The notes under the pieces are model-generated. The model saw only the letters and a list, made by a program, of their open reading frames with translations, made no database searches and was not told the DNA's origin. This document shows, in pieces, positions 1-33,464 of a stretch of DNA of 33,464 bases. Each line of letters opens with the position of its first letter. Within the stretch, counting starts at the first letter, position 1. The stretch comes from Clostridiales bacterium (GTDB taxonomy: Bacteria > Bacillota > Clostridia > Christensenellales > JAISNN01), in NCBI GenBank assembly GCA_031273825.1, contig JAISRB010000130.1, forward strand, positions 1-33,464. The letters run 5' to 3'. A program made the position numbers and the translations under genes.

Positions 1-44
1 CTAAGGTCAAGGACTTGTGCGACAGAAATCCGCTGTATAAATAA
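1..44 (+). CDS. C-terminal tail of a probable serine hydroxymethyltransferase (5' part outside window)
   Basis: An open frame enters from the left edge and stops at TAA 42-44. The last 13 residues end in VKDLCDRNPLYK. That resembles the usual SHMT (GlyA) C-terminus, in which a Leu-Cys pair is followed a few residues later by Pro-Leu-Tyr. Only the tail is visible, so the call rests on a short motif remembered from the family. It could be another protein that happens to end this way. Confidence 0.4.
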   Translation, partial: KVKDLCDRNPLYK

Positions 45-114
45 AAGCGTGAAATTAAACCGTAAAAAAAATCGTAAAGATTGCCGCGTTTAACAGAAAA
101 TAACCCGAAAATGA

Positions 115-143
115 TTGACAATAATGCGAAATTATGCTAATAT
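115..143 (+). promoter_or_regulatory. Promoter of the tRNA-Thr/tRNA-Tyr unit
   Basis: TTGACA (115-120) and TAATAT (138-143) are separated by exactly 17 bp, 29 bp upstream of the first tRNA. This is a good sigma-A-type match. The spacer contains the dyad ATAAT/ATTAT. Confidence 0.65.
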
Positions 144-172
144 ATTGGGGCTGTGAAAATGCGGAACGGTTT

Positions 173-249
173 GCCGGCGTAGCTCAATCAGGCAGAGCAG
201 CTGATTTGTAATCAGCAGGTTGATGGTTCGATTCCGTTCGCCGGCTCCA
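173..249 (+). tRNA. tRNA-Thr (anticodon TGT)
   Basis: A full cloverleaf is visible. The acceptor GCCGGCG (173-179) pairs with CGCCGGC (239-245), followed by discriminator T and an encoded CCA (247-249). The anticodon stem GCTGA/TCAGC encloses TTTGTAA, giving anticodon TGT. The T arm carries TTCGATT. It is transcribed with the tRNA-Tyr downstream. Confidence 0.95.
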
Positions 250-312
250 AAAAAACGCTAAAACTGCGATAAGCTTATAAGTTGAGGCGGGGTTTGCGGC
301 AAAAAATATTAT

Positions 313-397
313 GGGAAGATTCCCGAGTGGCTAAAGGGAGCAGACTGTAAATCTGCCGTCTTTGACTTCGGTGGTTCGAATCCACCTCTTCCCACCA
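313..397 (+). tRNA. tRNA-Tyr (anticodon GTA)
   Basis: This is a class II tRNA of 85 nt with a long variable arm. The acceptor GGGAAGA (313-319) pairs with TCTTCCC (387-393), followed by A and an encoded CCA (395-397). The anticodon loop reads CTGTAAA, anticodon GTA. The AT-rich island begins directly after it. I looked for a second copy of the tRNA 3' end at the far side of the island and saw none. Confidence 0.95.
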
Positions 398-402
398 ACA
401 TT

Positions 403-461
403 GACGAAATACGAGACATTGAATTACCGCCATTTATAGCGGTTTGGGTGTCTTTTTCGTC
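403..461. terminator. Long imperfect inverted repeat, possible bidirectional terminator or element end
   Basis: GACGAAA (403-409) pairs with TTTCGTC (455-461). Inside are GAGACA opposite TGTCT, and ACCGC (426-430) pairing with GCGGT (439-443). The structure lies between the tRNA-Tyr 3' end and the convergent recombinase remnant. It could terminate both, or be the end of the integrated element. The T-run is short and interrupted. Confidence 0.4.
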
Positions 462-466
462 TATAT

Positions 467-901
467 CTACCACAACTTTCTTGCCACAACAATTTCACCG
501 TCTTTCATAATAAATACCTTTGCAACCAAGTTTTCTATTATGTCTTGTTGAACAGTAATGTCTTTTGGGTCAAAGTGAGATATATTTGTAAGGAACGCAA
601 CTATGTGCTCCTTTTTTAATTCCAAGCCACGCTCCAACTCCAACTCTGCTTTTTGTGTTTCAAGGTCATTCAAGAGAATTTCTATCTCTTTCATCTTCGT
701 CTCAATGCCTTTACGCAACAACTCTCCATTCGCACTTAAATATTTTTCGGTGTATTCTTCGGCTTGTTCTTTTGCGTGGGCAATACGAATTTCAAGGCTT
801 TGTAAACCGTCATCACCAATTCGCTTATTATAATAATTTACAGTGTCATCACTTGCTACATTTATGTTCTTCGGTTGGACTTTTTGCAGAAGAGAGGGCA
901 A
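467..901 (-). pseudogene. Serine recombinase (resolvase/invertase family), C-terminal remnant
   Basis: About 140 codons survive, ending at 467. They cover the C-terminal part of a large serine recombinase: a charged coiled-coil stretch (roughly residues 25-100) and then the region HFDPKDITVQQDIIENLV typical of the end of these site-specific integrases. The catalytic N-terminal domain (serine nucleophile) and most of the recombinase domain are absent. The reading frame is cut near 893-901, where it abuts a Rep remnant on the opposite strand. It is probably the relic of the integrase that brought in this island. It should be inactive. The family call rests on the C-terminal pattern alone. Confidence 0.65.
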
Positions 902-1524
902 GAACGGACATAGCCAACTTCTTTGAAATGATTGATATAGGAGTGAAAAACAACGACCTTAAAAAACTTTATCCAACGCTTTACTCAAAAAACTATTCCC
1001 ACCTTGATAAAATGCGACAAGAAACCATATTTACAGAATACGCCGAAAAAAATCCGTAAACTTTCCGTAACCTACATCTATGGTGGTGCAGGTGTCGGCA
1101 AAACCTCTTTCGTTCTAAACAAACACGGCTACAAAAATGTTTACAGAGTTACCAATTATGCCACCCGTTTGACAGTTATAAAGGCGAACCGATTATTTGC
1201 TTTGACGAATATGATAGCAGTTTCAAACTAACTGACTTCCTTAACTTCCTTGATATTTACCCCTTGTGGCTCCCGTGCCGATACAATGACAAAGTGGCTT
1301 GCTATGAAACCGTATATATAATTTCAAACAAACCGCTAAATGAACAATACAAAAATATTCAAGCCGACAACAAAGAACAATACAATGCCTTACTTCGCAG
1401 AATACATAATATTACACGAATTGAAAAGGACGGCAAGCAAGTTTATGAAAAGCAAGACGGCAAAGATATTCAAAAAATTGAACTTATACCAATTCAAATA
1501 AAAGATGAAGATTTGCCATGGTAA
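901..1524 (+). pseudogene. Plasmid/CRESS-type replication initiator (Rep), superfamily 3 helicase domain, frameshifted
   Basis: Three frames together spell one Rep helicase domain. The first frame ends just after EYAEK (about 1047). Dropping one A from the A7 run there restores the frame leading to GGAGVGKTS (Walker A, about 1083-1109). A second shift near 1160-1166 is needed to reach the Walker B-like IICFDEYDSS (about 1190-1218) and the motif-C-like IISNKPLNEQY (about 1318-1350). The frame then runs to TAA at 1522-1524. The N-terminal HUH endonuclease domain is missing, cut at the junction with the recombinase remnant. This pattern (nicking domain plus SF3 helicase) is known from bacterial plasmids related to CRESS-DNA viruses. 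With two frameshifts and no nuclease domain it cannot make a working initiator. Confidence 0.7.
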
Positions 1525-1554
1525 AATAAATATTTAGAAGTGCTAACAATTTGT

Positions 1555-1583
1555 TTGCACTTTTTGTATTTTTTTGTTATCAT
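1555..1583 (+). promoter_or_regulatory. Promoter of the restriction-modification operon
   Basis: TTGCAC (1555-1560), a 17-bp T-rich spacer and TATCAT (1578-1583) lie about 30 bp upstream of the regulator gene's start codon. An AAGGAT ribosome-binding sequence follows at 1601-1606. Confidence 0.55.
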
Positions 1584-1611
1584 AGTCGTGTATTTGATAA
1601 AAGGATAAAAA

Positions 1612-1824
1612 ATGGCAGTCAATTATAATAAATTGTGGAAGTTGCTCATTGACAAGAAGATGACAAAAACTAATCTACGAACAGTCGCTGATTTAAGCAC
1701 GGCTACACTTGCCAAATTGGGTAAAGGCGAAACCGTAAGTATGGAAGTAATGTTAAGAATTTGCCAAGTTCTACATTGCGATATAGCAGACATTATGAAT
1801 GTTGTCCCAAAGGAGGAAGTATGA
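1612..1824 (+). CDS. Small XRE/Cro-type helix-turn-helix regulator of the R-M operon
   Basis: This 70-residue protein is essentially one HTH domain. The recognition region TVADLSTATLAKLGKG is followed by the conserved tail pattern in which the protein picks an 'ICQVLHCDIADIM' helix, as in small YozG-like XRE regulators. It is the first gene of the operon. Its TGA overlaps the ATG of the methyltransferase (ATGA), which suggests translational coupling. Small XRE proteins in this position commonly act as controller (C) proteins that delay endonuclease expression until DNA is methylated. That role is inferred from context. Its HTH resembles the N-terminal HTH of the Fic protein at 15147-16079. 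Confidence 0.88.
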   Translation: MAVNYNKLWKLLIDKKMTKTNLRTVADLSTATLAKLGKGETVSMEVMLRICQVLHCDIADIMNVVPKEEV

Positions 1825-2597
1825 AAAAAATAAATATTCAAACGGCTGAAAGCTCCTCTTTTTTTGATGAACAAGAAAATAAAAATACGATTATAAGAAA
1901 CTGTGATTGTAAGGTTCTTATACAAGAAATGAAAGAAAAACACATCAAGGTTGATGCAATAATCACAGATCCACCCTATTGCGTAAGCCGAGACCATCAA
2001 TTAGGTTTTTCAAATATGGGCAGAAGTGGAATGAACTATGGCAAATGGGATTACGGATTTGACCATAAACAATGGATAGTGGATAGTGCCGACCTTATTG
2101 TTGCTGGTGGTGCTTTTATCATCTTTACCGATTGGAAAAATTCGTCATATATTGTAGAAGCATTAGAACAAAAAGGCTTCTTGGTTAAAGATTTAATTCG
2201 TTGGGAAAAAACAAATCCTATGCCAAGGAATGTGGATAGTCGTTATGTTATGGATTTTGAAGTTGCAATTTGGGCGGTAAAGGCTGGCAAAAAATGGACT
2301 TTTAATAAGCCGAAAGAAGTCCCATACCTAAAACCAGTTTACAGAAGTGGCGTTGTCCTTGGCAAAAATAGAATACACCCAACACAAAAGAATTTAGAAG
2401 TCGTTATAAATTTAATAAAAGTTCATACAAATAAAGACGATTTAATCTTTGACCCATTTTTTGGCTCTGCGACAACGGCTATCGCTTGCAGACAAACTGA
2501 ACGCAAATTTATTGGCTCGGAAATTGATGAAGCATATTACAATAAAGCAAAGGAGAGATTGAATGGTTTATTCACCACTGAATTACACGGGCAATAA
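1821..2597 (+). CDS. DNA methyltransferase, beta class (DPPY first, FxGxG last)
   Basis: 258 residues from the ATG at 1821, which has AGGAGG just upstream. An in-frame start at 1761 exists but lies inside the regulator gene and has no ribosome site. Motif IV, TDPPYC, is near residue 50. Motif I, DPFFGSATT, is near residue 218. This order defines beta-class amino-methyltransferases (N6-adenine or N4-cytosine). An S-adenosylmethionine-dependent role modifying one strand of the operon's recognition site is expected. It overlaps the next gene by 35 bp. The presence of two different methyltransferases fits an asymmetric recognition sequence, as in Type IIS systems, where each strand needs its own enzyme. 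Confidence 0.92.
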   Translation: MKKINIQTAESSSFFDEQENKNTIIRNCDCKVLIQEMKEKHIKVDAIITDPPYCVSRDHQLGFSNMGRSGMNYGKWDYGFDHKQWIVDSADLIVAGGAFIIFTDWKNSSYIVEALEQKGFLVKDLIRWEKTNPMPRNVDSRYVMDFEVAIWAVKAGKKWTFNKPKEVPYLKPVYRSGVVLGKNRIHPTQKNLEVVINLIKVHTNKDDLIFDPFFGSATTAIACRQTERKFIGSEIDEAYYNKAKERLNGLFTTELHGQ

Positions 2598-3465
2598 AGC
2601 AAAATTACTCAATGAGATATTTGATATTCTGCCGAAAGATACAGAATGTTTTTATGATGTTTTTTGCGGCAGTGCCTTGGTAGCAGTAAACTCTTATGCA
2701 AAAGAAATTTATATAAACGATACTTCGGTAGAAGTGCTATCTCTCATTAAATACTTCATTGATACACCAACTGAAAAAATAATATCAAATATGGAAGCAA
2801 TTATCGAGAAATATAATTTGACATATTCTCGTGTCAAACCCAAAGGCACATACATTGAATACAAACACGAAGGTCTATCATTATATAATAAAGTTGGATT
2901 TAATAGAATGAAAACTGATTATAACTCCGCTACCGCGAAAGATATGTCAGTATTATTTGCTTTGGTGGTTTATGGGTTTAATCATTACCTGCGATTTAAT
3001 AAAAAAGGCGAATTCAATATCCCAATTGGGAAAGTTGATTTTTGTAATTCAATTTATGATAAGACAATAGATTTTGCAAACGCAATTAAACAGAAAAATG
3101 TTCATATAACGAATTGCGATTTTAGAGATGAACAAATATATAATTTAGACCAACCGCCCAAAAAACTTTATTACTTTGACCCGCCTTATATGATTACTGA
3201 CGCACCCTATAATTTATTTTGGACAATGGAACACGAAAAGGCTTTATTGGCTTTGTTAGATAAAATGAACGAGCGTGGTGTGCAATTTGCTTTGTCAAAT
3301 GTATTTTATTCAAATGGTAAGACAAATCATCAACTAATTGAATGGTCAAAAAAATATACTGTCCATACTATGAAACGACAATACCACAATGCGAATTATA
3401 GAAGAAAAAATCATTCACTTGCACAAGAAGTATTGATAACTAACTTTGAAAAAGGAGAAAAATAA
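2563..3465 (+). CDS. DNA adenine methyltransferase, D12 (alpha) class
   Basis: 300 residues, with AGGAGA upstream of the ATG. The N-terminus carries NYTGNKAKLL (motif X region, substituting for the more usual N-x-x-G-x-K-x-x-L) and FYDVFCGSALVAVN (motif I, SAM binding). Motif IV, YFDPPYM, is near residue 203. The middle FNKKGEFNIPIGK is typical of the D12 family (Dam, DpnM, FokI-like). These enzymes methylate adenine at N6. Together with the beta-class enzyme it should protect both strands against the endonuclease encoded next. The specificity cannot be read from sequence. GATC-containing sites are common in this family but that is only a guess. Confidence 0.94.
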   Translation: MVYSPLNYTGNKAKLLNEIFDILPKDTECFYDVFCGSALVAVNSYAKEIYINDTSVEVLSLIKYFIDTPTEKIISNMEAIIEKYNLTYSRVKPKGTYIEYKHEGLSLYNKVGFNRMKTDYNSATAKDMSVLFALVVYGFNHYLRFNKKGEFNIPIGKVDFCNSIYDKTIDFANAIKQKNVHITNCDFRDEQIYNLDQPPKKLYYFDPPYMITDAPYNLFWTMEHEKALLALLDKMNERGVQFALSNVFYSNGKTNHQLIEWSKKYTVHTMKRQYHNANYRRKNHSLAQEVLITNFEKGEK

Positions 3466-3466
3466 A

Positions 3467-5173
3467 ATGGGGACAAGTGGAAATCGTAAAGGATATAAGA
3501 TATTTTCAATAAATACAACAATAAGAAATCCTAAAAGAAATGTGGAATTTTTGAAAGCATTTTTACCTTATACCAATAGGAAAGTTTCGCCAAAAGAAAT
3601 GGAAGTTGGCTATTTATATGCTCTTGTCAAAAATGGCACATATAATTTTCTTAATGTCTCGCAAGTGATTAAAGATAAAATTAGGGACGATATTCCATTA
3701 AATGACGCAGAAGTTAAGCAAGCCTTTATTGATAATCCACAAGCAACAACCTTTCGTGGTAGAGCATTGACACAACTTCGTGCTTTAAGAGACCAAGGTT
3801 TTTTAATTTTCAAAAGCGAAAGCCGAGCCTTTTACGAAATGGAATTATCAAAACTCGGCGAAGAATTGATTAAGAATGAAATGAGTTCGGCAGATATTTA
3901 TAGCAAATCAATAATTGGTATGCACGCCAATAGCCCTGTTCGTCCAAAACTATATAACCAATCTCGTCCATTTCTTAATACTTTATTTGTAATTGACGGA
4001 GTAAACAAAAAATGGCAAGCACTTGGAAATGAGCCCAAAGGAATTCTAACACACGAATTTGCAACCTTTGTATTAAGTATGAAAGATTGTGATTATCAAA
4101 CCGCAGTCAATAATATAATTGAGTATCGCAAAGCATATAAATTAGTTCCAAATGAAAAAGCGATAATGGACTTTCTTAATGCACAAGACATATTGCCATT
4201 GAAATATGAGAGTATCATTAAAGATTATGCAGATGATGTTTTTCGTAAATTTGAAATGACGGGCTTACTTATTGCTCACGGGAGTTTCAAACATATTTAT
4301 TACAATTTTTCTTCGTTTAACCAATCAAAAGTTGATACCATTTTAGAAAAATATAAAGGCTATAAATTTGAAACTTTTAATAACCAATATGATTATTACA
4401 ATTATTTGCATAATATTGAATTGCCTTGGCTTGTCGACATAGATACTCGCAAAAATATTATTGTTTCAAAAGCAAAATTATTTGGCATAAATATTGATTT
4501 CAAAACAACAACGATTGAACAAGCCGAAAACATTATTGAAGATAAATTTAATAAATCAATTATAGGTAAAGTTGCTGAAAATTTAGAAGAAAAAATTTTA
4601 TTAGCAGAATTACTTATTTTAAGCGGAACAATTACCGCTTCATCTCAATTTGGCGAAATCCCAGAAGCTTTACGATTAGAATACTTAACTGCTTTAATTA
4701 TTGCGAAGAAATTCGGTTCTAATGGCTTAATTGCAAATATGATTATGAGTGAAGATGGAACACCATTATCTTATGCTCCTGCTGGAAGACCCGATATTGT
4801 ATTTGAACATAAGGATGGCTCATATATTTTTGAACTTACAATGGCGAAAAATGCAAAGCAACAAGAGAATAGTGAAACAACTTCTATCGTTCGTCATATG
4901 ACTGAATTAAAAACAAGTACGGGTATTGAATATAGAATGGCACTCATTGCTCCACTTATTCACTATGATATTGCGACATTCTTCCAATTCCGTTGTGCTA
5001 CAAGTAAAGAAAAAATTGTTCCAATTTCAATAGATAGATTTGTTGGGGAAATTTATAATGCCAACACGGTTAGTCAATATACACTCTCGTTTGATAGTAT
5101 CATTTCTATGCTTTTGACTATCGAAACAAAACAATATATTGATGAAATCAATAAACACTATAAATTCGCATAA
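3467..5173 (+). CDS. AlwI-family Type IIS restriction endonuclease
   Basis: 568 residues from the ATG at 3467, with AAAGGAGAA 9-16 bp upstream; a TTG 21 bp earlier is a weaker alternative. The start GNRKGYKIFSINTTIRNP and the overall plan match the AlwI family, which also includes the MlyI/PleI/BstNBI enzymes and nickases. An N-terminal half with winged-helix-like segments (for example FRGRALTQLRALRDQGFL) presumably binds DNA. A C-terminal nuclease core follows. The PD-(D/E)xK-type site is visible as GRPD443 and FE456LT, followed by the family's conserved TSIVRHMTE stretch. The length is in the family range and the frame is intact. It lies last in the operon, after both protective methyltransferases, and is followed by a strong terminator. 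Base composition is far more AT-rich than the neighbouring chromosome. Confidence 0.9.
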   Translation: MGTSGNRKGYKIFSINTTIRNPKRNVEFLKAFLPYTNRKVSPKEMEVGYLYALVKNGTYNFLNVSQVIKDKIRDDIPLNDAEVKQAFIDNPQATTFRGRALTQLRALRDQGFLIFKSESRAFYEMELSKLGEELIKNEMSSADIYSKSIIGMHANSPVRPKLYNQSRPFLNTLFVIDGVNKKWQALGNEPKGILTHEFATFVLSMKDCDYQTAVNNIIEYRKAYKLVPNEKAIMDFLNAQDILPLKYESIIKDYADDVFRKFEMTGLLIAHGSFKHIYYNFSSFNQSKVDTILEKYKGYKFETFNNQYDYYNYLHNIELPWLVDIDTRKNIIVSKAKLFGINIDFKTTTIEQAENIIEDKFNKSIIGKVAENLEEKILLAELLILSGTITASSQFGEIPEALRLEYLTALIIAKKFGSNGLIANMIMSEDGTPLSYAPAGRPDIVFEHKDGSYIFELTMAKNAKQQENSETTSIVRHMTELKTSTGIEYRMALIAPLIHYDIATFFQFRCATSKEKIVPISIDRFVGEIYNANTVSQYTLSFDSIISMLLTIETKQYIDEINKHYKFA

Positions 5174-5283
5174 CTAAGATAGATTTAGTAATAAATTATT
5201 TGAGATAAGGCAATAAGCAAAACTGCACCATTTGCACTAATAAATCAAAAGGCACAAAAAAACAAAATGGATAACTAACATAT

Positions 5284-5316
5284 AAAGAAAAGACTGGCTT
5301 AACTGTCTTTTCTTTT
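5284..5316 (+). terminator. Rho-independent terminator of the R-M operon
   Basis: A perfect 11-bp stem AAAGAAAAGAC (5284-5294) / GTCTTTTCTTT (5305-5315) with a 10-nt loop runs straight into T residues, about 110 bp after the endonuclease stop codon. Confidence 0.85.
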
Positions 5317-5498
5317 GTAGTGTCCACCTTTGTCTCTGCCGTCAAATAAACACGCCCCTTTATATTCTCTTTTGGGTGGATTTGATTGAAATACTATGCC
5401 CACAAAACCTTTGACAAAAATATAATGTCGTGATATAATTTCTATTGAAGTATGGTCGTGTCTCGTATTGCATCGGCTCTGCTCCACCATTTCAAAAC

Positions 5499-5622
5499 CA
5501 CTATATATAGTGATTTTTTTGTTTTTTATTCTGCACCGTATATAGCGATTGCTTAGCGATAGGTGCAAAATTGACGCAAAAATTAATATTTTATGTCTAA
5601 AGCTATCACGACTTTTGCGTCA
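5499..5622. repeat. Cluster of palindromes and inverted repeats
   Basis: Three structures follow one another. A perfect 14-bp palindrome CACTATATATAGTG (5499-5512) is followed by a T-run. GCACC (5533-5537) and GGTGC (5562-5566) enclose two direct copies of TAGCGAT. TGACGCAAAA (5572-5581) and its exact complement TTTTGCGTCA (5613-5622) lie 31 bp apart. Such clusters are typical of plasmid origins, recombination sites or operators. Which applies here is not shown by the sequence. Confidence 0.75.
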
Positions 5623-5679
5623 GCTTCCGTCAATATATGAGGCCGATAATTCTATAGATTGATTTATTTTTAGGTGGGG

Positions 5680-5713
5680 TAATGACACAAGCGGCGTAAT
5701 GACGCAAGACGCG
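5680..5713. repeat. Tandem 17-bp direct repeat (iteron-like)
   Basis: TAATGACACAAGCGGCG (5680-5696) is followed head-to-tail by TAATGACGCAAGACGCG (5697-5713), 14 of 17 identical. The core TGACGCAA also forms the inverted repeat at 5572/5622, giving four related sites in 140 bp. This could be an origin or integrase/regulator binding region of the island. Confidence 0.7.
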
Positions 5714-5817
5714 CCCACGCTTGTTTTTTGTCTTAGACTTATTGACGGATATAGTTTTTTGTCCGGTCAAAGGTGTTAATTCGGTTATTTTAATAATTTA
5801 AAGAGGTGTGGAAACGC

Positions 5818-5846
5818 TTGACATGTCAATGTGTTTGGTTTATAAT
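5818..5846 (+). promoter_or_regulatory. Consensus promoter with a 12-bp palindrome over the -35 box
   Basis: TTGACA (5818-5823) and TATAAT (5841-5846) match the sigma-A consensus perfectly with a 17-bp spacer. The -35 box is the left half of the palindrome TTGACATGTCAA (5818-5829). That is the position expected of a repressor operator. It drives the small gene at 5909. Confidence 0.85.
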
Positions 5847-5908
5847 CTAGCTATAGATATTCAACGAACATATATTTACAAATGACGATATATAGGAGGC
5901 GGGGCAAC

Positions 5909-5992
5909 GTGAAAGAACTCATAGAAACCTTAAAAAATATATATGAAGTATTAATCAAAATCTATGAAGCAATAGCCGCCCTAAAAGAATAA
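5909..5992 (+). CDS. 27-residue small protein, amphipathic helix, function unknown
   Basis: A GTG start with TAGGAGG upstream (about 5892-5898) and a TAA stop frame a 27-codon gene. It lies about 55 bp downstream of the expected start site of a perfect promoter. The peptide begins MKELIETLKNIYEV and ends with AIAALKE. Leu/Ile/Tyr/Val residues fall at 3-4-residue intervals between Lys and Glu, so it should fold as one charged amphipathic helix, perhaps self-associating as a short coiled coil. There is no signal peptide and no long hydrophobic stretch, which argues against a simple membrane toxin. I do not recognise the family. The combination of consensus promoter, palindromic operator, strong ribosome site and intact frame makes translation plausible. 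An untranslated regulatory RNA is the main alternative. Confidence 0.5.
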   Translation: MKELIETLKNIYEVLIKIYEAIAALKE

Positions 5993-6046
5993 CCGCCCCG
6001 ACCCGAAATCAAAGCGGTTAAACCGAAAACGAAAGTTGGTCAATGA

Positions 6047-6108
6047 CCGTATGTTATTTGCGGCTCTCCGCCGCCTATCGTCCTAAGCGCGTTGTTTAAA
6101 AGAGCCAT
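6047..6108. repeat. 62-bp duplicate of internal MATE-gene sequence
   Basis: This segment matches 7553-7614, inside the MATE transporter gene, in the same orientation at 61 of 62 positions. It has no reading frame of its own here. It lies just downstream of the acetyltransferase stop codon. It marks a partial duplication or the scar of a rearrangement. Confidence 0.9.
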
Positions 6109-6117
6109 TTATGCCGT

Positions 6118-6726
6118 CTATTCCCATACGTCAAGCTTTCTGCCCTTGTAGTAAAACTCCCTGTCCTTTTCTCCTATTTCACGGATTATTTTGCAAGGAA
6201 CGCCGTATGCAACCACATTTGACGGAATATCGCTTGTCACCACGCTTCCCGAGCCGATTACGGAGTTATCGCCGATTGTAATGCCGGGCATAATCTGCGC
6301 GGCGGAACCGATCCAAACATTTTTCCCTATACGTATCGGGAGATTATATACATAGTGACGCTCCCTAAGAATCGGCAAAATCGGATGTCCTGCCGTGGAA
6401 AAAACCACATTCGGCGCAATCAGACAATCGTCGCCTATAAAAATATGTTCGTCGTCTACAAAGGTTACGTTTGAATTGATATAGACACCCTTTCCGAGAT
6501 GGACGTGCTTACAGCCCCAGTTTGAGTTGAGCGGCGTCTCGACCGTACAGCCGTCGCCGATTTCGGCAAAAACTTCTTTCAAAAGCGCTTGACGTTTGTC
6601 GGTTTCGGTAGGCAAGGTTTTATTGTATTCAATCATCTTGTTTTGATAAATATGCTGATCGCCGAGCAGTGCGGGGTCATCGTAGCAATAAGGTAAGCCT
6701 TGTTCTTTTCTTTCGACATTATTCAC
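6118..6726 (-). CDS. Hexapeptide-repeat O-acetyltransferase (maltose/galactoside acetyltransferase type)
   Basis: 202 residues from a GTG at 6726, chosen because AGGAGG lies 7 bp upstream of it. An ATG 30 bp further upstream has no ribosome site. The protein follows the Maa/LacA plan. A short helical N-terminus is followed by a left-handed beta-helix of hexapeptide repeats (IGDDCLIAPNV, IGKNVWIG, ITIGDNSVIGSGS). The catalytic His lies in FSTAGHP, and the C-terminus reads AYGVPCKIIREI. Enzymes of this type transfer acetyl from acetyl-CoA to sugar hydroxyls as trimers in the cytoplasm. The physiological sugar is unknown. A consensus promoter in repeat copy A (6789-6817) drives it. A second, divergent enzyme of the same family is encoded at 11440-12090. 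Confidence 0.9.
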   Translation of the reverse strand: MNNVERKEQGLPYCYDDPALLGDQHIYQNKMIEYNKTLPTETDKRQALLKEVFAEIGDGCTVETPLNSNWGCKHVHLGKGVYINSNVTFVDDEHIFIGDDCLIAPNVVFSTAGHPILPILRERHYVYNLPIRIGKNVWIGSAAQIMPGITIGDNSVIGSGSVVTSDIPSNVVAYGVPCKIIREIGEKDREFYYKGRKLDVWE

Positions 6727-6788
6727 GCTAAGTCCTCCTAATAATTCGGTTTTCATATGTTTTTTATCAGAAACCGCATCTTATTATT

Positions 6789-6817
6789 ATTATATCCCGT
6801 CTAAGCCCGTTTGTCAA
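6789..6817 (-). promoter_or_regulatory. Promoter of the acetyltransferase gene (within repeat copy A)
   Basis: On the minus strand TTGACA (6817-6812) and TATAAT (6794-6789) are spaced by 17 bp, a perfect match. The start codon at 6726 lies about 55 bp downstream of the predicted start site. Confidence 0.85.
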
Positions 6818-6900
6818 TGCGCGCTTCCGTTTTTTATATAATAAAACCTATATGCAACTTAATATGTGCCGCTTTGTGCGGTAAGCCGCAATTAACGCGC

Positions 6901-6987
6901 TCAAAAAATAACGCCTAAAAAGACAAAAATCATGTTTACCGCAATATGTATAACTATCGGGGCGAATAAACCCTTAGAAGTTATTGC
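6901..6987 (-). pseudogene. Tail fragment of a CPBP-family intramembrane protease gene (copy A)
   Basis: 29 codons on the minus strand end at TGA (6903-6901). They encode a hydrophobic tail with the pattern GLFAPIVIHIAVN. This is the last conserved helix of CPBP (CAAX protease/bacteriocin-processing) proteins, where the His and Asn are active-site residues. Everything upstream is missing and is replaced by the end of the MATE gene. It is non-functional. Confidence 0.6.
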
Positions 6988-7008
6988 CTCACATACGGTA
7001 CAACATCA

Positions 7009-8367
7009 TTACCGATTATTCTCTAAGTCGATTTTAAGCGGTTTAAAAATTTTGTCGTATTTTTTGAAAAAGACAAAAAGAACGGCGGCGGCAATCGCGC
7101 TTGCCGTCGCGCACGCAATCGGGAAGGAAAGCCATATATAGGCGGCTCCTTTTGCCGCGCCCAAAAGGAGCGCAAAGGGCGGCACAAAAATAAAGCTTGA
7201 GGCAAACAGTAAGGCGGCCATAAGCTTTTTGCCCGTCGATTGCAAAAGCATGCCTACGGCGGACGGCAAAAACATAAACGGAAAGGCGGCGGCTACTTGT
7301 CTTAAGGCAGGAGCCGCTACGTCGATAAGCGCGCTATCCGAAGTGAAAATACTTATCAAAAGGCGCGGCGCAAGCTCGCAGATTATCAGCGGCAACGCAG
7401 CGGCGGCAAGCGAAAACAGCACGGTATATTTCATGGCGGTTTTTATTCTTTCGGGCTTTCCCGCTCCGTGGTTATATCCCGCTATCGGTTGCAGGACCTG
7501 GGTAATCGCCGTTAAGGGCACTATGCAAAACATAAATATTTTGCCGATAATGCCGTATGTTATTTGCGGCTCGCCGCCGCCTATCGTCCTAAGCGCGTTG
7601 TTTAAAAGAGCCATGCCCGCCGCGATCGAACCCATTTGCACAAGCGACGGCAAGCCGACCGTCAAAACGCCGCCGAGCGTTTTGACCTTAAATCTTACGT
7701 TCTTGAAATCTAAGAACGAAAACCTTGTGAAAAATAACAGCGCCGTGATAAAAGTTGCGATATAACAACCGAGTGTCGCATATGCCGCGCTCTCTGCGCC
7801 CATATTAAAGCCGAATATCAAAACCCCGTCCAAAACGATATTTATTGAAACGGGTATCACCCATTGCAAAAGGGCATAAAGCATTTTGCCCTCCGCGCGC
7901 ATTACCGCGGAAAAGCCGGTGGAGAATACCGTTCCGATTAGCAATATCCGCAAATACGGCTCGGCGTATGCCTTTAGGTTGTCGGCGACGCCTAAAGCGT
8001 TCAAAAGAGGGTCTATAAAAATCAAACCGAGCGCGGTTATAAGAAGCGAGGCAACCCAAAAAGCCGTTGCCGCCGCAAACACCGTTTCGCCGGCTTTTTT
8101 CTTGTCGTTCTTGCCGAGTAATTGCGAAACCAAGATGGCCGCGCCGCCGCCCGTCATTGAGGATACCGCGCCTTGCAGCATAATAAAGGGCAACACCGCC
8201 GCAATGCCGCCGAGCGCGTCCGCACCTATGCCGCGCCCGATAAAAATCGCGTCCGTCAGCGTATATACGCCGTTTAGCGCAAGCGCGGCGAAGGTCGTTA
8301 CCGAATAGCTAAGTATCAGCCGCGGAATACTCTTTTGCTCCAAATCACGCAGTTTATCTTTTGCCAT
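7009..8367 (-). CDS. MATE-family multidrug/cation efflux transporter
   Basis: 452 residues with about 12 hydrophobic segments arranged in two similar halves. The N-terminal IPRLILSYSVTTFAALALNGVY and GGGAAILVSQLLGKND (loop after the second helix) are typical of MATE proteins. They extrude cationic compounds using an Na+ or H+ gradient. The start codon lies inside the 3' end of the upstream kinase gene (14-bp overlap), with no strong ribosome site of its own. Translation is therefore probably coupled. The substrate is unknown. An internal 62-bp segment (7553-7614) is duplicated at 6047-6108. The gene ends 21 bp from repeat copy A. Confidence 0.94.
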   Translation of the reverse strand: MAKDKLRDLEQKSIPRLILSYSVTTFAALALNGVYTLTDAIFIGRGIGADALGGIAAVLPFIMLQGAVSSMTGGGAAILVSQLLGKNDKKKAGETVFAAATAFWVASLLITALGLIFIDPLLNALGVADNLKAYAEPYLRILLIGTVFSTGFSAVMRAEGKMLYALLQWVIPVSINIVLDGVLIFGFNMGAESAAYATLGCYIATFITALLFFTRFSFLDFKNVRFKVKTLGGVLTVGLPSLVQMGSIAAGMALLNNALRTIGGGEPQITYGIIGKIFMFCIVPLTAITQVLQPIAGYNHGAGKPERIKTAMKYTVLFSLAAAALPLIICELAPRLLISIFTSDSALIDVAAPALRQVAAAFPFMFLPSAVGMLLQSTGKKLMAALLFASSFIFVPPFALLLGAAKGAAYIWLSFPIACATASAIAAAVLFVFFKKYDKIFKPLKIDLENNR

Positions 8368-9370
8368 ACGACAATTTTTTTAGCGCGGAAAACGCCCGCC
8401 TTGCGACAACCGCGCTTGCTATAGTTCCGCCGAGATATACGGGGTTAAAATATTTTTTTGCGCCCTTAAAGCGCGAAAACCGCTCGGCGTACATTATCGC
8501 GGCGAGGTAGGTCGCCATGAGGTTATAGCGGATTTGCGTGTCGGCGTCGTCCGCGATTAGCTTTTTTGCGGCGTATTTGTTGTAATTGGTCAAAATATTC
8601 TTTTTTTCAAAGGGCTTTAACAGCTCGGGCATTACGAGGTCGCCTATCGGGTCGCCCCAAAAACCGCGCTCCAAGTCAAGCGCGGCAAGCTCTATGCCGC
8701 CGTCCGCGGTTCTTTGACAAAACAGATTCATAGAGTGAACGTCAAAATTTACGAATACGCACGGCGCGTCCTTTAGCGAGTCGGCAAACTTGTCTATGTA
8801 TGACAACAGCCTTTCTCCGATTTTGCATTTCTTTCCGAAGGCCGCCGAGTCGTCGATAAGAGCTTGCGTCATGCCCGTCAAGGCGTCCTTCCAATTGTCG
8901 CAAAGCCCCGTTTGCTCATAGCCGTAGCCCACGCCTTGAATTTTGTGAAATTCCGCCAAAAGCCGCGCGATTTCTCCGTCGGCTTTTTGCTTTTCTATGG
9001 GCGACAGCCCGGCTTTGTCGAGTCTTTCGCCGCTCAAAAATTCCATTATAAAATAGGCGGCGGAGATTATCCTTCCGCTAAAATCCGCAAAGATTATTTC
9101 GGGCGTTTTTATAGTCGTTTTTTCCTTGAGCAGGCGATAAAACTTCACCTCGGAGTTCATTATATTTTTTTCGTATGACAAAACCGCCGCGTCTTTCGGC
9201 GGCGCAATCTTTATGACATATTTCTTGCCGCTTTTATCAATCGCAGAAAAGACGCTGTTATACCAACCGTCCGAAATCTCGGTTACGCCGTCTATTCCGC
9301 CTATGCCCGCCGCCTCAAAAACGGTGCGGAGACGGTCTTGCGTTATTTCATATTTTGTCAGGCTTTTCAT
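8354..9370 (-). CDS. Aminoglycoside-phosphotransferase-like small-molecule kinase
   Basis: 338 residues with the APH/choline-kinase fold. The nucleotide-binding beta-sheet contains YVIKIAPP (lysine near residue 53). The catalytic loop reads FVNFDVHSMN, near residues 207-216, with the catalytic Asp and the metal-binding Asn kept. The first His of the usual H-G-D is replaced by Asn. The second metal site is DLERGFWGDP. The family phosphorylates sugars, antibiotics, choline or similar hydroxylated compounds, and nothing here fixes the substrate. It is the first gene of a two-gene unit with the MATE transporter, transcribed from the consensus promoter in repeat copy B. A kinase paired with an efflux pump could be a detoxification or resistance pair. 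That is an inference. Confidence 0.88.
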   Translation of the reverse strand: MKSLTKYEITQDRLRTVFEAAGIGGIDGVTEISDGWYNSVFSAIDKSGKKYVIKIAPPKDAAVLSYEKNIMNSEVKFYRLLKEKTTIKTPEIIFADFSGRIISAAYFIMEFLSGERLDKAGLSPIEKQKADGEIARLLAEFHKIQGVGYGYEQTGLCDNWKDALTGMTQALIDDSAAFGKKCKIGERLLSYIDKFADSLKDAPCVFVNFDVHSMNLFCQRTADGGIELAALDLERGFWGDPIGDLVMPELLKPFEKKNILTNYNKYAAKKLIADDADTQIRYNLMATYLAAIMYAERFSRFKGAKKYFNPVYLGGTIASAVVARRAFSALKKLSYGKR

Positions 9371-9417
9371 TTCTTTTCACACCTTATACACCGAAAAAAA
9401 TTCCGCGCCCTTTGTTT

Positions 9418-9625
9418 AATATTATTATACGCCGTCTAAGAGGGCTTGTCAATGCGCGCTTCCGTTTTTTATATAATAAAACTTATATGCAACTTAATAT
9501 GTGCCGCTTGTGCGGCAAGCCGCAATTAACGTGCTCAAAAAATAACGCCTAAAAAGACAAAAATCATGTTTACCGCAATATGCATAATTATCGGGGCGAG
9601 TAAACCCTTAGAAGTAGTTATTGCC
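9418..9625. repeat. Direct repeat, copy B (about 208 bp; CPBP-gene tail plus promoter)
   Basis: This is the partner of copy A (6782-6988), same orientation, 2.6 kb away. It is the longer-context copy: the CPBP sequence continues upstream to 9738, so B is likely the source and A the duplicate. Recombination between the copies would delete the kinase-MATE unit as a 2.6-kb circle. Confidence 0.92.
9424..9452 (-). promoter_or_regulatory. Promoter of the kinase-MATE operon (within repeat copy B)
   Basis: On the minus strand TTGACA (9452-9447) and TATAAT (9429-9424) have a 17-bp spacer. The kinase ATG (9370) follows about 47 bp after the predicted start site. Confidence 0.85.
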
Positions 9626-9738
9626 GCGCCGTCCATATAAAAACCGCCGACGGAAAAGACGAGGCAGACCCAAAGCAGAAAGCCTAACGACAAATTATAG
9701 AATCCGAAGGATAGGGAAGATATTACGAGCGCGATCGG
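9535..9738 (-). pseudogene. CPBP-family intramembrane protease, C-terminal remnant (copy B)
   Basis: 68 codons on the minus strand, closed upstream by an in-frame TAG (9741-9739) and downstream by TGA (9537-9535). The sequence shows ISSLSFGFYNLSLGF and later GLLAPIIMHIAVN. These are the last two helices of CPBP proteases (the first normally F-x-x-x-H, here Tyr-Asn in place of the His). The Glu-Glu motif and all earlier helices are lost. The family is often linked to bacteriocin immunity or prenyl-protein processing, but this copy cannot work. Confidence 0.65.
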
Positions 9739-9747
9739 CTATGCCTT

Positions 9748-10524
9748 TTATGCCTTCGGTTTTTCCCAATTTGCCTCTATGATTTCTTCGAGCGTTATAT
9801 TCGGGTTTTTGTACCGCGCATTTTTGTTTTTGTCCGGTTTGATTCCGATTGCCTTGCGCGGGCAGAGTTGAATACATGCAAGACAAAACTCGCAGACGCG
9901 CTCTTTGCGTTTCGCCTTGCCGTCGTTCTCAATTTTTATATTGCCGACGGGGCAAACCTTAGTGCAAATTCCACAACCCGTGCATTTGTCGTTTAGCATT
10001 TTGAGTCGCTTGCCGTTATTAAAGCCGGGCATGATTCTATTCATCAATGCGACGAGCTTATGTAGCTTAACGCCATTCTTCGTCGCGATCGGAACGCCTT
10101 TTTGCCGCTCCGATACGGCTTTTATAATTGCGCTCAATTGCCCGTCTACATTTTTGTCGATAGCCGTTTGTTCGTTCATATCGAATGCGGGCAAATAATT
10201 ATCCACCATTTTTACGGTCGCTATATAGTCCGGCTTTCTCTCGGACTTTTCGCAAAACCGAGCCGTCCATTCGGGACAATCGCAGTCGTGCTTACCGTAT
10301 GTCATGACAAAATATAAATAGTCGGTTTGGAAGGCGGCTTTTTTTAAAAACTCCTTGACCGATTTCGGCGGCTCGGCGCAATATATCGGAAAAACGACGC
10401 CGATTGCGGAAGCTTTAAATTCCGGACTCCCGCCGTTTATAATTTGCGGAATGCTTATGGGCTTTTCGTCGAGCCGTTTTGCGACATAAAGGCTGTTGCC
10501 CATCGCCGTAAAATATAACACCAT
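9748..10524 (-). CDS. EFR1-type ferredoxin protein (flavodoxin-like domain plus two 4Fe-4S clusters)
   Basis: 258 residues. The N-terminal half starts YFTAMGNSLYVAK, an FMN-binding T-x-x-G-N-S loop as in flavodoxins, followed by VFPIYCAEPP. The C-terminal part has CTGCGICTKVCPVGN and CEFCLACIQLCPRKA, two complete four-Cys sets for 4Fe-4S clusters. Proteins of this design move low-potential electrons between ferredoxin and flavin partners in anaerobes. Its ATG directly follows the stop codon of the aldo/keto reductase gene with no gap. The two are probably co-translated, and the reductase may be its redox partner. That partnership is inferred from position. Confidence 0.9.
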   Translation of the reverse strand: MVLYFTAMGNSLYVAKRLDEKPISIPQIINGGSPEFKASAIGVVFPIYCAEPPKSVKEFLKKAAFQTDYLYFVMTYGKHDCDCPEWTARFCEKSERKPDYIATVKMVDNYLPAFDMNEQTAIDKNVDGQLSAIIKAVSERQKGVPIATKNGVKLHKLVALMNRIMPGFNNGKRLKMLNDKCTGCGICTKVCPVGNIKIENDGKAKRKERVCEFCLACIQLCPRKAIGIKPDKNKNARYKNPNITLEEIIEANWEKPKA

Positions 10525-11385
10525 TTAGATTTTTCCCCTTTGCGCTATCCATGAAAAGAACATTTCCACGGACTCCTGTGTGTCGTGGCGAAAGAAAAGG
10601 CTCTCGTTTTTGTCGAGCAGGCCTATGGCTTTGATATCGTCCGCGCTTAGCTCAAAATCAAAAACGTCGAGGTTTTCAATCATTCTTTCTCTGTGCGTCG
10701 TCTTGGGAATGACGACGACGCCCTCTTGTATGAGAAAGCGGAGCGCGGCTTGCGCGGCGGTTTTGCCGTATTTTTTGCCGATTGCCGTCAAGGTTTCGTT
10801 TGAAAAAAAGCCGTTTTTGCCCTCGGCAAACGGCGCCCACGCCTCTATTTGACAGTCGTATTTTTTTGCGGTCTCTCTCGCTTTTTTTTGTTGAAAAAAT
10901 ACATGCGCCTCAATTTGATTGACCTGCGGCTTTATTTTGTTAAAAAGTGTTATATCGGTAAATCTGTCGGGATAAAAGTTGCTGACGCCGATTGCGCGAA
11001 CCTTGCCGGCCTTGTAGGCCGCCTCTAACGCGCGGTACGCGCCGTAACAGTCGCCGAACGGCTGATGTAATAAAAAAAGGTCGGCGTAGTCGGTTTTGAG
11101 TCTTTTGAGAGAGGCGTCGATTGCCGCCGCGGCGTTGTCAAAGCCGTAGTTGTCTATCCATAATTTTGTCGTGATAAACAGCTCGCTCCTCGGCACGCCG
11201 CATTTTATGACGGCGTCGCCGACGGCCGCCTCGTTGCGGTAGCTTTGCGCCGTATCGATGTGACGGTAGCCGACCTCGATAGCGTCAAGGACGCACCGTT
11301 CGCATTCGGCATGGTCGGGAATTTGAAAGACGCCGTAGCCGAGTATCGGCATTTTTACGCCGTTGTTTAAAGTAACGTATTCCAT
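10525..11385 (-). CDS. Aldo/keto reductase
   Basis: 286 residues forming a (beta/alpha)8 barrel of the AKR superfamily. The catalytic residues are visible: Asp and Tyr in HIDTAQSYRNE (about residues 42-52), Lys in ITTKLW (about 74) and His in FLLHQPF (about 107). The NADPH-binding region includes IPKTTHRERM near residue 222. The closest type is the 2,5-diketo-gluconate reductase/prostaglandin F synthase-like group common in Firmicutes. It reduces an aldehyde or ketone with NADPH in the cytoplasm; the substrate is unknown. A GGAGG ribosome site and a promoter at 11415-11443 precede it. Confidence 0.92.
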   Translation of the reverse strand: MEYVTLNNGVKMPILGYGVFQIPDHAECERCVLDAIEVGYRHIDTAQSYRNEAAVGDAVIKCGVPRSELFITTKLWIDNYGFDNAAAAIDASLKRLKTDYADLFLLHQPFGDCYGAYRALEAAYKAGKVRAIGVSNFYPDRFTDITLFNKIKPQVNQIEAHVFFQQKKARETAKKYDCQIEAWAPFAEGKNGFFSNETLTAIGKKYGKTAAQAALRFLIQEGVVVIPKTTHRERMIENLDVFDFELSADDIKAIGLLDKNESLFFRHDTQESVEMFFSWIAQRGKI

Positions 11386-11414
11386 AATCGGTTCCTCCGT
11401 AATTATATTTTAAT

Positions 11415-11443
11415 AGGATATTTCTTTTTTTGAGCAATGTCAA
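11415..11443 (-). promoter_or_regulatory. Promoter of the aldo/keto reductase-ferredoxin operon
   Basis: TTGACA (11443-11438) and TATCCT (11420-11415) on the minus strand are 17 bp apart. The -35 box overlaps the TGA stop codon of the upstream acetyltransferase gene, so the intergenic space is minimal. Confidence 0.75.
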
Positions 11444-12090
11444 GAGCGGCGTTCCGCCCTAAGCCCGGGCGGAACCCGTCGGCCTTTGGCGTAAAACTCC
11501 TTGTCAAGGTCGGTAATTTCGCGCAAGACGCGGCAGGGATTGCCGACGGCGACGACGTTCGGGGGAATATCCCGGGTTACGACGCTGCCCGCGCCGATGA
11601 CGCTGTTTTCGCCGATAGTCACTCCCGGCAGAATTATTGAATGTCCGCCTACCCATACGTAATCGCCTATATGGATAGGGAATGAAAACTGCCGCCATTC
11701 GCCGTTAAACTCGCGAATGTCGACGTGCACGGGGTGTCCTACCGTGCAAACCGTGACGTTCGGGCCGAACAAAACCTTGTTGCCGATATAAATATTGCCG
11801 TCGTCGACGAGCGTCAGCCCAAAATTGGCGTAACAGTCGTCGCCCCACGACGTGTTGCGTCCCCAATTTGCAAAAAACGGCGACTCGATATACAAATTCG
11901 CGCCGACCGAGCGGAATATTTTGCGCAGTAACCGCGCCTTTAGCTTTAGGCTGTAGGTGTGCGCGCGGTTATATCTGCGTATCCGCGCGATATCGCGCCG
12001 CTGCGCGCGCATAAATTCGGCGGTGCAGACGTTTAATTCGCCGCTTTCGGCATAACGCCGCAGTTGTTCGTCAAAGCTTGCTTTATCCAT
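11440..12090 (-). CDS. Second hexapeptide-repeat O-acetyltransferase
   Basis: 216 residues on the same plan as the enzyme at 6118-6726. An Arg-rich helical N-terminus is followed by ANWGRNTSWGDDCYANFG, a beta-helix with IGNKVLFGPNV, the catalytic His in CTVGHPV, and the closing VAVGNPCRVLREI. It acetylates a sugar or related hydroxyl using acetyl-CoA; the acceptor is unknown. No ribosome site precedes the ATG. The promoter's -10 box ends only 6 bp before the start codon, so the messenger is predicted to be leaderless. The C-terminus has a short basic extension (RRVPPGLRAERRS). Confidence 0.9.
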   Translation of the reverse strand: MDKASFDEQLRRYAESGELNVCTAEFMRAQRRDIARIRRYNRAHTYSLKLKARLLRKIFRSVGANLYIESPFFANWGRNTSWGDDCYANFGLTLVDDGNIYIGNKVLFGPNVTVCTVGHPVHVDIREFNGEWRQFSFPIHIGDYVWVGGHSIILPGVTIGENSVIGAGSVVTRDIPPNVVAVGNPCRVLREITDLDKEFYAKGRRVPPGLRAERRS

Positions 12091-12096
12091 GCTATT

Positions 12097-12125
12097 ATTT
12101 TACAGCTTACGGTCGCAAAAGTCAA
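12097..12125 (-). promoter_or_regulatory. Promoter placing the start site on the ATG (leaderless transcript)
   Basis: TTGACT (12125-12120), a 17-bp spacer and TAAAAT (12102-12097) on the minus strand. Six bases separate the -10 box from the ATG at 12090, so transcription should begin at or next to the A of the start codon. Confidence 0.7.
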
Positions 12126-12171
12126 TAAAATAGCAAGGCAAACGCGTTTTCATGCGTTCGACCTGCGTTTG

Positions 12172-13428
12172 TCAGCTTTTTAAGCACCCGATCGGAACGA
12201 CGAGAACGCCGTCGGGCCGCTTATAGGCGTAAGGCGTTCCGGTAAGCGTCATCAAAAACGACGGTTCCTTTGGCTCGGCGACCTTGTTTTTTAATTTTAT
12301 CAGGTTTGCCGCCGCCTCGTCTATCATATTTCCGCCTAATTTTATCTCTATCGCGCCCCATCTGCCGTCGGGAAGGTGAACAATAGCGTCGGCTTCCAGA
12401 CCGCTTTCGTCGCGGTAGTGGGAGACCTCGCCGTTTAGGCTTTGCGCGTAAGCTCTCAAATCGCGTTCGCAAAGAGACTCGAACAAAAAGCCGAAGGTCT
12501 TTAGGTCGGCGATTAAATCGTTCGGGTGCGCTCCGAGCGCGTACGCCGCGAGGGAAGGGTCGGCAAATTGCCGCTTGGCCGACGACCTGATAGTAGTCTT
12601 TGACCGAAGCCGCGGCGACCACGCGGAAACGTCGTTGATTACAAAGAGCTTTTCAAACGCCGAAATGTATGAATTGAACGTCGGCTTGGTCATTCCCTTG
12701 TCGTTGGCCTCGATATCCGCCATTATAGTCGCGTTGCTCGCAAAGGTCGATATATGCCTTGCGTAAGAGCGCAATATCGCTTGCGCCCTTTTGGGATTGC
12801 GCTCTATTCCGTCTACGTCGGTTATGTCCTCGGTCGTCAGCGACTTATAATAATATTCAATGAGCGTCGCGGCCTGCTCGGGGCGGACTACCGATTCGGG
12901 CCAGCCGCCCCTACAGACGGCAAAGGCCAGATTTTCGAGGGTCAGCTTTGACGCGCCGTTTATCGTGTCGTTTCCGTCGAATACGCGGGCAAGCGAAACC
13001 TCGCCTGACGAATCCTTTGACTCCCAGAGCGACATGGGATACATGGTTATTTTGGCAATTCTGCCCGTGCCCGTGTGCCTTTTGCCGTCCTCCCGCGGCT
13101 TTGCCGAGCCGGTGAGAATATATTGCCCGACGGAGGAATGCTCGTCTATATCGGCGCGTATAAAGTCCCAAAGAGCCGGAATTTTTTGCCACTCGTCAAA
13201 CATTAACGGCTTTTCCCCGTCGAGCAAAAGCTCTCTGCTTGTCATAGCAAAAGCCGAATAACGGTCAAAGGTCAAGGGGTCTTGCAATTTGACTACGGTT
13301 TTTGCGAACCGCTCCGCCGTCGTCGATTTGCCGCACCACTTAGGGCCTTCGATATATACGCAGCCCAACGCGTCGAGCGCGGCTTTGAACTTGCCGTCTA
13401 AAAGCCTGTTAAAATATTTCTTTGCCAC
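12172..13428 (-). CDS. AAA-type ATPase with DUF4143 C-terminal domain
   Basis: 418 residues from a GTG at 13428, with GGAGG 6 bp upstream. The Walker A motif GPKWCGKST (residues 28-36) is followed by a Walker B-like PLMFDEWQ and a sensor YILTGSAKP. The C-terminal half is DUF4143. It ends in a domain with ESLCERDLRAYA and LEADAIV...IEIKLG, a D...E-x-K arrangement like that of PD-(D/E)xK nucleases. Proteins of this family are widespread in anaerobes and have no settled function. Defence, regulatory and chaperone-like roles have all been considered. The upstream array of about 23-bp repeats is unusual and may bind the protein itself or a regulator. The gene stands alone with its own promoter. 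Confidence 0.9.
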   Translation of the reverse strand: MAKKYFNRLLDGKFKAALDALGCVYIEGPKWCGKSTTAERFAKTVVKLQDPLTFDRYSAFAMTSRELLLDGEKPLMFDEWQKIPALWDFIRADIDEHSSVGQYILTGSAKPREDGKRHTGTGRIAKITMYPMSLWESKDSSGEVSLARVFDGNDTINGASKLTLENLAFAVCRGGWPESVVRPEQAATLIEYYYKSLTTEDITDVDGIERNPKRAQAILRSYARHISTFASNATIMADIEANDKGMTKPTFNSYISAFEKLFVINDVSAWSPRLRSKTTIRSSAKRQFADPSLAAYALGAHPNDLIADLKTFGFLFESLCERDLRAYAQSLNGEVSHYRDESGLEADAIVHLPDGRWGAIEIKLGGNMIDEAAANLIKLKNKVAEPKEPSFLMTLTGTPYAYKRPDGVLVVPIGCLKS

Positions 13429-13450
13429 GAGTGACCTCCGTTATATATAC

Positions 13451-13478
13451 ATTATACTCATATTTGGCAATTTGTCAA
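13451..13478 (-). promoter_or_regulatory. Promoter of the DUF4143 ATPase gene
   Basis: TTGACA (13478-13473) and TATAAT (13456-13451) on the minus strand with a 16-bp spacer. The repeat array starts 10 bp upstream of the -35 box. Confidence 0.8.
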
Positions 13479-13487
13479 GCGTATTTT

Positions 13488-13646
13488 CCATAAAAGGTAA
13501 AATGTAATTTCCATAAAAGGTAAAATTAAAATGGTATTGCCATAAAAGGTAAAATAAAATTATCATAAAAGGTAAAGTGAAGTTACCATAAAAGGTAAAA
13601 TTAAGTTACCATAAAAGGTAAAATAAGTAGTCGTAAAAGGCGAATT
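13488..13646. repeat. Seven-copy tandem repeat array, unit CCATAAAAGGTAAAAT, period about 23 bp
   Basis: Copies begin at 13488, 13511, 13540, 13563, 13586, 13609 and 13631 (spacings 23, 29, 23, 23, 23, 22). The first, second, third, fifth and sixth are exact. The fourth differs slightly and the seventh is degenerate. The core is CC-(A/T)6-GG. The ~7-bp gaps are variable and AT-rich. The array is directly upstream of the ATPase promoter. It looks like an iteron or multi-site operator. The gaps are too short for CRISPR spacers. Confidence 0.95.
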
Positions 13647-13656
13647 GAGGCGTAAA

Positions 13657-13683
13657 GAAAGCGGCTCTTTCAAAGCCGCTTTC
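13657..13683 (-). terminator. Hairpin terminator downstream of the SDR gene
   Basis: A perfect 10-bp stem GAAAGCGGCT (13657-13666) / AGCCGCTTTC (13674-13683) with a 7-nt loop. Read on the minus strand it follows the SDR gene and is trailed by TTTACG, a short T-run. It separates the SDR unit from the ATPase repeat array. Confidence 0.7.
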
Positions 13684-13809
13684 TTTATGCCGTTCGGTTA
13701 ATTTTTGTTTTGCTATTGATATTGCGTTAGGTTGATTTTTGTTTTTGTCGTTGATAATATCGTGTTTTGTCAAATTAACGGCCGGTTTTTTGATTTTTTC
13801 TTTAGAGCC

Positions 13810-15093
13810 TTAATTTTTGATTTTCGGCGCGTTCTGCTTATATTTGTTTTTGACCAGCATTGAGTTTAGGCTGTCGGGCAATATTTTGTCGGCGGCGGCG
13901 AGGATTTTGTTTTTTATTCCGACGGCGTGAATAATAGGCGGCAGAGGCGATTCGGCAATCGCTGCAATATCCGCCGCCACCCTTTGCGGCGGCATTCCGT
14001 TTTGCTCGATATCCGCGAGGATAGCGTTAGCCTTCATGAGGCGCGCCTCATAGTCTCCCGTAAGCTCGGGAGGGTAGACCTTGCGCTTTCTGGTGAAACC
14101 CGTCGCCGTGCCGCCCGGCATGACCGACGTGACCCTTATTCCGTAAGGCTCAAGCTCTATGGCGATACTCTTGATAAACATGTTGAGAGCCGCCTTGCTT
14201 GCGCTGTAAAAGCTGTCGAATACTATGGGGAACAGCCCGCCCATAGAACTGACGGCGATTATTCTGCCGCCGCCGTTGCTTCTCATATGCGGAATTATCA
14301 GTTGAACCGCCTTTGCAAAGGCAAAAAAATTGACGTCAAACAGATATCTATAGTCTTGTTCTATCGCGCTTTCGACGGGAGCCGACATAGAAAAGCCCGC
14401 GGAATATACAAAGATATCGACGCTTTGCCGCTCGGCTATTATTTCGTTCACGGCTTTTTGTATGCTTATGTCGTCGGCGGCGTCAAGCGTTATATTGACT
14501 ATGCCGCCGAGCGCGCTTGGCGTCCGCGACGCATTATATACGCGGTAGCCCTTTTCGATAAAAATTTCGGCGGTTTTTTGTCCTATTCCGTCGGACGCGC
14601 CGATTATCAGCACGGTTTTGAGCGCGTTTTGCCGCCGCGCGTCGTCGCCGTCGGTCGAATGAGTCTGCGGATTTTCGCCGTCGGTCGAATGCGTTTGAGA
14701 GCTTTCTCTGTCCGTCGAATAGGCTTGAGAGCTTTCGCCGTCGGTCGAATGGGTTTGCGGATTTTCGCCGTCCGCCGCCGACGCGCCGTCAAAGCCCGAG
14801 CCGGAATCAAAAACCGCCGCGGAGTCATCCGCGGGGTTTGCAAAGGCCTTTTCGGCCGCGCCGCCGTCCTCCGCAAGGCCGTCGGCTTGGCTTGCAAGCG
14901 TTCCGTCGATTGCAAGGTCGTCGGCCGCGCCGCCGTCCTCCGCAAGGCTGTCGGCTTGGCTTGCAAGCGTTCCGTCGATTGCAAGGTCGTCGGCCGCTTC
15001 GATAAAATCGGAAAGATTGTCAAGACGTATATCGTTTTGAGCTTGTTGCTTGTTAAAATCGACGTTGCCGTCATTATAAAATTGTTTTTTCAT
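13810..15093 (-). CDS. Short-chain dehydrogenase/reductase with a long repeat-rich N-terminal extension
   Basis: 427 residues. Residues about 157-427 are a classical SDR. The NAD(P)-binding motif is GASDGIG (165-171), the VSS serine is near 282-283, and Y296-x-x-x-K300 completes the catalytic set. The usual NAG motif is SAG. SDRs oxidise or reduce alcohols and ketones with NAD(P)H; the substrate is unknown. Residues 1-156 are unlike SDRs. They are acidic, low in hydrophobics, and built from two copies of a 23-residue unit (about 34-79) and five copies of a 10-residue unit with core STDGE (about 116-150). No internal Met occurs between residue 1 and the SDR domain, so the extension is probably translated. 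No clear ribosome site precedes the ATG. The gene lies 53 bp behind the Fic gene on the same strand and may be co-transcribed with it. Confidence 0.85.
   Translation of the reverse strand: MKKQFYNDGNVDFNKQQAQNDIRLDNLSDFIEAADDLAIDGTLASQADSLAEDGGAADDLAIDGTLASQADGLAEDGGAAEKAFANPADDSAAVFDSGSGFDGASAADGENPQTHSTDGESSQAYSTDRESSQTHSTDGENPQTHSTDGDDARRQNALKTVLIIGASDGIGQKTAEIFIEKGYRVYNASRTPSALGGIVNITLDAADDISIQKAVNEIIAERQSVDIFVYSAGFSMSAPVESAIEQDYRYLFDVNFFAFAKAVQLIIPHMRSNGGGRIIAVSSMGGLFPIVFDSFYSASKAALNMFIKSIAIELEPYGIRVTSVMPGGTATGFTRKRKVYPPELTGDYEARLMKANAILADIEQNGMPPQRVAADIAAIAESPLPPIIHAVGIKNKILAAADKILPDSLNSMLVKNKYKQNAPKIKN
14641..14770. repeat. 30-bp tandem repeat inside the SDR gene (about 4.3 copies)
   Basis: Units start at 14641, 14671, 14701, 14731 and 14761, each carrying TCGGTCGAAT or a one-base variant at the same offset. 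The period is a multiple of three, so copy number can change without breaking the frame. It encodes a ten-residue STDGE-type repeat. Confidence 0.9.
14852..14989. repeat. 69-bp tandem duplication inside the SDR gene
   Basis: 14852-14920 and 14921-14989 agree at 68 of 69 positions. They encode two adjacent 23-residue acidic units. The near identity points to a recent expansion by slippage or unequal exchange, in frame. Confidence 0.95.
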
Positions 15094-15146
15094 AGCTATA
15101 ATAGTATGCGAAAAAGCTTTGAAGGTATACGCTATAAAAAGCGCGA

Positions 15147-16079
15147 TTAATTTTCGTCGCTCATAAAATAGTCGATGATAGCCCTATATTTATCCTGTCC
15201 GGCCTTGCAGGTGTCCGACAGATATCCGCGCTCGTTAGGCCATTCCTTGAATCCGCGATAATAAAACAAGCGCAAATTCTCGTCGATGATAAACGGCGTT
15301 ATGTCAAAACGCAAGCATTCCTTAAAGGCGACAAGGCGGCCGACTCTGCCGTTGCCGTCTTGAAAGGGGTGAATAGCCTCGAACTCCCTATGAAAAGCGA
15401 TAATGTCCTCGATAGCCGGATGCGGCAGCTTGCCGTAGTCGGCGAGTAATTTTTGAAGAGCGGCGGCGACTTTTTTGGGGGGAGTCGTCGGCATATCTCC
15501 GACGGCGTTGGGTTTTTTTTTGTAATCTCCGACGGCGAACCAATCCTTGCTGCTGTCCGAGGTATTCGACTTTAGTAGCCTATGAAATTCTTTGATAATA
15601 TCCTCCGTCAGCGGCTCGCTCGCCTTGTCGAGCGCGTAGTCGATACAGCGAAAGTGGTTTGAGGTTTCGGCAATATCGTCGACGTTGACGGTTTTGTCGG
15701 CTTCTAAGCCGATCGTGTTTGTTTCAAAAATATAGCGGGTTTGGTCTTTGGTAAGCTTGCCGCCTTCGATATGGTTTGAATTATATGTCATTTCGATTTG
15801 AGTTTGATGATACAGGCCGCCTTTGAGTTTCATGGCTTTTTCCTCGCGCAAAACGGAAAGAAGGCGGCCTACGGGCTGCGCGTCGGCGGAAACGGAAAGA
15901 ATATCGCCTATATTACAGTCAAGCGCGCGGCAAATATCCTCTATGACCTTCATGGCTACATAATCGCCGTTGCCGAGCTTTGCGAGCGTACGCGACGATA
16001 TGCCGGCTTTTTTAGCCAAAGCCGTCTTAGAAAGCCCTTTTGTTTTTAACAGCGCGAATAGCCCGTCGTAACTAATCAT
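15147..16079 (-). CDS. Fic-domain protein with N-terminal XRE helix-turn-helix and inhibitory motif
   Basis: 310 residues from the ATG at 16079, preceded by GAGGG; an upstream in-frame ATG at 16148 lies in the operator region. Residues about 5-60 are an XRE HTH (KTALAKKAGISSRTLAKLG) of the same type as the R-M regulator. Residues about 95-310 are a Fic domain. The core H237PFQDGNGRVGR248 is complete, so AMP transfer (or another NMP/phosphocholine transfer) from a nucleotide to a target protein is expected. S101NHIEG106 matches the (S/T)xxxE(G/N) motif whose Glu blocks ATP binding, so the enzyme carries its own brake on the N-terminal side. HTH-Fic proteins often repress themselves. The repeated dyad upstream fits that. 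Confidence 0.92.
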   Translation of the reverse strand: MISYDGLFALLKTKGLSKTALAKKAGISSRTLAKLGNGDYVAMKVIEDICRALDCNIGDILSVSADAQPVGRLLSVLREEKAMKLKGGLYHQTQIEMTYNSNHIEGGKLTKDQTRYIFETNTIGLEADKTVNVDDIAETSNHFRCIDYALDKASEPLTEDIIKEFHRLLKSNTSDSSKDWFAVGDYKKKPNAVGDMPTTPPKKVAAALQKLLADYGKLPHPAIEDIIAFHREFEAIHPFQDGNGRVGRLVAFKECLRFDITPFIIDENLRLFYYRGFKEWPNERGYLSDTCKAGQDKYRAIIDYFMSDEN

Positions 16080-16100
16080 AAATAGCCCTCGCTTTAATAA

Positions 16101-16180
16101 GTTAAATATAGTATAGCATAAATCTTTAACATAGTAAAGCAATTTCATGCCTTATGCAAAAAAGCTTTAACATAGTAAAG
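16101..16180 (-). promoter_or_regulatory. Fic promoter with two exact operator copies and a third degenerate one
   Basis: CTTTAACATAGTAAAG occurs exactly at 16124-16139 and 16165-16180. Its ends CTTTA/TAAAG are inverted, as for a dimeric HTH protein. A 12-of-16 match lies at 16101-16116. On the minus strand a promoter TTTACT (16138-16133), 17 bp, TATACT (16115-16110) overlaps the first and the degenerate copy. A bound repressor would therefore cover both promoter boxes. Confidence 0.75.
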
Positions 16181-16251
16181 ATAAAATATTTTGCTAAAAG
16201 AGGCGCGGCAGGGGGTCGGAGGCGGGCAAAAAACAAAAAAAATAAAAATAT

Positions 16252-16291
16252 AATGCAAACACTTGCATTTTTTTACCGTTCGGAGTACAAT
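16252..16291 (+). promoter_or_regulatory. Promoter of the ATP synthase operon with inverted repeat at the -35 box
   Basis: TTGCAT (16263-16268), a 17-bp spacer and TACAAT (16286-16291) precede atpB. AATGCAA (16252-16258) and TTGCATT (16263-16269) form a 7-bp inverted repeat with a 4-nt loop, overlapping the -35 box. It is a possible operator. Confidence 0.65.
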
Positions 16292-16319
16292 AATAGACGT
16301 TTCTAATCGGGAGGAACAT

Positions 16320-17066
16320 ATGGATATCGCCGAAGAACTAAGGCAAGCCCTAAGCTCCGAGTCAATAGACGTCCTCGGAATACCCGTGACGTCAAGCTTG
16401 TTGAGCGCGTTTATTATCGTATTCGCGGTGGGCGTAATTTGTCTTGTGCTGAGATTTGTTTTTTTGAGAGAGTACAGCGCGACGCCGAGAGGCGTAAGGC
16501 TGATTTTGGAAAAGGCCGTCGGTTTCTTTGACAATATAGCAAAGGGCGCGGTTCATTCCTACACAAAATACGTCGGGCCGGTCATTTTCGGCGTCGGCCT
16601 ATATATCTTTTGCGGAACGTTTATAGAGGTGTTCGGCTTCAAGCCTATTTTTGCCGACCTCAATTCGGGGTTGGCCGTCGGAACGGTCGGCTTTTTTGTC
16701 ATTCAGATACTCGGATTAAAGAAAAAAGGCGTAAAGGGCAGGCTCGACGCTCAATTCCGTTCGGAAAAGGGCATATGGGGTCCCGTAATCGGGCTAATCA
16801 AGACGGTAAGCGATTGCATTCTTCCGTTTTCTATGGCGCTCAGGCTCTACGGCAGTATATTGAGCGGTATGCTGATAGTCGATCTCTTATATATAATTAT
16901 CCAATCGTTTTTGACAAGCGCGGTATCTATTGCGGCGTGGGCGTTGCCTCTGTCGCTTGTCGCCGGCGGCGTCGTCGGAATCGGACTGACGCTGTTTCAC
17001 GCCGCCATTCAGGCCTATGTATTCGCGACGCTCGTGTCGCTGTTTACGGCGGAGAGCATAGAGTGA
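16320..17066 (+). CDS. atpB: F-type ATP synthase subunit a
   Basis: 248 residues from the ATG at 16320, which has GGGAGG 6 bp upstream. Five or six membrane segments are visible. FADLNSGLAV corresponds to the conserved region before the proton half-channel. The essential stator arginine is R175 in MALRLYGSILSG. The last helix, IQAYVFATLVSLF, has the usual Gln that pairs with that Arg. Subunit a forms the two ion half-channels beside the c-ring in the membrane. It is the first gene of the operon; no atpI or atpZ precedes it. The gene before it is the divergent Fic unit. Confidence 0.94.
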   Translation: MDIAEELRQALSSESIDVLGIPVTSSLLSAFIIVFAVGVICLVLRFVFLREYSATPRGVRLILEKAVGFFDNIAKGAVHSYTKYVGPVIFGVGLYIFCGTFIEVFGFKPIFADLNSGLAVGTVGFFVIQILGLKKKGVKGRLDAQFRSEKGIWGPVIGLIKTVSDCILPFSMALRLYGSILSGMLIVDLLYIIIQSFLTSAVSIAAWALPLSLVAGGVVGIGLTLFHAAIQAYVFATLVSLFTAESIE

Positions 17067-17149
17067 CAAACGGCAAACAAAAACACGGATAAGGTAAGAA
17101 TAATAATAAAAATACGGACAATAAATAAAAAACACGGAGGTTCATTTAT

Positions 17150-17449
17150 ATGTTAAATTCAATTTTGTCGGCGGTTTACGCCGCGGCGGGCGCGCTCGGA
17201 ATAATCGCGGCGGCGGGAGCCGATATCGGAACCGGTCTGCAGGCCATAGGCGCGGGGCTTGCCGTTTTGGCGGCGGCGGGAGCCGGTATCGGAATAGGCA
17301 TAGCCGCCGGCAAGGCCGTCGAGGCCATAAGCCGTCAGCCCGACGCGGAGGCCAAGATAAGGAGCGCGTATATGCTCGGGCTGGTCTTTTCGGAGACTAT
17401 CGCCATTTATGCGGTATTCGCTGTCATTTTGATAGTGTTTATACTTTAA
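17150..17449 (+). CDS. atpE: F-type ATP synthase subunit c (ring proteolipid), with N-terminal extension
   Basis: 99 residues with GGAGG upstream. The hairpin is clear: TM1 about residues 32-57 (glycine-rich [13 protein letters not shown]), the polar loop RQPD at 62-65, and TM2 about 74-98 with the ion-binding carboxylate E82 in FSETIAIY. The TM1 Gln found in well-studied Na+-binding c-rings (Ilyobacter type) is Ile here, which favours H+ coupling. That is an inference from one position. The protein is 10-20 residues longer than usual. Residues 4-22 form an extra hydrophobic stretch that could be a cleaved signal or a third membrane segment. Confidence 0.93.
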
Positions 17450-17476
17450 TTATATTTATCGTTTAGGAGAAACGGC

Positions 17477-17965
17477 ATGGGAGAACTCGGAATTTCCTTA
17501 GAGGGTATACTATTGCACCTCGCGGCGCTTATCGCCGTCGCGGTCATAGTTTATTTTACCCTTTATAAGCGGATAAAAGGTTTTATGGACAGGCGGGTAA
17601 AGGAATACGCCGACGCGGAGGAGAGCATTGCCGCCGAAAAAAAACAGGCGGACGAGCTAAAGGCGCAATACGCCGTATTGGTCGACAAGGCCAACGGCAG
17701 AATAGCTCAAATCAACGAGGAGGCGGCGGCCGCCGCCGAGCTTCAGGCCAAGGCTATCATCGACGGCGCAAAAAAGAACGCCAAGCTAATAGTCGAAAAG
17801 GCGAGCGGCGACATGCTGATAGAGCGGGCCAAGATGAAGGCCGAATTCAAAAACGAGGTTGCCGAAATCGCCGTCGACATAGCCGGCAAAATTTTGATGA
17901 GAGAGATAAAAAACGCGGACACCGAAAAGGTAATCGACGAATGTCTCGGTGAATGGACAAAGTGA
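17477..17965 (+). CDS. atpF: F-type ATP synthase subunit b (peripheral stalk)
   Basis: 162 residues with TTAGGAGAAAC upstream. One N-terminal membrane helix (about residues 10-30) is followed by a long charged helix rich in Ala, Glu and Lys, ending EIAVDIAGKIL, as expected for the dimeric right-handed coiled coil of the stator. The length is normal, so it does not contain the missing N-terminal domain of delta. The gene ends 4 bp before the best ATG of the delta-alpha fusion. Its C-terminus is the part that binds the delta C-terminal domain in other F-ATPases. Confidence 0.92.
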   Translation: MGELGISLEGILLHLAALIAVAVIVYFTLYKRIKGFMDRRVKEYADAEESIAAEKKQADELKAQYAVLVDKANGRIAQINEEAAAAAELQAKAIIDGAKKNAKLIVEKASGDMLIERAKMKAEFKNEVAEIAVDIAGKILMREIKNADTEKVIDECLGEWTK

Positions 17966-17969
17966 TTTT

Positions 17970-19823
17970 ATGCCAAGAATTATTATCGTAAAGTCGGCGT
18001 CTGCTCTCGACGACAAAAAAAAGCAGCTGATAATAACCGCCTTCAAGGACAAATACGGAGAGGATTCCTCGTATTCTTTTGTCGTTGACAAAAACGTCAT
18101 AGGCGGTTTTATGATAATAGACGGTGAAAACGTCTACGACGCGACATATTTTTCCGCGCTGTCAAAGATAAAGGATTCTCTCAAGGGCTTTGGCGGTCTC
18201 GACGCGGCGCAGTTAAAGGCCGACGGCTTTTTTGACGGCAAGGACGGACTCGATTCGCTCAAAAGCGCGTTAAAGAGCTACGCCGCCGAAAAAATAGAGT
18301 TGTCGTCAGATTCCGTCAAGGCAGGCGCGTCGGGAGACGGAATAGCCTCCTTTAAGGAAAAGATAAGAGAATACGTCCGCGACTACGACGTAGTCCAAGG
18401 CGGCAAGATGATTTCGTCGCAGGACGGCGTCATCAAAATCTCGGGGCTGAACAACTGCAAATACGGAGAGCTGCTAAAGATAGAGGGCGACAAGTACGCG
18501 ATCGCCATGAATCTCGAGGAAAACTGCGTCGGCGCGGTGTTGCTGTGCAATCCCGATGAGATAAACGTCGACGCGGTGGTATATTCGACGGGCAAGGTCG
18601 TCGAGGTTCCGGTAGGCGACGCGCTTATCGGGCGCGTCGTCAATCCGTTGGGGCTGCCCATAGACGGCAAGGGCGACGTTCACGCGTCGAAATGCAGGAG
18701 AATAGAAAGCCCCGCGCCGCAAATTGTCGAGAGAGGCACGGTCGACGAGCCGCTTGAAACGGGAATACTCGCGTTAGATTCGATGATACCCATAGGCAAG
18801 GGGCAGAGAGAATTGATAATCGGCGACAGACAGACGGGCAAAACGGCGATAGCTCTCGACGCTATTCTCAACCAAAAGGGCAAAAACGTCTATTGCGTCT
18901 ATGTCGCCATAGGTCAAAAGGCCTCGAGCGTCGCAAAAATCGTCAAGGATTTGGAGGAATACGACGCTATGTCATACACCGTAGTCGTCAACGCAAGCTC
19001 CAAAGACCCCGCGCCGCTGCAATATATCGCGCCGTTTGCCGGCTGCGCCATGGCCGAGGAGTTTATGTACGGCGGCCGCGACGTTCTCATAGTCTATGAC
19101 GATCTGACAAAGCACGCCGTGGCCTATAGGACGCTGTCGCTTTTGCTCAAACGTCCGTCGGGCAGGGAGGCTTATCCCGGAGATATATTCTATCTGCATT
19201 CGCGCCTTTTGGAGCGGGCGGCAAAGCTGTCCTTAGAAAAGGGCGGCGGCTCGATGACGGCTCTGCCGATAATCGAGACGCTTGCCGGAGACATATCGGC
19301 GTATATTCCGACAAACGTCATTTCTATAACAGACGGACAGATTTTTCTCGAATCACAGCTTTTCAATTCGGGAATAAGGCCGGCGGTCAACGTCGGGCTT
19401 TCGGTGTCGAGGGTCGGCGGCGCGGCTCAAACCAAGGCCATGCGGCAGGTCAGCGGCAAGCTGAGGCTCGACCTTGCGCACTACAGAGAGTTAGAGGTCT
19501 TTTCGCAGTTCGGCTCAGACTTAGACCGGACGACGTGCGACGTGTTGGAGCACGGCAAAAAGACGGTCGAGGCTCTGAAACAGGCTCAATATTTTCATAT
19601 GAGCACGGAGCGGCAGATAATCTGCCTTTACGCCGTCATAAGCGGCTGTCTAAAGACGGTAGAGCCGGAAAGAGCCGCGAGGTTTTTGGACGGTCTATAT
19701 AAGCATATCGAGACCGGCTCGCCCGAAATAATATCAAAGCTAAGAGAGACAAACCGGCTTATGAAAGAGACGACCGACGCTATCGACGCGGCGGCCGCGC
19801 AGTATCTCGACTATTTTAAATAG
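17970..19823 (+). CDS. atpA: Fusion of ATP synthase delta C-terminal domain with subunit alpha
   Basis: 617 residues; the ATG at 17970 is taken, while one at 17949 overlaps atpF. Residues 1-72 match the C-terminal domain of subunit delta: strand RIIIVKSASAL, a helix, then VDKNVIGGFMIIDGENVYDAT, and a final helix SALSKIKDSL. The alpha-helical N-terminal domain of delta (about 105 residues) is absent. Residues 73-122 are a linker. From about 123 to 617 the protein is a complete alpha subunit: the N-terminal barrel (GLNNCKYGELL), Walker A GDRQTGKT (285-292), and SVSRVGGAAQTKAMRQ with the arginine finger. The frame is continuous and no strong internal start is seen before the alpha barrel. Hence all alpha subunits should carry the extra domain unless it is cleaved. 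No separate atpH exists in the operon. Confidence 0.95.
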   Translation: MPRIIIVKSASALDDKKKQLIITAFKDKYGEDSSYSFVVDKNVIGGFMIIDGENVYDATYFSALSKIKDSLKGFGGLDAAQLKADGFFDGKDGLDSLKSALKSYAAEKIELSSDSVKAGASGDGIASFKEKIREYVRDYDVVQGGKMISSQDGVIKISGLNNCKYGELLKIEGDKYAIAMNLEENCVGAVLLCNPDEINVDAVVYSTGKVVEVPVGDALIGRVVNPLGLPIDGKGDVHASKCRRIESPAPQIVERGTVDEPLETGILALDSMIPIGKGQRELIIGDRQTGKTAIALDAILNQKGKNVYCVYVAIGQKASSVAKIVKDLEEYDAMSYTVVVNASSKDPAPLQYIAPFAGCAMAEEFMYGGRDVLIVYDDLTKHAVAYRTLSLLLKRPSGREAYPGDIFYLHSRLLERAAKLSLEKGGGSMTALPIIETLAGDISAYIPTNVISITDGQIFLESQLFNSGIRPAVNVGLSVSRVGGAAQTKAMRQVSGKLRLDLAHYRELEVFSQFGSDLDRTTCDVLEHGKKTVEALKQAQYFHMSTERQIICLYAVISGCLKTVEPERAARFLDGLYKHIETGSPEIISKLRETNRLMKETTDAIDAAAAQYLDYFK

Positions 19824-19849
19824 ACGTCCGCGGGATTTTAAGAGAATAT

Positions 19850-20710
19850 ATGAATATAGTAGACATAAAAAACAGAATAAAAAGTATCGAGGACACCGCA
19901 AAGATAACAAAGGCGATGCAATTGATTTCCGTGGCAAAGATGAATAAGGCTCTGATAAAATATGAGAATAACCGCCCTTATTTCAAAATGATAAAGCACA
20001 CGGTGGCAAGCATAATCGGACGGCGGCAGATTTCGCACCCCTATATCGACAAGCGCGAGGGCGAGCGCACGGCGTTTATCGTCATAGCCTCCGACAAGGG
20101 AATGGCGGGCGACTTCAACGCGCAGATATTCAATCTGGCGTATTCGCACATTCAAAGGGCAAAGGAGGTCTACGTCTTTACCATAGGAATGATGGCGCGC
20201 GACTTTTTTGTCTCTAAGGGCATAAATATCGACATAGAATTTTTGCATACCACCCAAAACCCCACGATGTCCGACGCGGCCAAGATAACCTACGACATAC
20301 TCGAGCTTTACGAAAAAAATCTCTTTGACAAAATCTACGTCGTCTACACCGAAAAGACGTCCGTCGTCAAGCAATACCCTAATATCATGCAGCTTTTGCC
20401 GATTTCTATAAACGGCGACGACGATATCGCGCAAAAGGAGCTTTTTGACGGCGGCTTCGACTTTGAGCCTGACGAAAAGAGCGTCTTAGACGTTCTCATA
20501 ACCGAATATCTCACCGGCGTTTTATACAGCACGCTCATTCAGTCGGTCGCGGCAGAGCACTTTAAGCGCATGACGACAATGCGGCAGGCGACGGAAAACG
20601 CCCTCGAAATGGTCGCGGATCTGAAGGTGAAATATAACAGAGCCAGACAGGAAAACATCACGACGGGCATATTGGAGATAATCAACGGCGCGTTTTTTAG
20701 CGCCAACTAA
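19850..20710 (+). CDS. atpG: F-type ATP synthase subunit gamma (rotor shaft)
   Basis: 286 residues. The N-terminal helix IKNRIKSIEDTAKITKAMQLISVAKM is the conserved half of the central coiled coil. The C-terminal helix (MTTMRQATENALEMVADL) is the other half. The middle SDKGMAGDFNAQIF corresponds to the usual S-D-r-G-L-c-G-x-f-N segment, with Met for Leu and Ala for Cys. It couples c-ring rotation to the beta subunits. It lies 26 bp after the fused alpha gene. Confidence 0.95.
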   Translation: MNIVDIKNRIKSIEDTAKITKAMQLISVAKMNKALIKYENNRPYFKMIKHTVASIIGRRQISHPYIDKREGERTAFIVIASDKGMAGDFNAQIFNLAYSHIQRAKEVYVFTIGMMARDFFVSKGINIDIEFLHTTQNPTMSDAAKITYDILELYEKNLFDKIYVVYTEKTSVVKQYPNIMQLLPISINGDDDIAQKELFDGGFDFEPDEKSVLDVLITEYLTGVLYSTLIQSVAAEHFKRMTTMRQATENALEMVADLKVKYNRARQENITTGILEIINGAFFSAN

Positions 20711-20728
20711 AGCATATAAAAAAATTAG

Positions 20729-22126
<1,398 letters not shown>

Positions 22127-22138
22127 GGTAAAAAAAAT

Positions 22139-22546
22139 ATGTATCCGCTTTATTATATCGAGATAATCACGCCCGAGCGCGTGTTTTATAAGGGCATGAT
22201 AGAGGAGCTTGTCGCGGAATCTCTCGACGGGCTTGTCGGCGTGCTAAAAAACACAAAGCCCATGGTCGTCGGGCTAAAGGCCGGCGTAATGAAATTTTTG
22301 GACGCGGACGGCGAGTGGCGGTACGCGGCGGCGAGCGCGGGCTTTGCCGTCGTCAAGCGCGGCGAGACGACGGTTTTGTGCGACTCCGTCGAGTGGCCGG
22401 ACGAAATCGAGCTTGCGCGCGTAAAAAAGGAAATAGAGGAGGCCGAGGAGGTCTTGCGGCACAAGGCGAGCTACCGCGATTATATGCTGAGCAAGGCCAA
22501 TCTTGCGAGAGCCTTTGCCGAAATGAAGTTAAAAAATAGGCTATAA
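22139..22546 (+). CDS. atpC: F-type ATP synthase subunit epsilon
   Basis: 135 residues, with GAGGT 9 bp before the ATG. The N-terminal beta-sandwich starts YYIEIITPERVFYKGMIEEL (compare the usual V-x-I-v-T-P-x-x-x-v-y). The C-terminal two-helix region (residues about 85-135) is present, so ATP-sensitive self-inhibition is possible. It is the last subunit gene. No clear terminator follows, and 83 bp separate it from the hydratase gene. The ATP synthase and the metabolic genes may therefore be partly co-transcribed. Confidence 0.93.
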   Translation: MYPLYYIEIITPERVFYKGMIEELVAESLDGLVGVLKNTKPMVVGLKAGVMKFLDADGEWRYAAASAGFAVVKRGETTVLCDSVEWPDEIELARVKKEIEEAEEVLRHKASYRDYMLSKANLARAFAEMKLKNRL

Positions 22547-22629
22547 AAGGACGCGTAAAAAAACGGAATTTTTTTGAGCGCAAAAAGCATTGAATATTAT
22601 AAGTTAAAAAAAATCGGAGGTAACGGGTT

Positions 22630-24858
22630 TTGACAAAAGCAATAAAGCTTTTTAACGGCGGCGTAACGGTAAAAGACGGCGTAATAACCGCCGCGGGTAT
22701 TGCGGACGACGCGCTTTTTAAGAATACTATGTCATACGGAATACTCAACCGCCACAACAAAACGGCGATAGAGACGGCAAACGACGCGTTGAGGCTGACC
22801 TTTGACGCGCTTGCGTCGCACGACATAACCTATGTGGGAATCATTCAGACGGCTAAGGCGAGCGGACTCAAAAGCTTTCCCGTTCCTTATATCCTTACAA
22901 ACTGCCACAACAGCCTTTGCGCGGTCGGCGGCACGATAAACGAGGACGATCATATGTTCGGTCTGTCCGCGGCAAAAAAACACGGCGGAATTTTTGTGCC
23001 GCCGCATATGGGCGTAATTCACACCTATATGAGAGAGACCGCGGCCAAATGCGGAGGCATGATACTCGGCAGCGACAGCCACACGCGTTATGGCGCGCTC
23101 GGCGCGATTGCGGTGGGCGAGGGCGGCCCGGAGCTTGTCAAACAGCTTGTAGGCAAGACCTACGACATAAAATATCCCGAGGTCATAGCCGTCGTTTTGC
23201 GCGGCAAGCCAAAAAAAGGCGTCGGGCCGCAGGACGTCGCGCTGACCATTATCAAGGCCGTTTATGACAATAAGTTTGTCAACAACAAGATTATGGAGTT
23301 TGTCGGAGACGGCATAAGAAATCTCGACGCGGAATATAGGAACGGAATAGACGTAATGACCACAGAGACGACGTGTCTGTCAAGCATATGGGAGACCGAC
23401 GGCAAGATTGAGGAATACTACAGGGTTCACGGCAGAGAGGGCGACTACAGAGAAATCAAGCCCGTGGGAGCGGCGTTTTATAACGGCGCGATAGAGGTCG
23501 AGCTTAGCCGAATAGAGCCGATGATAGCCCTGCCGTTTCACCCTAAAAACGCTTATACGATAAGCGAGCTAAACGACAACTTAGACGGCATTTTGGCCTA
23601 TACCGAGGCCGAGGGAAACAAGCTTTTGGGGGCAAAAGCCCCTAAGCTGTCGCTTAGAGACAAGATAAAAAACGGCAAACTCAACGTTCAGCAGGGCGTA
23701 ATCGCCGGCTGCGCGGGCGGCACCTATGACAATATCTGTCTTGCCGCAAATATATTAAACGGCGGAAGCATAGGGCGCGGCGGCTTTAGCTTAAGCGTCT
23801 ATCCGTCGAGTATGCCGATATATTCGGGCGTAATAAAAAGCGGCGCGGCGCAAAAAATAATCGCCGCGGGCGGCGTCATAAAGACGGCCTTTTGCGGCCC
23901 GTGCTTCGGCGCGGGCGACGTGCCTTATAACAATTCGCTTAGCGTCAGGCACACGACGAGAAACTTCGAGAGCCGCGAGGGCAGCCGTCCGTCCGACGGG
24001 CAGATAGCCTCCGTCGCGCTGATGGACGCGAGAAGCATAGCCGCGACCGCCGCGAACGGAGGGATTTTGACGGCGGCGACGGACGTCGATTTTGACGAAA
24101 GGTTTGACAAGTTTGAGTTTGACGGGAGCATATACGCAAGGCGCGTCTACAACGGCGCAGGCTCGCCAAAGACAGACGAGAGTCTTATCTACGGGCCGAA
24201 TATCGCCGACTGGCCAAAAATCGACGCTCTGCCCGACACGCTTATTTTGAAGGCCGTCTCGGTCATCAACGACCCCGTGACGACGACCGACGAGCTTATT
24301 CCGTCCGGCGAAACCTCCTCTTACCGCTCTAATCCTCTCAGGCTTGCCGAGTTTACCCTGTCGAGAAAGGATCCCGGCTACGTCGCGAGGGCAAAGGCCG
24401 TCGCGCTCGACGCGCAAAGGATAAAAGACGGCGGCATTGCTAAGGAATACGCCGACGCTTTGAGCCTTGCGGGAATAGACAGCGGCAACGCCGCGCTCGG
24501 CAGCGTCATATTCGCCAGAAAGCCCGGCGACGGGAGCGCGAGAGAGCAGGCGGCGTCGTGTCAGAGGGTTCTCGGCGGCGCGGCGAATATCGCTAACGCC
24601 TACGCGACAAAGAGATATCGCAGCAATCTGATAAATTGGGGTATGCTGCCCTTCCTTTCAGACGGGGAATACGCGGTCGGCGACATAATCATAATCGACG
24701 GCATAAGAGACCGCCTAAAGCGCGGCGAAACGCAATATCCCGCCTCGATAGTCGCAAACGGCGCAATAAAAAACATAATATTAAAAATTGACCCCTTGAC
24801 AAATGACGAAATAGATATTATACTTAAAGGGTGCTTAATAAATTATTACGGAAACTGA
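22630..24858 (+). CDS. Aconitase-family hydratase (YbhJ-like), substrate unknown
   Basis: 742 residues from a TTG at 22630, chosen because GGAGG lies 9 bp upstream and the frame begins there. The enzyme has the aconitase layout. GSDSHTRYGALGAIAVGEGG (about 147-166) supplies His and Ser/Asp active-site residues. The three 4Fe-4S ligands are C361 in AGCAGGTYDN and C422 and C425 in FCGPCFGAGD. The C-terminal swivelling domain contains LINWGMLPF near residue 660. The usual G-S-C-T-N-G motif reads AGCAGGT, as in the divergent aconitase-like hydratases such as E. coli YbhJ rather than true aconitases. It should add or remove water on a hydroxy-acid. It precedes paaK by 30 bp and probably shares its transcript. 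Confidence 0.88.
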   Translation: MTKAIKLFNGGVTVKDGVITAAGIADDALFKNTMSYGILNRHNKTAIETANDALRLTFDALASHDITYVGIIQTAKASGLKSFPVPYILTNCHNSLCAVGGTINEDDHMFGLSAAKKHGGIFVPPHMGVIHTYMRETAAKCGGMILGSDSHTRYGALGAIAVGEGGPELVKQLVGKTYDIKYPEVIAVVLRGKPKKGVGPQDVALTIIKAVYDNKFVNNKIMEFVGDGIRNLDAEYRNGIDVMTTETTCLSSIWETDGKIEEYYRVHGREGDYREIKPVGAAFYNGAIEVELSRIEPMIALPFHPKNAYTISELNDNLDGILAYTEAEGNKLLGAKAPKLSLRDKIKNGKLNVQQGVIAGCAGGTYDNICLAANILNGGSIGRGGFSLSVYPSSMPIYSGVIKSGAAQKIIAAGGVIKTAFCGPCFGAGDVPYNNSLSVRHTTRNFESREGSRPSDGQIASVALMDARSIAATAANGGILTAATDVDFDERFDKFEFDGSIYARRVYNGAGSPKTDESLIYGPNIADWPKIDALPDTLILKAVSVINDPVTTTDELIPSGETSSYRSNPLRLAEFTLSRKDPGYVARAKAVALDAQRIKDGGIAKEYADALSLAGIDSGNAALGSVIFARKPGDGSAREQAASCQRVLGGAANIANAYATKRYRSNLINWGMLPFLSDGEYAVGDIIIIDGIRDRLKRGETQYPASIVANGAIKNIILKIDPLTNDEIDIILKGCLINYYGN

Positions 24859-24888
24859 CAAAAATAACATCGGAGAAAATCAAAGGAT

Positions 24889-26202
24889 ATGAGGAACAAC
24901 AGCGGCGATATCTATAACAAGCTTGCGGAAACCATGACGAGAAACGAAATGCGCGGCTTGCAGCTCGACAGATTAAAAAAAATCGTCAAATACGCCTATA
25001 AGAACGTGCCGTTCTATAAGAAACAATTTGACGACATAGGGCTGAAGCCGTCGGACATTGAGACGCTTAAGGATATAGAAAAAATACCCTTCACGCAAAA
25101 AAGTCATTTTAGGGACAACTATCCTTACGGACTGCTTGCCGTTCCTCAGTCAAAAATCGTCCGCGTTCACGCGTCGAGCGGCACGAGCGGCAAGCCGACG
25201 GTCGTTTGCTATACAAAAAACGATCTCGACATGTGGTCGGAGTGCGTCGCGCGTCTTGCCTCGGCGGCGGGCTGTTCCGACAAGGACGTCGTGCAGGTTT
25301 GTTTCGGCTACGGGCTGTTTACCGGCGGCTTCGGCTTGCATTACGGCTTAGAACGCCTCGGCGCGTCGGTCATACCCGCGTCGTCGGGAAACTCCGAACG
25401 GCAGCTCATGCTCATGAAGGATCTCGGCGCGACGGTCATAGTCGGAACGCCGTCTTACGCGCTCTATCTCGGCGAGCTGGCCGAGCGTTTGGGCTACAAA
25501 AAGGACGACCTCAAGCTAAAAACGGGGCTTTTCGGCTCGGAGGCCAGCACGCCCGAAATGATGAGGCTGATAGAAAACAAGCTCGGGCTAAGGGCGACGA
25601 ATAACTACGGTCTTTCCGAAATAGTCGGGCCGGGAGTGTCGGGCGATTGTCTCGAGGATTGCGGTATGCACATAAACGAGGATCACTTCTACGCCGAGAT
25701 AATAGACAGCCAAAGCGGAGAGATAAAGGGCGAGGGCGAATACGGCGAGCTTGTTTTGACGACGCTGACAAAGGAGGGAATGCCGATTTTGCGCTACAAG
25801 ACGCGCGACATAACGCGTCTTGATTATTCGCCGTGCAAATGCGGGCGGACGACCGCGAGAATGGACAGAATCAAGGGACGCGTCGACGACATGCTGATAA
25901 TAAGGGGCGTAAACGTCTTTCCGTCGCAGATAGAGAGCGTGCTTATGGCCATGAAGGAGGCCGCGGGCCACTATGAAATAGTCGTCAGACGTGAAAATTT
26001 TATGGACGTATTAGAGGTCTCCGTCGAGCTGAACGACGCGTCGCTTCTCGACAACTACGGCGATTTAGAGGCTCTGCGCCAAAGGATACGCCACAACCTA
26101 AAGACCGTGTTGCAGATAGACACGGTGGTCAAGCTTGTCCAGCCGATGTCGCTGACGAGATATGAGGGAAAGGCCAAGCGCGTCGTTGACGAGAGAAAAT
26201 AA
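24889..26202 (+). CDS. paaK: Phenylacetate-CoA ligase (aryl-acid, AMP-forming), copy 1
   Basis: 437 residues with AAAGGA upstream. The ANL-superfamily features are the P-loop SSGTSGKPT (96-104), FGYGLFTGGFGLHYG, the adenylate-binding YGLSEIVGPG, RYKTRDI, and a C-terminal lid with DDMLIIRGVNVFPSQIE. CKCGRT, near residue 322, gives the Cys pair often seen in PaaK. The enzyme makes aryl-acetyl-CoA from the acid, ATP and CoA. Next to iorAB it probably recycles or activates aryl-acetates made from aromatic amino acids. A hairpin TCCGTC/GACGGA (26213-26229) lies between this gene and iorA, without a T-run. Confidence 0.93.
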   Translation: MRNNSGDIYNKLAETMTRNEMRGLQLDRLKKIVKYAYKNVPFYKKQFDDIGLKPSDIETLKDIEKIPFTQKSHFRDNYPYGLLAVPQSKIVRVHASSGTSGKPTVVCYTKNDLDMWSECVARLASAAGCSDKDVVQVCFGYGLFTGGFGLHYGLERLGASVIPASSGNSERQLMLMKDLGATVIVGTPSYALYLGELAERLGYKKDDLKLKTGLFGSEASTPEMMRLIENKLGLRATNNYGLSEIVGPGVSGDCLEDCGMHINEDHFYAEIIDSQSGEIKGEGEYGELVLTTLTKEGMPILRYKTRDITRLDYSPCKCGRTTARMDRIKGRVDDMLIIRGVNVFPSQIESVLMAMKEAAGHYEIVVRRENFMDVLEVSVELNDASLLDNYGDLEALRQRIRHNLKTVLQIDTVVKLVQPMSLTRYEGKAKRVVDERK

Positions 26203-26251
26203 GAGGGTTTATTCCGTCCTATAGACGGAAATATATCGGGGAAGGTAATAA

Positions 26252-27988
26252 ATGGGAAAGGAATTAATGTTGGGAAACGCCGCCATAGCAAGGGGCGCGT
26301 ATGAGGCGGGCGTCAAGGTCGCCACCGCCTATCCGGGAACGCCGAGCACGGAGATAACCGAGATAATCTCGGGCTATCCCGAGGTGTATTCCGAATGGTC
26401 GCCGAACGAAAAGGTCGCCTATGAGACGGCCTTAGGCGCGTCGCTTGCCGGCGTTCGCGCCATGGTTTGCATGAAACACGTGGGTCTGAACGTCGCCGCC
26501 GATCCGCTCTTTACGTCGGCATATACCGGCGTAAACGGCGGGCTTGTCGTCGTCGTCGCCGACGACCCGGGCATGTTTTCGTCGCAAAACGAGCAGGATA
26601 CGAGAATCTACGCCCGCGCCGCGGGCATTCCGCTTTTGGAGCCGTCAGACGGAGCCGAGGCAAAGGAATTTGTACGCCTCGCCTTTGAAATGTCGGAAAA
26701 ATACGACACGCCCGTCATATTGAGAACGACGACGAGACTCGCCCACGGGCAGAGCTTTGTCCAAATCGGGGAGCGCGTCGAGCCGACTCCGCTTGTCTAC
26801 ATAAAAAATCCGTCAAAATACGTCATGATGCCCGCCAACGCAAAAAAGCGGCATATAGACCTTGAAAACCGTCTGATAAAAATCGGCTTAGATTGTAATA
26901 CTATGCCGATAAACACTATTACATACAACGACAAAAATATCGGTATAGTATGCTCGGGAATAGTCTATCAATACGTAAAGGAGGCTCTGCCGAACGCGTC
27001 GGTATTGAAACTCGGAACGGTTTATCCCCTTGCCGCGGAGCTTGTCAAAGAGTTTGCGGCAAACGTAGGACGACTGATAGTCGTCGAGGAATTGGAGCCT
27101 TTTATCGAAAATCAGCTAAAGACCCACGGCATACCGTGCGAGGGCAAGAGTCTTTTTTCGCGGCAGGGCGAGCTGTCGGTCAACGCGGTGAGGGCGGCCT
27201 TAGACGGCGCGGCTCTTTCGCCGCCCGTTGATAACGGCTTGCCGGGCAGGCCTCCGGTTCTCTGCGCGGGCTGTCCGCACAGAGGGGTTTTTTATGTGCT
27301 TAACAAGCTGAGAACGACGGTTTGCGGAGACATCGGCTGTTATACGCTCGGCGCGCTCGCGCCGCTAAACGCCGTCGACAGCGTCGTCTGCATGGGCGCG
27401 GGCATAGGAATGGCGCACGGCTTTCAAAAGGCGTCGCCCGACAAAAGCAACGTCGTCGCCGTCATAGGCGATTCGACGTTTATTCACAGCGGAATAACCG
27501 GTCTTATCGACAGCGTATACAACAAGGGGCGGACGACGGCCATAATCCTCGACAACTCGACGACGGGCATGACGGGGCATCAAAACCACCCTGCCACCGG
27601 CAAGACGATAAAGGAAGAGGACACGGTAAGGCTTGACTTAGAGGCTCTCTGCCGCGCCTGCGGCGCGAGGGTGTCGACGGTGTCGGCAGACGACATAGAG
27701 GCTATAGAAGCTATTATAAAACGCGAGACGGCTATAGACGAAACGTCGGTCATAATAGTCAAAAAGCCTTGCGTACTTCTCGACGGCAAACGCTCAAGCG
27801 ACGTCTATTATATAGACGGCGGCGCGTGCAAAAAATGCAAGGCGTGCCTAAAAATAGGCTGTCCGGCTATCGAGCTGTCTGACGGCGCGGTGACCGTTTC
27901 AAAAGAGACGTGCGCGGCCTGCGGGTTGTGCGTCGGGCTGTGCGGTTTCGGAGCTATCAGGCTCAAATCGCAAAACGCGGGGAGGTAA
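26252..27988 (+). CDS. iorA: Indolepyruvate ferredoxin oxidoreductase, alpha subunit
   Basis: 578 residues. The N-terminal pyrimidine-binding domain starts GNAAIARGAYEAGVKVATAYPGTPSTEI. The thiamine-diphosphate site is GDSTFIHSG (from about residue 406) with NSTTGMTG downstream. The C-terminus, from C526, holds two ferredoxin-type clusters, CKKCKACLKIGCP and CAACGLCVGLCG. The last has Gly in place of the usual Pro. With IorB it oxidises indolepyruvate, phenylpyruvate and similar keto-acids to the acyl-CoA, releasing CO2 and reducing ferredoxin, in the cytoplasm of anaerobes. It ends 5 bp before iorB. Confidence 0.95.
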   Translation: MGKELMLGNAAIARGAYEAGVKVATAYPGTPSTEITEIISGYPEVYSEWSPNEKVAYETALGASLAGVRAMVCMKHVGLNVAADPLFTSAYTGVNGGLVVVVADDPGMFSSQNEQDTRIYARAAGIPLLEPSDGAEAKEFVRLAFEMSEKYDTPVILRTTTRLAHGQSFVQIGERVEPTPLVYIKNPSKYVMMPANAKKRHIDLENRLIKIGLDCNTMPINTITYNDKNIGIVCSGIVYQYVKEALPNASVLKLGTVYPLAAELVKEFAANVGRLIVVEELEPFIENQLKTHGIPCEGKSLFSRQGELSVNAVRAALDGAALSPPVDNGLPGRPPVLCAGCPHRGVFYVLNKLRTTVCGDIGCYTLGALAPLNAVDSVVCMGAGIGMAHGFQKASPDKSNVVAVIGDSTFIHSGITGLIDSVYNKGRTTAIILDNSTTGMTGHQNHPATGKTIKEEDTVRLDLEALCRACGARVSTVSADDIEAIEAIIKRETAIDETSVIIVKKPCVLLDGKRSSDVYYIDGGACKKCKACLKIGCPAIELSDGAVTVSKETCAACGLCVGLCGFGAIRLKSQNAGR

Positions 27989-27993
27989 TAAAG

Positions 27994-28566
27994 ATGCAAA
28001 CCGATGTTTTGATAGTAGGGGTCGGAGGACAGGGCACCCTTCTCGCAAGCAGAATTTTGGGCGGGCTTGCCGTAGTCGGCGGCTTTGATTGCAAGCTCAA
28101 CGAAATTCACGGCATGGCTCAAAGAGGCGGCAGCGTCGTGACGCACGTCAGGCTTGCCGACAGAGTTTATTCGCCCGTCATAGAGGAGGGCGGCGCGGAC
28201 GCTATTCTCGCCTTTGAAGAATTGGAGGCGTTGAGATACGCGCGCTATCTCAAAAAAGGCGGGATAATGATAGTCAACCGTCAAAAAATCATGCCGACGA
28301 CCGTCATAACGGGAGCCGTCGGATATCCGTCGGAGGCCGAAAGGACGCTGACCGAACGCTACGGAGCGATAATGCTCGACGCATTGCCGCTCGCCGTCGC
28401 CTCGGGAAACGCAAAAACCGTCAATACCGTCATAATCGGGCTGTTTGCGCGGCGCACGGGCGTCGCTTATTCCGATATCGAGAGGGCGTTGGAGCTTTCG
28501 GTAAAGCCCAAGCTGTTAGAGGTAAACAAAAAGGCTCTGCGCGCCGGTTACGACGCGGTGTTATGA
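27994..28566 (+). CDS. iorB: Indolepyruvate ferredoxin oxidoreductase, beta subunit
   Basis: 190 residues from the ATG at 27994. GGAGG lies 8 bp upstream, and a longer frame from 27910 lies inside iorA without a ribosome site. It is the gamma-type domain of 2-oxoacid ferredoxin oxidoreductases: VGVGGQGTLLASRILG at the N-terminus, GMAQRGGSVVTHVR near residue 42, and the closing LELSVKPKLLEVNKKAL. It forms the heterodimer with IorA and helps bind CoA. Confidence 0.94.
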   Translation: MQTDVLIVGVGGQGTLLASRILGGLAVVGGFDCKLNEIHGMAQRGGSVVTHVRLADRVYSPVIEEGGADAILAFEELEALRYARYLKKGGIMIVNRQKIMPTTVITGAVGYPSEAERTLTERYGAIMLDALPLAVASGNAKTVNTVIIGLFARRTGVAYSDIERALELSVKPKLLEVNKKALRAGYDAVL

Positions 28567-28643
28567 CAAAGGCTATAAGCCTAAGCGGCGGTATAGAGCC
28601 GCAAAAAAGCGCGGTATAAAAAAATATAAAAAAGGCGGCTATT

Positions 28644-29948
28644 ATGAAATACTTTAACGAAAAAGCGGAATGTATGGACAGAAAAAGCCTCAAGGAGCTT
28701 CAAAGCGGCAGGCTTGTCAAGCTTGTCGATTACGTCTACAAAAACGTTCCCGTCTACCGTGAAAAAATGCGCGCGGCGGGCGTAGAGCCGTCGGACATAA
28801 GGACTATCGGCGACATAGTCAAGCTTCCCTTCACGACAAAACAGGACTTGCGCGACGGCTATCCCTTCGGAATGTTCGCAAGTCCGCGTTCGGACATCGT
28901 CAGGGTTCACGCGTCGAGCGGAACGACGGGCAAGCTGACCGTCGTCGGCTACACCAAGCGCGACGTCGACGATTGGGCCGAGTGCTGCGCCCGATCGCTG
29001 GTTTGCGCGGGCGCGGACAAAAATTCGATAGTTCACGTCGCCTACGGATACGGGCTTTTTACCGGCGGGCTGGGAATGCATTACGGCGCGGAAAAGCTCG
29101 GGGCTATGGCCGTTCCGGCCTCCGGCGGAAATACCGCGAGACAGATATTGCTGTTAAAGGATTTTCAGTCGGACATTATATGCTGTACTCCGTCTTACGC
29201 GCTCTATATCGCCGACGAAATGGAAAAAATGGGCGTAGACAAGAGCCAAATCAATCTAAAGGCGGGGCTTTTCGGAGCGGAGCCGTGGTCGGATAATATG
29301 AGGATAGAAATCGAAAACCGCCTCGGGCTAAAGGCCTACGACATATACGGCCTTAGCGAAATATCGGGGCCGGGCGTTGCCACCGACTGCGTTTGTCAGG
29401 ACGGCAAGCATATATTCGAAGACTTATTCTATCCCGAAATCGTCGACAAGGAAACCTTAGAGCCTAAGCCCTACGGAGAGGAGGGCGAGCTGGTGTTTAC
29501 GACGCTCAACAAGCAGGGTATGCCGCTCATAAGATACCGCACGAGGGATATCTGCTCTCTGACCGACGAGCCTTGCAAATGCGGCAGAACCCACGTCAGA
29601 ATGAACAGAGTCTTCGGCAGAACCGACGACATGCTGATAATAAGGGGCGTAAACGTCTTTCCGTCGCAGATAGAATCGGTTTTGATGAATAACGACCGCG
29701 CCGTCGCGCCGCATTATCACATAACCGTAGACCGCGTCAATATGCAGGACGTTATGGAAATCAAGGTTGAGGTCAACGAGAACAGCTTTTCGGACGAGGT
29801 CAAAAGAATGGAGGAGCTTCAGAGAAAGCTTGAGCACGATCTCTTTACCGCAATAGGAATCAACGCGGCGGTCAGGCTTGTTTCGCCGAACACTATTCCG
29901 CGCAGCGAGGGAAAGGCAAAGCGCGTCACAGACCTCAGAAAAATATAA
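28644..29948 (+). CDS. paaK: Phenylacetate-CoA ligase, copy 2
   Basis: 434 residues. It carries the same ANL features as copy 1: SSGTTGKLT (91-99), AYGYGLFTGGLGMHYG, YGLSEISGPGVATD, CKCGRT and the lid DDMLIIRGVNVFPSQIE. The two proteins are clearly paralogous but differ widely outside the motifs. A 51-bp stretch (29624-29674) is nevertheless identical at DNA level to 25884-25934 in copy 1. It flanks iorAB on the other side, so the cluster reads ligase, oxidoreductase, ligase. The copies may prefer different aryl acids (for example phenylacetate and indoleacetate). That is an inference. Confidence 0.93.
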   Translation: MKYFNEKAECMDRKSLKELQSGRLVKLVDYVYKNVPVYREKMRAAGVEPSDIRTIGDIVKLPFTTKQDLRDGYPFGMFASPRSDIVRVHASSGTTGKLTVVGYTKRDVDDWAECCARSLVCAGADKNSIVHVAYGYGLFTGGLGMHYGAEKLGAMAVPASGGNTARQILLLKDFQSDIICCTPSYALYIADEMEKMGVDKSQINLKAGLFGAEPWSDNMRIEIENRLGLKAYDIYGLSEISGPGVATDCVCQDGKHIFEDLFYPEIVDKETLEPKPYGEEGELVFTTLNKQGMPLIRYRTRDICSLTDEPCKCGRTHVRMNRVFGRTDDMLIIRGVNVFPSQIESVLMNNDRAVAPHYHITVDRVNMQDVMEIKVEVNENSFSDEVKRMEELQRKLEHDLFTAIGINAAVRLVSPNTIPRSEGKAKRVTDLRKI

Positions 29949-30007
29949 TGCGGAACAAATTTGAGACAAAAACGTAAATCTAAAAAAAATATAAGGAGCA
30001 AACGACC

Positions 30008-30421
30008 ATGATAACGCAAATAGCCGTATTTTTAGAAAATAAAAAGGGCAGACTCGGAGACATGAGCAAGGTGTTATGCGACGCGGGAATAGACCTTACC
30101 GCGCTGACGATTGCCGACACCAAGGAGTTCGGCATAGTCAGGCTGATAGCCCGCGACAACGAAAGGGTTTTGCGGGCGTTGAAGGACAACGGCTACGCCG
30201 TCACAAAAACCCGTCTTTTGGCGGTCGAGGTCGCCGACGTTCCGGGAGGGCTTTACGGAGTGCTCAAGCTTTTGGGCGACGGGGGCATAGAAATCGAATA
30301 TCTCTATTCGTTCGCGAGAACCGGATTAAAAAAAGCCGTCATACTCTTTAAGGTCGACCTGCCCGAAAAAGCCGAGGAGATACTAAAAAGCAACGCAATC
30401 GGGCTGATAGACGAGCTTTGA
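30008..30421 (+). CDS. Tandem ACT-domain protein, probable amino-acid-responsive regulator
   Basis: 137 residues made of two ACT domains (about 1-65 and 68-137). The first begins ITQIAVFLENKKGRLGDMSKVL and the second LLAVEVADVPGGLYGVLKLL. Gly residues at the loop before each first helix are the usual ligand-contact points. ACT domains bind amino acids and control enzymes by assembly. Stand-alone double-ACT proteins are frequently encoded next to iorAB and paaK, so this one probably senses an aromatic amino acid for the pathway. AAGGAG precedes the ATG. It is the last gene of the block. Confidence 0.9.
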   Translation: MITQIAVFLENKKGRLGDMSKVLCDAGIDLTALTIADTKEFGIVRLIARDNERVLRALKDNGYAVTKTRLLAVEVADVPGGLYGVLKLLGDGGIEIEYLYSFARTGLKKAVILFKVDLPEKAEEILKSNAIGLIDEL

Positions 30422-30445
30422 TATAAATAACATAATTTTTATCTA

Positions 30446-30474
30446 TTGACTTTTTTGCCGATTTGTTTTATAAT
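30446..30474 (+). promoter_or_regulatory. Promoter of the 30529 gene
   Basis: TTGACT (30446-30451), a 17-bp spacer and TATAAT (30469-30474). It begins 24 bp after the ACT gene, with no visible terminator in between. Confidence 0.8.
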
Positions 30475-30528
30475 ATATATGCGGACGGGTAAAAGAGCTT
30501 TTTTATCATGACGCGGAGGTTTTTGTTT

Positions 30529-31338
30529 ATGACAGTATGTTTTTGGAAAAAGGGTTTTAAAGACGAGGAATGGGCGGAGGACGAGCGTTATCCTATGCCG
30601 CTAAAGCCCGATCACGAGACGCTTATGAGAATAAAGGACGCGGCGGCGCATTTGCCCGACGACTCCGACGAGGAATCGTTTGAGGAATTTGACATTCCCG
30701 CCGGATACGAATACCGCGAGGGCTGGATTTATATAGGCGAAAGCAAGGAGATAGTCAGAGACGAATACTATTACGACCTGCCGTCCGAGCTGAAAGCCGA
30801 ATTTAAAGACCTGTTTGTCGAGAGAAACAACCTGATAGTTTCGCGCTGTCCCGCCTATATAATCGACGGAGACAATACGCTGTTCTTTCAGTTGGTTTTT
30901 ACCTATATCACGCGGTTCAGAAAGATTATATCGATAGGGCTTTTAGAAAATCTCTATGAATTTCTCTTTTATAGATTTATAGAAAGGCCGCAGATTATCT
31001 CGCGCTTAAACGATAAGCTCATCAGAATATATTTCGCGCGCCGCGACGAGGACGACAACATAATAAAATGCGAGGAAAAATGCCGCGAGGACGTCGCCTT
31101 TAACTTTGAGTACATTCCCGACTTTCCGCGCAATCTTGATTCTTATAAGCGGCTTGTCATCTTGCTTGAAAGCCGCGGAGAGTTATACGAGGCCAAGGCC
31201 TTTTGCGAAAGGGCAATAGCTCTCGGAATGACCGACAGAACCAAGGCCGACTACACCGGCAGACTCGAAAAAATCGAAAAGAAAATAGCCCGCCAAAAAA
31301 GAAAGGCTATTAACGACGCGAAGGAAAAACCGGAATAA
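30529..31338 (+). CDS. Unrecognised acidic cytoplasmic protein with C-terminal TPR-like helices
   Basis: 269 residues from the ATG at 30529, with GGAGGT 8 bp upstream; an ATG 21 bp earlier overlaps the ribosome site. I do not recognise the family. There is no signal peptide. Residues 1-60 are acidic (DDSDEESFEEFD). Residues about 60-100 contain a Tyr-rich segment EYREGWIYIGES and DEYYYDLPSEL. Residues 110-190 are helical and hydrophobic (FFQLVFTYITRFRKIISIGLL). The last 80 residues, YKRLVILLESRGELYEAKAFCERAIALG, read like one TPR unit followed by a Lys/Arg-rich tail. It may be a small scaffold or regulatory protein. Its own promoter separates it from the metabolic block, and the next gene follows after 45 bp. 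Confidence 0.8.
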   Translation: MTVCFWKKGFKDEEWAEDERYPMPLKPDHETLMRIKDAAAHLPDDSDEESFEEFDIPAGYEYREGWIYIGESKEIVRDEYYYDLPSELKAEFKDLFVERNNLIVSRCPAYIIDGDNTLFFQLVFTYITRFRKIISIGLLENLYEFLFYRFIERPQIISRLNDKLIRIYFARRDEDDNIIKCEEKCREDVAFNFEYIPDFPRNLDSYKRLVILLESRGELYEAKAFCERAIALGMTDRTKADYTGRLEKIEKKIARQKRKAINDAKEKPE

Positions 31339-31383
31339 GTCCGCGCAAAAAAAAATAAGCGGCAAAAAACAAAAAAGGGCATT

Positions 31384-32319
31384 ATGAAAAAGATAATAAA
31401 AACAATTTTGATAGCGTTAATAGTCGTCGGCGTAGTGGTCGGCGGCTATTTTGCCGTTCCGACGGGTATCGAGGCGGCAAAATACGCCGATAGTATTACA
31501 AAAAGCGGCTTATTCAAAAATACTATGAGCGACAGATTGCCTCAAACGGCGATATACGGCGTCATGTATAAGCATTTTTATGACAACCAAAGCGGCAAAA
31601 CTCCCATGCTGCTTTTTGTCGGCTACGACGGCTTTCGCGCCGACGCGGCCGTCGCGAGCGTCAAGCTTGACGACAGCGGAATAGCCGACATCATCGGCGA
31701 CGGCGAAATTTATCTCGGCAAGGCCGGCAATATTTTGCCGTGGAAATATCAGCAAACGGTGACTGCGTCGGGCTGGACGAGCGAATTTACCGGCTTGTAT
31801 TCCGACAAGCACAAGGTCAGAGGCAACGGAATGACGATGAGCGGCGACGCCGAGACGATAATGCACAGGCTTGCGAGAGACGGCTTTTCGGCAAGCTTTT
31901 CCGCGTCGTGGCCTCACCACTTCGACACCGTATACAAAAACGAGCTTGAGGATTCCGTAAGCAACGGCTATCCGATAAGCTATTATGAGTGCGGCGACGA
32001 CGGGGCGACAAGACAGGCCATGCTCCTTAGCATAGCCGCGTCCGACAGGGCGGTATTCGGAATATTTGAGTACACCGACGCGGCCGGTCACAATTTTGAC
32101 TATGAGCTTGATTCGCCGGAATATTTCAAGGCCGTCGTTGACGCCGAAAGAGACGGCGCGGAGCTTGTCGCCGCCGTCAAAGCGCGTGAAAATTATGCGA
32201 ACGAGGATTGGCTGATAATCATCACGACCGACCACGGCGGTTATAACTCCGACCACGGCGGTTTTAACATAAAGGAGACGACAATATTTTTTGCCGTCAA
32301 CAAAAAGGGATTGTTTTGA
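31384..32319 (+). CDS. Membrane-anchored alkaline-phosphatase-superfamily hydrolase
   Basis: 311 residues. Residues about 5-27 are a hydrophobic anchor or signal (IIKTILIALIVVGVVVGGYF). The rest is an alkaline-phosphatase/nucleotide-pyrophosphatase-type fold. The metal-binding Asp is in FVGYDGFRADA (about residue 80). A probable nucleophile Ser or Thr lies in TASGWTSEFTGLYS. Further metal ligands are the Asp and His in YTDAAGHNFDY and the Asp and His in ITTDHGG near the C-terminus. Phosphodiesters, sulfates or phospho-lipids are all possible substrates. It should act outside the membrane. The protein is shorter than typical members of the family. It converges with the glycerophosphodiesterase gene, 19 bp apart, so both may act on phosphodiester lipids or polymers. 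That is an inference. Confidence 0.82.
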   Translation: MKKIIKTILIALIVVGVVVGGYFAVPTGIEAAKYADSITKSGLFKNTMSDRLPQTAIYGVMYKHFYDNQSGKTPMLLFVGYDGFRADAAVASVKLDDSGIADIIGDGEIYLGKAGNILPWKYQQTVTASGWTSEFTGLYSDKHKVRGNGMTMSGDAETIMHRLARDGFSASFSASWPHHFDTVYKNELEDSVSNGYPISYYECGDDGATRQAMLLSIAASDRAVFGIFEYTDAAGHNFDYELDSPEYFKAVVDAERDGAELVAAVKARENYANEDWLIIITTDHGGYNSDHGGFNIKETTIFFAVNKKGLF

Positions 32320-32338
32320 GAGCCGCTAAAGAGACAAG

Positions 32339-33136
32339 CTAAAGCCTTTCGTTCGGGTCAAAATCCTCAAAGATATAGTTGTCGCATTTAAATTCGGCGA
32401 CGGCCTTGTCGGCGTCGGCTTGACTTTTGACCGTCCACGTCAAAAGCTTTTTGCCCTCGGCTACCGCCGCGCCGACATATTTGTTCGGGAGGTTCTCAAA
32501 CCTATAGGCGATGAAATCGGGCTTGTTCATTTTTTTGAATCTAAGCGATTTGAGCGCGTAGAGTAGACCCTTTTCAAGACGCGAGCCTTCGATAAAGGCG
32601 GCGAGCTGTCCGCGATAAATATCGGGCGCGTGTTTTTTGAACCACGAGACGGAGTAGGGGTTAAACGATTGAACGGCAAAGTTTCCGCCGTAATTTTTTA
32701 GGAGCTTATAGGCGGCTTGCTCAAGCGCGCCGTTTAGCGACAGCGTTTTAAATTCGAGGAGCAGACCCGTCGAGCCGTTTATTTCGTCGAGAAGCTCGTC
32801 GAGAAGCGGAATGCCGTCGTCGCTTTCGCCGAGACGGAATTTTTTTAGCTCGGTCGAGGTCAGCTCGGTTATCTTGACGTCTTGGCCGCAGAGCCGCTTT
32901 AGCGTCAGGTCGTGAAAGGCGGCGATTGCGCCGTCCTTTAACAGATAAAGGTCGGTTTCGATGTTAAACGCGTTTTTTGCGGCGCGTTTAAAGGCGGGAA
33001 TTGAGTTTTCGTATATTCCGATTTTTGAATCGTGAAAGCCGCGGTGCGCGATAGGGCGCGAAAAGAGCCAATCGGCGCGTCTTTCTTTTTCTGCGGGCGC
33101 GTCCTGCGCCGCCGGTAATTCCGTTAAATCCGTCAT
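32339..33136 (-). CDS. Glycerophosphodiester phosphodiesterase
   Basis: 265 residues of the GDPD (PLC-like TIM barrel) family. The catalytic and metal residues are in place: H31 and R32 in IAHRGFHD, E60 and D62 in NIETDLYLLKDG, H75 and D76 in FHD, and the later LLLEFKT Glu/Lys. The C-terminus TWTVKSQADADKAV corresponds to the usual v-w-T-v-n region. It splits glycerophosphodiesters into glycerol-3-phosphate and an alcohol. No signal peptide is seen; a 20-residue charged N-terminus precedes the domain. GAGG precedes the ATG and a promoter lies at 33158-33186. Confidence 0.93.
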   Translation of the reverse strand: MTDLTELPAAQDAPAEKERRADWLFSRPIAHRGFHDSKIGIYENSIPAFKRAAKNAFNIETDLYLLKDGAIAAFHDLTLKRLCGQDVKITELTSTELKKFRLGESDDGIPLLDELLDEINGSTGLLLEFKTLSLNGALEQAAYKLLKNYGGNFAVQSFNPYSVSWFKKHAPDIYRGQLAAFIEGSRLEKGLLYALKSLRFKKMNKPDFIAYRFENLPNKYVGAAVAEGKKLLTWTVKSQADADKAVAEFKCDNYIFEDFDPNERL

Positions 33137-33157
33137 AAGTATATACCTCGTTATTTA

Positions 33158-33186
33158 AGTATAAAACTTTCCGTGTTGAAAGTCAA
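33158..33186 (-). promoter_or_regulatory. Promoter of the glycerophosphodiesterase gene
   Basis: TTGACT (33186-33181), 17 bp, TATACT (33163-33158) on the minus strand, 22 bp before the ATG. Confidence 0.75.
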
Positions 33187-33320
33187 TATTTTTTCCGGGG
33201 GAAATGCATAAAAATGCGTTTAGCGCGTTCCAAACGTGGGCGCGTTTTGCTATAAAAAGCAAGGCATGTTTTAGAAAAATAGTTTACGCCAAAACAGTCC
33301 GGCTTTAGCGGCGCAGATGT

Positions 33321-33464
33321 CTATCGAAATAAGAGCCGGCTCTCGACGCTCTTTGCCAAATTGTCCGCGCGGGTTTTCTCTGCGTCGCGCTCCCCCGTGA
33401 TTGAGGCTACGTCGGCTTTGTGCTTCTCGATGTCCGCGCCGTGCAAGTCCATTATCTTGTCGAT
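33321..33464 (-). CDS. C-terminal end of a probable phage scaffold (GP20-like) protein, partial
   Basis: A minus-strand frame enters from the right edge and stops at TAG (33323-33321). The 47 visible residues start IDKIMDLHGADIEKHKADVA and continue as a Lys/Glu-rich coiled coil. That pattern (I-M-x-L-H-G-x-D-I-E-K) is typical of phage minor structural GP20/scaffold proteins. The stop shortly after the coiled-coil start suggests truncation, so this may be a prophage relic. Only the neighbouring sequence can settle that. Confidence 0.5.
   Translation of the reverse strand: MDKIMDLHGADIEKHKADVASITGERDAEKTRADNLAKSVESRLLFR

Follow-up and report, generated by a model that had tools for sequence, protein, structure and literature searches.

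Plasmid iterons and centromere-type operators are direct repeats of about two helical turns that are bound by the autoregulating product of the adjacent gene. Autorepression from direct repeats has also been described in a defence island, where RptR, a separate repressor of 9 kDa whose site is a conserved 6-bp palindrome, acts on direct repeats over its own promoter and controls defence genes (available part of PMC12255303). PDC-S01, a candidate single-gene defence family of PADLOC in which an ATPase is fused to a PD-(D/E)xK nuclease, is ranked fourth in frequency among the defences of prokaryotes; PDCs are mostly without validation, and PDC-S01 is a candidate only (available part of PMC12988326). 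The accessible portions of that paper and of PMC13356809 make no mention of upstream repeats, DNA specificity or autoregulation in PDC-S01, and we found no description of promoter arrays at DUF4143, COG1373, AAA_14 or PDC-S01 genes in the open-access PMC literature, preprints aside. Here we describe a direct-repeat array at the promoter of such an ATPase gene in a Clostridiales genome and trace arrays of this kind across the DUF4143 family.

Results

A direct-repeat array upstream of the ATPase gene

The window (the whole stretch of DNA analysed, 33,464 nt) contains an array of direct repeats flanked by an SDR gene and the gene of a 418-residue ATPase (Table 1). Copies of the unit CCATAAAAGGTAAAAT start at 13488, 13511, 13540, 13563, 13586, 13609 and 13631, with successive spacings of 23, 29, 23, 23, 23 and 22 bp; five are exact, the copy at 13563 has two mismatches, and the one at 13631 is degenerate, with five. 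The array upstream of the ATPase promoter, proposed in an initial annotation of this DNA, is thus real: at lag 23 it matches itself with a score of 53.5, whereas none of 500 dinucleotide shuffles exceeds 16.0, and it scores highest among 605 overlapping 220-bp windows. The measured spacings likewise bear out the 22- to 23-bp periodicity with a single 29-bp gap that had been claimed. With up to three mismatches allowed, the pattern matches seven times in the 33,464 nt, six of them inside the array, against an expectation of 0.82.

Two other claims of that annotation had to be given up. The sites had been said to lie on nearly the same face of the DNA; with 10.5 bp to the turn, 23 bp makes 2.19 turns, so each site is offset by about 69 degrees from the one before and the array winds round the helix, and the 29-bp gap shifts the helical phase still more. 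The pattern CC(A/T)6GG, taken to define the unit, proved to be a coincidence of this member, being absent from the family consensus gccAAAntncnnAaTaAAAtnnc; a CArG-box or MADS site was rejected for the same reason.

Table 1. Positions of features at the ATPase locus in the window
Feature	Position	Strand	Basis or comment
AAA_14 + DUF4143 ATPase with PD-(D/E)xK nuclease-like C-terminus, 418 aa	12172..13428	-	Pfam; PADLOC PDLC04790, E 3e-61
Hairpin beside nuclease residues E345/D347, codons about 337-344	12397..12420	-	By arithmetic from 13428; residue 341
Start of predicted recognition helix (residues 248-260), codons 246-258	12655..12693	-	Position by arithmetic from 13428; residue 249 is Pro
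ATPase promoter, TTGACA-16-TATAAT	13451..13478	-	12/12 consensus bases
Array of 7 direct repeats (6 good, 1 degenerate)	13488..13646	+	Unit CCATAAAAGGTAAAAT + 7-bp spacer; predicted private ATPase-binding array
Inverted repeat, 18-nt arms, 94% complementary, 7-nt loop	13649..13691	.	Between upstream SDR gene and array

The -35 hexamer (13473-13478) lies 9 bp from the nearest copy of CCATAAAAGGTAAAAT. On the far side of the array, the inverted repeat is terminator-like, without the T run demanded by our terminator scan, which found no terminator-like site. The SDR gene itself carries internal tandem repeats in an N-terminal extension (14645-14997; 30 bp × 4.3 and 69 bp × 2.1). Also near the ATPase gene is a gene for a Fic-domain protein with an N-terminal Cro/C1-type helix-turn-helix (15147-16148), and a single 624-aa frame at 17949-19823 holds C-terminal OSCP (delta) and ATP synthase alpha/beta domains in an apparent fusion.

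The unit is private to its array. All five mismatch-free copies of CCATAAAAGGTAAAAT in the locus's own genome lie within it; the next-best sites, with two mismatches, are the array's fourth copy and three elsewhere, and the rest are near the level of a reversed-pattern control. The repeat therefore does not turn up at random loci in its genome, where no copy with fewer than two mismatches lies outside the array, and with paired units found in 0 of 100 relatives we rejected a shared regulon motif. A collection of genome contigs, from which near-identical genomes may be left out, yielded no unit either. The same genome has 10 DUF4143 matches, several of which have different promoter repeats of their own, as is the case in most of the genus. 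The expectation that this unit would accompany related DUF4143 genes thus held for the presence of arrays and failed for the unit: each gene has its own. Units of paralogs were found to differ within one genome both here (4 paralogs) and in an archaeon (18 compared).

Arrays are a general feature of the subclass

We scanned 84,980 species genomes and confirmed at least 577 relatives, of which 80 were kept; judged by record title, they come from Bacteroidota, Bacillota, Spirochaetota, Actinomycetota, Kiritimatiellae, archaea and others. We sorted the genes by P-loop into classes defined by our own regular expressions (KW, 'KPLLL', 'RR' and 'TG'), in samples that lean towards family-rich genomes. 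In the first sample, the upstream regions of 92 of 98 genes with a GPKWCGK-type P-loop scored above all 40 of their shuffles, with the best lag at 23 in 78 and at 46 in 10. A score of at least 12 at lag 23 or 46 was reached by 90 of these 98 genes and by 2 of 149 upstream regions of neighbouring genes. Both of the latter proved to belong to nearby ATPases of this kind, and no non-ATPase control had an array of its own. The other 30 DUF4143 genes of this sample scored above all shuffles in 18 cases, at other lags.

When all samples were pooled without duplicates and arrays called at a score of at least 14, arrays were present at 138 of 160 KW-class (GPKWCGK) genes (lag 23 in 123, 46 in 12, others in 3), and 22 of the 160 fell below threshold. 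Relatives lacking any array, which the initial annotation had named as evidence against its proposal, are thus the minority. The other classes had arrays at 25 of 45 genes ('KPLLL', 32-33 bp in 20), 11 of 28 ('RR', 39-42 bp in 9) and 6 of 24 ('TG'), and 3 of 4 unclassified genes had one. We conclude that promoter arrays are a general rule of the KW subclass, in bacteria as well as archaea, and that array periods are fixed and class-specific. Folding 90 arrays to a single unit each gave the consensus gccAAAntncnnAaTaAAAtnnc, with conserved flanks and almost free core positions 7-12. Array size reached 11 copies, and 42 of 114 arrays had only two copies above threshold.

Array and gene appear to travel together. 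We compared 12 pairs of similar homologs, the two members of each coming from different records. The DNA they share begins at the array or at the start of the gene and continues to roughly the stop codon; it took in the array in 10 pairs and stopped within about 20 bp of the stop codon in 11, the L098/L101 pair being one in which it ran beyond. No conserved partner gene was found across 86 loci, where the commonest neighbour was another DUF4143 ATPase (9). An empty-site test for a mobile cassette found no synteny with the single relative compared (G001). On viral contigs, the number of confirmed close relatives was 0 with a single-protein query and 8 with an alignment query.

Individual members add some detail. 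The 'RR'-class DUF4143 genes L018, from the locus's own genome, and L050-L055 have 39-42 bp arrays; the units of L018 are palindromic (TTTTGTCGG..CCGACAAAA), which suggests dimer sites. A Methanomassiliicoccaceae archaeon (G166, locus L077) has 48 DUF4143 matches in a 1.6-Mb genome, and most of the genes examined from it (L203-L232) have their own array of 23 or 32-33 bp. A Collinsella member with Gln249 has an array at lag 23. No array was found at a DUF4143 gene of another class on plasmid pTT27 of Thermus thermophilus HB27 (L356). Judging by its domains and position, this gene would be TT_P0211, which was 6.6-fold up in a plasmid-bearing, Argonaute-positive strain according to the accessible part of a transcriptome report (PMC4406477).

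The ATPase

The ATPase matches the Pfam profiles AAA_14 and DUF4143 and the PDC-S01 profile of PADLOC, whose PDC-S01 models were matched by all four DUF4143 classes tested, that is, by the locus ATPase and three other classes; its role in phage defence is that of a database candidate. Searches of NCBIfam and PHROGs gave no match. Walker A/B residues are kept in 153 of 153 sequences and the nuclease residues D347, E361 and K363 in 152/152, 151/152 and 152/152, respectively; both sets are intact in the locus protein. An AlphaFold2 model built from 115 sequences (pLDDT 94, pTM 0.93) replaced an earlier, poor one from 13 sequences (pLDDT 65), which was set aside. Its best fold matches are the archaeal AAA+/STAND-like ATPases SSO1545 (2fna) and PABY2304 (2qen), with Z of 14.4 and 15.4 over residues 1-299, so that the nuclease-like domain is not covered; a weak solved-structure match, 9deh (E 0.032), was set aside. 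At the level of the modelled fold, the protein would thus combine an AAA+ NTPase with a winged helix, as SSO1545-like STAND proteins do. Residue 249 starts helix 248-260 of the model, the third helix of a domain that, from the model and the SSO1545-like fold match, is predicted to be the winged helix. In the nuclease-like domain, residue 341 sits in the hairpin that joins strands 334-340 and 345-351.

Units coevolve with ATPase residues

The units follow the ATPases (Mantel r 0.43; 0/2000 permutations; N=87). We calculated partial r after removal of overall protein distance, with columns picked by gap and conservation filters only; same-record duplicates (L057, L106, L144, L189, L206, L236, L247 and L255) and truncated or cut loci were omitted from the statistics. 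Residue 249 was the standout column for the unit core, with a partial r of 0.36 (next column, 0.10; largest of 300 permutations, 0.13). Its pairing with position 11 was the top pair overall (partial r 0.49, N=114), and position 12 was tracked as well. For positions 1-3, the standout column was residue 341. After addition of the hold-outs (N=144), the pairs of residue 249 with positions 11 and 12 came first and second by z (8.1 and 6.5), the largest raw r being that of residue 270 with position 5 (0.48).

On a tree of the 144 sequences (286 branches), residue 249 and position 11 changed 55 and 46 times and did so jointly on 25 branches (p 3e-9, or 2e-5 after multiplication by all 7,797 column-position pairs), which placed residue 249 first among 331 columns for this position. 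In 10 of 11 cases, gain or loss of Lys/Arg at 249 shared its branch with gain or loss of G at position 11 (p 8e-12). In the simplest test, a contrast of sister pairs, residue 249 was second of 292 columns. The residue goes with particular bases at position 11: Lys with G in 36/36, Arg with G in 7/8, Pro with A in 17/21 and Asp with C in 14/20. The pairing of Lys and Arg with G is the preference expected of direct contacts. In its class, the Pro249 of the locus ATPase goes with A at positions 11-13. In the tree test, residue 341 ranked 1, 4 and 2 for unit positions 1, 2 and 3, and Lys341 went with C at position 2 and at position 3 in 47/49 cases each.

Prediction of the base in hold-outs was correct in 13 of 26 cases, where 8.2 would be expected (p 0.033), and in 9 of the 19 hold-outs at least 55% identical to training sequences. 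Excluded beforehand were 26 sequences that lack the P-loop motif, 21 that share 90% identity or more with training sequences and 4 internal duplicates; of 39 hold-outs, 9 lacked a usable array. Thr249 was predicted wrongly in 3 of 3 cases, as was the single Pro249, and the failures may in part come from misphased units and a remote subgroup with identities in the 40s per cent. Plasmid members outside the training set, read by eye, fit the pattern: Bacteroides ovatus and B. uniformis have Asp249 and C at position 11, and L. hilgardii has Pro249 and GTAAAAT. The coevolution is thus strong, and prediction for a single member is not reliable. With the unit covarying with residues 249 and 341, the initial suggestion of the ATPase as a candidate binder gains support, and this covariation makes the ATPase the likely binder of its own array.

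Arrays are phased to the promoter

The arrays are located at the genes' own promoters, as expected of an operator. TATAAT-like hexamers cluster 19-22, 41-45 and 63-66 bp past the last strong unit, that is, at about 20 bp plus multiples of 23 bp; 8, 27 and 11 of 96 genes fall into these clusters, where about 19 in all would be expected for an even distribution over 5-70 bp. Many last units contain the -35 hexamer TTGACA. This position and phasing also lend support to the early guess of a self-regulating system.

A leave-one-out test favoured the direction of the gene for 101 of 106 arrays, and the array of this locus was the clearest reversed one of the 106 (margin -5.2; next, -1.9). GTAAAAT, seen in the region of positions 11-13 in Pro249 relatives, occurs in the locus unit only on the strand opposite to the gene. 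The array thus seems to be inverted relative to most of the family, and since its proximal copy also ends short of the -35 hexamer, direct promoter overlap is not seen at this locus.

Discussion

We propose that the array is a private operator of the adjacent ATPase, which most likely represses its own promoter. Each 23-bp unit would be bound by one protein unit, with the predicted recognition helix reading the variable core (positions 11-12) through residue 249 and the hairpin of the nuclease-like domain reading positions 1-3 through residue 341; the A-rich positions of the unit would be common to the whole family. Several copies bound side by side would cover the core promoter, so that the ATPase would shut off its own strong promoter and thereby restrain a potentially harmful nuclease. 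Although we infer binding, cooperativity, repression and nuclease restraint alike, autorepression is the best reading because the units keep phase with the core promoter and in many cases include the -35 box; and with a strong promoter, conserved nuclease residues and a one-gene system, covering of the promoter is the simplest account. The inverted array of this locus is compatible with it, since a blocking operator would tolerate inversion.

Much of the same evidence could be read as pointing to a tether or assembly site, at which a filament of the ATPase would be held inactive or poised and promoter control would be secondary. A period fixed within each class while the core varies, arrays beyond the size needed by a simple operator, near-invariant Walker and nuclease residues, and oligomerising STAND proteins among the structural neighbours (CED-4 and NLR resistosomes, Z about 11-12) would suit such a filament. 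We nevertheless consider it rather unlikely, given that the arrays sit at the promoter and in phase with it and that so many have only two copies. A more far-reaching and equally doubtful picture is that the DUF4143/PDC-S01 cassette is a selfish or defensive unit of one gene and its private 'address' array, on which the nuclease-ATPase would assemble as a poised filament; an evolvable code would keep dozens of such cassettes in one cell mutually blind, and the nuclease would be released or redirected whenever an address is lost, is copied or arrives, for instance with a rival element entering the cell. The ATPase might also activate its promoter from the array, as units upstream of the -35 box occupy a usual place for an activator and IniR, an SSO1545-like ATPase, binds and activates a promoter (accessible part of PMC5760070). 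Yet the promoter of this locus already has full consensus, the -35 hexamer often lies inside the last unit, and the core promoters beside the arrays differ in kind (sigma-70-like, Bacteroidota-type, archaeal TATA), for which steric blocking is better suited than specific polymerase contacts; activation thus appears very unlikely.

It is scarcely credible that a host transcription factor binds the arrays in place of the ATPase: paralogs within one genome have different units, which one host factor cannot serve, the units track the ATPase tree and particular ATPase residues, and no conserved partner gene was found across the 86 loci. Tandem repeats beside a possibly harmful gene also recall repeats acting as RNA, either as an antitoxin in the style of type III toxin-antitoxin systems or in a CRISPR-like way, to which we assign hardly any probability. 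The array lies upstream of the -35 box and so outside the transcript, no Rfam family was found at the gathering score, and the constant 23-bp period and the phasing to the promoter are in keeping with duplex DNA; CRISPR-like spacers would be longer and unique. A type III toxin-antitoxin assignment was rejected in particular, the repeats not lying between promoter and toxin.

Autorepression from a private operator would bear on a family reported as the fourth commonest candidate defence yet still without experimental validation (accessible part of PMC12988326). If the private arrays are bound by a readable code, the DNA target of each member would be known from sequence alone, private binding would account for the coexistence of numerous paralogs in a single genome, and the family would supply a large collection of recognition residues paired by nature with their sites.

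We know of no arrays at SSO1545 or PABY2304. The present arrays differ from iterons and centromere-type operators in residing on chromosome-like contigs, beside a single gene and without replication or partition partners. They differ from the RptR repeats in that the effector itself is the predicted regulator and each gene has its own site.
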